Positions 1-48,682 of a stretch of 48,682 bases of DNA are shown piece after piece. The notes beneath the pieces are model-generated. The model saw nothing but the letters and a program-made list of their open reading frames with translations, ran no database searches and was not told the origin of the DNA. Source of the DNA: a virus; IMG/VR virus record IMGVR_UViG_3300034110_000402, positions 1 through 48,682 of that record; one strand, 5' to 3'. The position numbers and the translations under genes were made by a program. Numbering within the stretch: position 1 is the first letter of the stretch; each line of letters starts with the position of its first letter.

Positions 1-1788
1 GACGAACGGCGTGGTCAGCACCTGCTCTACGACCGGGTGGCGACCTTGCACGATGCGCATGCACGGCTCGCTGACAAAACGCGGGCAGTTCAGGTCAAGG
101 TTCAGTGCACGTTCGGCCAGGTTGCTCAGAACATCCAGTTCGGCCAGGGCGCTGGCGGTGTCCTGCAGCGGCGCCAACTGGCTGATCAGGTCTTCAAGCA
201 GGTTTTCATAGAGCATCTTCTCCCGAGCCAGGGCGCGGCTCTTCGCCGACAGCGCCTTGTCTTCGAATTCTTTCAGTTCGGGAGTGATAAACCGTTCGGC
301 ACCTTTCAGTGTCTGGCGACGTTGATAGTCGATCGGCGCCGACTCGGCCTGCTTGCTCGGTAACTCGATGAAATAACCGTGCACGCGGTTGTAGCCGACT
401 TTCAGGTTGGCCAGGCCGGTACGGGCTTTCTCGCGGGCTTCCAGGTCAATCAGGAATTGCCCGGCGTTCTCGCTCAGGGCTTGGAGCTCGTCCAGCTCGC
501 TGTCGTAACCGGTCTTCAATACGCCGCCGTCGCGGATGATTGCCGGCGGGTTGTCGATGATGGCTTTTCCCAGCAACGCCGCCAGTTCCGGGTAAGTACC
601 GGCCGTGACCGCGAGCTGTTGCAGGTGCGGCGTATCCAGTTCGGTCATCGCCGCTTGCAATTGTGGCAAGGCTGCGAGGGCATCACGCAGGCGCGCCAAG
701 TCACGCGGGCGCGCATTACGCAGACCGATACGCGCCAGGATGCGCTCGATATCGCCGATTTCCTTAAGCTGTGGCTGCAGCTTTTCAAAGCGATAGCCGT
801 CCAGCAGGCAAGTAATAGACGTCTGACGCGCCTGCAGCACGCTCAAATCGCGCAACGGACGGTTCAGCCAGCGGGTCAGCAAGCGGCTACCCATGGCCGT
901 CTGGCAACGGTCGACCACCGATTGCAGGGTGTTGTCACGCCCGCCGGCCAGGTTGGTGTCCAGCTCCAAGTTGCGACGGCTTGCGCCATCGAGCACCACG
1001 GTATCGTCCAGACGCTCATGACGCAGGCTGCGCAAATGCGGCAGGGCCGTGCGCTGGGTTTCCTTGGCATAGCCCAGCAAGCAACCTGCTGCACCGATGG
1101 CCAGGGTCAAGGTTTCACAACCGAAGCCTTTAAGGTCCTGCACCGAGAACTGCTGGCACAGGCTTTTCAGCGCCGAATCACGTTCGAAGTCCCACGGCGC
1201 ACGGCGCTTGGCCCCACGGCGTTTTTCCGCCGGCAGATCCTTCGGCCAATCATCCGGGATCAACAACTCCACGGGGTTGATACGCTCCAGCTCCGCCAGC
1301 AGGTTCTCCCAGCCTTTGATCTCCAGCACGCTGAAGTTGCCACTGGTGATGTCCAGCACCGACAGGCCGAACAGGCGCTCGTCGCCCAACACCGCGGCAA
1401 TCAGGTTGTCGCGGCGCTCATCCAGCAGCGCCTCATCACTCACCGTCCCCGGCGTAATAATGCGCACCACCTGACGTTCCACCGGCCCTTTGCTGGTGGC
1501 CGGATCGCCGATCTGCTCACAGATCACCACCGACTCGCCCAATTTCACCAGTTTGACCAGATAGCCTTCCAACGAATGGTAGGGAATCCCACACATCGGA
1601 ATCGACTGCCCTGCCGACTGCCCGCGCGCTGTCAGGGTGATATCCAGCAACTTGGCGGCCTTCTTCGCGTCTTCGTAGAAGATCTCGTAGAAGTCGCCCA
1701 TGCGGTAGAACATCAACTGATCAGGGTGCTGGTTCTTGAGGCGCCAGTACTGCTGCATCATTGGAGTGTGGCTTGAAAGGTCTGTCAT
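1..1788 (-). CDS. mutS: DNA mismatch repair protein MutS, 3' end beyond window
   Basis: MutS is the mismatch-recognition ATPase of the MutHLS-type repair system. The minus-strand frame is open from the ATG at 1788 to base 1 (596 codons), so the mismatch-binding, connector, lever and clamp regions are present and the C-terminal ATPase domain lies off the left edge. The N-terminus reads [15 protein letters not shown], followed by the FYRMGDFYE region with the mismatch-contacting Phe-x-Glu type motif. The first nine codons (1762-1788) lie on the prophage side of the att core, so the start codon and upstream DNA are phage-supplied. No strong Shine-Dalgarno is visible before 1788. The gene runs in the same direction as the prophage integrase, so read-through from int may feed it. 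Identification is firm; expression state is inference. Confidence 0.97.
1748..1761. repeat. attL core (14 bp)
   Basis: The 14 bases TACTGCTGCATCAT are identical to 47786-47799. On the mutS strand they encode MMQQY. Similarity between the two copies extends with mismatches through 1762-1784. The core therefore sits at the edge of a longer imperfect duplication of the mutS 5' end, which is what site-specific integration into a gene with a mimic sequence in attP produces. Confidence 0.85.
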
Positions 1789-1808
1789 ACGGGGCTTTCG
1801 GCTCTACC

Positions 1809-1841
1809 TGTCTATTTGACAATTCACATCTGTCTAATACT
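1809..1841. promoter_or_regulatory. Left arm-type integrase site candidates (TGTCTA x2)
   Basis: TGTCTA occurs at 1809-1814 and 1831-1836; the second copy extends as TGTCTAATACT, which recurs at 47661-47671 near the right end. Repeats flanking a tyrosine-recombinase core at both ends fit arm-type binding sites. The second copy touches the integrase stop codon. Function is inferred from position and repetition only. Confidence 0.5.
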
Positions 1842-2829
1842 ACAGGGATTTTTTGGGCATTGTTGGCGGCAGGCCTACGTTGATTTTGCGCAGGCGCAGA
1901 TAACGTTGCGTCATCTTGGCGTCGGTGTGGCCACCGAGCTTCTGTGCGTCGTTGCCCTGGTCGTCGGTGTCGGAAAGCGACTTGGCGCGCAGGTCATGGA
2001 GGCTTGCATCCTCGACGCCGGCCTTCTTGCAACTGATCGCAAACGCATCTTTAACCGAGCTGTAGTGCACAGGCTTTCCGCCGCGCGGCGAGCAAAACAA
2101 CGTGAGACCGCGGATCTTCCGTGGAAGCGCCTTTGCACGGGCTATCAGGTCTTCCAGGTCTGGTGTCATCTGCACCAGCAGTCTCGCGTTCGTCTTCTCC
2201 TGTTTGAATGCGATGCCCTCGGGGCTGATGTCGGCCAGCCGGATGGCCAGCACGTCACCGATGCGTTGGCCGGTCAGGTAGCACATCTCATAGATGACTC
2301 GCATGTTGTCGCTTGAGTTGGCGCAGATCGCCTGGAACTCACCGTGGGTGATGTACCGGTCGCGCTTGTGCTCCAGGTGCCGCCGCACGCCGATGCACGG
2401 ATTCGAATCGACAATCTGCTGCTCCAGAGCGTAGGTAAACACCGCCCGCAGTACCGAGATAACCCGGTTCGACATGTTCGGCGTGTCCGCCATGTGCAAT
2501 TTCAGCGCGACGACGTGTCGTTGAAGCACCTCGCGCGGCTCGAAGTCAGCGAAGGTCTCCTTCAGCCGATCGCAAGCCGCCTCGTACTGCTTGAGCGTGT
2601 TCGGCTTCAGCGGCGGCTTCGTCCTGGCGCGCATGTGTTCGAGCGCGTCGTCGATCAGTTTTGGCATTCCGCCCATGCTGCGCTTGTCCAGAAGCATGGC
2701 GTACTCAGCGAGAGATGCCTGAAAATCCGTGCCAAGGCGCACCCACTTGCCCTTGCGGACTAAGTAGTAGGCGCCGTGCTTCTGGTACATGCACGCCGGC
2801 AGGTGCCGGTCCTTCTTGCGCGGTCTCAT
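1840..2829 (-). CDS. int: Phage tyrosine integrase
   Basis: A 329-residue tyrosine recombinase that would integrate and excise the prophage at mutS. The N-terminal arm-binding part is short, a core-binding domain spans roughly 55-155, and the catalytic domain follows. Visible catalytic residues are Arg189 in LTGQRIGD, a beta-hairpin Lys near 209-212, His278 and Arg281 in SLHDLR, His301 in LGGHT and the nucleophile Tyr310 in TQRYLR. The ATG at 2829 is preceded by GAGGTGAGA. The stop lies about 80 bp from the attL core, the usual int-att arrangement. It is co-directional with mutS. Confidence 0.95.
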   Translation of the reverse strand: MRPRKKDRHLPACMYQKHGAYYLVRKGKWVRLGTDFQASLAEYAMLLDKRSMGGMPKLIDDALEHMRARTKPPLKPNTLKQYEAACDRLKETFADFEPREVLQRHVVALKLHMADTPNMSNRVISVLRAVFTYALEQQIVDSNPCIGVRRHLEHKRDRYITHGEFQAICANSSDNMRVIYEMCYLTGQRIGDVLAIRLADISPEGIAFKQEKTNARLLVQMTPDLEDLIARAKALPRKIRGLTLFCSPRGGKPVHYSSVKDAFAISCKKAGVEDASLHDLRAKSLSDTDDQGNDAQKLGGHTDAKMTQRYLRLRKINVGLPPTMPKKSL

Positions 2830-2839
2830 CTATCTCACC

Positions 2840-3034
2840 TCAGCACAGCCGCAACTCCGGCCCCTTCCTTGATTGAATACCACCCAGTCGCCCGATGACA
2901 ACTTGGCGCAGCACCTTTGGGTGCCCATCACCACCTACCGCAAACCCGTAGCGTTCGGCGGTCAGCCATTTTATCTGCGCCCCCGGCTTCTTATAGCCGG
3001 TCAGGTCGGCAACTTCCTCTGCTGTTAAAAACAT
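2840..3034 (-). CDS. DUF4224 family phage protein
   Basis: A 64-residue protein beginning MFLTAEEVADLTGYKKP, the signature of the DUF4224 family common beside integrases in Pseudomonas and enterobacterial prophages. The TAEEVADLTGY segment resembles a short helix-turn-helix of MerR/AlpA type, so a DNA-binding or excisionase role is possible but not shown. I chose the ATG at 3034 over an upstream start because GGGAGGTAGGA precedes it and the extra N-terminal residues are unlike the family. It ends 10 bp before the integrase start. Confidence 0.75.
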   Translation of the reverse strand: MFLTAEEVADLTGYKKPGAQIKWLTAERYGFAVGGDGHPKVLRQVVIGRLGGIQSRKGPELRLC

Positions 3035-3036
3035 TC

Positions 3037-3255
3037 CTACCTCCCGCCCACCGTGGGCCGCGCTGTCTTGATGATGTGGATTGCCAGGCCGAAGTTGATC
3101 AGCAGCCAGGCGCAAGTGCCGGCGAAGGCGTAGATCAGTGCCGCGGTGGTGCCGGTGCCAACAAGGTCAGGTCCGAGCCAGAAAAACCAGCCGATGGTTC
3201 CGACCAGGTACAGCAAAGCGCCCAGCACAATCAGGGTGAGTTTCGTTGCGAACAT
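3037..3255 (-). CDS. Small two-helix membrane protein
   Basis: A 72-residue protein with two predicted transmembrane segments, about residues 5-28 (hydrophobic, ending in GWFFWL) and 36-62. The C-terminus is short and basic, ending PTVGGR. I do not recognise a family. It stops two bases before the start of the DUF4224 gene and is preceded by a hairpin directly followed by AAGGA, the early-operon start cassette described in the findings. A role at the host membrane such as exclusion is possible but unsupported. Confidence 0.7.
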   Translation of the reverse strand: MFATKLTLIVLGALLYLVGTIGWFFWLGPDLVGTGTTAALIYAFAGTCAWLLINFGLAIHIIKTARPTVGGR

Positions 3256-3291
3256 GGGGTGTCCTTGCCGCGCTGGGCGGCAGAAGGTGGG

Positions 3292-3483
3292 TTACAGGTT
3301 TACGAACTGGCTGTTTGGGTCGAAAGGCTTGCCGTCAGGATCAGGGACCAGGGCCGGCACATTCTTTCGGATGAACTCCTCAAAGCACTGCGGGCAACTG
3401 ATCGTATTAGCAGTGCGAAGTTGGGTGTGCCCGGTGTATCCGCACACCAGGCACTTCATTGCCGTCGGAATAACGTAGGTCAT
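3292..3483 (-). CDS. Small zinc-ribbon phage protein
   Basis: A 63-residue protein with two CxxC pairs, CLVCG and CPQC, about 15 residues apart, which should form a zinc ribbon. The remainder is polar and ends DPNSQFVNL. The ATG at 3483 (MTYVIPTAMK) is preferred because GAGG lies seven bases upstream; an in-frame start 24 bases earlier has no such site. Function unknown; small zinc proteins of this sort are common in phage early operons. Confidence 0.65.
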   Translation of the reverse strand: MTYVIPTAMKCLVCGYTGHTQLRTANTISCPQCFEEFIRKNVPALVPDPDGKPFDPNSQFVNL

Positions 3484-3533
3484 AGGAATACCTCGCCCGC
3501 CGCTCACCGGCAGGCATGTAGGGGGATTGGGGT

Positions 3534-3992
3534 TTAGGCGAGTTCTGCAGGGACGCTGATGGTGTCGCCGAACGCAGTGGCTACGATCGCGCGGCAGGCA
3601 GCAATGAGGTGCGTCGTCCCTTCACAAGCCTTGTAATGCAGCGCACTGGTAAGCGCGACAATCGGCTCATTCCCGTGCTCATCTTCTGGCCCGGTGCCGA
3701 TGGTCACAAAGCTGATGCGGTGCTTGTCGATCAGTGAGCCGCCTTGGCTCCAGTCGCTGGAGTAAGCAGGGCATGGGTTGGAATAGTTGGGGCTTTCGGC
3801 AATCCGAAGCCTCGGCTTTTTTATCTGCCAAAGCCGTTGTTTTTCGTAGTCGGTGAAATCGCCAGGCTGTAACTCAGCCATCTGCTCAGCAACCGTGTGG
3901 ACAAATACAGGTAGGCCGATTGCCTTGGCAACTGCCCAGTCCAAAGCCTGGCCTGTAAGGTCGGCGACTCTCACTTCAGTCTTTGCATTCAT
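3534..3992 (-). CDS. DUF2591 (NinX-like) phage protein
   Basis: A 152-residue protein whose opening (VRVADLTGQALDWAVAKAIG) and later segments PAYSSDW and DKHRISF match the DUF2591 family, which includes NinX of phage P22. Its biochemical role is not known. The start codon overlaps the stop of a tiny upstream reading frame through ATGA (3989-3992), so translation is probably coupled. It is one of the accessory genes of the leftward early operon. Confidence 0.8.
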   Translation of the reverse strand: MNAKTEVRVADLTGQALDWAVAKAIGLPVFVHTVAEQMAELQPGDFTDYEKQRLWQIKKPRLRIAESPNYSNPCPAYSSDWSQGGSLIDKHRISFVTIGTGPEDEHGNEPIVALTSALHYKACEGTTHLIAACRAIVATAFGDTISVPAELA

Positions 3993-4045
3993 GGCCTTGG
4001 CCCCTTGTAGATGAAGACGTAGGCGAACCAGGGGGTGGCGATCAT
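3989..4045 (-). CDS. Tiny coupled ORF (18 aa)
   Basis: The frame MIATPWFAYVFIYKGPRP starts with an ATG that overlaps the stop of the ASCH gene (ATGA at 4042-4045). It ends with a TGA that overlaps the start of the DUF2591 gene (ATGA at 3989-3992). A GGGTGA stretch precedes it. The peptide is hydrophobic. Double ATGA overlap suggests it is translated, either as a coupling relay or as a micropeptide; codon evidence is too short to be decisive. Confidence 0.4.
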   Translation of the reverse strand: MIATPWFAYVFIYKGPRP

Positions 4046-4707
4046 GGCGTCACCCGCTTGAACTCGACCACCCAGACCCACGGGTTCGATTGCCATGCGT
4101 GCGGTCCATTGATGGAATTCCATAAGTCGCTGAATGCTTCTTTGGCAGTCGGCCATGGCGTAACGAGGTCTCCAGGGCCTTCTCGACTCACCCACGTATC
4201 GCTGCCGTCGCGCATCCGGCGGACGCCCTCGGCCTTGGCCTGGTCTTCGCTGATGTCCTGCAGCCGCTCGACGCGCACTTCTGTGATCTCCAGCAGGATG
4301 CGGCTGGCCCAGCGCGGCATGTGGATGCTTGGCTTCCATGTGGGCTGCTCCTGCTCGTACGGCGCCAGACCATCAGCGGCGTACACCAGCTCTCCGTCCT
4401 CGCGTGACTGATCAAGGTCATGCATATCGGCAGGTTGCAGGTATGGCCCTTTCTGGACTTCGAAGTGATCGCAGTACCAGGTCTCGCGAACCCAAAGCCG
4501 GTCGCCGGTCTGGCCGTGGGGGCAGCGGTTGATGTCTTTTCCGGTCTCCCACCAAGCTCCCATTGGATTGCCAGATGCGCAGGTGGTGTGTGCATGTGCG
4601 CTGGGTTGAGGTTTGCACACCCGCCGCGTGACCGTCTTCCGGCCTTCCAGGATGGCGCGCACCATCGGCGCCGAGAACAGGATCGGCCGTTCCTTTACTT
4701 GAGACAT
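4042..4707 (-). CDS. ASCH-domain phage protein
   Basis: A 221-residue protein beginning with ILFSAPMVRAILEGRKTVTRR, the typical start of phage ASCH-fold proteins, which are proposed to bind RNA or modified nucleosides. Later conserved pieces are GDRLWVRETW and the C-terminal W-N-SINGPHAWQSNPWVWV region. The ATG at 4707 follows AAGGACGACTC, itself immediately after the perfect palindrome GCCGCTATAGCGGC. The exact cellular role is unknown; the family is frequent in early operons of Proteobacteria phages. Confidence 0.85.
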   Translation of the reverse strand: MSQVKERPILFSAPMVRAILEGRKTVTRRVCKPQPSAHAHTTCASGNPMGAWWETGKDINRCPHGQTGDRLWVRETWYCDHFEVQKGPYLQPADMHDLDQSREDGELVYAADGLAPYEQEQPTWKPSIHMPRWASRILLEITEVRVERLQDISEDQAKAEGVRRMRDGSDTWVSREGPGDLVTPWPTAKEAFSDLWNSINGPHAWQSNPWVWVVEFKRVTP

Positions 4708-4769
4708 GAGTCGTCCTTGCCGCTATAGCGGCTGACTTTGAAGGGGGAGGGGTTACAGGTTTTGCGGGT

Positions 4770-4787
4770 GGAGTACGGATGTACTCC
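4770..4787 (-). other. Intergenic hairpin
   Basis: GGAGTAC-GGAT-GTACTCC is a perfect 7-bp stem with a 4-base loop at the very end of the 4787-5428 gene, inside the early operon. No T-run follows, so it is more likely an RNA-processing or stability element than a terminator. Confidence 0.45.
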
Positions 4788-5428
4788 TATGCGTTTTCGG
4801 GCTCTTCAGCAACCAGCGCGTTGCCACAGGAATGGCAGAAGCGCATGCCGTTCTGCTCCGGCGTGCCGTCGTTGAGCATCCACTCTTGGCCGCAGGCGGT
4901 GTGCCAGGAGAAGGCCCCAAACTTCCAGGTGCAGGTGGTAGGGGTGAGAATTCCCTCCGTTTGCTTGAGTACGTCCAGGATGTCTCTCAAGTATCCGGTG
5001 GCGATTGACGGCTGCCCTTCCGAGCACTGAATCAGCCTGATAACAAACGCTATCCCCGCATCCGCCCGCTCATCCGCTGCGGTCAGGAGCTGTTGCAGGG
5101 CCGCGATCTTCTCTCGTCCAGCCGCTTCACGCGCCAGGAAGATCGAGTAAGCCTCCTGCGATACGCGCACCGATCGCCCGTCGATTCCGAATTCCACGCC
5201 GGCGGACTCTTCCGGCACTGCAATATGTGTGTCTGGAGCAGGCGCGGCGGCGATCATGGCGGCCCAGCACAGTTTCGCGCGGAAGGCTGCTTGCTGGCAG
5301 CCGCTCATCTCCTGGTATGCGTCCCACACCTTGTAATCGGTGAAGCATTCATTTGGGGCCGACTCAAATCCGTGTATCACCATGGTTTCGGTCGGCTCGA
5401 CCGGTACCAGTTTCCATTGACTACTCAT
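4787..5428 (-). CDS. Phage protein with C-terminal Cys motif
   Basis: A 213-residue protein. The N-terminus MSSQWKLVPVEPTETMV with a following WAAMIAAAP segment is a recurrent Pseudomonas phage family of unknown function, in which a short N-terminal module is joined to variable tails. The middle (about 85-150) is helical. The C-terminus has CGQEW and FCHSCGNAL, a possible zinc site. GGGAG precedes the ATG at 5428. No function can be assigned. Confidence 0.7.
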   Translation of the reverse strand: MSSQWKLVPVEPTETMVIHGFESAPNECFTDYKVWDAYQEMSGCQQAAFRAKLCWAAMIAAAPAPDTHIAVPEESAGVEFGIDGRSVRVSQEAYSIFLAREAAGREKIAALQQLLTAADERADAGIAFVIRLIQCSEGQPSIATGYLRDILDVLKQTEGILTPTTCTWKFGAFSWHTACGQEWMLNDGTPEQNGMRFCHSCGNALVAEEPENA

Positions 5429-5442
5429 GCAGCGCGCTCCCG

Positions 5443-6021
5443 TCAGTTATCCGAATCGGTGTAGGTGCGCCATGGCACCTTCACGCCGTTGACCAGAAAG
5501 CCCCAGTCACCGCGCCACTTGCTGGTGATGAACAGGGTGTAGACGCCGCCGGGTGAGACCTCGTCGATACGGTGGTACTCGCCGTGATTGAGGCGCGCGG
5601 TGTCGCCAGGCCTCCGACTCTTCATTGACAGCTTGCAGAGATCGTCCTGCTCTTCCCGCCACAGCAGAGGAAGGCCTGGTGTCAGCATTTCGAAGTAGGT
5701 CGCAGGATCTAGCCGTTGTTCGGTGTACCAGCCGCGCAGGATGATCGTGCGGGCGTTCCACGGGTGGTCGTGCAGGTCCCGGTCTTCGTCGTGCCGCATG
5801 ATGTGGTGGATGCGGACCGACCACGGGAACCACCACAGCGCGGGTTTGTGCGTTTCGCGGGAGTAGGGGTTGAACAGCCACCAGCGGCCCATGTACATCT
5901 CGGCGCCGTCGGCGGACATGATGTGCAGGTACGGGGTGCGCTGGGCACGGGTGATGAGCCAGGCGGCAACCGCCGGGCGCGCAAGCAGCTTGGCGACGAG
6001 GTGCCAGAACAAGTTGATCAC
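5443..6021 (-). CDS. Cupin-like phage protein
   Basis: A 192-residue protein starting at GTG 6021, preceded by AAGGACTCCCC and a hairpin. A longer in-frame extension would overlap the methyltransferase gene and is rejected. Conserved features are the N-terminal hydrophobic helix, MGRWWLFN, IMRHDEDRDLHDHPWN with its cluster of His/Asp, TIILRGWY, and a later HGEYHRI. The spacing of the histidines suggests a cupin (beta-barrel, metal-binding) fold. This family is widespread in phages without a known reaction. Confidence 0.65.
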   Translation of the reverse strand: MINLFWHLVAKLLARPAVAAWLITRAQRTPYLHIMSADGAEMYMGRWWLFNPYSRETHKPALWWFPWSVRIHHIMRHDEDRDLHDHPWNARTIILRGWYTEQRLDPATYFEMLTPGLPLLWREEQDDLCKLSMKSRRPGDTARLNHGEYHRIDEVSPGGVYTLFITSKWRGDWGFLVNGVKVPWRTYTDSDN

Positions 6022-6065
6022 GGGGAGTCCTTGCCGGGCCATGCCCGGGCGGTGGAGTGGGGAAG

Positions 6066-8246
6066 TTATGCGGCGTGCGCTTGGCGTTCTTCGGCCCGCC
6101 ACGGATCGTTGGCCCGCGCCAGTGCAGCCATCGGCGGTGGGCTGACGCTGTTGCCGCACATGTGCACCTGCTGGGTAACGGTAAAGGGCTTGCCGTCTGC
6201 GCCGTGGGTGATGTGGTAGTCCGCTGGGAAGCCCTGTGCCTTGTATAGCTCCGCTGGCTTGAGCATTCGCAGGCAGATGTCGACGATCACGTAGGGCGTG
6301 CCTTGAACCATCACCGTGACCAGGGCCAGCCGGTCCTTGGTGGTGATGGTCGGTGACGGCGCATCGCAAGCGCTGACGTTCTCGGTGCCGTAGTAGCTGA
6401 TCAGGAAGGCAGCGACCCGGAGGGCGCCGGCTTCGTGCTCTGGCGAGAGAGTGAGCGACACCAGTGAGCTCTTGCCCCCACCACCGGCGGTGATGGTCGG
6501 CGCCGGCTCTTCCAGGCCTTGGCCCACGCTGCCGCCGAATGCCCGCTCCATAAAAGCGCTGACCAACCCGTGGTGCTGGCCGCCGGCGCTTATGGTGTGC
6601 AGCGGGTCATTCGTATCCCGTGCATCACAGTTGCCACGCATGTGCACCAGGTGGGCAGTCGTCAATGCATGGTGTTGACCGGTTGTCACGGTAGGCACAG
6701 GGCAATCAAGGTCAGTTGGTGCGTGGCCCGTGGTATTCGTTACCAGCGTGGCCGTCACCAGCTGCTGCTGGCTCCCTGTGTTGGTCACTGTGGTCATCGG
6801 GTCGCGGATGTCCTTGGCATGCACGGTGTTGAAACCGCCATTGGCCTGGATCATAACCGCGGCGCTGACTGACTGGCCCCCGCCGCTGGCGGTAACCGTG
6901 CCTACCGGGCCGCAGATATCGTTAACCCCGTGGGAGCGGCGCTTGTTCACGCCGGAACCTTCGCCGTGGCCGGCCTGGACGATGCAGGCCGATGCAACTG
7001 CACGGTGGCTGCGAGTCATGAGTGTGCCGATCGGCTGAGCTGCTGATACGGGGTGCCCTGCATACACAGGCCCGCCAGCACCAACCATCACAGGACTGAT
7101 CAGCGTCAGTTCGCCACGATTTGCGCAGGTCACCGTAGGCAGCGGGTCGAGCGGGTCATTAATTCGGTCGCTGCCCTGGTGCGTTGCTGGCGCGATCACC
7201 GGGCTGACCACGGAGAAGGCGCCACCCTTTGGATAGGAGGTGACTGTGCGCAGCGGCTCATTGGCAGACTGCACCGACTCACCCGACCAGTTCGCAATCG
7301 GCACAATAAACGGCGCCGGGTTGTCGATGACGAATTTCTTCATGCCCTTGGCGACCCGGCGCAACGTTGCGTCGGCCAAGTCCTTCTTGCGGCCGAAGAT
7401 GCTTTTCCCCAGGTCGGTGAAGTCGATGCAGCCAGCGGCGGTTTTCCACTTCTGCTGGCCCTTGACGGGATTCTTCGCGTGAGTAGGCTCTGGCCATACG
7501 ATCGGCCGGCCATCGCACCGGGCGATCATGAAAAGGCGCTCCCGGCTGGTCGGTGCACCGAAGTCGCATGCCCTGATCACCTTCCACTCCACGACATAAC
7601 CCATCCCTTCCAGCAGCGCCACGAACCGGCGCCAGGTGCGGCCACGCTGCTTCGGATCAGGGACCAGGAACTGGTTCGATACCGGCACTTGCTCGCCCGG
7701 TGCGGCGATCCGGTTGGTGGTCTTTCCCTTCTTCGTCGGGTGCGGCACCTGGTCCAGGGTCACCACCCGCCCGGTGGCCTTGTCACGCTTGGCGATCAAT
7801 CGGCCCCACTGCAGGATCTGCTTTACGTTTTCCAGGCTGATCACCCGGGGCCGCTTCTTCCCGCCCCACTTGAGGCCGATCCACGACAGGTTGCGGATCT
7901 CACGCTTGCGCGGCTGGCCGCCGGCCGCCTGGCTGTGGTGGGTGCAGTCCGGTGACATGTGGAACCAGCCAACGGCCTTCCCGCCGCATTCGGTGTCCGG
8001 GTCACCATCGAACACGTCAGTGGTGAAGTGCTTGGCGCCTGGGTGATTCACGGTGTGCATGCTGATCGCTTGCGGGCTGTGGTTCTTCGCCACGTTCACC
8101 GCGCGGCCCAGGCCCATTTCCAGGCCGGTGCCGGCGCCGCCGCCACCACAGAAGAAGTCGACAACGATCTCATCGTCCTGAGGGTTGAAGCCGAGTCCGT
8201 ATTGGGTTTTGAAATCGAAGGGGTGTTTCTTCTGTTGTGCGGACAT
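6066..8246 (-). CDS. Cytosine-C5 DNA methyltransferase with nine repeats
   Basis: A 726-residue DNA (cytosine-5) methyltransferase, much longer than the usual 350-450. Motif I is DFFCGGGGAGTG (30-41). The catalytic Cys101 sits in SPDCTHHSQAAGG rather than the usual PPCQ form. Motif VI is LENV (139-141), motif VIII TSRERLF (233-239) and motif X GNSVSPPPMAALA (698-710). Between motifs VIII and X lie about nine copies of a P-x-P-T-V-T unit at residues about 331, 368, 405, 447, 483, 516, 548, 581 and 630, each followed by a hydrophobic strand such as ALVTA. This replaces the usual target-recognition region. Likely role: modifying phage DNA against host restriction. Confidence 0.93.
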   Translation of the reverse strand: MSAQQKKHPFDFKTQYGLGFNPQDDEIVVDFFCGGGGAGTGLEMGLGRAVNVAKNHSPQAISMHTVNHPGAKHFTTDVFDGDPDTECGGKAVGWFHMSPDCTHHSQAAGGQPRKREIRNLSWIGLKWGGKKRPRVISLENVKQILQWGRLIAKRDKATGRVVTLDQVPHPTKKGKTTNRIAAPGEQVPVSNQFLVPDPKQRGRTWRRFVALLEGMGYVVEWKVIRACDFGAPTSRERLFMIARCDGRPIVWPEPTHAKNPVKGQQKWKTAAGCIDFTDLGKSIFGRKKDLADATLRRVAKGMKKFVIDNPAPFIVPIANWSGESVQSANEPLRTVTSYPKGGAFSVVSPVIAPATHQGSDRINDPLDPLPTVTCANRGELTLISPVMVGAGGPVYAGHPVSAAQPIGTLMTRSHRAVASACIVQAGHGEGSGVNKRRSHGVNDICGPVGTVTASGGGQSVSAAVMIQANGGFNTVHAKDIRDPMTTVTNTGSQQQLVTATLVTNTTGHAPTDLDCPVPTVTTGQHHALTTAHLVHMRGNCDARDTNDPLHTISAGGQHHGLVSAFMERAFGGSVGQGLEEPAPTITAGGGGKSSLVSLTLSPEHEAGALRVAAFLISYYGTENVSACDAPSPTITTKDRLALVTVMVQGTPYVIVDICLRMLKPAELYKAQGFPADYHITHGADGKPFTVTQQVHMCGNSVSPPPMAALARANDPWRAEERQAHAA

Positions 8247-8298
8247 AGGGGATCCTCGCCGGCTGGCGTGATTCGTTGATATGGGGTATTAGGGGTGA

Positions 8299-8322
8299 CC
8301 GGCATGGAGCCGGATCAAGGAG
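8299..8322 (+). promoter_or_regulatory. Hairpin plus Shine-Dalgarno before 8329 gene
   Basis: CCGGC-ATGGA-GCCGG (8299-8313) forms a perfect 5-bp stem directly upstream of AAGGAG (8317-8322), seven bases before the GTG at 8329. The same hairpin-then-SD layout precedes several minus-strand genes of the early operon. Confidence 0.5.
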
Positions 8323-8328
8323 AAATGC

Positions 8329-8598
8329 GTGTCAAATAAATACTGGCAGTCTGAACTGTGGGGTGAGCATGAAGACGATGTGTATGCCATGCGCAGAAGC
8401 CCAGAAGAATTCCTATTAACTGTTAGGGTTCGTGAGTTCGGACCACATAACCGAAGCATGCTGACGCAAGTATTTCACCCGAGCGGGGCTAAGCATTCTG
8501 AACACGTTTTCGACGTTTCTGATGATTCAGACGAAGAAGCAATGCAGCATGGATTTAACCACGGTGCATGGCTGGCCAAAGGAGCGAAGCCTCGCTAG
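8329..8598 (+). CDS. Orphan plus-strand phage protein
   Basis: An 89-residue acidic, His-rich protein starting at GTG with a strong AAGGAG site. It is not recognised as any family. It is the only plus-strand gene in the leftward early operon and is visibly richer in A+T than its neighbours, which points to later acquisition. It is divergent from the methyltransferase (82-bp gap) and ends four bases inside the convergent gene 8595-8930. A protein with segments such as GAWLAKGAKPR at its end could be cytosolic; no signal or membrane segment is seen. Confidence 0.65.
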   Translation: MSNKYWQSELWGEHEDDVYAMRRSPEEFLLTVRVREFGPHNRSMLTQVFHPSGAKHSEHVFDVSDDSDEEAMQHGFNHGAWLAKGAKPR

Positions 8599-8930
8599 CC
8601 TGATAGTCTTGGCTCGATGATCTCGTCGCCTGGGTCTTTCTGGATGGCCATCAGACTTTTATTGCGGAACTCCCGCGCCACGTTTTGCGATATCTCGATT
8701 TCGTGGCGCGGCGGATTCAGAAGCGGCTGGCACTTCGCGGCGCCCATCGCGTGCAAGTGATGAATCATTAGCGTCATCGCCTCGCCCTGCTCAGTAATGC
8801 CTGACCACTCCATCAGGTCGGCCAGAGCCTGGCGTGTGCCGGGGCGAACCCTGAGCCTCAATTCCTCTTCGGCATTCGCCACGCGCTTCCTGGCGGTTTT
8901 CGCCGAGCGCTCCTGCACAGTCTTGGCCAT
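8595..8930 (-). CDS. Phage protein, possible helical DNA-binding
   Basis: A 111-residue basic protein with an N-terminal KTARKRVANAEEELRLRV stretch and a helical core containing LADLMEWSGITEQGEAMTL, which resembles a ribbon-helix-helix or short HTH. AGAGG precedes the ATG. Residues 78-90 include SQNVAR, encoded by a copy of an inverted repeat (8673-8711) also found in the Rha gene and at 23417. Function unknown. Confidence 0.65.
   Translation of the reverse strand: MAKTVQERSAKTARKRVANAEEELRLRVRPGTRQALADLMEWSGITEQGEAMTLMIHHLHAMGAAKCQPLLNPPRHEIEISQNVAREFRNKSLMAIQKDPGDEIIEPRLSG
8673..8711. repeat. Dispersed inverted repeat, copy A
   Basis: Perfect 10-bp arms, CCGCGCCACG at 8673-8682 and CGTGGCGCGG at 8702-8711, around a 19-base loop, within the coding region 8595-8930. 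Read on the minus strand, its right half continues ATCGCAAAACGTGGCGCGG, identical to copy B at 16128-16146. Confidence 0.7.
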
Positions 8931-8999
8931 GGCCTACCTCTTCTATTCCGCTGGCCGGCAGTGCGAGCCAGGTTTGACGTTTGCGTTGCTGGGTACGGG

Positions 9000-9470
9000 C
9001 TATGCGGCGCATGAATCGACCTTCACCTGGTGCCAGGCACCGACCGCTTCGAAGATCCGCGCTGCGTGCGCCTCGTCCAGCGACATCACTTCGGGAATGG
9101 CAATCCAGCCCGAAGCCACCATCTGGCTTTGATTGGCCTCGTCGCGCAGCTTCTTGTAGCAATGCTCGATCACGTCTTCCAGGTGGTCTGAGAGGTAAAC
9201 CCCATCGGGAGCCACCTCCACCGACTTGCTGTAACGGTCGCCGCAGGCGTCGATGCAGAGAGCGCTCAGGTAGATCGTCCACCGGTGAGGGATGCCGCAG
9301 ACGGCCTGGCCTATCTTCCCCGGCGCGATGTTCTTGAGCGATTTGTAGTTGATCATGCCCTGGCGGCCGCTGGGATCAATGTTCACCACCGCGACGTGGT
9401 TGGCAGCCAGCAGCGACCGGCATGACCGGTCAATGCGGGCTTTGAGGTTGTGAGGTTTGCGCTTGCTCAT
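9000..9470 (-). CDS. Unknown phage early protein
   Basis: A 156-residue protein with a basic N-terminus (MSKRKPHNLKARIDRSCRS) followed by a mixed alpha/beta region containing HVAVVNIDPSGRQGMINY, a pattern seen in many Pseudomonas phage early operons but without known function. Its ATG overlaps the stop of the upstream gene by ATGA (9467-9470), so it is probably translationally coupled to it. Located just downstream of the recombination genes. Confidence 0.7.
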   Translation of the reverse strand: MSKRKPHNLKARIDRSCRSLLAANHVAVVNIDPSGRQGMINYKSLKNIAPGKIGQAVCGIPHRWTIYLSALCIDACGDRYSKSVEVAPDGVYLSDHLEDVIEHCYKKLRDEANQSQMVASGWIAIPEVMSLDEAHAARIFEAVGAWHQVKVDSCAA

Positions 9471-9709
9471 AAAGCCTCCGCGAGTTTGCGCAGCGCTTCA
9501 CGCTCGGCCCGGGTAATGGGCGGCTTGCGGCGCTTGAGGATGGTTGCCGGGTCGATGAATTCCGAACGCTTCGCCGGGTCTGGATTGATCGCCGGGCTAT
9601 CGCCGATGGTGAGCTTGCCGCCGGCGGCCAGGTGCCGACGGACCTGACTGGAAAGCTCCAGCGCTTTCTCGCGCCGAAACTCGATGTCCGATTTCAGGTT
9701 GCTGATCAT
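9467..9709 (-). CDS. Small basic phage protein
   Basis: An 80-residue protein, helical and basic, with an ILKRRKPPITRAEREALRKLAEAL C-terminal half. No recognised domain. It lies between the YqaJ exonuclease and the 9000-9470 gene. Its start follows GGAGCCTGATC, and its stop overlaps the next start. Co-translation with the recombination genes suggests an accessory role in DNA metabolism, but this is inference. Confidence 0.65.
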   Translation of the reverse strand: MISNLKSDIEFRREKALELSSQVRRHLAAGGKLTIGDSPAINPDPAKRSEFIDPATILKRRKPPITRAEREALRKLAEAL

Positions 9710-9711
9710 GA

Positions 9712-10380
9712 TCAGGCTCCTAGGCGGTGGGCTTGCGCCCGGGCTTTGTCTGCGACTTCATCAACCATCCTGCCAAGCTCAAGATTGAACTGGACCAGCT
9801 CTTGATGAAGCATCGCGATGTACTCCTCATCGCGCTCAATGGTCTCGATATACAGCCGGCAGTCTTCATCCTGGCGTGGATCGAATGACAGGAAATCCCA
9901 CCACTCCCGGCCCGTGACGAACATGCAGCCCTGAACCTGCGGCTTATGTTCCTCGGGCATGCCTTCGAGCCAGGTGCGGACGTGGACGGCCTCATTGAAT
10001 GGGCATTTCGACTCGATACCCCCGTCCTCGCCAATCAATCCGTCCGGCGAACAGCCCAGCCAGTCGTATTTTGGATGAACTACGAAACCCGACTTGATGA
10101 CGCTATTACCAGTCAGGATTTCGTAGAAGTCGTGGCTCGACTGCTCAACCTCTGTTCCCCAGGCCATCGACTTGCTGCTGACCGAATGTTTCGATCGGTT
10201 GGCCAGGCGCTCAAAAGCCAGCTCGCGCATGTAGGTGGTACGGGCTGCAAGCGGCTTGCGTTTGCCGTGTTTGTCACGGTCGCCCCATGCAATAACATCC
10301 TTGAATCGGCTGGCGGTCAGTCGCCCGCTGCGGTCTTGGTGCCACTGCTCGGTGCGCTGAAGGTCTACAGAGGCGTTCAT
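9712..10380 (-). CDS. YqaJ-type phage recombination exonuclease
   Basis: A 222-residue nuclease of the YqaJ viral recombinase family (lambda Exo-like fold). It would degrade one strand of double-stranded ends for the adjacent annealing protein. Visible motifs are QWHQDRSGRLTASRF near the start, the GTEVE segment, GCSPDGLI supplying the conserved Asp, and GIESKCPF supplying the Glu-x-Lys pair. The ATG at 10380 (MNASVD) overlaps the RecT stop by ATGA; a longer upstream extension is rejected. Pairing with RecT is the classical two-component phage recombination system. Confidence 0.92.
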   Translation of the reverse strand: MNASVDLQRTEQWHQDRSGRLTASRFKDVIAWGDRDKHGKRKPLAARTTYMRELAFERLANRSKHSVSSKSMAWGTEVEQSSHDFYEILTGNSVIKSGFVVHPKYDWLGCSPDGLIGEDGGIESKCPFNEAVHVRTWLEGMPEEHKPQVQGCMFVTGREWWDFLSFDPRQDEDCRLYIETIERDEEYIAMLHQELVQFNLELGRMVDEVADKARAQAHRLGA

Positions 10381-11357
10381 TGAGCATCGTCCTGAGTATC
10401 GACGCTGGCAGCAGCGTCGGCGCTGTCGCTGACAGTTGTGAACTCGGCGTCGATGGTTTGTGCAATAGCCTTCAGTTCGCCGTGACGGGTCACGCCAATG
10501 GCGCCGCGCTGCTGTGGTTTCAGGGCTTTCCAAGCTTTTTCATACCCTTCAATACCCTGCTCTTGAGCGATTTTTTTCAGCTGTTCGAAAAGATCGGAGG
10601 TCGCATCTGTTGTGTCGCCCTGCGGTACTGAGGCGGCACCTACGTCAGCAGGCTTTTCGCTGGTAGATCTCGGGGTAACGTCTGTTTCTGGAAGCGTATA
10701 GCCATCGTCCAGCTCTTCGCGTGTGTACACGCCCAGGATCACGTCAGGGCAGTACAGGCGAGCCCATTTTTTGAGGGCCAGGTAGGCGATCTGCTGCTTC
10801 GGATCGTCTGCCCACAGCGTCGAGTTCCGGGTTCGTGCCTGAGTCATCAAGGTGGTCAGTTCGCGCGGGGTATCCTCGCCCACGAACGTAGCCCAAACGC
10901 GGACGCCCAACCCTTTCTCGTCATTAATGTTCCAGTTTGGGACGCGGTATTTCTTCGGCTGCCCGTGGTCATCCGTTTGTTTTTTGCTCTCAATCTCGCG
11001 GAAATTTCCAATGATCTTGTCCCAGTCGCCAAACCACTCGTAGTGGATTCGATCAATGGTCGGGGCTCGCGTCGTGATGACCGCGTTGACCAGCTGGGCT
11101 TCATAGCTCAGTTGGCCGCCGTTGACGATGAAGGTCTTCTGCGCCACTTGGAATGGGTTCATTCCCCACTGCATGGACTGCATGATCACTGCCATGCAGT
11201 CGGCGGTGTTGCCGTGAAAGTGCTTCGGCAGCGTGGTTTTGCCCCCTGCCATGATGCCCGCGAGCTCAGTCATCGACTGCATGCTGTCGCGGTTGAGGAT
11301 CAGCCCTGTCGGGCTGGTGTCCATTGGCACTGTAGAAATCTGGGTTTGGGCGTTCAT
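10377..11357 (-). CDS. recT: RecT-family single-strand annealing protein
   Basis: A 326-residue RecT/Redbeta-type annealing protein. The core spans about residues 20-215, including MQSMQWGMNPFQVAQKTF, GQLSYEAQLVNAVI and the KKWARLYCPDVILGVYT segment characteristic of RecT. The C-terminal third is acidic and low in complexity. The start MNAQTQ at 11357 has GGAG upstream; a start 12 bases earlier is possible. It works with the YqaJ exonuclease immediately downstream, with ATGA overlap, to recombine or circularise phage DNA. Confidence 0.93.
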   Translation of the reverse strand: MNAQTQISTVPMDTSPTGLILNRDSMQSMTELAGIMAGGKTTLPKHFHGNTADCMAVIMQSMQWGMNPFQVAQKTFIVNGGQLSYEAQLVNAVITTRAPTIDRIHYEWFGDWDKIIGNFREIESKKQTDDHGQPKKYRVPNWNINDEKGLGVRVWATFVGEDTPRELTTLMTQARTRNSTLWADDPKQQIAYLALKKWARLYCPDVILGVYTREELDDGYTLPETDVTPRSTSEKPADVGAASVPQGDTTDATSDLFEQLKKIAQEQGIEGYEKAWKALKPQQRGAIGVTRHGELKAIAQTIDAEFTTVSDSADAAASVDTQDDAQ

Positions 11358-11412
11358 TGTTAACTCCATAGCCGACGACTTTGGTCAGCCTCCGGGGTGG
11401 CTTCAGGGTTCT

Positions 11413-12543
11413 TTAGAACGACAAGGCGCGCAGCCAGGCAGAGGCCTCGTCATTGCTGACGCAGAAGGCCATTGCTACGACCTCGACCACTTCGCTGGCG
11501 CTTGGAATGTTCGAGTCAGCGAATGCGTCCGCCGCTGGGGCAGAATCAACTGCTGCTAGGACCGATTGTGCTGGGTCAGCAATCACTGGAGCCGCAGCAA
11601 CAGTCGCTGCTGGTACGGGCGCAGCAGCCTGGGCACGCAGACGGGCCAGCTCTTCCTGGTCGCGCTGATACTGCGCGTCACGTTCACGCTGCTGGCGCTG
11701 TTGTGCTTCAATGTCGCGGCGTTGCTGGTCCAACTCGTCCTGTTGCTTCTTCAGGCGGAGACGATCTTCCTCGGCTCGCTGCCTGCGTAACTCTTCAGCT
11801 TCGACGTCGGCTTTGCGCTGCTTTTCACGCAGCTCGTCCAGCTCTTTCTGCTGGGCCAGAAGCTTGGCAGCGGCTTCCTCACGGTCAATTGCAGCCTTGT
11901 GCAGCGCCTCTAATTGCTCAATTGCGTTGTCGCGAGCGATAGTGCCTTCGGCTTCAAACTCGCCGTATTCCTCGGGCAGAATTACCGAGTCTTTGACATT
12001 CTGGAGTACGCTAGAGACGTCGGCAGCGCTGCGGCTTGCGTATGCGGCAGCGACAGAGCTGAAGCGAGTAATCTTTGCCCGGATGGCTTCGATACGCTCA
12101 GCCTCGACACGCTCGCGTTCTGCCTTGGCATCAGCTATGCGCTTTTCTTCAGCCTTGATTGCTTCGTCAACAGGAGTCTCGATTGCCAAGACTCTATCTT
12201 TCAGCGTCTCGCCGAACTCCTTTACCTGGTTGACGCGAGCCTGGGCGTCTTTAACCGCCTGCTGGTAGGGAACCAGTGCCGTTTTCGTGGTGTTGGCTAG
12301 GGCATAACGCACGTCGCGGATATCGACGCGCACTTCCTTTGCATTCGCCAAGCCTTCGCTGGTCGAGCAGTCGACCACCAGCTTCCCGTAGGTTGTCTCT
12401 AAGCGTACGATTTGCTCCTCATGCGGCCGATACTCCGCGATGTCTGTGACGGCGACAGCGGGGGCAACGGACTTCTTGGATTCTTCGGTTTCGCTCATCT
12501 CGAGCGATTCTTGTGCGGGTGCTTTTTTAGGATTGGTGGACAT
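11413..12543 (-). CDS. Long coiled-coil phage protein
   Basis: A 376-residue protein. After a polar N-terminus, a compact domain (about 45-200) contains VDCSTSEGLANAKEVRVDIR. A long charged coiled coil rich in Glu, Arg, Lys and Gln (about 215-305) follows, then an Ala/Pro-rich linker and a short C-terminal domain ending SAWLRALSF. Similar proteins lie beside recT in many phages and are often annotated only as coiled-coil or DUF1351-like; I infer a role with the recombination proteins. The ATG at 12543 follows GAGGGATCTTC and a hairpin. Confidence 0.75.
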   Translation of the reverse strand: MSTNPKKAPAQESLEMSETEESKKSVAPAVAVTDIAEYRPHEEQIVRLETTYGKLVVDCSTSEGLANAKEVRVDIRDVRYALANTTKTALVPYQQAVKDAQARVNQVKEFGETLKDRVLAIETPVDEAIKAEEKRIADAKAERERVEAERIEAIRAKITRFSSVAAAYASRSAADVSSVLQNVKDSVILPEEYGEFEAEGTIARDNAIEQLEALHKAAIDREEAAAKLLAQQKELDELREKQRKADVEAEELRRQRAEEDRLRLKKQQDELDQQRRDIEAQQRQQRERDAQYQRDQEELARLRAQAAAPVPAATVAAAPVIADPAQSVLAAVDSAPAADAFADSNIPSASEVVEVVAMAFCVSNDEASAWLRALSF

Positions 12544-12605
12544 GAAGATCCCTCGCCGCGCCTGGCGCAGCATTGAAAATGTTGTGGTTGGGTGGGGCGC
12601 CGCCG

Positions 12606-12833
12606 TTAAGCGTTGGAAACGATAGGGGCGTTGTAGTTGGCGTAGATCTTGTCGATGCGCGCCCGGAAGTAGCGATGTTCGCTGTCGTCGATAACGCGCA
12701 GCATGAAGGCCAGGGTGACGCACGATGTAGCAGCTGAACTGGCATTAGGCTTGCCCAGGTCGCGGATCATGTTTTCGATCTCGCCCTCGATCCAGCTCAC
12801 AGCGTTCTGATGATCTCGCTGTGCGACGTTCAT
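12606..12833 (-). CDS. Small unknown phage protein
   Basis: A 75-residue protein with a helical N-terminal half (SWIEGEIENMIRDLG) and no recognised domain. GTAGGAGG precedes the ATG, which overlaps the stop of the upstream gene by ATGA (12830-12833). It is a probable early-operon accessory protein. Confidence 0.6.
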   Translation of the reverse strand: MNVAQRDHQNAVSWIEGEIENMIRDLGKPNASSAATSCVTLAFMLRVIDDSEHRYFRARIDKIYANYNAPIVSNA

Positions 12834-13060
12834 TCGGCACCTCCTACTGGCGGGCAGATAAGCTCCATTTGAGCCATAGCGGCATCTATGCGCAGCTTGA
12901 GGCTGGCGCGCTCTTTGATTCGCCTAGCCTCGCGCTCAGCGAGGTCGTCAGCCGTGTACTCGTGGAACAGGTCGACGTGCTGCTTCTTGCCAAAGTTGGG
13001 CAAGTCCCAGCGCCTGTCGGATTCTCTGGCCTGGGCGCTATCCGCGTAGCTTGTTGGCAT
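12830..13060 (-). CDS. Small charged phage protein
   Basis: A 76-residue strongly charged protein containing DDLAEREARRIKERASLKLRI, probably an alpha-helical hairpin or coiled coil. TGGAG precedes the ATG. It overlaps the upstream gene by 23 bp and the downstream gene by ATGA, typical of packed phage operons. No family recognised. Confidence 0.6.
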   Translation of the reverse strand: MPTSYADSAQARESDRRWDLPNFGKKQHVDLFHEYTADDLAEREARRIKERASLKLRIDAAMAQMELICPPVGGAE

Positions 13061-13304
13061 CGTGGGTCTCCAGTCGCCGAGCCAGGGCGCAGGCTTCGTT
13101 GTGGTTGCGGCGAAACCCCTTCACCTTGCCGGTGGACGAGTCGACGACGTGGAAGAACTCATTGCCGGCCGGGATCACCCGAAACAGTGGCGAAGTCTTC
13201 GGTGCACTGGAGCCGACCAGGCCAAGGCAAAGCGCCAAGGCCATATTGCGGCGCTGATTCATTGCGAGCGCTACATCGCAATAAGCGTGCTGACTTTGAT
13301 TCAT
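13038..13304 (-). CDS. Small phage protein, possibly exported
   Basis: An 88-residue protein. After a short polar start it has a hydrophobic stretch (MALALCLGLVGSS, about 21-33) that could be a signal or membrane anchor. A folded-looking part follows with FRVIPAGNEFFHVVDSSTGKV and FRRNHNEACALARRLE, the latter resembling short modules that display sequence-derived parameters. The ATG at 13304 follows CTGGAGGCGACC. Function unknown. Confidence 0.6.
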   Translation of the reverse strand: MNQSQHAYCDVALAMNQRRNMALALCLGLVGSSAPKTSPLFRVIPAGNEFFHVVDSSTGKVKGFRRNHNEACALARRLETHDANKLRG

Positions 13305-13323
13305 GGTCGCCTCCAGGGTGGCG

Positions 13324-13521
13324 TTATTCGGTGGGTATCGGCTTGAACAGCTCGATCTCGTCGATTGGGTAAGCGCCGTTTTGCTCGCCGTAAAACCAGC
13401 GCTTACTGTCGTTCAGCTCGGTTACCTCGACGCACGCTTGCTCAACGCCATCCAAAATCATCAGGTACGAGGCGCCCGGTTTGGCGTCTGGCAGATCTTC
13501 AACCTTGATCCAATCGCTCAT
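13324..13521 (-). CDS. Small beta-rich phage protein
   Basis: A 65-residue protein starting MSDWIKVEDLPD, with beta-strand pattern and ending FKPIPTE. The WIKVEDLPD opening is common to short phage proteins of the DUF551-like type, which have no known function. CTGGAGG precedes the ATG. Confidence 0.65.
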   Translation of the reverse strand: MSDWIKVEDLPDAKPGASYLMILDGVEQACVEVTELNDSKRWFYGEQNGAYPIDEIELFKPIPTE

Positions 13522-13542
13522 GGCGACCTCCAGTGTTTGGGG

Positions 13543-13830
13543 TTAGGCGGCTTCGGCTTTCGGCTCGTCCTTGTCGTACTTCTCGCCGCAAAACATGCAG
13601 TAGCTGCCGAGCATCGACATGTCCTGCTTCTTGCGCTGGAACCCGTCGCCTTTCTTCTTGGGTACTTCGTACTCGATGTGTAGGTTCAGCTTGTTCTTCA
13701 TGCTAACGGTGCCGCCCAGGAGCCAGGCGAACCCTTGCAGCTCGACGGAGAAGTCTCGGGATCCTTCTGGCAGCTTGGCGCGAATCTTTTCCCTTGCTGC
13801 CGATTCAACTTCGGTTGCGCAGTTGCACAT
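13543..13830 (-). CDS. First gene of the leftward early operon, zinc-motif protein
   Basis: A 95-residue protein starting MCNCATEVE. It ends in a YCMFCGEKYD zinc-type pair, with the start Cys pair possibly completing the site. The ATG at 13830 follows GAGGAAATAACC, so an upstream start 39 bases earlier is rejected. It is the first convincing gene after the PL promoter, about 450 nt downstream of the predicted transcription start. Function unknown; small zinc proteins at this position are sometimes regulators of host or phage transcription. Confidence 0.65.
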   Translation of the reverse strand: MCNCATEVESAAREKIRAKLPEGSRDFSVELQGFAWLLGGTVSMKNKLNLHIEYEVPKKKGDGFQRKKQDMSMLGSYCMFCGEKYDKDEPKAEAA

Positions 13831-14287
13831 GGTTATTTCCTCTGTGGGTTCACCTGTATTCGTCAACACTCATGCCTCCCGCTGGTTGCCGATGGGCGCG
13901 GGGGGAGGAGTGCTGACGGGTATAGGCGGGAAGGGTGGTTCCGCATGTGCGGGCTGCTGCTACCTTTCGGCTCCCTCCCGGTGGGATGTGCAGTGGTCCC
14001 CGGGGAATTCTGTTTGCCGCGCCGCTTACCAGGTCATTCGCCAGTTCGGTCAACACCTCGACAGCCGTATGGGGTACCCCATCGTTGGCAGGCTTTCGGG
14101 CCTGTCTGTCGCCGGTCACCAGTAGTGGCAGCGCGTTTTGTTCACCTGACTTCCTCTCGCCCCACAGGTGATAGCCGGGGCTGACCTCCCAGCGAATCGC
14201 CGGGTAATCGTGTATGGCGCATGTTGTTAAAGAGCGGTCAGGCCCTGAGGCCCTGGCGAGTCCCTGCTGGGTGACTCGATGGAGTGA
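13831..14287 (-). promoter_or_regulatory. Long leader of the leftward operon with boxA and hairpins
   Basis: No convincing gene occupies this stretch. Reading leftward from PL it holds a hairpin CGAGTC-N10-GACTCG (14257-14278), then CGCTCTTTAACAA (14224-14236), an almost perfect match to the boxA of rRNA and lambda nut sites, and then more GC-rich sequence up to the first gene. The order, promoter then hairpin and boxA, is that of an antitermination site. Which factor uses it, host NusB/S10 or a phage protein, cannot be seen. Confidence 0.6.
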
Positions 14288-14316
14288 ACATTACGCGCTG
14301 TAATAATCATCGTCAA
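14288..14316 (-). promoter_or_regulatory. PL promoter
   Basis: On the minus strand TTGACG (14311-14316) and TAATGT (14288-14293) are separated by exactly 17 bases, a near-consensus sigma-70 promoter directed at the integrase/recombination operon. Two operator palindromes overlap its -10 and -35. Confidence 0.85.
14290..14304. promoter_or_regulatory. Operator OL1
   Basis: ATTAC-GCGCT-GTAAT, a perfect 5-5-5 palindrome covering the PL -10 element. The same half-sites recur at 15224-15238, so it is a probable CI/Cro binding site. Confidence 0.8.
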
Positions 14317-14329
14317 TACTCGACGTAAT
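14315..14329. promoter_or_regulatory. Operator OL2
   Basis: AATAC-TCGAC-GTAAT, one mismatch from ATTAC-N5-GTAAT, overlapping the PL -35. It is centred 25 bp from OL1, allowing binding on similar DNA faces. Confidence 0.7.
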
Positions 14330-14385
14330 AAATTTTCAGAAAGGTGTAATAAATTACGCTCAGGCCGGGTGCCGGCCGAACTGCG

Positions 14386-14416
14386 GGCACAAAAAAGCCC
14401 GCTCAGTGGCGGGCCT
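14386..14416 (-). terminator. Terminator of the repressor gene
   Basis: On the minus strand an 18-base hairpin (14397-14414; GCCCGC stem, loop CACTGA region) is followed by six T residues (14391-14396). It lies just after the repressor stop and before PL, so it isolates repressor transcription from the early operon. Its 29-base sequence is identical to the one at 34843-34871. Confidence 0.85.
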
Positions 14417-14430
14417 TTATGAGGGGAGTG

Positions 14431-15156
14431 CTATTTCTTTTTCGGTGATCTTCGGACGGTGGACCACCAGAACACGCGGCCCAACATTTTGATCTCTTCG
14501 CGATACTGATCGGCCGTCATGATCTCGTCGGGGAACTCGTCAGCGTTCTCGCTACGGATGCGGATCGATCCGGCCGGCAACCTATACAGGTACTTCACCC
14601 GAAGCATGCCGCCGTGATTGAAAGCATAGATCTCTCCATCAATGACGGATGTGTCAGCCCGATCGAAGCCAATGGCGGCACCGTCAAGGATCAACTTCTC
14701 CATGCTATTTCCGCGAACCCTTGCAACCGCCGCATTTTCACACTCAACGCCCGCAGCGCGCAGTGTGGAGTTACTGAATCGTAGCGTTCTATCGACAACT
14801 TCCATGACCTCAGTCATACCGTCTCCACCGGCAAACTCAACCTCTGCATAGTAGGGGACTTCGCACTCATCATCCCCAACCGGATCTCCATCACTCCAAA
14901 CCGCCATATCGCCCAGGTACTCGGCGTTGGCCTCCACGATTCGAGTAACTGGAGGTGCGGTCTCGTTTTTGGGGAACATAGGAGGGAGACCAAGGTAATC
15001 CAGCAGTGCGCTCACTTTTTCAAGCGAAGGCTCGCGCCGGCCACCAAGCCAATGCGCGACAGCGCCCTGAGTGACGCCCATCTGCTCGGCGACCTGGTCC
15101 TGGGTTATGTCGAGTTCTTTCATTCTGGCCTTTGCCAGTTCGTACCATTTTTTCAT
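14431..15156 (-). CDS. cI: CI-type prophage repressor (HTH + S24 peptidase)
   Basis: A 241-residue lysogeny repressor. The N-terminal XRE helix-turn-helix spans about 12-55, with recognition region TQDQVAEQMGVTQGAVAHWL. A linker is followed by an S24/LexA-like self-cleaving domain: the probable cleavage Ala-Gly at 109-110 (EFAGGDG), Ser151 in RGNSMEK and Lys188 in LRVKYLY. RecA-stimulated cleavage would induce the prophage. The ATG at 15156 has no clear Shine-Dalgarno and lies only about a dozen bases from the likely transcription start, so the message may be nearly leaderless. Operators lie on both sides of the gene. Confidence 0.95.
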   Translation of the reverse strand: MKKWYELAKARMKELDITQDQVAEQMGVTQGAVAHWLGGRREPSLEKVSALLDYLGLPPMFPKNETAPPVTRIVEANAEYLGDMAVWSDGDPVGDDECEVPYYAEVEFAGGDGMTEVMEVVDRTLRFSNSTLRAAGVECENAAVARVRGNSMEKLILDGAAIGFDRADTSVIDGEIYAFNHGGMLRVKYLYRLPAGSIRIRSENADEFPDEIMTADQYREEIKMLGRVFWWSTVRRSPKKK

Positions 15157-15165
15157 GTGCCAATC

Positions 15166-15180
15166 ATTACGCCCTGTATA
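15166..15180. promoter_or_regulatory. Operator OR3 (imperfect)
   Basis: ATTAC-GCCCT-GTATA, one perfect half-site and one degenerate half-site, overlapping TATACA (minus strand, 15175-15180), the likely -10 of the repressor promoter. Occupancy here would shut off repressor synthesis, as for lambda OR3. Confidence 0.55.
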
Positions 15181-15191
15181 GCTGCGCACCA

Positions 15192-15206
15192 GTCACAGTG
15201 CGTAAT
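15192..15206. promoter_or_regulatory. Operator OR2 (imperfect)
   Basis: GTCAC-AGTGC-GTAAT, one perfect half and one diverged half, between the repressor promoter and PR. The position fits the activating site for repressor autoregulation. Confidence 0.55.
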
Positions 15207-15211
15207 GTCGC

Positions 15212-15240
15212 TTGCGCAATAAAATTACAGAAAGTAATAT
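15212..15240 (+). promoter_or_regulatory. PR promoter
   Basis: TTGCGC (15212-15217) and TAATAT (15235-15240) with 17-base spacing, pointing to the Cro-like gene. Operator OR1 overlaps the spacer and -10, mirroring the PL layout. Confidence 0.8.
15224..15238. promoter_or_regulatory. Operator OR1
   Basis: ATTAC-AGAAA-GTAAT, a perfect 5-5-5 palindrome with the same half-sites as OL1, overlapping the PR -10. Confidence 0.8.
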
Positions 15241-15265
15241 CTGCGCAAGAATACGGAGAAACCCC

Positions 15266-15493
15266 ATGTCCAACATGAAGACGATTCGCGAAAAGGTCGG
15301 TGTCACCCAAGCCGCCTTGGCCAAAACGGTAGGCCTGACCCAAGGCGCTATCGCTCATTACGAGAACGAGCGCCGCAAGCCAGGCCTTGAAGAGTGCCGA
15401 CGCATTGTCGACGCCCTCAACTCCAGTGGCGCCGCCGTGACTCTGGATGACGTTTTCCCGCCGACCCCTATTCCGACCCTAGAAGTCGCTTAA
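15266..15493 (+). CDS. cro: Cro-like regulator
   Basis: A 75-residue protein composed almost entirely of one XRE-type helix-turn-helix: IREKVGVTQAALAKTVGLTQGAIAHYENERRKPGLEECRRIVDAL, quoted in parts, with recognition helix around TQGAIAHYENERR. It is transcribed from PR, divergently from the repressor. The ATG at 15266 follows GGAGAAACCCC; a longer frame beginning at 15212 starts inside the promoter and is rejected. By position it is the lytic switch protein competing for the shared operators. Confidence 0.85.
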   Translation: MSNMKTIREKVGVTQAALAKTVGLTQGAIAHYENERRKPGLEECRRIVDALNSSGAAVTLDDVFPPTPIPTLEVA

Positions 15494-15522
15494 CCCTTTC
15501 GAACAACCAAGGAGCCTCACCA

Positions 15523-15717
15523 ATGGCATACGACGACACACGCCACCTGAAAGACCGGGAGATCAAGTCCCGTTATGACGATGAAACCTACGAAGCGTTA
15601 AAGGCCGTGGCCCGCCTGCACAAGTTGCAGCTGGCCGTGTTCGTGCGCATGTGCGTCGAGGAGAAGTTGGAAAGCATCGTTGAACCGAATGCTACCGGTA
15701 AACACATGCAGGCCTGA
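15523..15717 (+). CDS. Small ribbon-helix-helix-like protein
   Basis: A 64-residue protein with SRYDDETYEALKAVARLHKLQ followed by AVFVRMCVEEKLE, a pattern typical of Arc/MetJ ribbon-helix-helix DNA-binding proteins. AAGGAG precedes the ATG. It is the second gene of the rightward operon, in the place of cII-like regulators, but it does not resemble CII. A regulatory role is inferred. Confidence 0.65.
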   Translation: MAYDDTRHLKDREIKSRYDDETYEALKAVARLHKLQLAVFVRMCVEEKLESIVEPNATGKHMQA

Positions 15718-15736
15718 AGGCCCTGAAGGAGGCTAT

Positions 15737-15982
15737 GTGCCTGAAACCACGATCTGCCACGGGATCGACGGGCGCCTCTACGAAAAGCTTGAACGACTGG
15801 CGAAGGCAGCAGGCAAGACGCCTGACGAATACGCCGCAGAGCTTGGAGCGGAGCGTTTTTTCGAGAAAACCAGGCCAAGGGGCGCCGGGAAGATCCGGCA
15901 TCTGCCAACAGCAAGGCGTGATCCGCCGAAGGCCGTATTAGGGCCTGAAAAAGGAGGGACTGATGAAGACCTCAAACCATAA
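15737..15982 (+). CDS. Small regulatory-like phage protein
   Basis: An 81-residue protein starting at GTG with a strong GAAGGAGG site; a longer frame from 15680 overlaps the preceding gene and lacks such a site. The middle (LYEKLERLAKAAGKTPDEYAAELG) looks like a ribbon-helix-helix helix pair. The C-terminus is basic and polar. It stops about 20 bp before a terminator-like hairpin. Function unknown. Confidence 0.6.
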   Translation: MPETTICHGIDGRLYEKLERLAKAAGKTPDEYAAELGAERFFEKTRPRGAGKIRHLPTARRDPPKAVLGPEKGGTDEDLKP

Positions 15983-16000
15983 ATCCAAATCGCAGGCACA

Positions 16001-16029
16001 AAAAAGCCGGGGTGCGATCCCGGCTTTTT
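16001..16029 (+). terminator. Rho-independent terminator
   Basis: AGCCGGG-N7-CCCGGCT followed by T residues and preceded by a run of A, so it can act in both directions. It separates the cro-proximal genes from the antirepressor and replication genes, suggesting either antitermination through it or an attenuated supply of replication proteins. Confidence 0.85.
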
Positions 16030-16068
16030 CACAGCGCTTGCAAATATCGTTTCAATCTGGAGCCGATT

Positions 16069-16857
16069 ATGCACACCTCTAACATTGATGTACAGGCCCT
16101 GAATAATCCCGCGCCACGTTTTCTTCAATCGCAAAACGTGGCGCGGACAATGTCATCGCGGGAAATCTCTGATTTGGTTGAGGCACGACACAACGACGTG
16201 ATCGCAACTATCGAGCGGCTGTTCGCCAAAAACCTTTTACGATCAACTCGTAAAAGCCGTCGAGAGTCCACCGGCGGGCGTCCAGTCGATGTTTATGATC
16301 TGACTGAGCGCGATACACATTTGGTAGTGGCGGGCTACAGCGACGAGCATCGGGCGCGAGTTATTGATCGGTGGCAGGAGCTGGAAGGGCAGGTTGTACA
16401 ACCACAACAGCTCTCGACCATCGAAATCCTGCAGATCGCCATGGAGTCTGAAAAAGCCCGCTTGATGCTCACCGCACAGGTCGAGCAGCAGGCCACCAAG
16501 ATCCATTCCTTGGAAAACCTGTTCAAGGAAGGCATGACCCACACCCAGTTCTGCAAGGGCCTCAATGGGGTCAACGTCATGCAGGTGGGTAATTACCTGG
16601 AATCGCGCAGTTGGCTCTACAACGAGAGCAAGTCCGGTACCCGGCACCGTGTTGGCTCCTACGCGCGCGACAAGTACATGACCGAGCACCAGGTCGAAGT
16701 CACCCCGCACGGCAAAGAACCTTTCATCTCCTACACGCCGATCCTGCTGAGGAAGGGCGCCGCACGCCTGTACGACCTGTACCTGGCCGGCGAGCTGCCC
16801 ATGAAGAAGACCTGGGACGGCCTGTTCACCCACGACAAAGCACTGAGGGCCGCGTAA
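16069..16857 (+). CDS. Rha-family / KilAC antirepressor-like protein
   Basis: A 262-residue protein with an N-terminal Rha (phage regulatory protein) domain, about 22-110: MSSREISDLVEARHNDVIATIER then RPVDVYDLTERD. A C-terminal KilA-C antirepressor domain (about 135-255) contains FCKGLNGVNVMQVGNYLESR. Such proteins antagonise repressors or modulate lytic growth. The ATG at 16069 follows TCTGGAG. Codons about 14-26 are made from a dispersed inverted repeat (16105-16150). The stop TAA overlaps the next start. Confidence 0.88.
   Translation: MHTSNIDVQALNNPAPRFLQSQNVARTMSSREISDLVEARHNDVIATIERLFAKNLLRSTRKSRRESTGGRPVDVYDLTERDTHLVVAGYSDEHRARVIDRWQELEGQVVQPQQLSTIEILQIAMESEKARLMLTAQVEQQATKIHSLENLFKEGMTHTQFCKGLNGVNVMQVGNYLESRSWLYNESKSGTRHRVGSYARDKYMTEHQVEVTPHGKEPFISYTPILLRKGAARLYDLYLAGELPMKKTWDGLFTHDKALRAA
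16105..16150. repeat. Dispersed inverted repeat, copy B
   Basis: Arms CCGCGCCACGTTTT and AAAACGTGGCGCGG (14 bp, perfect; outer limits 16109-16146) around a 10-base loop, inside the Rha coding sequence. It encodes the SQNVAR peptide that also occurs in the 8595-8930 product. Confidence 0.75.
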
Positions 16858-17618
16858 TGGCCGGGGATTGGATCAAAATGCGAATCGACCTTCAGACGCA
16901 CCCGAAAGTTTTCCGCATGGTGTCCGCATTGCAAGCGGACAGATTGCGGATCATTGGCGGACTGCATGTAGCCTGGAGCATCTTCGACACCCACTCCAGT
17001 GACGGGGTGCTGGTTGGGTACACCGTGGACGCCATGGACGCGGTAGTTGGCTGGGCGGGGTTCACCCAGGCCATGATCGACGTGGAGTGGGCATCCGTAA
17101 ACGAAGGTGGAAGCCTTGTAATGCCTCGCTTTGACGAGCACAACGGTGCCAGTGCAAAGCGCCGAGCCAATGACAACGAAAGGAAAAGAACCACCCGAAA
17201 GTCGGAAGGTGTCCGCAAAATGTCCGCACGTGATGCGGACGAAATGCGGACCAGAGAAGAGAAGAGAAGAGAAGATCAAAACCCTCTCTCTGCGCGGGAG
17301 TCAGTCGACCCTCGCATGCCAAGCGAAATGACCCTCGACTGGAATCCTGATGACAAGCTGCTGAAGACTTACTCGGTTCACTCTGGCGTAGCGCTGGACC
17401 TGTTCACCGAAGAGGCGCGCCGCGCATTCACTGCGCACTACGAGCCACGCGGTCAGGTGAACACCCAGGCTGAGTGGGTGCAGATGTTGGTCAAGTGGGT
17501 GCTTAACGATCGCAATCGGGCAGCAGCATCGAACGTCAGGCAGTTCACGCCGCGCCCGAGCAGTGAGCCCGACTTCGACAGCAACGCCTGGGCCGAAGGG
17601 CTTGTGGTGAGCCCATGA
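16857..17618 (+). CDS. Phage replication protein with DnaT-like C-terminal domain
   Basis: A 253-residue protein in the position of lambda O. The N-terminal half (MAGDWIKMRIDLQTHPKVF, then LHVAWSIFDTHSSDGVL) is a winged-helix-like replication initiator domain. A variable charged linker (about 95-150) contains a pentanucleotide repeat. Residues about 158-225 (DWNPDDKLLKTYSVHSGV through LVKWVLND) match the DNA-binding domain of DnaT. The ATG overlaps the Rha stop as TAATG. It probably binds the phage origin or single-stranded DNA and recruits the helicase loader encoded next. A long frame from 16611 is a shadow extension. Confidence 0.85.
   Translation: MAGDWIKMRIDLQTHPKVFRMVSALQADRLRIIGGLHVAWSIFDTHSSDGVLVGYTVDAMDAVVGWAGFTQAMIDVEWASVNEGGSLVMPRFDEHNGASAKRRANDNERKRTTRKSEGVRKMSARDADEMRTREEKRREDQNPLSARESVDPRMPSEMTLDWNPDDKLLKTYSVHSGVALDLFTEEARRAFTAHYEPRGQVNTQAEWVQMLVKWVLNDRNRAAASNVRQFTPRPSSEPDFDSNAWAEGLVVSP
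17253..17275 (+). repeat. Pentanucleotide tandem repeat
   Basis: About 4.6 copies of AGAGA in the linker-coding part of the replication gene. Loss or gain of one unit would shift the frame and remove the DnaT-like domain. Confidence 0.8.
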
Positions 17619-18328
17619 AGCCAGCCAACCAACTGATGGCGACCATGGGCAACCTGCCCGCCGTGGAGCCTCGCCAGCCTCTCCAGGTGACGCCGCAGAC
17701 GGCCGAAGTTGTGAATGACCTGTTCCGCCGGCTGCGCGGGATCTTCCCGGCATGGCGCCAGGCCTGGCCATCCACCGAAGCGCTCGACGCCGCCAAGGCG
17801 GAATGGATCAAGGAGTTCGCCGACGAGGGTATTCGCACCCTGGAGCAGATCGAGTTCGGTATCCAGAAGTGCCGCAAGCTCAAAAAGCCTTTCGCTCCGA
17901 GTGTTGGTGAGTTCATCGCCATGTGCGCACCCGGGCCTGAAGACTTCGGCATGCCGGCTGTTGGTGATGCCTGGATCGAGGCGCTGATGACCACGTACAG
18001 CCACGAAGCGGTGAAGCTGGCCGCCGAGGCTACCGGTCTTTTCGATCTGCGCGGTGCCCGCCAAGAAGACAAGGGCCTGCGCGCCAGGTTCGACCGCAAC
18101 TACGAAATCATCCTCCGCCGCGCCCAGGCCGGCCAGCAGCTCGACGGCCGGATCGCCACCGGCATCGGCCACGACAGCCAGAAGACCGAATTCGAACTGG
18201 CCAATGAGCTGGCCGACCAGCAGACCCAGGCGCGAATCCTCCAGCAAGGCATCCCGGCCGACGGCAAGTCCGCCCGTGAGCTGCTGATGGCGAAATTCAA
18301 GAACAAGACAACGGAGCAACGGCCATGA
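17615..18328 (+). CDS. Replication protein P-like helicase loader
   Basis: A 237-residue protein of the phage replication protein P family. Conserved pieces are VVNDLFRRLRGIFPAWRQAWP near residues 33-53, then WIKEFADEGI, RTLEQIEFGIQKCRKLKKPFAPSVGEF in parts, and a C-terminal helical region. Lambda P-type proteins load host DnaB at the origin with an initiator such as the upstream DnaT-like protein, which it overlaps by ATGA (17615-17618). Confidence 0.88.
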   Translation: MKPANQLMATMGNLPAVEPRQPLQVTPQTAEVVNDLFRRLRGIFPAWRQAWPSTEALDAAKAEWIKEFADEGIRTLEQIEFGIQKCRKLKKPFAPSVGEFIAMCAPGPEDFGMPAVGDAWIEALMTTYSHEAVKLAAEATGLFDLRGARQEDKGLRARFDRNYEIILRRAQAGQQLDGRIATGIGHDSQKTEFELANELADQQTQARILQQGIPADGKSARELLMAKFKNKTTEQRP

Positions 18329-18585
18329 CCACGATGACCACTCGCCAAGTTATCGCTATGCGGAACATCGCACACGCCTTGAAAGAGTTTTACAGCGACT
18401 GCGATGCGCTTACTGCGGACTTCATCTCTCCGGCCTGGATCGAGATCATTGAAGACCGAACTGCGCTGATCTGTGATTGCTGCAACGGGGAAGGGCAGGT
18501 CGGTGGACTCACTCCCGACGGCTACAGCAGCGATAAATGCGATCCGTGTGACGGGTCGGGCCTGAAATTGGAGCAGCGGACATGA
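18325..18585 (+). CDS. Small protein with DnaJ-type Cys motifs
   Basis: An 86-residue protein whose C-terminal half carries CDCCNGEGQVGG and CDPCDGSG, the CxxCxGxG repeats of the DnaJ zinc domain. The N-terminal half is helical. It overlaps both neighbours by ATGA. The next gene has the same motif type, so the two may form related zinc-binding proteins. Role unknown. Confidence 0.7.
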   Translation: MTTMTTRQVIAMRNIAHALKEFYSDCDALTADFISPAWIEIIEDRTALICDCCNGEGQVGGLTPDGYSSDKCDPCDGSGLKLEQRT

Positions 18586-19088
18586 GCGACTACACAGACC
18601 TCCAGAAGGCTGCCGAATACGCCGCCCAGGACGCAATCAAGTTTGCCGACGAAGACGAGGAGATGCGCGCGCTTCAGCAGTTCCACGAAGAGGTTACCCC
18701 GGAGACGGTCCGTGCCCTGATCGCCGAGAACAAACGCGTCAAGGCTCGGCTATGCGTTTGCCGCGACTGCGGGGGCCAGGGAGAAGTCTATTCCGGTCAC
18801 AGTTCCTATCAGGGTCACAACCAGCCGCCAGAACCTGACATGGACGTATGCGGCACCTGCGGCGGGGATGGCGTCCTCGGGCCGCTGGAGGATTTCGAAT
18901 CGCTTGCTGTCGAGCGAGACCAGCTCAAGGCCGAGAACGAGGCGCTGCGCAAGTCACTGCTGGAGGCGGCTGAAGAAATTGACACCTGGGGCGCCTATGC
19001 AAGTGATTACTTCCAAGAAAAGCATGACCTTGCCGGCTGCGTAGCGAAGTTCCATGCGGCTGCCATGGGCAAGGGGGAGCAGTCATGA
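18582..19088 (+). CDS. Zinc-motif and coiled-coil protein
   Basis: A 168-residue protein. The acidic helical N-terminus (1-60) is followed by CVCRDCGGQGEVY and VCGTCGGDGV (about 64-104), DnaJ-type zinc repeats. A coiled coil (VERDQLKAENEALRKSLLEA, about 110-130) and a polar end follow. Proteins of this layout are common variable accessory genes in lambdoid phages (Ea22-like). It is ATGA-coupled to its neighbours. Confidence 0.7.
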   Translation: MSDYTDLQKAAEYAAQDAIKFADEDEEMRALQQFHEEVTPETVRALIAENKRVKARLCVCRDCGGQGEVYSGHSSYQGHNQPPEPDMDVCGTCGGDGVLGPLEDFESLAVERDQLKAENEALRKSLLEAAEEIDTWGAYASDYFQEKHDLAGCVAKFHAAAMGKGEQS

Positions 19089-19561
19089 AACCGATCATCG
19101 CTCACCAGATGCAACCGTGTCCGTACAGCTGCGTCTCTACCTGCCTTGCAATGATCGTTGGGCGGCCGGCGCAGGAAGTCATCAAAGAAATGCACCAGCC
19201 CTATCGCGACGGCGATCTGACCTTGCGCCAGATGCTGGAGCGCCTTGGCGTTGAGTACACGGCGTTCTTCAGTCTGGATTGCCCGCCGCTGGCAGATGAG
19301 GGTGTTTATCTGTGCACATCACCTTCTCTGAATATTGAAGGAGGTAACCATCAGATCCTGATCGAGGTCACTGACGAGGGCTACTTCGTCCTTGATCCGG
19401 TTCAAGGTCGCAACGACCGTAAATATTACGTAGCGCGCGGTCGCGGAGAGGGCATTCCGCTGGCGATCGACCTTGGCGGCTTCATCGTCGACGCCTTTAT
19501 CCCGCGCGACCATCTTATGGTCCGGCGCAACGGCACGCAACTGACGGAGGCTGCGGCATGA
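19085..19561 (+). CDS. C39-like cysteine peptidase
   Basis: A 158-residue protein with the hallmarks of a papain-like/C39 peptidase fold. An N-terminal Gln-x-x-x-Cys (MQPCPYSCVSTCLAMI) offers Gln8 and Cys15 or Cys11. A C39-like GGNHQILIEV supplies His, and YFVLDPVQG supplies Asp. C39 domains normally process peptides in exporters, but this one is free-standing, with no membrane segment and nestled in the replication operon. Substrate unknown; loss of activity cannot be excluded. Confidence 0.7.
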   Translation: MKPIIAHQMQPCPYSCVSTCLAMIVGRPAQEVIKEMHQPYRDGDLTLRQMLERLGVEYTAFFSLDCPPLADEGVYLCTSPSLNIEGGNHQILIEVTDEGYFVLDPVQGRNDRKYYVARGRGEGIPLAIDLGGFIVDAFIPRDHLMVRRNGTQLTEAAA

Positions 19562-19974
19562 CCAGCCTCCAGATCCGCAACGAATCGGACCGCGCTCGAG
19601 TTCTCGGCCATATCGCCGGAATGGACATCACCAGGCCCAAGAAGCTGGCCATCACCGAAGTGGACCGCAGCGGGGAGCAGAACAAGGCGCTGCACGCGGC
19701 GCTGGCCGATATCGCCGCACAGGTCGAGCACGCAGGGAAGAAGTGGGACGTCCTGATCTGGAAGCGCCTACTGACCGCCGCCTGGCTGCGCGAGTCAGGC
19801 GACCAGCCGCAGATGATCCCAGCGGTAGACGGCAACGGTTTTGACGTCATCTACGAGCGCACCAGCAAGCTCACCGTGAAGCAGTGCGGCGAGTTGATCG
19901 AGTGGGTTCACGCCTTCGGCGCCGAGCACCAGGTGCGCTGGACACAAAAGGACAACTGGGGAGGGCGCTACTGA
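19558..19974 (+). CDS. ninB: NinB recombination protein
   Basis: A 138-residue NinB/Orf family protein, a single-strand-binding recombination mediator that replaces RecFOR functions in lambda. Typical segments are RPKKLAITEVDRSGEQNKALHAALADIA in parts, WKRLLTAAWLRE, and the C-terminal LIEWVHAFGAEHQVRW. It overlaps the preceding gene by ATGA and the next by TGATG. Together with the NinG downstream it forms the usual nin-region recombination pair. Confidence 0.92.
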   Translation: MTSLQIRNESDRARVLGHIAGMDITRPKKLAITEVDRSGEQNKALHAALADIAAQVEHAGKKWDVLIWKRLLTAAWLRESGDQPQMIPAVDGNGFDVIYERTSKLTVKQCGELIEWVHAFGAEHQVRWTQKDNWGGRY

Positions 19975-20141
19975 TGAGTGCGTCAGAACAATTCTGGATT
20001 GTGATTTTCTTCGCCGTCGTCATTGGCGTGATTGCTGGCCACTTCATCGACAAGCGCCGCCAACGGTCAATCGAGGACTTCGAACGTAAGCGCCGCGAGC
20101 GGAAAGCGGAAGTTGAGCGCGCCGCGAGGAAAGCGCTATGA
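19974..20141 (+). CDS. Small single-helix membrane protein
   Basis: A 55-residue protein: one transmembrane helix (about residues 7-24, FWIVIFFAVVIGVIAG) followed by a highly basic and charged cytoplasmic tail (RRQRSIEDFERKRRERK). The ATG at 19974 overlaps the NinB stop. Function unknown; similar small proteins occur among nin-region genes. Confidence 0.65.
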   Translation: MSASEQFWIVIFFAVVIGVIAGHFIDKRRQRSIEDFERKRRERKAEVERAARKAL

Positions 20142-20743
20142 GCATCGAACGAAAGCCGGCCAGGCCGAAGAAATGCCGAGTCGCTACGTGCAGGGCCTCA
20201 TTCGTCCCAGCGAAGCCGTTTCAAACCTGGTGCTCGCCAGACTGTGCAGTGGCGATCATCCGCCAGCGACAGGATAAGCAGCGAAAGTCGTTCGCAGAGC
20301 GCGAGCGCCGGGAGATCAAGGTCCGCAAGGAGAAGCTGAAGAGTAGGGCGGATCACCTTCGCGAAGCCCAGGCCGCGGTGAACGAGTACGTGCGCCTGCG
20401 CGACGCGCACCTGCCGTGCATCAGCTGCGACTCAATGCCGAACGATAACGACCTGATGACGGGTAGCCGGTGGGACGCTGGGCATTACCGATCCGTCGGG
20501 GCCTGCCCAGAACTGCGCTTCGAGCCGCTGAACATCCACCGCCAGTGCGTGAAGTGCAACCGCAACCTTTCCGGCAATGCCGTGGAGTACCGCATCCGCC
20601 TGGTGCAGCGCGTCGGCGCCGAGAAGGTGGCATGGCTGGAAGGGCTTCACCCTCCTTGCAAGTACACCGTGGAAGAGATCAAGACCATCAAAGCCAAGTA
20701 CCGGGCAATGACCAAAGAACTGAAAAAGGGGCAGGCAGCATGA
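20138..20743 (+). CDS. ninG: NinG recombination protein
   Basis: A 201-residue NinG/Rap family protein, a structure-specific endonuclease that resolves recombination joints. It has an N-terminal Cys cluster (CRVATC and WCSPDC), a charged helix (residues about 45-80), then CISCDSMPNDNDLMTGSRWDAGHY in parts and HRQCVKCNRNLSGN, which form the HNH-like zinc nuclease core. ATGA overlaps on both sides. Confidence 0.93.
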   Translation: MSIERKPARPKKCRVATCRASFVPAKPFQTWCSPDCAVAIIRQRQDKQRKSFAERERREIKVRKEKLKSRADHLREAQAAVNEYVRLRDAHLPCISCDSMPNDNDLMTGSRWDAGHYRSVGACPELRFEPLNIHRQCVKCNRNLSGNAVEYRIRLVQRVGAEKVAWLEGLHPPCKYTVEEIKTIKAKYRAMTKELKKGQAA

Positions 20744-21321
20744 AGATCAACTCAGCGCGCCAGGCGTGGCATGACTGCAAGTACAACCCGGCCCCCGGCC
20801 AGTCATCTGACGTTGTGCAGCTCGGTGTGGTGGTGCAGAACACCGAGCGTGGGCCAACGGCAAACCACGCGGTGCACGGGGCGCTGGCTGGGCATATCCA
20901 GTCGGCCATCGCTCGCCTGCACCCGCAGATCCGCGTCTTCGGTGACTTCATGTACGCCGCAGAGCAAAGCGACGACATCCGCGAGGCGGCGGAAGAGGTC
21001 GTGTTCCTGCTGGTGCAAAATCGGTCTCCACGCATGACGGCGGCCAAGCGCGAGAAACTGGAGTTCGTGGTGAAGGGCGTGATGCGCCGGTACCAACACA
21101 TGCACCAGGGTGGGCAGTCGTCCAACGCAGACCCACTCGCCAATGCCGAGAAGTTCCGGGCCTGGATGTGGCAGGTCTACGAAGTGCGCCTGGAGTCGTG
21201 CAATTGGGAGCGGGATTGGGGGGGCGTGCTGCAGCTGATCTTCGAGTGCTGCGAGGATCTGGACCGCCGCGCGCTGAGCCCCGTAGCAGCGGTTATCTAC
21301 GAAATGCGCGAGGCCGCATGA
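20740..21321 (+). CDS. Candidate late-gene regulator (Q position)
   Basis: A 193-residue protein starting MKINSARQAWHDC. It has helical segments, paired cysteines near the end (ESCNWERDW and ECCEDLD) and no recognised motif that I can name with certainty. It is the last gene of the rightward early operon, overlaps NinG by ATGA and is followed by a terminator and the late genes, the place normally held by the Q antiterminator. The function is inferred from position only. Confidence 0.6.
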   Translation: MKINSARQAWHDCKYNPAPGQSSDVVQLGVVVQNTERGPTANHAVHGALAGHIQSAIARLHPQIRVFGDFMYAAEQSDDIREAAEEVVFLLVQNRSPRMTAAKREKLEFVVKGVMRRYQHMHQGGQSSNADPLANAEKFRAWMWQVYEVRLESCNWERDWGGVLQLIFECCEDLDRRALSPVAAVIYEMREAA

Positions 21322-21700
21322 GGGCCTATTGCGTTCCCGTGCGGCTCATGGCATGATTTCGCCACTGTTAGAGTTTTGCCTTCGGCAACTTACTCGATGA
21401 TCCAAGAAAACCCGGCCACTGCGCCGGGTTTTTTATTGCCTGAGTTTTACCTGTAGCCAGGACAGCCTTCGGGAAGGCCTGGACGTCGATAGCCGGATAG
21501 TGCGACGTACGGAATCAACACCGGCAGCCCGTGCACTCTTACCTCACATGCTTGTGGAGTGGCGCGAGACAGGAAGGGCGCGATCGATGCATTGGGGCGT
21601 CGACACCTGGATCGTCTTCGGCAGACAGCGCGGAAAGACGCGCGCACCTATTCAGGGCCTCAGCATTCGCTGGGGCTTTTCTCGTTATGAGGTACAGCAA
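21322..21700 (+). promoter_or_regulatory. Early/late junction, no gene
   Basis: Between the Q-position gene and the 21701 start there is a small hairpin (TTGCC-TTC-GGCAA, 21376-21388), a strong terminator (21411-21435) and about 260 bases with no convincing gene. If late transcription is antiterminated, the late promoter and the site read by the antiterminator should be here. I see no consensus sigma-70 promoter that I would defend. Confidence 0.45.
21406..21435 (+). terminator. Terminator after early rightward operon
   Basis: CCCGGC-CACT-GCGCCGGG followed by six T residues. It would end early transcription, or act as the target of late antitermination. Confidence 0.85.
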
Positions 21701-22561
21701 ATGACCGATCCTCAAATCCAGGCACTGGCGGCCCAGGTTCAAGCGAACTCCGTCCAGATTGACGTCGAGTCCAGCGCGCGAGTGATTGCCGAAGAGCGGA
21801 TGGATAAGCGGATCGGTTCGCTGGAAGCTGCCATTGGTGGCCAAATCCAGAGCGCCAACTACGTGCCGGGCGTTTCCGGCTGGAAGCTCAACGCCCTAAC
21901 TGGTGACTTCGAAATCCACTCTTGCACTCTCGGTAGCGCGGCGAATGCGCCAGAGCGCCAGATGGTGTCGGTAGAAGTGGCCAGTTGGAGCAAGTACGAC
22001 CTGCCAAAGAACGCTGCCAACCTGCTCCAGTTCATGCAGGCCGAGTTGCAACGGGTTCCAGAAGAGTATCGCTACGTTGCCGAGTTCGAAGAATTCGATA
22101 CGAGCTACGGCGATGAGTCTTTCAGTTCCCGCCTGTTCCTGAGCTACGCCCGACTCGAAACCGAGGAAGAGATGGCCGATCGCCTGGAGAGGGCGAAGGT
22201 GGCAGGCACGCGGATCGTGAAAGCGGGCGGCTGCACTACGATAATTGTGGATGGTGTAGTGCGGGCCAGGGTCGGTAATCTGGCGGCGCCGGTGCCAGAG
22301 CCTGAGCCCTTCAAGGTCGATGGCGACCAGGTCTACTTCACCGACGCCGCGATTCAGGACGGCAGCATAGCGTCGAAATGGCCTGCTGCTTGGCGCGTGA
22401 AGGTGGAGCTCGGAGCGGATGGCAAGCCCTATGCTGCCGGGTTAGGCATGGGCCTTGGATCGAATGGAGAAAGCCGACCAGACATCATCGTGAAGGCCTC
22501 CCACATGGAAATCCTTCCTGATGGCTTGGTGAAGATCACTCAGGCGCCGAAGAAGTCCTGA
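21701..22561 (+). CDS. Free-standing protein built from tail-tip J modules
   Basis: A 286-residue protein starting at ATG 21701 after GAGG. Residues 1-45 are a helical, coiled-coil-like start. Three segments resemble the C-terminus of the phage's own J protein: 48-74 (IQSANYVPGVSGWKL with GDFEI), 203-223 (PFKVDGDQVYFTDAAIQDGSI) and 230-270 (WRVKVELGADGKPYAAGLG and RPDIIVKA). In J they occur in the opposite order. The middle part (80-195) is not in J. It lies before the lysis-like and packaging genes, far from the other tail genes. It may be a virion or host-range accessory protein; function unknown. Confidence 0.75.
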   Translation: MTDPQIQALAAQVQANSVQIDVESSARVIAEERMDKRIGSLEAAIGGQIQSANYVPGVSGWKLNALTGDFEIHSCTLGSAANAPERQMVSVEVASWSKYDLPKNAANLLQFMQAELQRVPEEYRYVAEFEEFDTSYGDESFSSRLFLSYARLETEEEMADRLERAKVAGTRIVKAGGCTTIIVDGVVRARVGNLAAPVPEPEPFKVDGDQVYFTDAAIQDGSIASKWPAAWRVKVELGADGKPYAAGLGMGLGSNGESRPDIIVKASHMEILPDGLVKITQAPKKS

Positions 22562-22576
22562 AGAAAAACCTATTTA

Positions 22577-22606
22577 TAGCCTCGACATGATCGGGGCCTT
22601 TTCGTT
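22577..22606 (+). terminator. Possible terminator
   Basis: GCCTCG-N7-CGGGGC (one G-T pair) followed by a T-rich stretch CTTTTCGTTTT, just after the J-module gene. A moderate terminator or attenuator. Confidence 0.5.
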
Positions 22607-22705
22607 TTCGGCTCCACCACACCCATTGCTCCGAGATGGGAGTGCTGCTGGGGCTGAATTATTTGACCAGGCCGGCAGCGGCCACCTTTTCCTGATGGAG
22701 TTGCG

Positions 22706-23077
22706 ATGGATCCTACCGACCTCGGCCCAGGCACAGCTACCTGGCTGGGCGGTACGGGCCTCACCCTTGTGGGGGGCTTCCTGTGGCTGCGTAAATTCCT
22801 GTCGAAGGATGCCGCTGATCGGGCCATGGACAACGCCGACATCTTCACCCTTCGCCGGTTGAATGAGCTGCTGGACTCGGAGAGGGTCGCGCGCAAAGAG
22901 GCCGAGGCGCGTGCGGACCAGTTCGCCAAAGAACGGAACGAGCTCGCCGCGGCAGTGGGCCGCATGGAAGGCAAGATTGAAGGGCTGACCATTCAGGTGG
23001 CGCAGCTCACGGCAACCGTTACCAGTCAAAGCGCCGAGATCGCCCGCCTGCGTACGAAGTTGGGAGATGACAAGTGA
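22706..23077 (+). CDS. Holin-like membrane protein
   Basis: A 123-residue protein with one N-terminal transmembrane segment (about 13-28, TWLGGTGLTLVGGFLWL) and a long coiled coil (about 50-118). Proteins of this form precede the packaging genes in many Pseudomonas phages and are often annotated as holins. A single helix with a big cytoplasmic coiled coil is unlike the classical types, so the lysis role is tentative. The endolysin is far away (46177). Confidence 0.6.
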   Translation: MDPTDLGPGTATWLGGTGLTLVGGFLWLRKFLSKDAADRAMDNADIFTLRRLNELLDSERVARKEAEARADQFAKERNELAAAVGRMEGKIEGLTIQVAQLTATVTSQSAEIARLRTKLGDDK

Positions 23078-23415
23078 TGGACAGATGCGCGATGGAGTTC
23101 ATCGCTCGACGCTGGTGGCGCCGGGCAGAGATCTGGGTTATCGCTGCGTTCCTGCTGGCCGGTGGCATTGTCCTCGGTTACCAGGCCGGCGTGTGGGCAG
23201 CCAGTAGCGAGCAGACCAAGCAGCTTGCCGAGGTGCGCGCCGCGTATGACGCCGCCCTGGGTAAGCGTGACCTGCGCCTTAGCAACCTTGCCGAGAAGAC
23301 CCAGGACGCCGCAGTGAAGGTGCAAGAGGCATCCCACTCCGCTGTCCAGGCCGCAGACACAGCAAGCAAGGCGGCCGAGAAGGTCAGCGAAGCGGTAGAG
23401 CGGCAGGCGCCGTAA
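23074..23415 (+). CDS. Membrane-anchored coiled-coil protein (spanin-like)
   Basis: A 113-residue protein with a basic N-terminus (RRWWRRAEIW), one transmembrane helix (about 20-42) and a helical, alanine-rich coiled coil to the end (VQEASHSAVQAADTASKAAEKV). The shape resembles inner-membrane spanins, but a clearer Rz/Rz1 pair exists at 46707-47225. It overlaps the previous gene by four bases. A structural or lysis role is possible. Confidence 0.6.
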   Translation: MMDRCAMEFIARRWWRRAEIWVIAAFLLAGGIVLGYQAGVWAASSEQTKQLAEVRAAYDAALGKRDLRLSNLAEKTQDAAVKVQEASHSAVQAADTASKAAEKVSEAVERQAP

Positions 23416-23416
23416 T

Positions 23417-23453
23417 CCGCGCCACGTTTTCGAGTGCGCCAAATCGTGGCGCG
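23417..23453. repeat. Dispersed inverted repeat, copy C
   Basis: CCGCGCCACG (23417-23426) and CGTGGCGCG (23445-23453) around an 18-base loop, between two genes. It is the third copy of the repeat found at 8673 and 16105. Lying between genes here, it may act on RNA processing of the late transcript or be part of a packaging site. Confidence 0.65.
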
Positions 23454-23464
23454 AGGTTTTGCAG

Positions 23465-23656
23465 ATGAGCAATGTCACCCGCCTGCGCCACGCGCTTCCG
23501 ATGAGCCAGGATATCAACGCTGCGGTAAGCGCTCTCGACAAGGCCATTGCCAATGCCGTGGACGCAGCCAAACAAGCAGGGTTGCCCCAAGGGCTGATCG
23601 TAGGGTTACTCCACGGCCATGCCCACGCACAGACGCACCAGATGGTGACCGAATGA
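23465..23656 (+). CDS. Small late phage protein
   Basis: A 63-residue protein starting MSNVTRLRHALPMSQDINAAV, helical, ending in a His-rich GLLHGHAHAQTHQMVTE. GCGAGG precedes the ATG at 23465. Short proteins of this kind (with the HGHAHAQTH type end) are common upstream of terminase in Pseudomonas phages. No function known. Confidence 0.65.
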   Translation: MSNVTRLRHALPMSQDINAAVSALDKAIANAVDAAKQAGLPQGLIVGLLHGHAHAQTHQMVTE

Positions 23657-23904
23657 CCGTCAAGGTTCTGGAGTTTAAGCGGGAAGACTGGCGCGATGCT
23701 GCCAAGACCTTGCGCAAGATCGCCGACGATCTCGATGCCGGTGAGCATCCCGAGTGCACTGTAGGTGCCTTGACGCTGATTGGCGCGAAGGGAGAGGTGA
23801 CTGTTTTCGGTCTCGGCCCGAAGTGCGACGACCTGCAATGCCTTGGTGCCATGCGCCTGGGTGAGCAGAAGCTGATTGATGTGCTGTTGGACAGCCAAGA
23901 CTAA
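23653..23904 (+). CDS. Small late phage protein
   Basis: An 83-residue protein starting MTVKVLEFKREDWRDAAKTLRKIADDLDAG. Its mixed alpha/beta pattern is found in phage accessory proteins next to terminase. The ATG overlaps the upstream stop (ATGA). Function unknown. Confidence 0.65.
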   Translation: MTVKVLEFKREDWRDAAKTLRKIADDLDAGEHPECTVGALTLIGAKGEVTVFGLGPKCDDLQCLGAMRLGEQKLIDVLLDSQD

Positions 23905-23912
23905 GGATTCCC

Positions 23913-24530
23913 ATGACAACCAAGCAACCCGACTGGGAGCGCATTGAACAGCTCTTCCGGGCTGGCTTGCTCTCAGTGCGTGAGATAGCCGCTGCGTGCG
24001 GTGTCTCCCACACAGCGATCAACAAGCGGTCCAAGGCTGAGGGCTGGGATCGCGACCTGAACGCGAAGATCAAGGCCAAGGCTGATTCACTGGTTTCCAA
24101 ACGCGAGGTTTCCACAAAGGTTTCCACGGAAACACTGGCAACCGAGCGTGGGATCGTAGAGGCGAACGCGGAGGTCATCGCTGACATCAGGATGGCGCAC
24201 CGGACTGACATTGGCCGTTCACGCCGCCTGGCAAACAAGCTGCTGGATGAGCTTGAGTCGCTCACCGATGAGCAGGGCACCATCAAGGAGTTGATCGCCC
24301 AGTTTAAGGATAGCGACCACGACGATGGGGATGCGATGGCGGATGTGCTCGCGCTGGCTCAGAAAATGGGAGCCTTGCCGTCTCGAACCAAGACCATGAA
24401 GGAGCTGGCCGAGACATTGAAGACGCTGGTCCTCTTGGAGCGCCAAGCCTATGACCTCGACACCAAATCCGGCGGCAATGACGCCGACGAGCTGTCCAAG
24501 ATGATGGACGATCTATCGAAGGACGCCTGA
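23913..24530 (+). CDS. Terminase small subunit
   Basis: A 205-residue DNA-recognition subunit of the packaging motor. The N-terminal helix-turn-helix (about 8-40: IEQLFRAGLLSVREIAAACGVSHTAINKRSKAEGW in parts) would bind the packaging site. The rest is helical and promotes assembly with the large subunit. It ends two bases before the terminase large gene. A nearby recognition site is expected but not identified. Confidence 0.92.
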   Translation: MTTKQPDWERIEQLFRAGLLSVREIAAACGVSHTAINKRSKAEGWDRDLNAKIKAKADSLVSKREVSTKVSTETLATERGIVEANAEVIADIRMAHRTDIGRSRRLANKLLDELESLTDEQGTIKELIAQFKDSDHDDGDAMADVLALAQKMGALPSRTKTMKELAETLKTLVLLERQAYDLDTKSGGNDADELSKMMDDLSKDA

Positions 24531-24532
24531 CC

Positions 24533-26020
24533 ATGAAGCCCGAGCACATGAAACTGCTGCGGGACAAGTTCTGGCGCCTGAACAACCTTTACTTCATCAC
24601 GGACAAGCAGGGCAAGAAGGTCCGCTTCCGGATGACGGACGAGCAGGTCGAGTACTTCCAGGGGATGCATACCCGCAACCTGATCCTGAAGGCTCGGCAG
24701 CTTGGCTTCACGACCGAATGCTGCATCATCCAGCTGGACGCCGCTCTGTTCGAGTCGGCCAAGTGCGCATTGATCGCCCACACCTTGAACGACGCCAAGC
24801 GCCTGTTCCGGGAGAAGGTGAAGTACGCCTACGACAACCTGCCCAAAGAGATCCGCGCAGCGAACCCCGCGAGCAACGACGCCGCAGGTGAGCTGGTGTT
24901 CAGCAAGGGCGGCTCACTCTACGTCAGTACCTCGTTTCGGGGTGGCACGCTGCGTTACCTGCACGTCTCCGAGTTCGGGAAGATCTGCGCCAAGTTCCCA
25001 CACAAGGCGCGCGAGATCGTCACTGGCGCCTTCGAGGCCGTGGCTACTGACTGTTTCGTCACAATCGAATCAACGGCCGAGGGTAGGGCGGGGTACTTCT
25101 TCGACTACTCGCAGAGCGCTGAGAAGCAACAGCTCTCCGGCGTGGCCCTGGGCCTGCTGGACTGGAAGTTCTTCTTCTTCAGCTGGTGGAACAACAAGGC
25201 CTACTGGCTCGACCCAGCCACGGCGATCATCCCAGACCGCCTGACCTCTTACTTCGATGAGCTGGCAGCCAAGCACGGTATATCCACCAGCCCAGGACAG
25301 CGCGCCTGGTACGCAGCAAAGGAGAAGACGCTCGGCGACGACATGAAGCGGGAATACCCGTCGATCCCGGCCGAAGCCTTTCAGCAGTCAATCGAGGGCG
25401 CCTACTACGCCAGGCAGTTCACGAAGCTGTACGCCAGTCAGCGCATCGGTGTGCTGCCGGACAACGGCCATCAGCCTGTGCACACGTTCTGGGACATCGG
25501 TGTCGGCGACTCAACGTCAATCTGGTTTGTCCGGATGATCGGCGAGGAATATCACGTCATCGACTTCTACCAGAACAGCGGCGAAGGCCTGCGTCACTAC
25601 ATGAAGGTTCTGAAGGATCGCGGCTACACCTACGGCGACCACTGGGGGCCGCACGACATCGAGAACAGAGAGTTCGGCAGCGATGGCAAGACACGCAAGG
25701 ACATTGCCCGCGAAGGCTATGAGATCGACGGCCAGCTGTATCGCATGACCTTCCAGGTGGTGCCGAAGTTGGGTGTCGACGAAGGCATTGAGCAGGCCAG
25801 GGAGATCCTGGCGCGCTGTGCCTTCGATGAGGCCAAGTGCGAGGAGGGCATCACTTGCCTGGAGAACTATCGCAAGGAATGGGACGACAAGAAGGGCTGC
25901 TGGAAAGACAAGCCGCTCCATGACTGGTCATCCCACGCAGCCGATGCATTCCGGTACTTCGCTGTCGCCAAGAGCGCAAGGAAGCCGGTCAAATCAATCA
26001 AAATGGGATTCGCACGCTAA
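24533..26020 (+). CDS. Terminase large subunit
   Basis: A 495-residue packaging ATPase/nuclease. A Walker A-like motif lies at 52-61 (LKARQLGFTT). The ATPase core follows with STSFRGGTLRYLHVSEFGK, the Walker B region. The RNase H-like nuclease domain begins about 319 (FWDIGVGDSTSIW), continues with GPHDIENREFGSDGKTR, and ends with a conserved SSHAADAFRY. It cuts and translocates concatemeric phage DNA into the prohead. Its stop overlaps the portal start (TAATG). Confidence 0.95.
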   Translation: MKPEHMKLLRDKFWRLNNLYFITDKQGKKVRFRMTDEQVEYFQGMHTRNLILKARQLGFTTECCIIQLDAALFESAKCALIAHTLNDAKRLFREKVKYAYDNLPKEIRAANPASNDAAGELVFSKGGSLYVSTSFRGGTLRYLHVSEFGKICAKFPHKAREIVTGAFEAVATDCFVTIESTAEGRAGYFFDYSQSAEKQQLSGVALGLLDWKFFFFSWWNNKAYWLDPATAIIPDRLTSYFDELAAKHGISTSPGQRAWYAAKEKTLGDDMKREYPSIPAEAFQQSIEGAYYARQFTKLYASQRIGVLPDNGHQPVHTFWDIGVGDSTSIWFVRMIGEEYHVIDFYQNSGEGLRHYMKVLKDRGYTYGDHWGPHDIENREFGSDGKTRKDIAREGYEIDGQLYRMTFQVVPKLGVDEGIEQAREILARCAFDEAKCEEGITCLENYRKEWDDKKGCWKDKPLHDWSSHAADAFRYFAVAKSARKPVKSIKMGFAR

Positions 26021-27474
26021 TGGCAGACGTCACCTACACCCGCCCGGAATACGACGCGGCACAGTCCCGCTGGCGGCTGGTGCGCGACGTGTGCAAAGGC
26101 TCCGAAACAGTAAAGGCCCGAGGCGATCATTATCTCCCTCGACCAAACCCGCACGACGATACTGACGAAAACAAGGCCAGGTTCAACACCTATTTGATGC
26201 GCGCCGTGTTCTACAACGCCACGGGCCGGACCAAGAATAGCCTCGTCGGTGCAGTGTTTCGCACCTGGCCGACCCTAACCGTGCCGGCAGCTCTGGAGTA
26301 TGTCGCCAAAGACGTCGACGGGCAGGGCATCAGCATCTACCAGCAGTCGCAGTCGGTCATCGGGCACATCCTCGAAGTCGGCCGTCACGGGCTGCTGGTC
26401 GACTACCCAAGCGTTGAGCCTGGATCTACCAGCAAAGCAGACAGCGCCGCCATGGGCATCCGGCCAACGATAGCCAGCTACAACGCTGAGTGCATCGTCA
26501 ACTGGAAGACCCGGAAGATCGGTGGGCAGCACCTGCTGAGCCTGGTGGTTCTGAAGGAAGTGGTCGACAAGGACACGGACGACGGCTTCGGGGTCGAGAG
26601 CAAAGATCAATACCGCGTCCTGCGCCTGAATGACGCCGGAACGTATGAGCAGGAGCTTTGGACTACCGATGGCGGCCAATGGGCAGCAACAGATGCCAGA
26701 GCGCCCCTGGATGGACAGGGGAAGCCGTGGCGCCTGATCCCGTTCATGTTCGTCGGTAGCGAAAACAACGATGCGTCGATTGACGACTCTCCCCTGTACG
26801 ACATGGCAGAGATCAACATTGGCCATTACCACAACAGTGCCGACTACGAAGACTCGGTGTGGTTCTCTGGGCAGCCGCAGTTCTGGATTGCCGGTCTGGA
26901 CGAAGCCTGGCGCGATCACCTGGAAGAGAACGGCATCTACGTCGGCTCTCGCGCGCCGCTGACGCTTCCGGCCAATGGATCGTGTGGCTTTGCTCAGCCT
27001 GAGCCGAACACCCTCGTAAAGGAGGCCATGGATGGCAAGAAAGAGGACATGGTGTCCCTCGGCGCCAGGCTGATCGAGCGTGGCAGTGCGGTGAAGACCG
27101 CCACCCAAGCAGATAACGAAAGCGCAGCAGAGCACAGCATCCTGTCCCTGGCCGTGAGCAACGTCAGCGAGGCTTACAGCCAGTGCCTGATATGGATGGG
27201 AATGTTCGAGAACGTTGCCGGCGAAGCGATGCTGAAGCTCAACCAAGACTTCACCCAGGTCAGCCTCGACGCGGCCATCATGGCCAGCCTGTTCAATGCC
27301 GTGCAGGCCGGGCGAGTGCCTGAGTCGGATTTCTGGCAGTACCTGCGTGACCGCGGGGTGATTGATCCCGAAAAGACGGATGACGATATTCGCGGCGAGC
27401 TTGAAGCCAACCCAGTGGGCTTAGGCCTCGATGATGAGGATTCAGCAGATGGCGGCAAACCAAGCGCTCCTTGA
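26020..27474 (+). CDS. Portal protein (DUF4055 family)
   Basis: A 484-residue portal of the DUF4055 type. Characteristic segments are the N-terminal WRLVRDVCKGSETVKARG, then YLMRAVFYNATGRTKNSLVGAVF, HILEVGRHGLLVDYP, and INIGHYHNSADYEDSVWFSGQP. The dodecameric portal is the DNA gate of the capsid vertex. The gene overlaps the downstream minor head gene. Confidence 0.93.
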   Translation: MADVTYTRPEYDAAQSRWRLVRDVCKGSETVKARGDHYLPRPNPHDDTDENKARFNTYLMRAVFYNATGRTKNSLVGAVFRTWPTLTVPAALEYVAKDVDGQGISIYQQSQSVIGHILEVGRHGLLVDYPSVEPGSTSKADSAAMGIRPTIASYNAECIVNWKTRKIGGQHLLSLVVLKEVVDKDTDDGFGVESKDQYRVLRLNDAGTYEQELWTTDGGQWAATDARAPLDGQGKPWRLIPFMFVGSENNDASIDDSPLYDMAEINIGHYHNSADYEDSVWFSGQPQFWIAGLDEAWRDHLEENGIYVGSRAPLTLPANGSCGFAQPEPNTLVKEAMDGKKEDMVSLGARLIERGSAVKTATQADNESAAEHSILSLAVSNVSEAYSQCLIWMGMFENVAGEAMLKLNQDFTQVSLDAAIMASLFNAVQAGRVPESDFWQYLRDRGVIDPEKTDDDIRGELEANPVGLGLDDEDSADGGKPSAP

Positions 27475-28528
27475 TGCCACCATTCGGCACGCTGTTTTCC
27501 TTGAAAGGCTCAAGGCTGGGGAGGTGAAGAAATTCGCCCCCTTCCTCAGGGAGATCGACCGCTCGCTGCGTGAGCGCCTGACCAAGTCAGACTTGACCGG
27601 GTACACGCGCAAGCGGCTGGAGAAGCTGCTCGATGAAGTGGACAGCCTGCTCTTGGGCATATTCGACCGGTTTTCGGATCAGCTCACGCTGGACTTGATC
27701 GACCTGGCCAACTACGAGGCACAGTTTGAGGCCACCAGCCTGACCAAGTCAGTGCCGGTTGGAGTCAGCTTCGAGGCTGCAATTCCATCGGTAACAGCCA
27801 TTCGCTCCGCGGTACTGAGCAATCCGCTGAGCATTCGTGACGGCGGCAAGCTGCTCAAGCCATTCATCAAGGACTGGACGACAGCCGAGCGCGAGCGTGT
27901 CACCGGCGCGATCCGGCAGGGCTTCTTCGAAGGGCAGACGAACTTCCAGATCCTGCAGAACATCCGGGGCACCAAAGCAGCCGGATACACGGACGGCATT
28001 CTCGCGGTCACTGATCGCAACGCCTCTACCGTGGTGCGCACTGCAATCCAGCACGTTGCCAGCCAGGCGCGGATGGAGACGGCCAAGGCCAACACCGACG
28101 TGGTGACCGAGATTCAGCTGGTCGCCACGCTCGACAGCAAGACCAGCCAAGTCTGTCGCACCCTGGACAAGCGCCGCTTCCCGGTCGATTCAGGGCCAAG
28201 GCCGCCGTTTCATCCGAACTGCCGCACCACCTTCGTGCTGCTGACCCGCCTAAGCGAGATGTTCGCCAAGGGCGCAACCCGGTCCTCAGTTGGGCCAAGT
28301 GGCGCAGGACAGGTCAGCGCCGACCTCGACTATTACCACTGGCTAAAGCAGCAGCCTGCCTCGTTTCAGGATAAGGCGATCGGCAAGGCCCGCGGCGCGC
28401 TTTTCCGCAATGGCGGCCTCAGCGTCAAGCGCTTCTCTGAGCTGCAGCTGGACCGCAACTTCGAACCACTGACACTCGTTGAGATGAAGGCCCTGGAGCC
28501 TTTGGCCTTCGAGCGCGCAGGCATCTGA
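27449..28528 (+). CDS. Minor head / head morphogenesis protein
   Basis: A 359-residue protein of the Mu F / SPP1 gp7 head-morphogenesis family. The N-terminal half is helical. The C-terminal conserved region includes NASTVVRTAIQHVASQARM, then DSKTSQVCRTLDKRRFPV and PPFHPNCRTT, the family signature with Asp, Cys, His and Cys. The start at 27449 follows GAGG; an earlier in-frame start at 27431 is possible. It overlaps the portal gene by 26 bases. It probably sits inside the prohead near the portal. Confidence 0.92.
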   Translation: MAANQALLDATIRHAVFLERLKAGEVKKFAPFLREIDRSLRERLTKSDLTGYTRKRLEKLLDEVDSLLLGIFDRFSDQLTLDLIDLANYEAQFEATSLTKSVPVGVSFEAAIPSVTAIRSAVLSNPLSIRDGGKLLKPFIKDWTTAERERVTGAIRQGFFEGQTNFQILQNIRGTKAAGYTDGILAVTDRNASTVVRTAIQHVASQARMETAKANTDVVTEIQLVATLDSKTSQVCRTLDKRRFPVDSGPRPPFHPNCRTTFVLLTRLSEMFAKGATRSSVGPSGAGQVSADLDYYHWLKQQPASFQDKAIGKARGALFRNGGLSVKRFSELQLDRNFEPLTLVEMKALEPLAFERAGI

Positions 28529-28568
28529 AACGCAGGCTGAGCCTGCAAGCCAGTCCCAGGGGGACAAC

Positions 28569-29285
28569 ATGAAATACCTGATCGACAAAGCAGCATATGA
28601 CGCGCTCGAACCCTCCATGCAGGCATTTTACAAGGCCCAGGGTGAGGGTTACGTCCTGGTGGTTGAGGGCTTGCCCGCGCCAGAAGATACATCCGGCCTG
28701 AAAGCCAAGGTGGAAGAATTACTGCGGGAGAAGAAGGACGAAAAGACCCGCCGGGAGCAGGCTGAGCAGGCCGCCAGATTGGCCGCAGAAGAGGCTGCCC
28801 GTAAGAACGGTGACACCGAAGCGCTCGACCGTAGCTGGGCCGAGAAGCACACCGCCGCCCTGGCTGAAAAAGAGGGGGCTCTAACCTCGCTGCAGGCCCA
28901 GGTGCACGCGCTGACGGTAGGGGCAACCGCTGCGCGTGTCGCCGGTGAGCTGGCCGTCCAAGGTTCCGCCGCTGTGCTTCAACAAATCATTGAGCCTCGC
29001 CTCTCCATGGAGTTGCGCGAAGGCAAGCCCACCGTCGTGGTGCTGGACGCTGAACGCCGGCCTACCGCTCTGACGGTGGAAGAATTCAAGACCCAACTGT
29101 TCAACGACGCCGCACTGGCGCCGCTGATCGCTTCAAGCAGGGCTTCTGGTGGCGGGGCTACCGGTGGCAAAGGCGGCGGGGCCGCAAAGCAGTGGAACCA
29201 ATTGACCGGTATGGAGCGTGTAGAGCTTCGCCGAACCAACCCCGCCGAGCACGCGCGCCTGAAGGCCGCTGCTGAGGCTCAGTAA
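28569..29285 (+). CDS. Capsid scaffold protein
   Basis: A 238-residue protein with a long charged coiled coil (about 42-105, ending near LAEKEGALTSL), an Ala/Gly-rich linker and a short basic C-terminus (WNQLTGMERVELRRTNPAEHARL). This composition and the position directly before the capsid gene are typical of prohead scaffolds. GGGGGACAAC lies before the ATG. It should be absent from mature particles. Confidence 0.88.
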   Translation: MKYLIDKAAYDALEPSMQAFYKAQGEGYVLVVEGLPAPEDTSGLKAKVEELLREKKDEKTRREQAEQAARLAAEEAARKNGDTEALDRSWAEKHTAALAEKEGALTSLQAQVHALTVGATAARVAGELAVQGSAAVLQQIIEPRLSMELREGKPTVVVLDAERRPTALTVEEFKTQLFNDAALAPLIASSRASGGGATGGKGGGAAKQWNQLTGMERVELRRTNPAEHARLKAAAEAQ

Positions 29286-29299
29286 AAGGACATTCAGCA

Positions 29300-30328
29300 A
29301 TGCCAACCATTCTCTCCGACGTGATCTTCCGCGACGAACTGCGGGACTACATCACCGTCAACAGCGTCGAGCGCACCGCGTTCTTCCAGTCGGGCATCCT
29401 GACCACCAACAGCGACATGACCACGCTGCTGGCCAGCCCGTCCAACACCTTCACCATTCCATGGTGGGTTGACCTGGATGCGTCCATTGAGTCGAACTAC
29501 TCGAACGACGTGTACACCGACATCGCGGTACCGCTGTCGGTCACCAGTGCTTCCATGCAGGCGCGCGCCGCGTACCTCAACGAAGGCTGGAACTGCATGA
29601 ACTTGGTGAAGAACATCACCAACCAGGACCCGTTGGAGTTCGTCGCCGGTCGACTGATCTCTTACTGGCAGCGCGTGGCCCAGCGCCGCACCATCGCCAC
29701 CGCGGTGGGTATCTACAACGACAACATCGCGTCCAACGGTGGCGACATGGTCGTGGACGCCGGGGGCATCATCGGCCCGACCGCCGTGATTCGCGCCAAG
29801 GGCACCATGGGCGACTACAGCGGTCAACTGGGCGGCCTGAGCGTGATCGCCATGCACTCGGCGGTGCACACCGAGCTGTCGATCCAGAACCAGATCGACT
29901 TCACCCCTATTGCCGACCAGATCCCCGAGTTCGGTCGCTTCCAGGGCATGCGAGTGGTGCTGGATGATGGTCTGCCAGTAATCGGCACCGGTGCCAGTGC
30001 CAAATACCTGTCCATCATCTTCGGCCCTGGTGCAATCGGCTTTGCCGAAGAAACCCCACCAGGTGAAGACGGCCTGGAATACGACCGTGCGCCAGATCGT
30101 GGCAACGGTGGCGGCACTGAAACGCTGTGGACGCGCCGCAACTTCGTTGTGCACCCGCTGGGCTTCTCGTTCGACAGCGTGACCATCACCGGCACCCCAA
30201 CCACCAGCCGCCCTATCTCGGCGAACTGGGCGGACCTGGCCCTGGCTACCAACTGGAGCCGCAAGTTCGCTCGCAAGCAGGTGCCTATGGCGTTCATCAC
30301 CTCCCTCGTTACTGCGCCTGCGCCGTAA
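29300..30328 (+). CDS. Major capsid protein
   Basis: A 342-residue HK97-fold coat protein. It begins MPTILSDVIFRDELRDYITVN and includes FQSGILTTNSDM, the YWQRVAQRRTIAT segment and a domain ending near NFVVHPLGFSFDSVTI. The codon use is uniformly GC-rich and strongly biased, as expected for the most highly expressed late gene. AAAAGGACATTCAGCA precedes the ATG. Confidence 0.93.
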   Translation: MPTILSDVIFRDELRDYITVNSVERTAFFQSGILTTNSDMTTLLASPSNTFTIPWWVDLDASIESNYSNDVYTDIAVPLSVTSASMQARAAYLNEGWNCMNLVKNITNQDPLEFVAGRLISYWQRVAQRRTIATAVGIYNDNIASNGGDMVVDAGGIIGPTAVIRAKGTMGDYSGQLGGLSVIAMHSAVHTELSIQNQIDFTPIADQIPEFGRFQGMRVVLDDGLPVIGTGASAKYLSIIFGPGAIGFAEETPPGEDGLEYDRAPDRGNGGGTETLWTRRNFVVHPLGFSFDSVTITGTPTTSRPISANWADLALATNWSRKFARKQVPMAFITSLVTAPAP

Positions 30329-30383
30329 CCGAGCGCGCGGTGGGTGAGTTGCCCACCGCGTATTACTGAACCAGGAGTAAGTC

Positions 30384-30785
30384 ATGACTGTTCAAAAAGA
30401 TAACCACATCGACCCGAACACTAAGGCCCGCTGGGGCTTCGCAGGTGGCGAGGGTGAGGTCACTGTCGGCCCGCAAACGGTCGGCGAAACCGGCGGCGTT
30501 AACCATGCGCGCACTCGCCTCGAAGATGGCGGAGGTCGCAACAGCGGCGGTGGTGTCGGCGACGCTGAAGTGTTGCGTACCCAGGTTTTGGATCTGCAAG
30601 GCCAGCTGGCGCAGGCTCAGTCCGATCTGGCTGCCGAGCGTGCGAAGAACGCCGATCCACGTGATAGCCTGACTATCCCGGAAATCAAAGAGCAGCTGGA
30701 CGCCATGGAAGTGAAGTATTCGTCCACTGCCAACAAAGCCGAACTGCTGGACCTGCTCAAGGCCCAGCCTGCTACCCAGGAGTAA
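30384..30785 (+). CDS. HeH/LEM-domain head protein
   Basis: A 133-residue protein with a Gly-rich N-terminus (about 18-55), a coiled-coil region (VLRTQVLDLQGQLAQAQ) and a C-terminal HeH/LEM-SAP-like helix-extension-helix (SLTIPEIKEQLDAMEVKY). It is located between capsid and connector genes, like lambda FI, which assists packaging. GGAG lies before the ATG. A role in head maturation is probable but unproven. Confidence 0.8.
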   Translation: MTVQKDNHIDPNTKARWGFAGGEGEVTVGPQTVGETGGVNHARTRLEDGGGRNSGGGVGDAEVLRTQVLDLQGQLAQAQSDLAAERAKNADPRDSLTIPEIKEQLDAMEVKYSSTANKAELLDLLKAQPATQE

Positions 30786-30788
30786 CCC

Positions 30789-31292
30789 ATGGCGCTCATC
30801 ATCGAGGACGGCACCGGCAAGCCTCACGCAGACAGCTACTCGACTGCTGCCGAACTGGTCAGTTACGCCGCGCGGTATGGCGTGACCATCCCAGCGGACC
30901 CGGTGGCACAGGAAGCTCTGCTTCGCCGAGCCGCCTTGGCGATGGACGGCATGAACTGGAAAGGATGCCGGGCGCACGGTGACCAGGCGCTTGCCTGGCC
31001 TCGCCGTGGCGTCAACATCGATGGCGAGAACAAGCCCTCCGACTACATTCCTGCACGCATCCAGTACGGGCAGATGGCCCTCGCGGGTGAAATCCACACT
31101 GACGACATTGATCCGATCGACAAGCGCAGAGGCGCTGTAACGCTGGAGCGAGTCGAAGGTGCGGTAACGCGCGAGTACGCCACCATCAGCAACACCAGCG
31201 GCCGATTGCTGCCGGCAGCGCCCGACAGGCCAAGCCGCACGCAATTTGCTGACTATCTTCAAAAGCGCGGTCTGTTCGCTATCCGCGCATAA
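30789..31292 (+). CDS. Head-tail connector, DnaT-like family
   Basis: A 167-residue protein of the family annotated as phage putative DnaT-like ssDNA-binding proteins, which in late operons corresponds to a head-tail adaptor. Visible elements are SYSTAAELVSYAARYGV, then LAMDGMNWKGCRAHGDQALAWPRRGV in parts and PARIQYGQMALAGEI. Position after the capsid gene supports the adaptor role. Confidence 0.8.
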   Translation: MALIIEDGTGKPHADSYSTAAELVSYAARYGVTIPADPVAQEALLRRAALAMDGMNWKGCRAHGDQALAWPRRGVNIDGENKPSDYIPARIQYGQMALAGEIHTDDIDPIDKRRGAVTLERVEGAVTREYATISNTSGRLLPAAPDRPSRTQFADYLQKRGLFAIRA

Positions 31293-31306
31293 CAGTCGGA
31301 GCCAAC

Positions 31307-31669
31307 ATGGCCTTCTACGACGAAATGGCCGCGTTGGCTCTCGAACTGATCGCCGAGTTCGGCCAGCCAGTCACGCTGCGCGATATTCAGCCTGGCGAGT
31401 ACGATCCGGATAACCCGGGCGGCGGCGAAGTTATCATTGAGCAGGCCGCCCAAGGCATCCTGCTCGACTTCACCGGCCTCGAATTCCAGAGCGACAGCCT
31501 TATTGTGCGTGGCGACAAGAAGCTGAAGGTCGCGGCGCTGGGCATGGCCTGGAAGCCAAAGCCCCTGATAAAGTCCGACGTCCAAGGAAAAACGTGGACG
31601 GTGATTAACGTCAAAGAAATCAACCCGGCCGGCACTCCACTGCTCTACGAGCTACAGGTGCGCTCATGA
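31307..31669 (+). CDS. Head-closure / tail-attachment protein
   Basis: A 120-residue beta-rich protein (MAFYDEMAALALELIAEFG then GILLDFTGLEFQSDSLIVRGDKKL in parts). The pattern is that of head-closure proteins, and its place between the adaptor and the neck protein fits. AGTCGGAG precedes the ATG and its stop overlaps the next start. Confidence 0.78.
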   Translation: MAFYDEMAALALELIAEFGQPVTLRDIQPGEYDPDNPGGGEVIIEQAAQGILLDFTGLEFQSDSLIVRGDKKLKVAALGMAWKPKPLIKSDVQGKTWTVINVKEINPAGTPLLYELQVRS

Positions 31670-32088
31670 AAAAATACGCAGGGCGACAAGGGAGCTTTGC
31701 ACTGCAGCTGGCTGAATTCGCTGAGCAAGCGAAAGAAGCCGTCGACGCAAGTCTTCGGGAGGTGATTATCGAGATTGGCAACTCGCTGATCAGGATGTCA
31801 CCGGTGGACACCGGTCGGTTCCGCGGAAACTGGCAGTTTACGATTGAGGCACCTGCAGCCGGCACGCTCAGCGCGCTAGACCCAACAGGGGCAGAGGCCA
31901 CGGCCCGCATTGCTGGCGAATCTATCCTGTTCCGGGCTGGCACCACGGCATTCATCGTGAACAACCTGCCGTATGCCATTCCGCTGGAATACGGCCACTC
32001 CGACCAAGCACCTGGCGGGATGGTGCGCATCACCCAGGCCCGCTTCCAGCAGATCGTTGAGGAAGCCATCAGGAATAACCAGGTATGA
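31666..32088 (+). CDS. HK97 gp10-like neck protein
   Basis: A 140-residue protein of the HK97 gp10 type. It contains SPVDTGRFRGNW (the signature SPvDTGrfR motif), then IVNNLPYAIPLEYGHSDQAPGGMVRIT in parts. It joins the head and tail. ATGA overlaps with both neighbours. Confidence 0.9.
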   Translation: MKKYAGRQGSFALQLAEFAEQAKEAVDASLREVIIEIGNSLIRMSPVDTGRFRGNWQFTIEAPAAGTLSALDPTGAEATARIAGESILFRAGTTAFIVNNLPYAIPLEYGHSDQAPGGMVRITQARFQQIVEEAIRNNQV

Positions 32089-32501
32089 GCCATAACATCA
32101 TCGCTGCGGCTTTCGAGTCGCGCCTGCTGGCCTGGGCCAAGGCTCGAACCAAGCCGCTGAAGGTGGTGGTCGAGAACGAGACCTACACACCGGCTTCCGG
32201 CGAGACGTACCTGCGGGCCTTCACGCTGCCGGCGGTGACAGCCAGCAACACGCTCGGCGGCGACCACCACCTTTACGTCGGCGTGTTCCAGGTCAACATT
32301 GTGGCACCGTCCGGCAAGTACCGGACTGAGGCGAGCGGCATCGTCGATGAACTGGCCGCGCTGTTCCCGGTGAATCTGCGTATCCCTCGCGCTGGTCTCG
32401 TCGCCATCGTGCTTACGCCGGTCGGCCCAGGCCCAGGCATCCCTGACGGCAACACCTTCACCGTGCCGGCCTCGTTCCAGTATAGAGCCGACACCAACTA
32501 A
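32085..32501 (+). CDS. Tail terminator protein (DUF4128)
   Basis: A 138-residue protein of the DUF4128 family, the lambda U-like tail terminator, with DHHLYVGVFQVNIVAPSG and a beta-rich C-terminus. It caps the tail tube. It overlaps the previous gene by four bases and is followed by a hairpin-T element. Confidence 0.85.
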   Translation: MSHNIIAAAFESRLLAWAKARTKPLKVVVENETYTPASGETYLRAFTLPAVTASNTLGGDHHLYVGVFQVNIVAPSGKYRTEASGIVDELAALFPVNLRIPRAGLVAIVLTPVGPGPGIPDGNTFTVPASFQYRADTN

Positions 32502-32523
32502 TTCGCCCGCTGGGCAAACCCAG

Positions 32524-32547
32524 AACCCGCCATTGAGCGGGTTTTGT
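32524..32547 (+). terminator. Hairpin with T-run before tail tube gene
   Basis: CCCGC-CATTGA-GCGGG then TTTTGTC. It lies 25 bases upstream of the tail tube start, so it may tune the ratio of head to tail transcripts rather than end transcription. Confidence 0.6.
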
Positions 32548-32572
32548 CATTTCTGCAAAGAGGAAAATACAC

Positions 32573-33229
32573 ATGGGCTTTCGACTCCCCAACGGCGCGA
32601 CCCTGCAAATCGCTTCGACCTACGGTCCGGCGATCCCGGTCACCGCGCTGAGCAACGCCAACCCAGCGGTGGCGACAGCCGCGGCGCACGGCCTGGCTGA
32701 TGGCGACATCATTGCCGTAACCTCCGGCTGGACCCGCCTGAATGACCGCGCCGCACGCGTCGCCAACAGCCTGACCGGCACTTTTGCCCTGCAAAACATC
32801 AACACCACCAACCTCCAGCCATACCCGGCCGGCTCGGGCCTGGGCTCGGTACGCGAGGTAACCGGTTTTGTTGAGATCTCGCAGATCACCGACGTTGCCA
32901 CTACCGGCGGCGACCAGCAGTTCCTGACCTTCGGCTTCCTGGCTGACGATGATGACCGCCAGATCCCGACCACCAAGAACCCGATCAGCATGTCGTTCAC
33001 CGTAGCGGATGACCCATCCCTGCCGTACGTGCCAGTGGTTGAAACCGCTGACGAGGACAAAGTGACCCGCGTACTGCGCCTGAACCTGCCGAACGGCGAC
33101 AGCATCCTCTACAACGCGTACGTGACCATCACGTCGACCCCGGCCTTGTCCCGTAACAACCTGATGACCCGTGTCATCACCCTGTCGCTGGCCGGCCGTC
33201 CAACCCGTTATTCCGCAGTGGTGGTGTAA
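32573..33229 (+). CDS. Major tail tube protein
   Basis: A 218-residue tail tube subunit of the lambda V type. Its beta-rich pattern includes LPNGATLQIASTYGPAI, then DIIAVTSGWTRLNDRAARV, and MSFTVADDPSLPYVPV. It should form the hexameric rings of the noncontractile tail. AGAGGAAAATACAC precedes the ATG. No contractile-sheath gene is present, consistent with a siphovirus. Confidence 0.88.
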   Translation: MGFRLPNGATLQIASTYGPAIPVTALSNANPAVATAAAHGLADGDIIAVTSGWTRLNDRAARVANSLTGTFALQNINTTNLQPYPAGSGLGSVREVTGFVEISQITDVATTGGDQQFLTFGFLADDDDRQIPTTKNPISMSFTVADDPSLPYVPVVETADEDKVTRVLRLNLPNGDSILYNAYVTITSTPALSRNNLMTRVITLSLAGRPTRYSAVVV

Positions 33230-33232
33230 CCC

Positions 33233-33616
33233 ATGGCCAAGATCAAGATCGCTCCAAACCCAACGTTCAAGGCCAAGGTGCAGATCCCTCGCGTGGGCGG
33301 TGACGCGGTGGCGGTGGACTTCGAGTTCAAGTACCTGGACCGCATTGCGTTGTCGGCGCTGTTCGACCGCTGGAACACCGCACGCGACGCGCACGCCACC
33401 AAGGTGCAAGACGAAGGCATGTCTTGGCAGGACGCCACGGCCTCCGAAATCGCTCTGCAGGTTGAACAGCTCAAGGACATCGTCAGCGGCTGGGGCTTCG
33501 ACGAGAAGCTGTCCGAGGAGGCGATGACTGCGTTGGTCACCACCTGCGTTGGCGCGCCCCAGGCAGTGTTGGCCGCCTATCAAGCCGCCTACCAGCCGGC
33601 ACGCCTGGGAAACTGA
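33233..33616 (+). CDS. Tail assembly chaperone G-like
   Basis: A 127-residue chaperone for tape-measure folding, comparable to lambda G. It contains VDFEFKYLDRIALSALFDRW and LVTTCVGAPQAVLAAY. The final codons are G-GGA-AAC followed by TGA. GGGAAAC (33607-33613) is a perfect X-XXY-YYZ slippery heptamer, so part of the ribosomes should shift -1 and make a fusion with the next frame. Confidence 0.88.
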   Translation: MAKIKIAPNPTFKAKVQIPRVGGDAVAVDFEFKYLDRIALSALFDRWNTARDAHATKVQDEGMSWQDATASEIALQVEQLKDIVSGWGFDEKLSEEAMTALVTTCVGAPQAVLAAYQAAYQPARLGN

Positions 33617-33930
33617 CAGGCGTCGCCCGCATCCTGTACGAGCAAGGCCCGTCAGAAGCTGATCTGGCGGCCTTCGGCATGACCAAGGCCGACATCCCCG
33701 ATGAAGAGTACGAGGTCTGGCCTGACAACTGGCCGGCCTTCCTTCTGTTCGAGGCGATGTCCACGCAGTGGCGTGTGGGTATGGGCGGCGCCGTGGGCCT
33801 GGATTACAAAGCACTCAAACCGGTGGCCAGCATGATCGGCCTCAAGCGCGCGGAGCTGACGCAGGCTTTCCCCGATCTGCGGATGATGGAGGCAGAGGCG
33901 CTGCTAGTGATGAGCGAGAGCAGGACGTAA
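33233..33930 (+). CDS. G-T tail chaperone fusion by -1 frameshift
   Basis: Slipping at GGGAAAC (33607-33613) continues at CTG 33613 in the -1 frame through LTGVARILYEQGPS to the stop at 33930, giving about 232 residues. The extension contains DIPDEEYEVWPDNWPAFLLFE, the DUF1799 domain typical of the T half of such chaperones. An ATG at 33679 within the extension has no convincing site, so I regard the T part as expressed mainly as the fusion. This mirrors lambda G/GT. Confidence 0.85.
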
Positions 33931-33968
33931 ACAACCAACATGACGCGGCATGGCCGCAGGAGCAGAAT

Positions 33969-34052
33969 ATGACTCAGCCATTTGAAGTAACTGAAGATGG
34001 GAAAGTGCGCATTGCCGGCGCTGTAATCCGCGACAATGCGCCGGTCGATTAG
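33969..34052 (+). CDS. 27-residue tail-tip-like micropeptide
   Basis: MTQPFEVTEDGKVRIAGAVI and seven more residues, starting at an ATG with AGGAG upstream. The PFxVxxxGxxxIxxAxIxD pattern matches a module in the C-terminus of J (PFSV...AFIQDG) and in the 21701 gene (PFKV...AAIQDG). It ends in a four-base overlap with the convergent minus-strand gene. It may be a relic or a real small protein. Confidence 0.5.
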   Translation: MTQPFEVTEDGKVRIAGAVIRDNAPVD

Positions 34053-34294
34053 AGAGGCTTAGCTCCTACGCCATTTTTGATGGCCTCTTGAACATTGCTG
34101 AGGTCGCCACCAACGGCGTCGAGCGCAAGATTGAACGCTTCCGAATCCGCCGCTGGCTGCCGGGTGTTTTTGAAGAAGTTCACATACTTCTGCAGCTCAG
34201 CTGCGTCGTAGTCTGGGCGAGAGCGCAAGTAAAGCGATATTGCGCCAAGCGCTGCGATGATTCCTGCCTCGGTAGAGCTTACGGGTGTAGCCAT
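34049..34294 (-). CDS. Minus-strand accessory protein in late operon
   Basis: An 81-residue helical protein (SSTEAGIIAALGAISLYL, then FNLALDAVGGDLSNVQEAI) running opposite to all neighbouring late genes, with a strong CTGGAGG site before the ATG at 34294. No family recognised. Opposite orientation and independent position between chaperone and tape measure mark it as a likely prophage-expressed accessory gene (moron). Confidence 0.65.
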   Translation of the reverse strand: MATPVSSTEAGIIAALGAISLYLRSRPDYDAAELQKYVNFFKNTRQPAADSEAFNLALDAVGGDLSNVQEAIKNGVGAKPL

Positions 34295-34334
34295 GTTGAC
34301 CTCCAGGTCATATACGCGCCGATATTGGCGCTGT

Positions 34335-34367
34335 CCCAGTCCTTGGGCTTGCAGGCGTAGGACTGGG
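34335..34367. repeat. Long inverted repeat
   Basis: CCCAGTCC (34335-34342) and GGACTGGG (34360-34367), a perfect 8-bp stem with a 17-base loop, in the 198-base gap between two divergent accessory genes. It may be a regulator site for one or both. Confidence 0.5.
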
Positions 34368-34439
34368 AAATCCTTGCGTGTGGCAGGAGGCTACTACCGG
34401 CCGATGGTCGGGCGTTACTGGGGATTCGTACAGGCGGCT

Positions 34440-34468
34440 TTGGTCGGGCCCGTGGATGGTGGTAGATT
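34440..34468 (+). promoter_or_regulatory. Promoter of lipoprotein gene
   Basis: TTGGTC (34440-34445) and TAGATT (34463-34468) spaced by 17 bases, 25 bases upstream of the lipoprotein start. It allows expression from the lysogen independent of late transcription. Confidence 0.6.
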
Positions 34469-34492
34469 GCCGCTATCTACAGGGAGCTGAGT

Positions 34493-34825
34493 ATGAAGCG
34501 TTTGGTGGTGGTGGGGATGTTCGGGTTTCTTATCTCCGGGTGCGGCAACAGCGATATAAATGGCGCCAGGGAAGAGGTGAAGCGCAACCTAAACGACTCG
34601 GCATCAGCTGAGTTCAGAGGCGAGAAGGTTTATCGCCTCCCTGACAATACGGTTGTATGTGGCGAAGTAAACGCCAAGAACAGCTACGGTGGATACGCAG
34701 GGTTCTCGAAGTACGTAGTCGAGGGCGTAGGCACCAGGCCGGTGGCCAAGTTCGGGGAAGGCATGCAAACAGACATAAGCATTACCTGCCAGTTTGCAGA
34801 AACGAATTCAAAGCTAAAGCAGTAG
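34493..34825 (+). CDS. Prophage lipoprotein
   Basis: A 110-residue protein with a lipoprotein signal (MKRLVVVGMFGFLISGC, lipobox LISGC, Cys17). The body contains LPDNTVVCGEVNAKNSYGGYAGFSKY, a pattern also found in chromosomal Pseudomonas lipoproteins. GGGAGCTGAGT precedes the ATG. It has its own promoter and lies just before the tape measure gene. Phage lipoproteins at such positions often block superinfection by occupying the receptor; this is inference here. Confidence 0.75.
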   Translation: MKRLVVVGMFGFLISGCGNSDINGAREEVKRNLNDSASAEFRGEKVYRLPDNTVVCGEVNAKNSYGGYAGFSKYVVEGVGTRPVAKFGEGMQTDISITCQFAETNSKLKQ

Positions 34826-34842
34826 TTCAAGTGAATCCAATA

Positions 34843-34871
34843 GCCCGCCACTGAGCGGGCTTTTTTGTGCC
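34843..34871 (+). terminator. Terminator before tape measure gene
   Basis: GCCCGC-CACTGA-GCGGGC then six T residues. It follows the lipoprotein gene and precedes the tape measure start. The 29 bases are identical, in inverted orientation, to the repressor terminator at 14386-14414. Confidence 0.85.
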
Positions 34872-34882
34872 TGGAGAAAAGT

Positions 34883-37819
34883 ATGACGTCGATTGCTGAG
34901 CTCGGCATTAAGGTCGATTCGACGGATGCTGCGCAGGCAAGCACCGATCTAGACAAGCTTACTGCCGCCGGGGGGCGCGCAGAAAAGGCGGCCGAGGGTG
35001 TGGCTCGTGGCGCCGACAAGGCGACTGCTTCGATGAAGAAGCAGAAGGACGAACTATCAGACCTTCTTGGTGAGATTGACCCAACAGTCAAAGCCTTGGG
35101 CCGTCTCGACGACCTTGAAACGAAGCTCGCCAAGCAAAAGAAGCTGGGAGCGCTGGACGCGTCAACCTTCAGCGAGTACCAAGGCAAGATCGATCAGTCG
35201 CGGGCGAACCTGGGCAGATTCGACGACAGCCTTACTCGCACCGGAAACACGGCAAAGCAGACGGCTGCAGCGCTGCGCGGCGTTCCTGCTCAGTTCACTG
35301 ACATTGCCGTCTCTCTCCAGGGTGGGCAGGCGCCGCTTACGGTTCTGTTACAGCAGGGCGGTCAGCTGAAAGATATGTTCGGCGGGATTGCGCCGGCGGC
35401 GAAGGCGTTGGGCGGTTACGTTCTAGGCTTGATAAACCCATTTACGCTGGCGGCTGCAGCGGTTGCCGCTCTGGGGCTAGCCTATTACAAGGGTAGTGAA
35501 GAGGCCGATGCATACAATGAAGCGTTGATCCTCAGTGGCAATGTGGCCGGGACGAGTGCAAGTCAGCTGAGCGACATGGCGCGACAGGTTAGCGCAACAG
35601 TGGGAACGACTGGCGCTGCTGCTGAGGTGTTGGCCAAGCTCGCCGGTAACGGAAAGATCGCCAACGAAAGTTTCGGGCAAATCACCGAAGCCGCCCTGCA
35701 GATGGAGAAGGCTACCGGTCGGGCTATTGATGAGACGATCGCAGAGTTCGCGAAAATTGCGAAAGATCCTGTCGCCGCCGCAAAAGAACTCAATGATCAA
35801 TATCACTTTTTAACAGCGTCGGTTTACTCGCAGATTGTTGCCCTTAAAGAACAGGGCGACACAGTGGGTGCGGCTAAATTACTGACTGATACATACGCCA
35901 GCACGATCGAAACTCGCACCGGAGAGATCACGCAGAACCTGGGGATCATTGAGCGCGGCTGGAATGCAGTAAGGGACGCAGCGAAAGGCGCTCTCGACGC
36001 CACCAAGGAGATCGGACGTACTCAAAGTCTGGAGCAGCAAGCCGAAGTAATCCGCCAGAGGCTGAAAACTGGGCAGGGCCGAGGCGGGCGCGCTGCTGCG
36101 ATGGGTATCGAGACGCGAGATACTGCTAAAGACACCAAGGATTTGGCGTTTCTTGACCTCCAGATAGAAGCAGAGAAGACGCGCACCAAATACCTGGGAG
36201 ACCGCCAGAAGATCCAGGACAAGGGTATCGAGGCCGAGCAGGAGCTTGAGCGCATTCGTGTTGCGTCCTACAGCAACAAGCAGAAGCGCGACAAGGAAGA
36301 GGAAGCCTACCTTCGCAAGATCACAGCATTGCGTGAGGCGAATCCAAACAGCCCACTGCTGGACCAGAAAAACATTGATCGCGATCTGAAGAACATTCGC
36401 GCCAAGTACAAGGACCCGAAAGGCGCGACCACAGCGGTCGACCTCACCTCGTTCAACGACTCGAAAAACCAGCTCAATGCTGTGCTCAGCTACTACAAGA
36501 GCGCTGACAAAGAGCTGGAGGCGGCGCAGAAGGCCGGGATTATCTCTCAGGAGAGTTACACCTCCCAGCGCATTGCCTTACTCCAGCAGCAGGCTACTGA
36601 GGTCAAAACCTCCTACGAGGCCGAGATCTCGGCGCTTGAGGCTGCCAAGGGCAAGGCCGGTACCTCGGCTGCCCAGCGCATCCAGCTGGACCAGAAGATC
36701 GCCGACGCCAGGGCCAACATGGTCAAGGCTCAGCAGGAGTCAGAGAGCGAGCTTTCGGTTATCGCGACGAATGAGCAGGGACGGCTTAAGAAGCAGGAAC
36801 TGGCCATCAAGTCGTACACCGATGCGCTTGATCAGCAGAACGCAGCGTTGCAGCGCGCCGGTAGCCGGGCAGCGGAGGGCGTGGGCCTTAGCGACCGCCA
36901 GAACGCCATCAACGGCGATCTGAACGGTATTTCAGACCGTGCAAACCAGCAGCGCCTGGATCTGGCGCGCGACAAGGCCGACGCAGCGCGCAACATGAGC
37001 GCCGAGGAATACCAGGCCAAGCTGGAGGCGATAAATCGCAGCGAGCGTGACCTGACGCAGACCACGCTCAGCAACTATGAGCAGATGTCTGTGGCTCAAA
37101 GCGACTGGCGCAACGGCGCGACATCGGCGTTCAGCAACTACCTGGACTCAGCGCGGGATATCGCTGGGCAGACGCGCAGCTTGTTCACCAATGCCTTCAG
37201 TTCCATGGAGGATGCGGTAGCCAACTTCGCCACCACCGGCAAGCTGTCGTTCTCGGACTTCGCCAAGTCGATCATCGCCGATATGGCGCGGATTGCTACT
37301 CGGCAGGCGGCCTCTGGACTGCTTTCGAGTCTGGCGGGTAGCGCGCTGGGTGCTTATTTCGGTGGCGGTGGCGCAGCGGCAGGTGCCGGCAGTTTCGGCT
37401 CCAGCATCGGCAGCGCTATTACTGCCAACGCCAAGGGCGGCGTGTACGACTCGCCAAGCCTTTCCAGCTTCAGCAACCAGGTGCACGACAAGCCGCAGAT
37501 GTTCGCTTTCGCGAAGGGCGCGGGCATCTTCGCCGAGGCCGGGCCAGAGGCAATCATGCCGCTTACCAGGACGGCGGGCGGCGAGCTTGGGGTTCGGGCG
37601 CTGGGTGGCGGTGGTGGCGGGGCGGGCGGTGGCAACACCTACAACTTCCCCGTCTCGGTGTCCGTACAAACGGCTGGCGATGGCGGCACCGCGACACAGG
37701 AAGACACCACACAGGCCGGTCGGAACATCCAGCAGGCCACCAAAGCGGAAGCTGAGGCAGCCATTGCGCGCGGCGTTCAGCCTGGCGGGGCTATCTGGCG
37801 AGCCATCAACGGGAGGTAA
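34883..37819 (+). CDS. Tape measure protein
   Basis: A 978-residue tail length tape measure protein (about 2.9 kb, so a tail of lambda-like length). The N-terminal region has a coiled-coil start, then LRGVPAQFTDIAVSLQGGQAP and LLQQGGQLKDMFGG, the lambda H family mark. A hydrophobic segment lies at about 185-210 (GLINPFTLAAAAVAALGLAYY). A long helical, Lys/Glu/Gln-rich region spans to about 760. The C-terminal part has DFAKSIIADMARIATRQAAS and a Gly/Ala-rich hydrophobic segment. The ATG at 34883 follows GCCTGGAGAAA. Confidence 0.93.
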   Translation: MTSIAELGIKVDSTDAAQASTDLDKLTAAGGRAEKAAEGVARGADKATASMKKQKDELSDLLGEIDPTVKALGRLDDLETKLAKQKKLGALDASTFSEYQGKIDQSRANLGRFDDSLTRTGNTAKQTAAALRGVPAQFTDIAVSLQGGQAPLTVLLQQGGQLKDMFGGIAPAAKALGGYVLGLINPFTLAAAAVAALGLAYYKGSEEADAYNEALILSGNVAGTSASQLSDMARQVSATVGTTGAAAEVLAKLAGNGKIANESFGQITEAALQMEKATGRAIDETIAEFAKIAKDPVAAAKELNDQYHFLTASVYSQIVALKEQGDTVGAAKLLTDTYASTIETRTGEITQNLGIIERGWNAVRDAAKGALDATKEIGRTQSLEQQAEVIRQRLKTGQGRGGRAAAMGIETRDTAKDTKDLAFLDLQIEAEKTRTKYLGDRQKIQDKGIEAEQELERIRVASYSNKQKRDKEEEAYLRKITALREANPNSPLLDQKNIDRDLKNIRAKYKDPKGATTAVDLTSFNDSKNQLNAVLSYYKSADKELEAAQKAGIISQESYTSQRIALLQQQATEVKTSYEAEISALEAAKGKAGTSAAQRIQLDQKIADARANMVKAQQESESELSVIATNEQGRLKKQELAIKSYTDALDQQNAALQRAGSRAAEGVGLSDRQNAINGDLNGISDRANQQRLDLARDKADAARNMSAEEYQAKLEAINRSERDLTQTTLSNYEQMSVAQSDWRNGATSAFSNYLDSARDIAGQTRSLFTNAFSSMEDAVANFATTGKLSFSDFAKSIIADMARIATRQAASGLLSSLAGSALGAYFGGGGAAAGAGSFGSSIGSAITANAKGGVYDSPSLSSFSNQVHDKPQMFAFAKGAGIFAEAGPEAIMPLTRTAGGELGVRALGGGGGGAGGGNTYNFPVSVSVQTAGDGGTATQEDTTQAGRNIQQATKAEAEAAIARGVQPGGAIWRAINGR

Positions 37820-37821
37820 CC

Positions 37822-38160
37822 ATGGCGATTGAAACGTTCACCTGGGCCACCCAGCACGGGGAGGCGCCGACTTTTGAATATAGAACCAGGGAATCGCGCT
37901 TTGGCGGGGGCTATAAGCAAGTTGTCGGCGACGGGCCCAACAATAAAGAAGACGCATACCCGATAACCCACACCGGCAACACCTCGGCGGCAACGGCCAT
38001 GATGGCCTTCTTCGACCGTCACAAGGGCGCCAAGGCCTTCCTCTGGACTACGCCACTGGGGGAATTAGGCCTATTCACCTGCAAGAACCCAACCCCCACC
38101 CCTATGGGCGGGGGCGTATTCAAAGTGACGGCGACGTTTGAGCGCGCCTTTCACCCATAA
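37822..38160 (+). CDS. Minor tail protein M
   Basis: A 112-residue protein of the lambda M family, with FEYRTRESRFGGGYKQVVGDG and FFDRHKGAKAFLWTTP. It takes part in the tail tip. GGGAGG precedes the ATG. Confidence 0.9.
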   Translation: MAIETFTWATQHGEAPTFEYRTRESRFGGGYKQVVGDGPNNKEDAYPITHTGNTSAATAMMAFFDRHKGAKAFLWTTPLGELGLFTCKNPTPTPMGGGVFKVTATFERAFHP

Positions 38161-38170
38161 AGGTCAATCC

Positions 38171-38920
38171 ATGTCGCTGATCAATGCTATCCAGACTCTT
38201 GAGCCTGGCAACGAAGTCATGCTTTTCGAACTGGACGGCAGCGACTACGGCGCCGACGTGCTGCGCTTCCATGGGCATGCAATTCCGCACACTCCCGCCG
38301 AACTGCTGGCCGCAGGCCCGAACGCTGACCAGCTGCCGGCCAAGTCAATCTGGTGGAAGGGCGAAGAGTACGGCGCCTGGCCTATGCAGTACGAGGGCAG
38401 CGAGGCAAACGGCGACGGCACCGCAGTACGACCCAAACTGTCGGTCGGCAACGTCAACGGGAGGATCACCGCGCTCTGCCTGGCTTTCGAGGATCTGCTG
38501 GAGTTCAAGCTGACCATCCGTAACACGCTCGCCGAGTTTCTGGACGCGGCGAACTTCGAAGGCGGCAACCCCACGGCCGATCCCACCCAGGAATCGATCG
38601 AGGTCTGGTATGTCGACCAGAAGACCAACGAGGACGGAGAGACGGTCAGTTGGGACTTGGCCAGCCCGGGCGACGTCGGCGGCGAAACGATCGGGCGGCA
38701 GATGACCACTCTGTGCCACTGGTGCCTCACCGGGGGCTACAGAGGACCGAACTGCGGCTACACCGGCCCCTACGTTACGAAGGATGGGGTCATCACTGAT
38801 GACCCGGAACTCGACGAATGCGACGGCACGCTTGGCAAAGGGTGCGACCCGCGCTTCGGTGAGGGCAACCCTTTGCCTTTCGGCGGCTTCCCTGCTGTTT
38901 CACTCATCGCCAGGAGCTGA
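38171..38920 (+). CDS. Minor tail protein L
   Basis: A 249-residue tail-tip protein of the lambda L family. C-terminal cysteines (LCHWCLTGGYRGPNCGYTG and ECDGTLGKGC) match the iron-sulfur-binding region known for lambda L. The ATG at 38171 follows AAAGGTCAATCC; an upstream start overlapping M is rejected. Confidence 0.92.
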   Translation: MSLINAIQTLEPGNEVMLFELDGSDYGADVLRFHGHAIPHTPAELLAAGPNADQLPAKSIWWKGEEYGAWPMQYEGSEANGDGTAVRPKLSVGNVNGRITALCLAFEDLLEFKLTIRNTLAEFLDAANFEGGNPTADPTQESIEVWYVDQKTNEDGETVSWDLASPGDVGGETIGRQMTTLCHWCLTGGYRGPNCGYTGPYVTKDGVITDDPELDECDGTLGKGCDPRFGEGNPLPFGGFPAVSLIARS

Positions 38921-38922
38921 CC

Positions 38923-39678
38923 ATGCGCAAACACATCATTGCGGCCATCCAGGCGCATGCGGCGGCCGAGTACCCGAAAGAGTGCTGCGGCCTGGTGCTG
39001 GCCGTAGGCCGAGCGCAGAAGTACTTCCAGTGCCGGAACATCGCAACGGAGCCAAACGAAGAGTTCAGGCTTGATCCAGAGGACTACGCTGCGGCGGAAG
39101 ACCAGGGCGAGGTGATCGGCATCGTTCACTCCCACCCAGACGCCACCAGCCGGCCGTCATCGCGCGACCTGGCCATGTGCGAGGCTACGGCCTTGCCCTG
39201 GCACATCCTGTCATGGCCTGAAGGCGACCTTCGCACCATCACGCCCACCGGCAGCACGCCGCTGCTCAAGCGACCGTTCGTGCATGGCGCTTGGGACTGT
39301 TGGCAGGTCTGCGCTGACTGGTACCAGCGTGAATGGGGCCTGGAATTCGAAGCCTTCCAGCGCACCGAGGGATGGTGGGAGAGTGCAGACAGCACCAGCC
39401 TGTACGAGGCGAACTATGCCGCCGCCGGCTTCGAGCAGGTCGACACCCCGCAGCGCGGCGACATGATCGTGATGGAGGTAGGCCGCACGGCGCACCCGAA
39501 CCATGCCGGGATATACCTGGGAGCTGACCCGTCGCTTCCTGGTGAGGAATCAGGCGTGTTTGGCCCTGGGCCCTTCGTGTTGCACCACATGTACGGTCGG
39601 CCATCAGAGGTAATCGTCTACGGCGGCCCCTGGCTGCAGCGCACACGTTTAATTCTTCGACACAAGGAGGCCCGATGA
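38923..39678 (+). CDS. Tail assembly protein K (JAMM + NlpC/P60)
   Basis: A 251-residue protein with an N-terminal JAMM/Mov34 domain (KECCG, then HSHPDATSRPSSRD from about residue 69 with the zinc-binding His-x-His and Ser-x-x-Asp) and a C-terminal NlpC/P60 domain (WDCWQ with Cys near 126, and HPNHAGIYLG supplying His). It is needed for tail-tip assembly; lambda K has the same two domains. Confidence 0.92.
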   Translation: MRKHIIAAIQAHAAAEYPKECCGLVLAVGRAQKYFQCRNIATEPNEEFRLDPEDYAAAEDQGEVIGIVHSHPDATSRPSSRDLAMCEATALPWHILSWPEGDLRTITPTGSTPLLKRPFVHGAWDCWQVCADWYQREWGLEFEAFQRTEGWWESADSTSLYEANYAAAGFEQVDTPQRGDMIVMEVGRTAHPNHAGIYLGADPSLPGEESGVFGPGPFVLHHMYGRPSEVIVYGGPWLQRTRLILRHKEAR

Positions 39679-40253
39679 GCGCCATCGTTTATTCGCCGAT
39701 GACCACCATCAAACTGTCCGGCTCGTTGGCCCAGAAGTTCGGCAGGTTGCACCGACGCCAGGTTGCATCGGGCGACACATGGGAGGTATTTCGGGCGCTG
39801 AAGGCCACCATTGACGGATTCGAGGCCGAGATTCGCCGACTTGACCGTATGGGCCTTCGCTTCGCCATCTTCCGCAACCGTAAAAACGTCGGTCCGGACG
39901 AGTTCGGCATGGGTGGGGCCAGGGAGATTCGGATTGTCCCAGTGGTCGAGGGCAGCAAGCGTGGCGGCATTTTGCAGATTGTGCTGGGCGTCGTGCTCAT
40001 CGCGGCCAGCTACTTCGGCGCGCCGACAGCGCCTGCCGGTATCGCGCTACTGGCTGGAGGCGTTATTCAGATGCTCAGCCCGCAGGCGGCCGGTCTCAAG
40101 CAGAGCGCATCCCCAGAAAACATGCCCAGCTACGCATTCGGCAGCGCCAAGAACACCACGGCCAGCGGCAACCCTGTCCCCATCTGCATTGGTGAGCGCC
40201 GGTGGGGCGGCGCAATCATTTCGGCATCGATCTACGCCGAAGACAAGACATAG
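39675..40253 (+). CDS. Tail assembly protein I
   Basis: A 192-residue protein of the lambda I family with a central membrane-like segment (ILQIVLGVVLIAASYFGAP, about 99-117) and an SAKNTTASGNPVPICIGER C-terminus. It overlaps K by four bases. It assists J incorporation at the tail tip. Confidence 0.9.
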   Translation: MSAIVYSPMTTIKLSGSLAQKFGRLHRRQVASGDTWEVFRALKATIDGFEAEIRRLDRMGLRFAIFRNRKNVGPDEFGMGGAREIRIVPVVEGSKRGGILQIVLGVVLIAASYFGAPTAPAGIALLAGGVIQMLSPQAAGLKQSASPENMPSYAFGSAKNTTASGNPVPICIGERRWGGAIISASIYAEDKT

Positions 40254-40272
40254 ACGAACCGAAGCGAACAGG

Positions 40273-40293
40273 CCGCCCAAGAGGCGGTTTTTT
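40273..40293 (+). terminator. Hairpin with T-run before J
   Basis: CCGCC-CAAGA-GGCGG followed by six T residues, then GCCTGGAG and the J start at 40311. It is one of the late hairpin/start cassettes. Confidence 0.65.
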
Positions 40294-40310
40294 ATTGCCT
40301 GGAGGAAAGC

Positions 40311-43300
40311 ATGGGCGCAGCACAGAAGCTGGATATTCACGGTGCCAAAGGTGGCGAGAGCAAGCCCAAGTCTCCGGTAGAGGCGCCCGACAGCCTGCGC
40401 TCGACCAACGTGGCCAAGATCCTGATCGCCGTGGGGGAGGGTGAATTTGACGGCACGCCCACCGCGCGCGACATCTTCCTCGACAACACTCCCATCCAGG
40501 ATGCCAGCGGCAATTTCAACTTCACCAACGTGAAGTGGGACTGGCGGCCGGGCTCTGTGGAGCAGACCTACATTCCAGGCATCCCATCGGTCGACAACGA
40601 GACCTCTCTGAATATCGAGTTACGCAGCGGCACGCCGTGGGTTCAGTCGCTGACCAACTTGCAACTGTCGGCGGCTCGCATCCGCCTGGCCACGCCTCGA
40701 CTTGCGAGCCAGGACGCCGAAAACAACATCAACGGCTACCGTATCGAGTATGCGGTCGATGTGGCAACCGATGGCGGCGCGTATCAAGAGGTTCTGGTGG
40801 GCGCCATGGATGGCAAAACCACCACCCGTTACGAGCGCTCCTTGCGTATTGATCTGCCACCGGCTACCAGCGGCTGGCTGATCCGCGTTCGCCGCCTCAC
40901 ACCAAATTCGCAGAACACCGACAAAGTCGCAGACAGCCTCTTCATCGCCGGCTACACCCAGGTGATCGACGCGAAGCTGCGCTACCCAAACACCGCGCTG
41001 CTGTTCGTCGAGTTCGACGCCGAGCAATTCACCAACATCCCGGCCGTCACGGTGAAGTGCAAGGCCCGCCGCTGGCAGGTGCCGAGCAACTTCGACCCGG
41101 TAGCGCGCACCTACTCTGGCGCCTGGGACGGCACCATGAAAGAGGCCTGGACCAATAACCCGGCCTGGATCACCTACGGAATCTGCACCCAGGACCGTTT
41201 CGGCCTGGGCCGGCGCATCAAGCCGTGGATGGTGGACAAGTGGGAGCTGTACCGCATCGCGCAGTACTGCGACCAGATGGTGCCCAATGGTGCCGACGGC
41301 GTGGAGCCGCGCTTTCTTTGCGACATGAACCTGCAGGGTAAGGCCGACGCCTGGTCACTGCTGCGCGACATCTCCGGCATCTATCGCGGCATGACGTACT
41401 GGGCCCAGGGCCAGCTGGTCATGCAGGCCGATATGCCTCGGGCGCAGGACATCGACTATGTCTTCACCCGGTCCAACGTCATCGACGGCAAAATCTCGTA
41501 CGGCAGCGCATCGGCGAAGACCCGCTTTACACGCTGCCTGGTCAGCTACGACAACCCGCTCAACAACTACGACACCGACGTCACGGTCTATTCCGATCTG
41601 CCGCTCCAGCGCCGTCTGGGCGACAAGCCGACGGAAATCAGTGCCATTGGCTGTACCCGGGCATCTGAGGCCCAGCGCCGCGCTAAGTGGCTGGTGCTGA
41701 GCAATAATCAGGACCGCACCATCAGCTTCAGGACCGGCATGGAGGGCCGTATCCCGCTGCCTGGGTTTATTATCCCAGTCGCCGACTCGCTGCTGGCAGG
41801 CCGCGAGATCGGCGGGCGCATTGCAGCGGCGGCGGGGAAGGTCATCACCTTGGACCGCGATACCCTGGCCAAAGCGGGCGACCGGCTGGTGATCAACCTT
41901 CCAAATGGGCGTGCCGAGGGGCGCACTGTGGAAAGCGTGAGCGGCCGTAACGTAACTGTGACCGTTGCCTACAGCGAGCCGCCCGCGGTACAGCTCCAGT
42001 GGGCAATCGACGCTGATGACCTGGCCATTCCACTTTATAGAGTGATGCGGACCGCGCGAACGCCTGAGGGCGATTACGACATCAGTGCCTTGCAGTACGA
42101 GCCTGGGAAATTCGCCAGTATCGACACTGGCGCGCGCCTCGAAGAGCGCCCGATCAGCGTGATTCCAATCACCGTGGTTCCGGCGCCAGAAAGCGTGACC
42201 ATCACTTCGAACGTGTCGATCGACCAGGGCCTGGCCATCAGCACCATGAACATATCCTGGCCAGCCGTGACCGGAGCGGTCGCCTATGACATGGAATGGC
42301 GCAAGGACAGCGGCAACTGGATCAAGCTGCAGCGTACCGGCGCGACAAGCGTTGACGTCACCGGAATTTACTCGGGCGCCTACCTAGCCCGGGTTCGCTC
42401 GGTGAGCGCCTTTGAGATCTCTTCGATCTGGAAGAGTTCCAACCTGACCAATCTGGAAGGAAAGGTCGGCTTGCCGCCAGCGGTGTCGTCGCTCACCACC
42501 ACCAGCGAACTGTTCGGTATCGGTATCAAGTGGGGCTTCCCTGCTGGCGCCGAGGATACTCAGCGAACCGAGCTGTGGTATGGCCCGGCGAACAACCTCG
42601 CTGCGGCGACCAAGCTGGCCGACCTGGCATATCCGCAGGCCGATTACCGGATGCAGTCGCTTCTGGCGGGCGCAACCTTGTTCTTCTGGGCGCGCCTGGT
42701 GGACCGGACCGGCAACGTCGGGCCGTTCTATCCGGTGGTAGGCGGGGTGATGGGCCAGGCCAGCTCGGACGCCGGGCCGATCCTTGGCATGCTTGCCGGT
42801 AAGATCAGTAAAACCGAGCTCGGCCAAGACCTCCTCAGTGAGCTGGATGGGCTGCAGGACCAGATCGACGACTTGGATGCACTCGGCGGCTACGTGCCTA
42901 CCCAGGTTTACCTGAAAGGCCAGATGGTGGTGGAGGCGGACCGCATCTACCAAGCCAAAGTGAATGTCCCGGTCAGCAACCCACCGCCGAACACCACTTA
43001 CTGGCTGGACGTTGGTCAATCGGTCGAGACGGCCAATGGACTGGCGCAGCAGGTGGCGACTAACACCGCGGACATCACAGAGCTCGATGGCGTTGTCACG
43101 GCCCAGGCCAGCACTACCAATGCGCTGCGTGCGTCCGCACGCGACGACAGCGGCAGCGGGGCAAAGGCTGATGCTCTTAAGGGGTGGGCCAGCACCGTTG
43201 CGATCTTCGAAGAGAGCAAAGTCCGAGCTACCGCCATTGAAGCGGAGGCTAGCAAGACCACGCAACTGCAAGCCACGGTCGGTCAGAACACCTCGGCAAT

Positions 43301-43772
43301 TCAAGAGACCTCTTCGGCTCTGGCCAACACCAACGGGCAACTGCAGACGCTGTGGTCGGTGAAAATGGAAACCACGGCTGGCGGCCAGAAGTACGCCGCA
43401 TCGTTCGGCCTGGGCCTGCAGGTTGACCCGTCCGGTGTTTCTTCGCAGTTCGTCGTAAGGGCTGACACGTTCATGCTGCTGAACTTGGCGAACGGTGTGC
43501 CGGTTTCGCCGTTCTCGGTCGCTGGCGGGCAGACTTTTATCAGTTCAGCCTTCATCCAGGACGGCACCATTACCAACGCCAAAATCGGCAATTACATCCA
43601 GTCGAACAACTACGCCGCAGGGCTATCGGGGTGGAAGCTGTTCTTCGACGGGACCTTCGAGATCAATGGCTCGTTCGGCGGGCAGGCCCGACAGGTCATC
43701 AATAACCGAGGAGGCAAAGTTTTCGATGAGAACGGTGTGAAGCGCTATCAGTGGGGGGATCTTTCCGCATGA
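40311..43772 (+). CDS. Tail tip / host specificity protein J
   Basis: A 1153-residue central tail-tip protein. The N-terminal two thirds match lambda J (LRSTNVAKILIAVGEGEFDG, then FTNVKWDWRPGSVEQTYI). Fibronectin-like repeats lie at about 640-800. A DUF1983-type region (about 900-1015) is followed by a C-terminal set of modules: 1014-1050 (WSVKMETT through FGLGL), about 1068-1090 (PFSVAGGQTFISSAFIQDG) and about 1095-1130 (IQSNNYAAGLSGWKL, FEING). J determines receptor binding with the fibres downstream. Confidence 0.94.
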   Translation: MGAAQKLDIHGAKGGESKPKSPVEAPDSLRSTNVAKILIAVGEGEFDGTPTARDIFLDNTPIQDASGNFNFTNVKWDWRPGSVEQTYIPGIPSVDNETSLNIELRSGTPWVQSLTNLQLSAARIRLATPRLASQDAENNINGYRIEYAVDVATDGGAYQEVLVGAMDGKTTTRYERSLRIDLPPATSGWLIRVRRLTPNSQNTDKVADSLFIAGYTQVIDAKLRYPNTALLFVEFDAEQFTNIPAVTVKCKARRWQVPSNFDPVARTYSGAWDGTMKEAWTNNPAWITYGICTQDRFGLGRRIKPWMVDKWELYRIAQYCDQMVPNGADGVEPRFLCDMNLQGKADAWSLLRDISGIYRGMTYWAQGQLVMQADMPRAQDIDYVFTRSNVIDGKISYGSASAKTRFTRCLVSYDNPLNNYDTDVTVYSDLPLQRRLGDKPTEISAIGCTRASEAQRRAKWLVLSNNQDRTISFRTGMEGRIPLPGFIIPVADSLLAGREIGGRIAAAAGKVITLDRDTLAKAGDRLVINLPNGRAEGRTVESVSGRNVTVTVAYSEPPAVQLQWAIDADDLAIPLYRVMRTARTPEGDYDISALQYEPGKFASIDTGARLEERPISVIPITVVPAPESVTITSNVSIDQGLAISTMNISWPAVTGAVAYDMEWRKDSGNWIKLQRTGATSVDVTGIYSGAYLARVRSVSAFEISSIWKSSNLTNLEGKVGLPPAVSSLTTTSELFGIGIKWGFPAGAEDTQRTELWYGPANNLAAATKLADLAYPQADYRMQSLLAGATLFFWARLVDRTGNVGPFYPVVGGVMGQASSDAGPILGMLAGKISKTELGQDLLSELDGLQDQIDDLDALGGYVPTQVYLKGQMVVEADRIYQAKVNVPVSNPPPNTTYWLDVGQSVETANGLAQQVATNTADITELDGVVTAQASTTNALRASARDDSGSGAKADALKGWASTVAIFEESKVRATAIEAEASKTTQLQATVGQNTSAIQETSSALANTNGQLQTLWSVKMETTAGGQKYAASFGLGLQVDPSGVSSQFVVRADTFMLLNLANGVPVSPFSVAGGQTFISSAFIQDGTITNAKIGNYIQSNNYAAGLSGWKLFFDGTFEINGSFGGQARQVINNRGGKVFDENGVKRYQWGDLSA

Positions 43773-44107
43773 GTTATGGAGTAAGAGCATGGGGGCCTGA
43801 TGGCCTACTTGAACTTGATGAAAATTCATTCACGGTAAGGATTGTGTATACCGCCATTGTTCAGAAAGCATCCGGTGAGAATAGGACAAGGTACATACCC
43901 ATTCCTGGAATAGCGCCTGAAACACATTCAGCCGTGTGTTTTCCAGCTGGCAGCTATGACACTTCAGCTCAAAACATTGCTTCAATCCAGTACACACCCA
44001 TTATTAGCAATGGCGGGCTGACACTTCACTTTGGCCATCCAGGATCGCGTGAGGGGGCGCCTCTTGGCATTGGGGCGCAAAGGCTTATGGTGGTGAGGTA
44101 TCGATAA
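43769..44107 (+). CDS. Fibre-region protein 1
   Basis: A 112-residue protein starting MSYGVRAWGPDGLLELDENSFTV in parts, beta-rich, overlapping the J stop by ATGA. The sequence is clearly richer in A+T than J. Proteins of this sort follow J in Pseudomonas siphophages as tail-tip accessory pieces. No enzyme motif. Confidence 0.7.
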   Translation: MSYGVRAWGPDGLLELDENSFTVRIVYTAIVQKASGENRTRYIPIPGIAPETHSAVCFPAGSYDTSAQNIASIQYTPIISNGGLTLHFGHPGSREGAPLGIGAQRLMVVRYR

Positions 44108-44763
44108 TGTCTTTTGGTGTAGAGTTCTCAAATAATAATGATGTTGTTGTGCTGGACTCAGAGTTCGCACGACTCTGCGTTTTACACAGGGGGAACTGGT
44201 CGAATGGTGGATCTGGAGTCTCTGTTGCATTTCCATCAACAATTACCAGTTCTGAGCCTCCACTTGTATTTGTTCGAGCGGACCAGTCCTGCACTATGTG
44301 TTTTTGTTTGATCAACGGATCCCCTGGCGCGTGGACTGGGTTTTCTTTTCGGGGAATTGTAGGGCAAACATCTTCGGGGAAATGGTTCGCTGCTGCATTC
44401 CAGTCGGCGCCTGTAGCGAACTATGGATTTCGAATTTGGGATGCCTCGTCGAAACTTTTGTTCGATAGTGCAGCCCCGGCGGCGCAATTCACAAGAACAA
44501 TCACAGCATGGACCTATCTTGGGTCCGAGCAAACTAGCCAAGGAGTGTACAGACTTAGCTGGACTGCAAATAGTCCACTGAATACCGGTGATTATTTAAT
44601 GCTGAACAACATTGCTATGGATGTGGCAGGCCTTACTTCCAGGCAGGGCAACCAGTACGCAGTATGGGATTTCTCTAACAATCGGCTTGTGATGCAAGTG
44701 ATTGGGGTAGATATATCGTCATCTTTTTACACGCCGGTTGTATTCGCCAGGCCGGTTTCTTGA
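44107..44763 (+). CDS. Fibre-region protein 2
   Basis: A 218-residue beta-rich protein with repeating aromatic strands, starting MSFGVEFSNNNDVVVLDSEFA in parts and sharing its MSxGV opening with the preceding gene. It starts where the previous gene ends. Low GC and no recognised domain. A component of the tail tip or a receptor-binding accessory is likely. Confidence 0.7.
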   Translation: MSFGVEFSNNNDVVVLDSEFARLCVLHRGNWSNGGSGVSVAFPSTITSSEPPLVFVRADQSCTMCFCLINGSPGAWTGFSFRGIVGQTSSGKWFAAAFQSAPVANYGFRIWDASSKLLFDSAAPAAQFTRTITAWTYLGSEQTSQGVYRLSWTANSPLNTGDYLMLNNIAMDVAGLTSRQGNQYAVWDFSNNRLVMQVIGVDISSSFYTPVVFARPVS

Positions 44764-44783
44764 GCATTAATAAATAACACTGC

Positions 44784-44802
44784 CTCCCCATGATTCGGGG
44801 AG
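44784..44802 (+). other. Hairpin before fibre gene
   Basis: CTCCCC-ATGATTC-GGGGAG, a 6-bp stem without T-run, followed by CCTGGAGAAAAAT and the fibre start at 44820. Confidence 0.5.
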
Positions 44803-44819
44803 ACTCCCTGGAGAAAAAT

Positions 44820-45560
44820 ATGGTCTGGCAACGATCCGGAACAGTTTCTGTTCAAAACGGAAGCACCACCGTTGTAGGTTCAAATGTTGATTTCGCTGCA
44901 AGCTCTCGTAATGGAGATTCGTTCGTTGGTCCTGATGGTGCGACGTATGAAGTTGCAAACGTGGCTAGCTCGACCGTAATATCGATTCTCCCAGCTTACA
45001 AAGGCCAAACGGCAAGCGGAGCAGCATACGCTATCATGCCGGTCCAGGGTTATGACAAGCTTCTTTCTGACGCTTTCAACAGCCTGGTCAATCAGTTCGG
45101 GTCCAAGCTCGCTGCGCTTGGGACAACCGGGAATTACGACATTCTGCCAGTGATTAAGGGCGGCACTGGCAACACAGTCAGTTTGAAGACTGGTGCTTAC
45201 GCGGAACTGGTAGGGTCCGCAAGCTCAGGTGCAATATTTGAAACTGGAACTAACGCGAACGGTAGCTATGTTCGGTTTGCGGACGGAACACAAATATGTT
45301 TTGGCGTTGTATCCAGATCTTGTGCCGCGACCAATGCATTAGGATCACTGTTTTATGGGTATGCAAATAGCATCACGTTCCCTGCTGGGTTTGTAGGAGT
45401 GCCAGCGTTCAGCTGTCAGTCTTTTAGCGCCGGGGTTATTACATGGGATGGCAGCGGCGGATCTACAGCATCCATCGGAGTTCCACTAATAATCTCCACC
45501 GCGTCCCTTGCTGCCCGAACTTACACCTGTAACTATATAGCCTTGGGTAAATGGAAATGA
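44820..45560 (+). CDS. Tail fibre protein
   Basis: A 246-residue fibre. The N-terminal part (MVWQRSGTVSVQNGSTTVVG, then FVGPDGATYEVANV) is a virion-attachment module often found in Pseudomonas tail fibres. It is followed by GNYDILPVIKGGTGNTVSLKTG in parts and a C-terminal domain around DGTQICFGVV, with Cys residues, that probably contacts the receptor. The ATG at 44820 follows CCTGGAGAAAA. Low GC suggests exchange by recombination. Confidence 0.82.
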   Translation: MVWQRSGTVSVQNGSTTVVGSNVDFAASSRNGDSFVGPDGATYEVANVASSTVISILPAYKGQTASGAAYAIMPVQGYDKLLSDAFNSLVNQFGSKLAALGTTGNYDILPVIKGGTGNTVSLKTGAYAELVGSASSGAIFETGTNANGSYVRFADGTQICFGVVSRSCAATNALGSLFYGYANSITFPAGFVGVPAFSCQSFSAGVITWDGSGGSTASIGVPLIISTASLAARTYTCNYIALGKWK

Positions 45561-45883
45561 TCATTAAGCTAGTTTCTACTCGAACAGATGAGACTCTTGA
45601 AATAATTAAAGCAGGCGATGCACTGACGATTAATGGGCTTTTCCTCGACTTCGGCCCCTTGCCAGATGGAGCAACGCTTCCAGCTCAAGCTGTAGCGTGC
45701 GAATGGATAAACGATCCCGTTGAACGAGTGGATGGTCGTTTGGTGGTCACTATCACGATGCCTGTAGGCCCCGACGCGGGGAGGAACTCTTGGTATCCAG
45801 TTGATATTGTCAACCCTCCGGATGGCCGAGTAGTACTGCCTACTGACTTTGATCCAAAACCTGATAAGGAGATTGTCGAGTGA
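45557..45883 (+). CDS. Fibre-associated protein
   Basis: A 108-residue protein starting MIIKLVSTRTDETL, with NGLFLDFGPLPDGATLPAQA, seen downstream of fibre genes in Pseudomonas phages. The ATG at 45557 overlaps the fibre stop by ATGA; an ATG six bases earlier is less likely. Possibly part of the fibre or its chaperone. Confidence 0.7.
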   Translation: MIIKLVSTRTDETLEIIKAGDALTINGLFLDFGPLPDGATLPAQAVACEWINDPVERVDGRLVVTITMPVGPDAGRNSWYPVDIVNPPDGRVVLPTDFDPKPDKEIVE

Positions 45884-46113
45884 TTGACTTCACCCAGGCG
45901 GTTACTGCCGAAAAGAAACGAACGGACGAATACCTTGCAGCACTGGAAAACGCCCGTGCACAGCGGCGCGCCGCGTATCAGATCGAGTCGGACGGACTCC
46001 GTCTCGAAATCGCGTACGACGCGCTGCTCAAAGGAAATCAGCCCGACTTTGGCCCGTGGGTAGAGTCAGTAACCGCAATCAAAGAGCGATTCCCGCTGCC
46101 CGTCGCCCCGTAG
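45880..46113 (+). CDS. Small fibre-assembly-like protein
   Basis: A 77-residue protein starting at GTG (GTGA overlap with the previous stop). It contains a helical KKRTDEYLAALENARAQRRAAYQIESDGL in parts, ending PWVESVTAIKERFPLP. The C-terminal motif resembles the DUF4376/XkdW-like tail-fibre-assembly segment. It is probably a small fibre chaperone. Confidence 0.65.
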   Translation: MIDFTQAVTAEKKRTDEYLAALENARAQRRAAYQIESDGLRLEIAYDALLKGNQPDFGPWVESVTAIKERFPLPVAP

Positions 46114-46138
46114 TAAAGCGCAATAAGCAGAGCCGAAT

Positions 46139-46163
46139 CCCGCCATGAGCGGGTATTTTTTTG
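46139..46163 (+). terminator. Hairpin with T-run before endolysin
   Basis: CCCGC-CATGA-GCGGG then TATTTTTTT, followed by GCCTGGAG and the endolysin start at 46177. It may separate lysis from fibre expression. Confidence 0.7.
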
Positions 46164-46176
46164 CCTGGAGAAAGCC

Positions 46177-46710
46177 ATGCCGATCACCGAGCAGCAGTTG
46201 CTGCAGATCCTTCCGAACGCCGGCCGCCAAGCCGGCGTTTTTGTTCCTGCGCTAAACACGGCCATGAACCGCTACGGCATCGTGAGCACCGCGCGCGCCG
46301 CTGCATTCATAGCCCAGGTTGGGCACGAATCCGGTCAACTGCGCTACGTGCGCGAGATTTGGGGGCCAACTGCGCAGCAACTCACGTACGAAGGCCGTGC
46401 CGATCTGGGAAACACCGTCAAGGGTGACGGCTCGAAGTACCGTGGGCGTGGACTGATCCAGATCACCGGGAGAGCCAACTATGCCGCATGCGGGGAAGCC
46501 CTGGGCCTGGACCTGATCAACAGGCCCGAGCTGCTCGAGCTGCCACAGCACGCGGCGATGTCTGCGGCCTGGTTCTGGTCCACCAAGGGGCTGAACACGC
46601 TGGCGGATCAGGGGGAGTTCACGAAGATCACCCGCCGGATTAATGGTGGTCTCAACGGCCTGGAAGATCGCTTGCAGTTGTGGGAGCGGGCGAAAAAGGT
46701 GCTGGCATGA
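46177..46710 (+). CDS. GH19 endolysin
   Basis: A 177-residue glycoside hydrolase family 19 (chitinase-like) lysozyme. The catalytic Glu50 is in VGHESGQLRYV and a second acid is nearby; SKYRGRGLIQITGRANY is the family mark. It cleaves peptidoglycan for lysis. No signal peptide is visible, so release should depend on a holin. GCCTGGAGAAAGCC precedes the ATG. Confidence 0.94.
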   Translation: MPITEQQLLQILPNAGRQAGVFVPALNTAMNRYGIVSTARAAAFIAQVGHESGQLRYVREIWGPTAQQLTYEGRADLGNTVKGDGSKYRGRGLIQITGRANYAACGEALGLDLINRPELLELPQHAAMSAAWFWSTKGLNTLADQGEFTKITRRINGGLNGLEDRLQLWERAKKVLA

Positions 46711-47225
46711 CGCCGGTACAGAAGCTGGCCGGTTTGGTGGTGCTGATCCTGGTGCTGATGGCGACCGCCTCCGGCGTCACCTGGCAGGTGCAGGACTGGC
46801 GGATGGGCGAGAAGCTTGCCGAGCAGGCCGGCCTGCACAAGGACGACCTGGCGGCGATCAGCAATGCCGCCGCCGCCCAGTCCAGAACTGAGCAGGACAA
46901 GCGCCTGGCCGCAGAACAGAGAGCGGCCGCCGCAGACCAACAACACTCCCTGGAGCTTTCCAATGAACAACGCAAGCAAGCTGCTTTGCGCGATCGCCTT
47001 GCCACTGCTGATGTGCGGCTGTCAGTCCTTCTCGACGCCACGGATTCAGCCAGTGACTGCAACGTGCCTACCACCGCCGGCGCCGTCGGCGTGGTTCATG
47101 CAGCCCGTCGAGCCCAACTTGACCCAGCGCATGCTCAAAGAATTATCGCCATCACCGACGACGGGGATAGCGCCGTGATCGCGCTGCGGGCGTGCCAGGC
47201 TTATGTCAGGGCTGTGGCCCCCTGA
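46707..47225 (+). CDS. Rz-like inner-membrane spanin
   Basis: A 172-residue protein with an N-terminal transmembrane helix (about 6-24) and a coiled-coil periplasmic region (AEQRAAAADQQHSLELSNEQRKQAALRDRLA in parts). Its ATG at 46707 overlaps the endolysin stop. A lipoprotein gene is nested in another frame at 46963-47178, which is the classic Rz/Rz1 arrangement for outer-membrane disruption. Confidence 0.9.
   Translation: MTPVQKLAGLVVLILVLMATASGVTWQVQDWRMGEKLAEQAGLHKDDLAAISNAAAAQSRTEQDKRLAAEQRAAAADQQHSLELSNEQRKQAALRDRLATADVRLSVLLDATDSASDCNVPTTAGAVGVVHAARRAQLDPAHAQRIIAITDDGDSAVIALRACQAYVRAVAP
46963..47178 (+). CDS. Rz1-like outer-membrane spanin lipoprotein
   Basis: A 71-residue lipoprotein nested within Rz in another frame. 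The signal MNNASKLLCAIALPLLMCGC has lipobox LMCGC, followed by a proline-rich body (CLPPPAPSAWF). The ATG at 46963 has TGGAG upstream. Size, proline content and nesting all match Rz1. Confidence 0.88.
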   Translation: MNNASKLLCAIALPLLMCGCQSFSTPRIQPVTATCLPPPAPSAWFMQPVEPNLTQRMLKELSPSPTTGIAP

Positions 47226-47562
47226 GTACTTTAATTTCCATCAGAAGCCGCTGATTCTCCCTGAGTAGGTGGTCGCGCTGGCCGGTAATGAGATCGATGG
47301 GCCGAAAGCTTCCTTCGTCAGATGGCTCAATGCTCGTCGTCGAAATTCGATCAAGTGCTTCTCTCAGCGCTTCCTCCGCCGAAGCCTTGCCGGTGGCGAG
47401 CAGGTCATTCATCTGCACCAAGCCGGCCACATTGGCCCGGGCCTTTCGCAGCATCGCCTCGGTTTGGATGAGCTCGTCCTCGAGCAGGGCGCACTGGTGT
47501 TGGTACATTTCCAGGGGCGTGGGGCAGCCAAGCCACTCAGAGGTGTCTTCGTCGATGTTCAT
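47206..47562 (-). CDS. LexA-box gene, coiled-coil protein
   Basis: A 118-residue acidic helical protein starting MNIDEDTSEWLGCPTPLEMY, with YQHQCALLEDELIQTEAMLRKA and HLLRENQRLLMEIKVLRG as coiled-coil parts. The ATG at 47562 is 19 bases from a consensus LexA box (47581-47596); a TTG 15 bases upstream is an alternative start. No strong Shine-Dalgarno. It is convergent with Rz and lies next to attR. The family is unknown to me; SOS-induced phage genes of this size include antirepressors and lysis or stress modulators. Confidence 0.72.
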   Translation of the reverse strand: MNIDEDTSEWLGCPTPLEMYQHQCALLEDELIQTEAMLRKARANVAGLVQMNDLLATGKASAEEALREALDRISTTSIEPSDEGSFRPIDLITGQRDHLLRENQRLLMEIKVLRGPQP

Positions 47563-47580
47563 GGTGGGTAAACTCAAATG

Positions 47581-47596
47581 CTGTATGTGTATACAG
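47581..47596 (-). promoter_or_regulatory. LexA (SOS) box
   Basis: CTGTATGTGTATACAG, a perfect match to CTGT-N8-ACAG and a near-perfect palindrome, directly upstream of the minus-strand gene. It should make that gene DNA-damage inducible. Confidence 0.8.
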
Positions 47597-47660
47597 TAAT
47601 CGAGGCTCTACAGATTTGGGAGTGGTGTTCGTCGGCAGGACGCCGGGGAGGGTGGTTAAC

Positions 47661-47734
47661 TGTCTAATACTGCCTGGCTTTAACCCGGTTTTATTGCCCC
47701 TAAAGTCCCCAAAATGACGCTAGGGTTTTAGACA
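47661..47734. promoter_or_regulatory. Right arm-type integrase site candidates
   Basis: TGTCTAATACT at 47661-47671 repeats the left-end 1831-1841 element exactly, and TAGACA at 47729-47734 is the inverted form. They are placed about 50-125 bases inside the attR core, as arm sites should be. Confidence 0.5.
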
Positions 47735-47742
47735 GAGGAACC

Positions 47743-47838
47743 TTAAAAGCCACGCGTAACGGGGCTCGCGCATCGATCAAGCCCATACTGCTGCATCATG
47801 GGGGTGTGGGAGGACAGGTCTGAAGTGGTTTTACTCAT
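47743..47838 (-). pseudogene. Displaced original start of mutS (31-codon remnant)
   Basis: On the minus strand [18 protein letters not shown] continues as GLDRCASPVTRGF and stops. The first 18 residues are the native MutS N-terminus with its own start codon, cut off from the gene by integration. If the old mutS promoter is still active upstream, it now makes only this peptide. It also contains the attR core. Confidence 0.85.
47786..47799. repeat. attR core (14 bp)
   Basis: TACTGCTGCATCAT, identical to the attL core at 1748-1761. Sequence to the right continues as native mutS codons; to the left it is prophage. Confidence 0.85.
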
Positions 47839-48007
47839 TGGGTCGTAGGCAAATTCGTTGAAAGGAGTGGGGCAAATGTGGGGCATTCCGCCCTGCGATT
47901 TTGCGATGGGCGCAAGGTTAACACGCGAGGTCGGGGCTTCGCAGGTCGCGTACGGTTAGTAAAGTGCAGGACGAAAGTCAGGGGCGGAGAGCAGGCTGTA
48001 AGAGCCG
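47839..48007. other. Original mutS upstream region, no gene
   Basis: About 170 bases of chromosomal DNA between the old mutS start and the end of the membrane-protein gene. It should contain the native mutS promoter, now separated from the gene. I see no reading frame and no unambiguous promoter match. Confidence 0.5.
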
Positions 48008-48379
48008 TTATTTTGCCCTGCGGCCACTGGCGGGGAACAAGCCTCGGATAACGCCGAGAAAAGCGGCAAACAAGTTGATTGAGGTTGCGGTAGTGATAGC
48101 AATCAACACGTTATCGGAAAAGGGGGCTTTGCCGGAGTAGTACGTTGACCAACCATTCCACACAAGTAACACCGCCCAAAAGATCACGCCGCACGCAGCA
48201 AACCAGAAAGCACGCCCCGCATATTTCTTGCGCAGCAGCCGTTCAGCCTTCTGATCTTTCAGGTTTTGGTTTCTTTCGTCGTCAGCGCCTACTGCCTGCT
48301 CGCCTCCGGGTTGGGAGTCCTGGTCGGGCCCTGATGCGGGGGGCAGGGTCAGTTCCAGGGTGTCGAGTTCCTCATTCAC
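48008..48379 (-). CDS. Two-helix membrane protein, candidate PanT toxin
   Basis: A 123-residue protein with a long acidic, disordered N-terminus (1-45), a basic KAERLLRKKY stretch, and two transmembrane helices at about 57-76 (AFWFAACGVIFWAVLLVW) and 90-115, ending GLFPASGRRAK. The GTG at 48379 overlaps the stop of the upstream Panacea gene (GTGAATGAG), so the two are coupled; a longer frame from 48535 is a shadow. Two-helix proteins ending in LFP are frequent membrane effectors of toxin-antitoxin and defence systems. The toxic role is inferred from the partner. Confidence 0.72.
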   Translation of the reverse strand: MNEELDTLELTLPPASGPDQDSQPGGEQAVGADDERNQNLKDQKAERLLRKKYAGRAFWFAACGVIFWAVLLVWNGWSTYYSGKAPFSDNVLIAITTATSINLFAAFLGVIRGLFPASGRRAK

Positions 48380-48682
48380 GGTTGCGGCTCTTTGGGTGAA
48401 TGAGCTGCGCCATTTCCTTCCAGTCAATGGCGGAACCGTCCGCGCCCCTGAGTGCCCAGGCGGTACCTTCCTCGTGGGAGAGGTTGGACAGTTGGGTGCC
48501 CGACCACTTGCCGTATTTATTGATAATGCGGTCAATCAAACGATGGGCGTAGGTGTCGCTTTCAGGAATTCTCGGGGTTACGAAGACGATGTCTTCGACG
48601 TCGGGCTTAAGGTTGCTGAGCAGCGACGTCACCGGGCGGCTGCCGTAGGATTTCAGCTCATGATAGAGCGATGGAATGACCG
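48372..48682 (-). CDS. Panacea-domain protein (SocA/GepA-like), 5' end beyond window
   Basis: The minus-strand frame is open to the right window edge and begins within PSLYHELKSYGSRPVTSLL, the conserved core of the Panacea (DUF4065, SocA/GepA) domain. DTYAHRLIDRIINKYGKWSG and LSHEEGTAWALR then follow. Panacea proteins act as antitoxins for many unrelated toxins, including membrane-targeting ones. The N-terminal part of the gene lies outside the window. It overlaps the membrane-protein gene downstream. Confidence 0.85.
   Translation of the reverse strand, partial: VIPSLYHELKSYGSRPVTSLLSNLKPDVEDIVFVTPRIPESDTYAHRLIDRIINKYGKWSGTQLSNLSHEEGTAWALRGADGSAIDWKEMAQLIHPKSRNRE

Follow-up and report, generated by a model that had tools for sequence, protein, structure and literature searches.

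The window analysed here, a stretch of viral DNA of 48,682 nucleotides, encodes a stand-alone protein that carries the modules of the fibre part of the J tail-tip protein in the opposite order to J itself. We use the label SA for this protein, encoded at positions 21701-22561, and for its relatives (Table 1). A preliminary description had noticed three J-like segments in SA, running in the opposite order to those of J, and both observations are borne out by our searches. PF09327 (Phage_Tail_Tip, the J central straight fibre; formerly DUF1983) is the only Pfam domain above cut-off in SA; it is matched with 58.5 bits against a curated cut-off of 22 (E 8.3e-16) and in three pieces, whereas in the J protein of the window it forms a single collinear match over residues 996-1132. 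In BLASTP, SA and J align in three distinct HSPs whose order is crossed (E 1e-6, 7e-5 and 3e-4). The profile alignment that had been proposed as a check gives the same picture: we built HMMs for five segments of J (S, the start of the shaft; A; B; C; and D, the end) from 18 J proteins alone, and these detect C, B and A in SA. In the J protein of the window, the modules A, B and C occupy residues ~1009-1060, ~1061-1092 and ~1090-1122, respectively. No further matches to SA were found in its own record besides these J segments. Judged from such profiles, the similarity between the modules of SA and J goes beyond chance. The placement of SA 18 kb upstream of J, at the junction of early and late genes, is confirmed as well, the actual distance being 17.7 kb.

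Table 1. Features of the SA locus and of J in the window (positions in nucleotides; residue numbers are those of the SA protein).
Feature	Position	Strand	Remarks
Q-position gene (phrog_3373)	20740..21321	+	putative antiterminator by position
Strong terminator after Q-position gene	21405..21434	+	MFE -18.4, z -4.3
Proteo-phage-1 RNA (RF03044), suggested late leader	21451..21529	+	79.3 bits vs gathering cut-off 42
Upstream flanking-repeat copy	21647..21681	+	11-bp terminator-like hairpin with T run, z -3.6; stem ends 21 nt 5' of ATG
SA gene	21701..22561	+	286 aa; order helix-C-X-(D?)-B-A
SA N-terminal predicted helix, residues 1-44	21701..21832	+	AlphaFold2 helix 4-44, pLDDT 59-87 by block; alignment
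SA module C, residues 45-74	21833..21922	+	HMM from J proteins: 42.6 bits, E 5e-14
SA domain X, residues ~85-165	21953..22195	+	alpha/beta prediction; absent from J
SA possible module D, residues 170-192	22208..22276	+	by eye; weak HMM support
SA module B, residues 203-224	22307..22372	+	HMM from J proteins: 21.2 bits, E 2e-7
SA module A, residues 229-257	22385..22471	+	HMM from J proteins: 21.0 bits, E 3e-7
Downstream flanking-repeat copy	22569..22603	+	terminator-like hairpin 3' of SA stop codon; imperfect repeat of the upstream one
hol-like gene (phrog_2658), next gene 3' of SA	22706..23077	+	PHROG match
J tail-tip protein	40311..43772	+	1153 aa; C-terminal order S-A-B-C-D

The reversed order is an inherited trait of the whole family. 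Wherever the HMMs derived from J find the modules, they follow one another as C, B, A and then S, and this holds for all 29 SA proteins inspected; module C is present in each of them at E 3e-9 or better, while module A is missing in L017, L091 and L083, and module B in Aurca01. The S segment, which precedes A in J, sits after A in the longer SA relatives, whose arrangement is thus that of J mirrored (C-B-A-S vs S-A-B-C); the SA protein of the window is without S. In 16 records that were searched whole, the pieces of SA map in turn to positions 94-134, 56-94 and 12-63 of PF09327, some of these pieces scoring below threshold, whereas the J proteins of the same records match the domain collinearly and nearly at full length unless the end of the record cuts J. 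A collinear A-B-C match along PF09327 was not found in SA. Because the SA family is homologous throughout, the reversal counts as one evolutionary event and not as 29 independent ones, and since four blocks can be arranged in 24 ways, of which the exact inversion is one, it may be an accident. SA suggests that the units of the J fibre tolerate permutation.

The most conserved part of the SA family is module C, which contains the invariant columns of the alignment. In the window it reads IQSANYVPGVSGWKL...GDFEI, corresponding to the pattern IQSxNYVPGVSGWKL...FEI, while module B is PFKVDGDQVYFTDAAIQDGSI and module A WRVKVELGADGKPYAAGLGMGL. The possible module D was recognized by eye from its likeness to the final residues of J (DGVVRARVGNL / ENGVKRYQWGDL); its HMM scores one SA relative at 4 bits. 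An N-terminal helix (residues 1-44 in the window) is found in the alignment in some relatives only, and a Shine-Dalgarno-like TATGAGG lies directly 5' of the ATG. All 24 relatives searched match PF09327 at E 0.01 or better, and they likewise match PHROG 18217 (up to 2.5e-77), as does the SA protein of the window (2e-26). This PHROG, for which no function is annotated, represents the SA family, and the normal J of the window is also matched, more weakly. Searches with Pfam and PHROG profiles revealed neither hub nor FNIII domains in SA, no known virion-attachment domain was found in it, and a secretion or export signal is not apparent by eye. PADLOC-DB gave no match at E 0.1 for the SA protein of the window and two relatives.

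Between modules C and B, most members of the family carry domain X (~85 aa), which has no match to J. Its profile hits exactly the eight SA-carrying genomes among 299 Pseudomonas genomes; outside SA genes, it was found neither in these genomes nor in GenBank phages, and its sequence has no match in the PDB. SA relatives from L025, L074, L078, L080, L083, Cruim01, Medea1 and Aurca01 are without X. The domain is predicted to be a compact alpha/beta fold, with a pLDDT mostly of 83-92 over residues 90-130. Its structure weakly resembles that of small phage proteins whose function is not known (best E 0.01). We also predicted the folds of the shared segments, since unrelated folds would have refuted the preliminary description. 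The single-chain model of SA is confident for the N-terminal helix and X only; modules A and B reach a pLDDT of about 38-53, the best match of the model to gpJ has an E of 0.9, and there is no significant match in the PDB. A single-chain model of the J C-terminus does recover the lambda central straight fibre (CSF, 8xcj) at E 1e-5, despite low model confidence. The lambda CSF is a beta-sheet prism formed by the gpJ trimer (PMC11101478), and because the fibre is trimeric, a single-chain prediction shows a fold of this type poorly. It is on sequence profiles that the homology of SA and J rests, and by profile the PDB relatives of the SA modules are J-type tail-tip proteins (8xcj, 9l9p, 9ze4, 9wca).

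The coding sequence of SA is under purifying selection. Across 120 pairs, the median dN/dS ratio is 0.29 and the highest is 0.65, values that are somewhat lowered by the use of well-aligned blocks only. In the alignment, the C-terminal halves of SA are highly mosaic, and module C appears as the conserved anchor of an otherwise mosaic protein. Within the family, C modules are more similar to each other than to J (0.66 vs 0.51 in normalised score), which is not the case for the B and A modules. A signature of exchange with J is not visible in 22 phages, where the modules of SA are no closer to their own J than to other J proteins (permutation p = 0.78, 0.82 and 0.08) and where the longest SA-J DNA identity averages 11.3 bp for the own J and 11.1 bp for other J proteins. 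In the window itself, this longest identity is 13 bp, which is at chance level.

SA relatives were drawn from IMG/VR, from GTDB genomes and from one permissive search; the scans returned 22 viral contigs and three Pseudomonas genomes. A tblastn search with SA gave no match in GenBank phages at E 1e-5 and none in plasmids, and in 369 genomes of the class, a search for relatives outside Pseudomonas matched only the centre genome itself at E 1e-8. Within Pseudomonas siphophages the family is sporadic: SA is found in eight of 299 species genomes, with a stop codon within one of these eight matches, and in three of 31 phages whose J is similar to that of the window. It occupies two sites, both in the late region; synteny was assigned for part of the relatives, as some have few reference genes nearby. 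At site 1, that of the window, SA lies 3' of ninG and the Q-position gene (phrog_3373) and 5' of the hol-like gene. At site 2, it lies between the genes for the tail terminator and the major tail protein, ~10-20 bp behind the former; this site is used in prophages of the P. syringae type and in three phage isolates, Medea1, Cruim01 and Aurca01. No record has two copies of SA, and J is present wherever the record reaches it. SA is dispensable across phages, as viable phages without SA at both sites exist. Empty sites are seen in phiPSA1, psageK9, L200, L218, L219 and others, and at site 1 of Medea1, and both sites are empty in phiPSA1, psageK9, MR13 and phiAH14a. For phiAH14a the virion proteome has been published (PMC4936722), and SA is annotated at neither of its sites; our search turned up no proteome of an SA-carrying phage.

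Two records show peculiarities of J. In Aurca01 (PP179334.1), the J fibre domain at 19449-19865 lies in an open frame of 218 aa, compared with about 1110 aa in Cruim01, so that J seems to be split or frameshifted in this record. The L010 record (G005) contains, besides SA, two PF09327 domains (30575-30943 and 58416-58820), both full-length and within long open frames; perhaps two prophages are joined in one record, or there is a second J.

In the window, SA forms a cassette bounded by terminator hairpins. The pattern of the flanking repeat fits exactly two places in the whole window, namely the two copies on either side of SA (chance expectation 0.00). The repeat is clear in the window. Of 17 further site-1 relatives tested, about seven show it clearly as well, most of them with the short C-terminus, and it was not seen in the remainder. 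In phages without SA (L200, L206, L219 and others), the left and right flanks of the cassette join over one common hairpin of ~36 bp, and in L218, which is also without SA, the same junction leads directly into the hol-like gene. In 20 of 21 site-1 relatives, a perfect stem of 10-11 bp ends 19-23 nt 5' of the ATG, and between these relatives base pairs of the hairpin are exchanged on both sides. Such a short distance leaves no room for a promoter between the hairpin and SA, and a scan for promoter consensus sequences found none in front of the gene. Transcription must therefore cross two terminators to reach SA, and late antiterminated read-through should be needed. In lambdoid phages, the late antiterminator lets the polymerase pass terminators, and the gene in the Q position of PseuP_222 is annotated as anti-termination.

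The Proteo-phage-1 RNA, which lies between the two terminators in front of SA, has matches in 80 of the 299 Pseudomonas genomes, 72 of them over the cut-off. At the 30 loci that we read, it often follows ninG or the Q-position gene, with a holin, endolysin, hol-like or cargo gene coming next. This position suggests that the RNA belongs to the late leader; a role as an antitermination RNA or as a late-promoter RNA is possible. We had considered this RNA and SA as a single cassette but rejected the idea, as most of the RNA-bearing genomes are without SA. In L015, two tRNA genes (9590-9741) lie directly 5' of the RNA and SA. The slot that SA fills at site 1 holds other genes elsewhere. In PseuP_222 it contains a 305-aa protein (L094:2991-3908), tried as a candidate SA relative and found to be unrelated; its gene lies between two terminators, it has no Pfam or PADLOC match, and the hol-like gene that follows carries the annotation 'tail needle protein'. 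In L203, the first late slot after the Proteo-phage-1 RNA encodes a protein of 280 aa that has a B-lectin domain (PF01453; L203:2047-2889) and may be a prophage-borne lectin-type bacteriocin.

We tentatively favour the reading that SA is an optional late mini-fibre that would act at the tail tip or while the tip is being assembled, a reading that is quite possibly correct though somewhat short of probable. Such a mini-fibre would combine the modules of the J central straight fibre, in rearranged form, with the private domain X, would be made solely when antiterminated late RNA polymerase passes the terminators ahead of the gene, and would fold as a trimer like the fibre of J. At the tail tip, it might then be a minor component of the virion, or have J and the other proteins of the tip as its targets while the tail is assembled. 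The preliminary description had offered an extra tail component as one of three roles for SA; unproven as it is, this is the best of the three, given the tail-fibre modules, the late region and site 2. All recognisable parts of SA except X are J fibre modules, their PDB relatives being J-type tip proteins that in lambda form the trimeric prism (PMC11101478). Both sites lie in the late region, with site 2 inside the tail genes, and at site 1 the hairpins leave no space for an own promoter. Purifying selection acts on a gene that occurs once per record alongside J, and its absence from both sites in four phages and its presence in just three of 31 with a similar J fit an optional component. The poor models of modules A and B and the lack of a recognisable virion-attachment domain speak against the mini-fibre, and because the site-1 slot holds unrelated cargo in L203 and PseuP_222, position by itself need not mean a role in the tail.

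Among the alternatives, an interference with assembly, in which SA would stay in the cytoplasm late in infection, mix with J or the small tip proteins of a competitor induced or infecting at the same time, and thereby give that competitor defective tails, is rather unlikely but the most credible. SA keeps fibre modules without a hub; as the fibre of J is a trimer (PMC11101478), mixed trimers are conceivable; and SA is optional and sporadic like competition genes, with modules that do not track those of its own J; in-register mixed trimers should, however, be hard to form with a reversed order, and no defence family is matched. We consider it improbable that SA, as the first product of the late transcript, is freed by lysis and then attaches to the surface receptors of cells nearby or to the phages of these cells. 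In some lambdoid phages, the slot after the antiterminator position, which is what site 1 is, encodes proteins that lysis releases, and the B-lectin gene of L203 sits in that same slot; yet site 2, inside the tail gene cluster, has no special fit to such a role, and no receptor-binding domain is recognised in SA. About as improbable, or slightly more so, is a selfish cassette or debris, a by-product of module shuffling without function for the phage: the mosaic C-terminal halves, the sporadic presence and the flanking hairpin repeats, a simple route for gain and loss, would all suit it, but the reading frame is kept with a dN/dS of about 0.3, module C hardly varies between distant relatives or between the two sites, and a stop interrupts just one of eight matches in the 299-genome sample.

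The other two roles raised by the preliminary description fare worse. That SA, expressed in the uninduced lysogen, serves as a decoy or exclusion factor against superinfecting phages might be suspected of an optional gene of temperate phages that contains tail-tip modules, but we regard it as very improbable: with the hairpin ending about 21 nt 5' of the ATG, a promoter downstream of it would have no space, no export signal is apparent by eye, and relatives have SA inside the tail gene cluster. That SA donates sequence to J, which would vary through recombination with it, is the least credible reading of all. SA and J do have modules in common, but DNA identity with the own J does not exceed chance, either in the window or in the set of 22 phages, the modules show no special likeness to the own J, and the reversed order prevents a double crossover that would swap the whole C-terminus.

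Returning to the mini-fibre, the mirrored order might itself be functional if the SA fibre docked end-to-end with that of J, at the tip of the latter and with the two C modules facing each other, which we think distinctly improbable. Were it true, docked SA would be a removable cap or extension altering what the tip binds, that is, a plug-in adaptor in the form of an optional cassette. Directly 3' of J lie two small genes (window 43751-44763; phrog_7961 and phrog_3370) with a possible tip or adhesin role, whose products are possible partners of SA.

The family was already known as PHROG 18217 and its domain as PF09327; in the open-access literature, we found no description of the rearranged stand-alone proteins, of their two sites or of the terminator-bounded cassette. 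J sets the host range in lambda-type phages. A selected, optional gene with J fibre modules in inverse order at two late sites points to another, separable factor involved in the tail tip or in how the tip is assembled. The clean boundaries of the cassette make its precise deletion simple, and the function of SA is therefore directly testable. For annotation, the family holds a warning: Medea1_0020 (QVW29087.1; L063:6001-6615), a rearranged SA of 204 aa, has been given the name 'host specificity protein J'. This is a misannotation, as the true J fibre domain of Medea1 is located at 3066-3482 of the same record.

Compared with known systems, SA shares all three module types, each with significant similarity, with the PF09327 region of lambda-type J, and the C-terminus of J in the window matches the lambda CSF (8xcj). 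It differs from J in being a stand-alone protein of 286 aa without a hub, in the order C-B-A(-S) instead of S-A-B-C, and in the private domain X that follows C, whereas J combines hub, FNIII domains and fibre in ~1100 aa. Medea1_0020, Cruim01_00012 and Aurca01_00011 are, like the SA protein of the window, stand-alone and of reversed order, with the C module at the extreme N-terminus in their case; unlike it, they reside at site 2 and have no X domain. With the morons and late accessory genes of lambdoid phages, SA has in common that it is optional, inserted between conserved genes, flanked by terminators and matched by empty sites in other phages. Unlike morons, it has no promoter of its own 3' of the leading terminator, and its expression seems to be tied to late antitermination.
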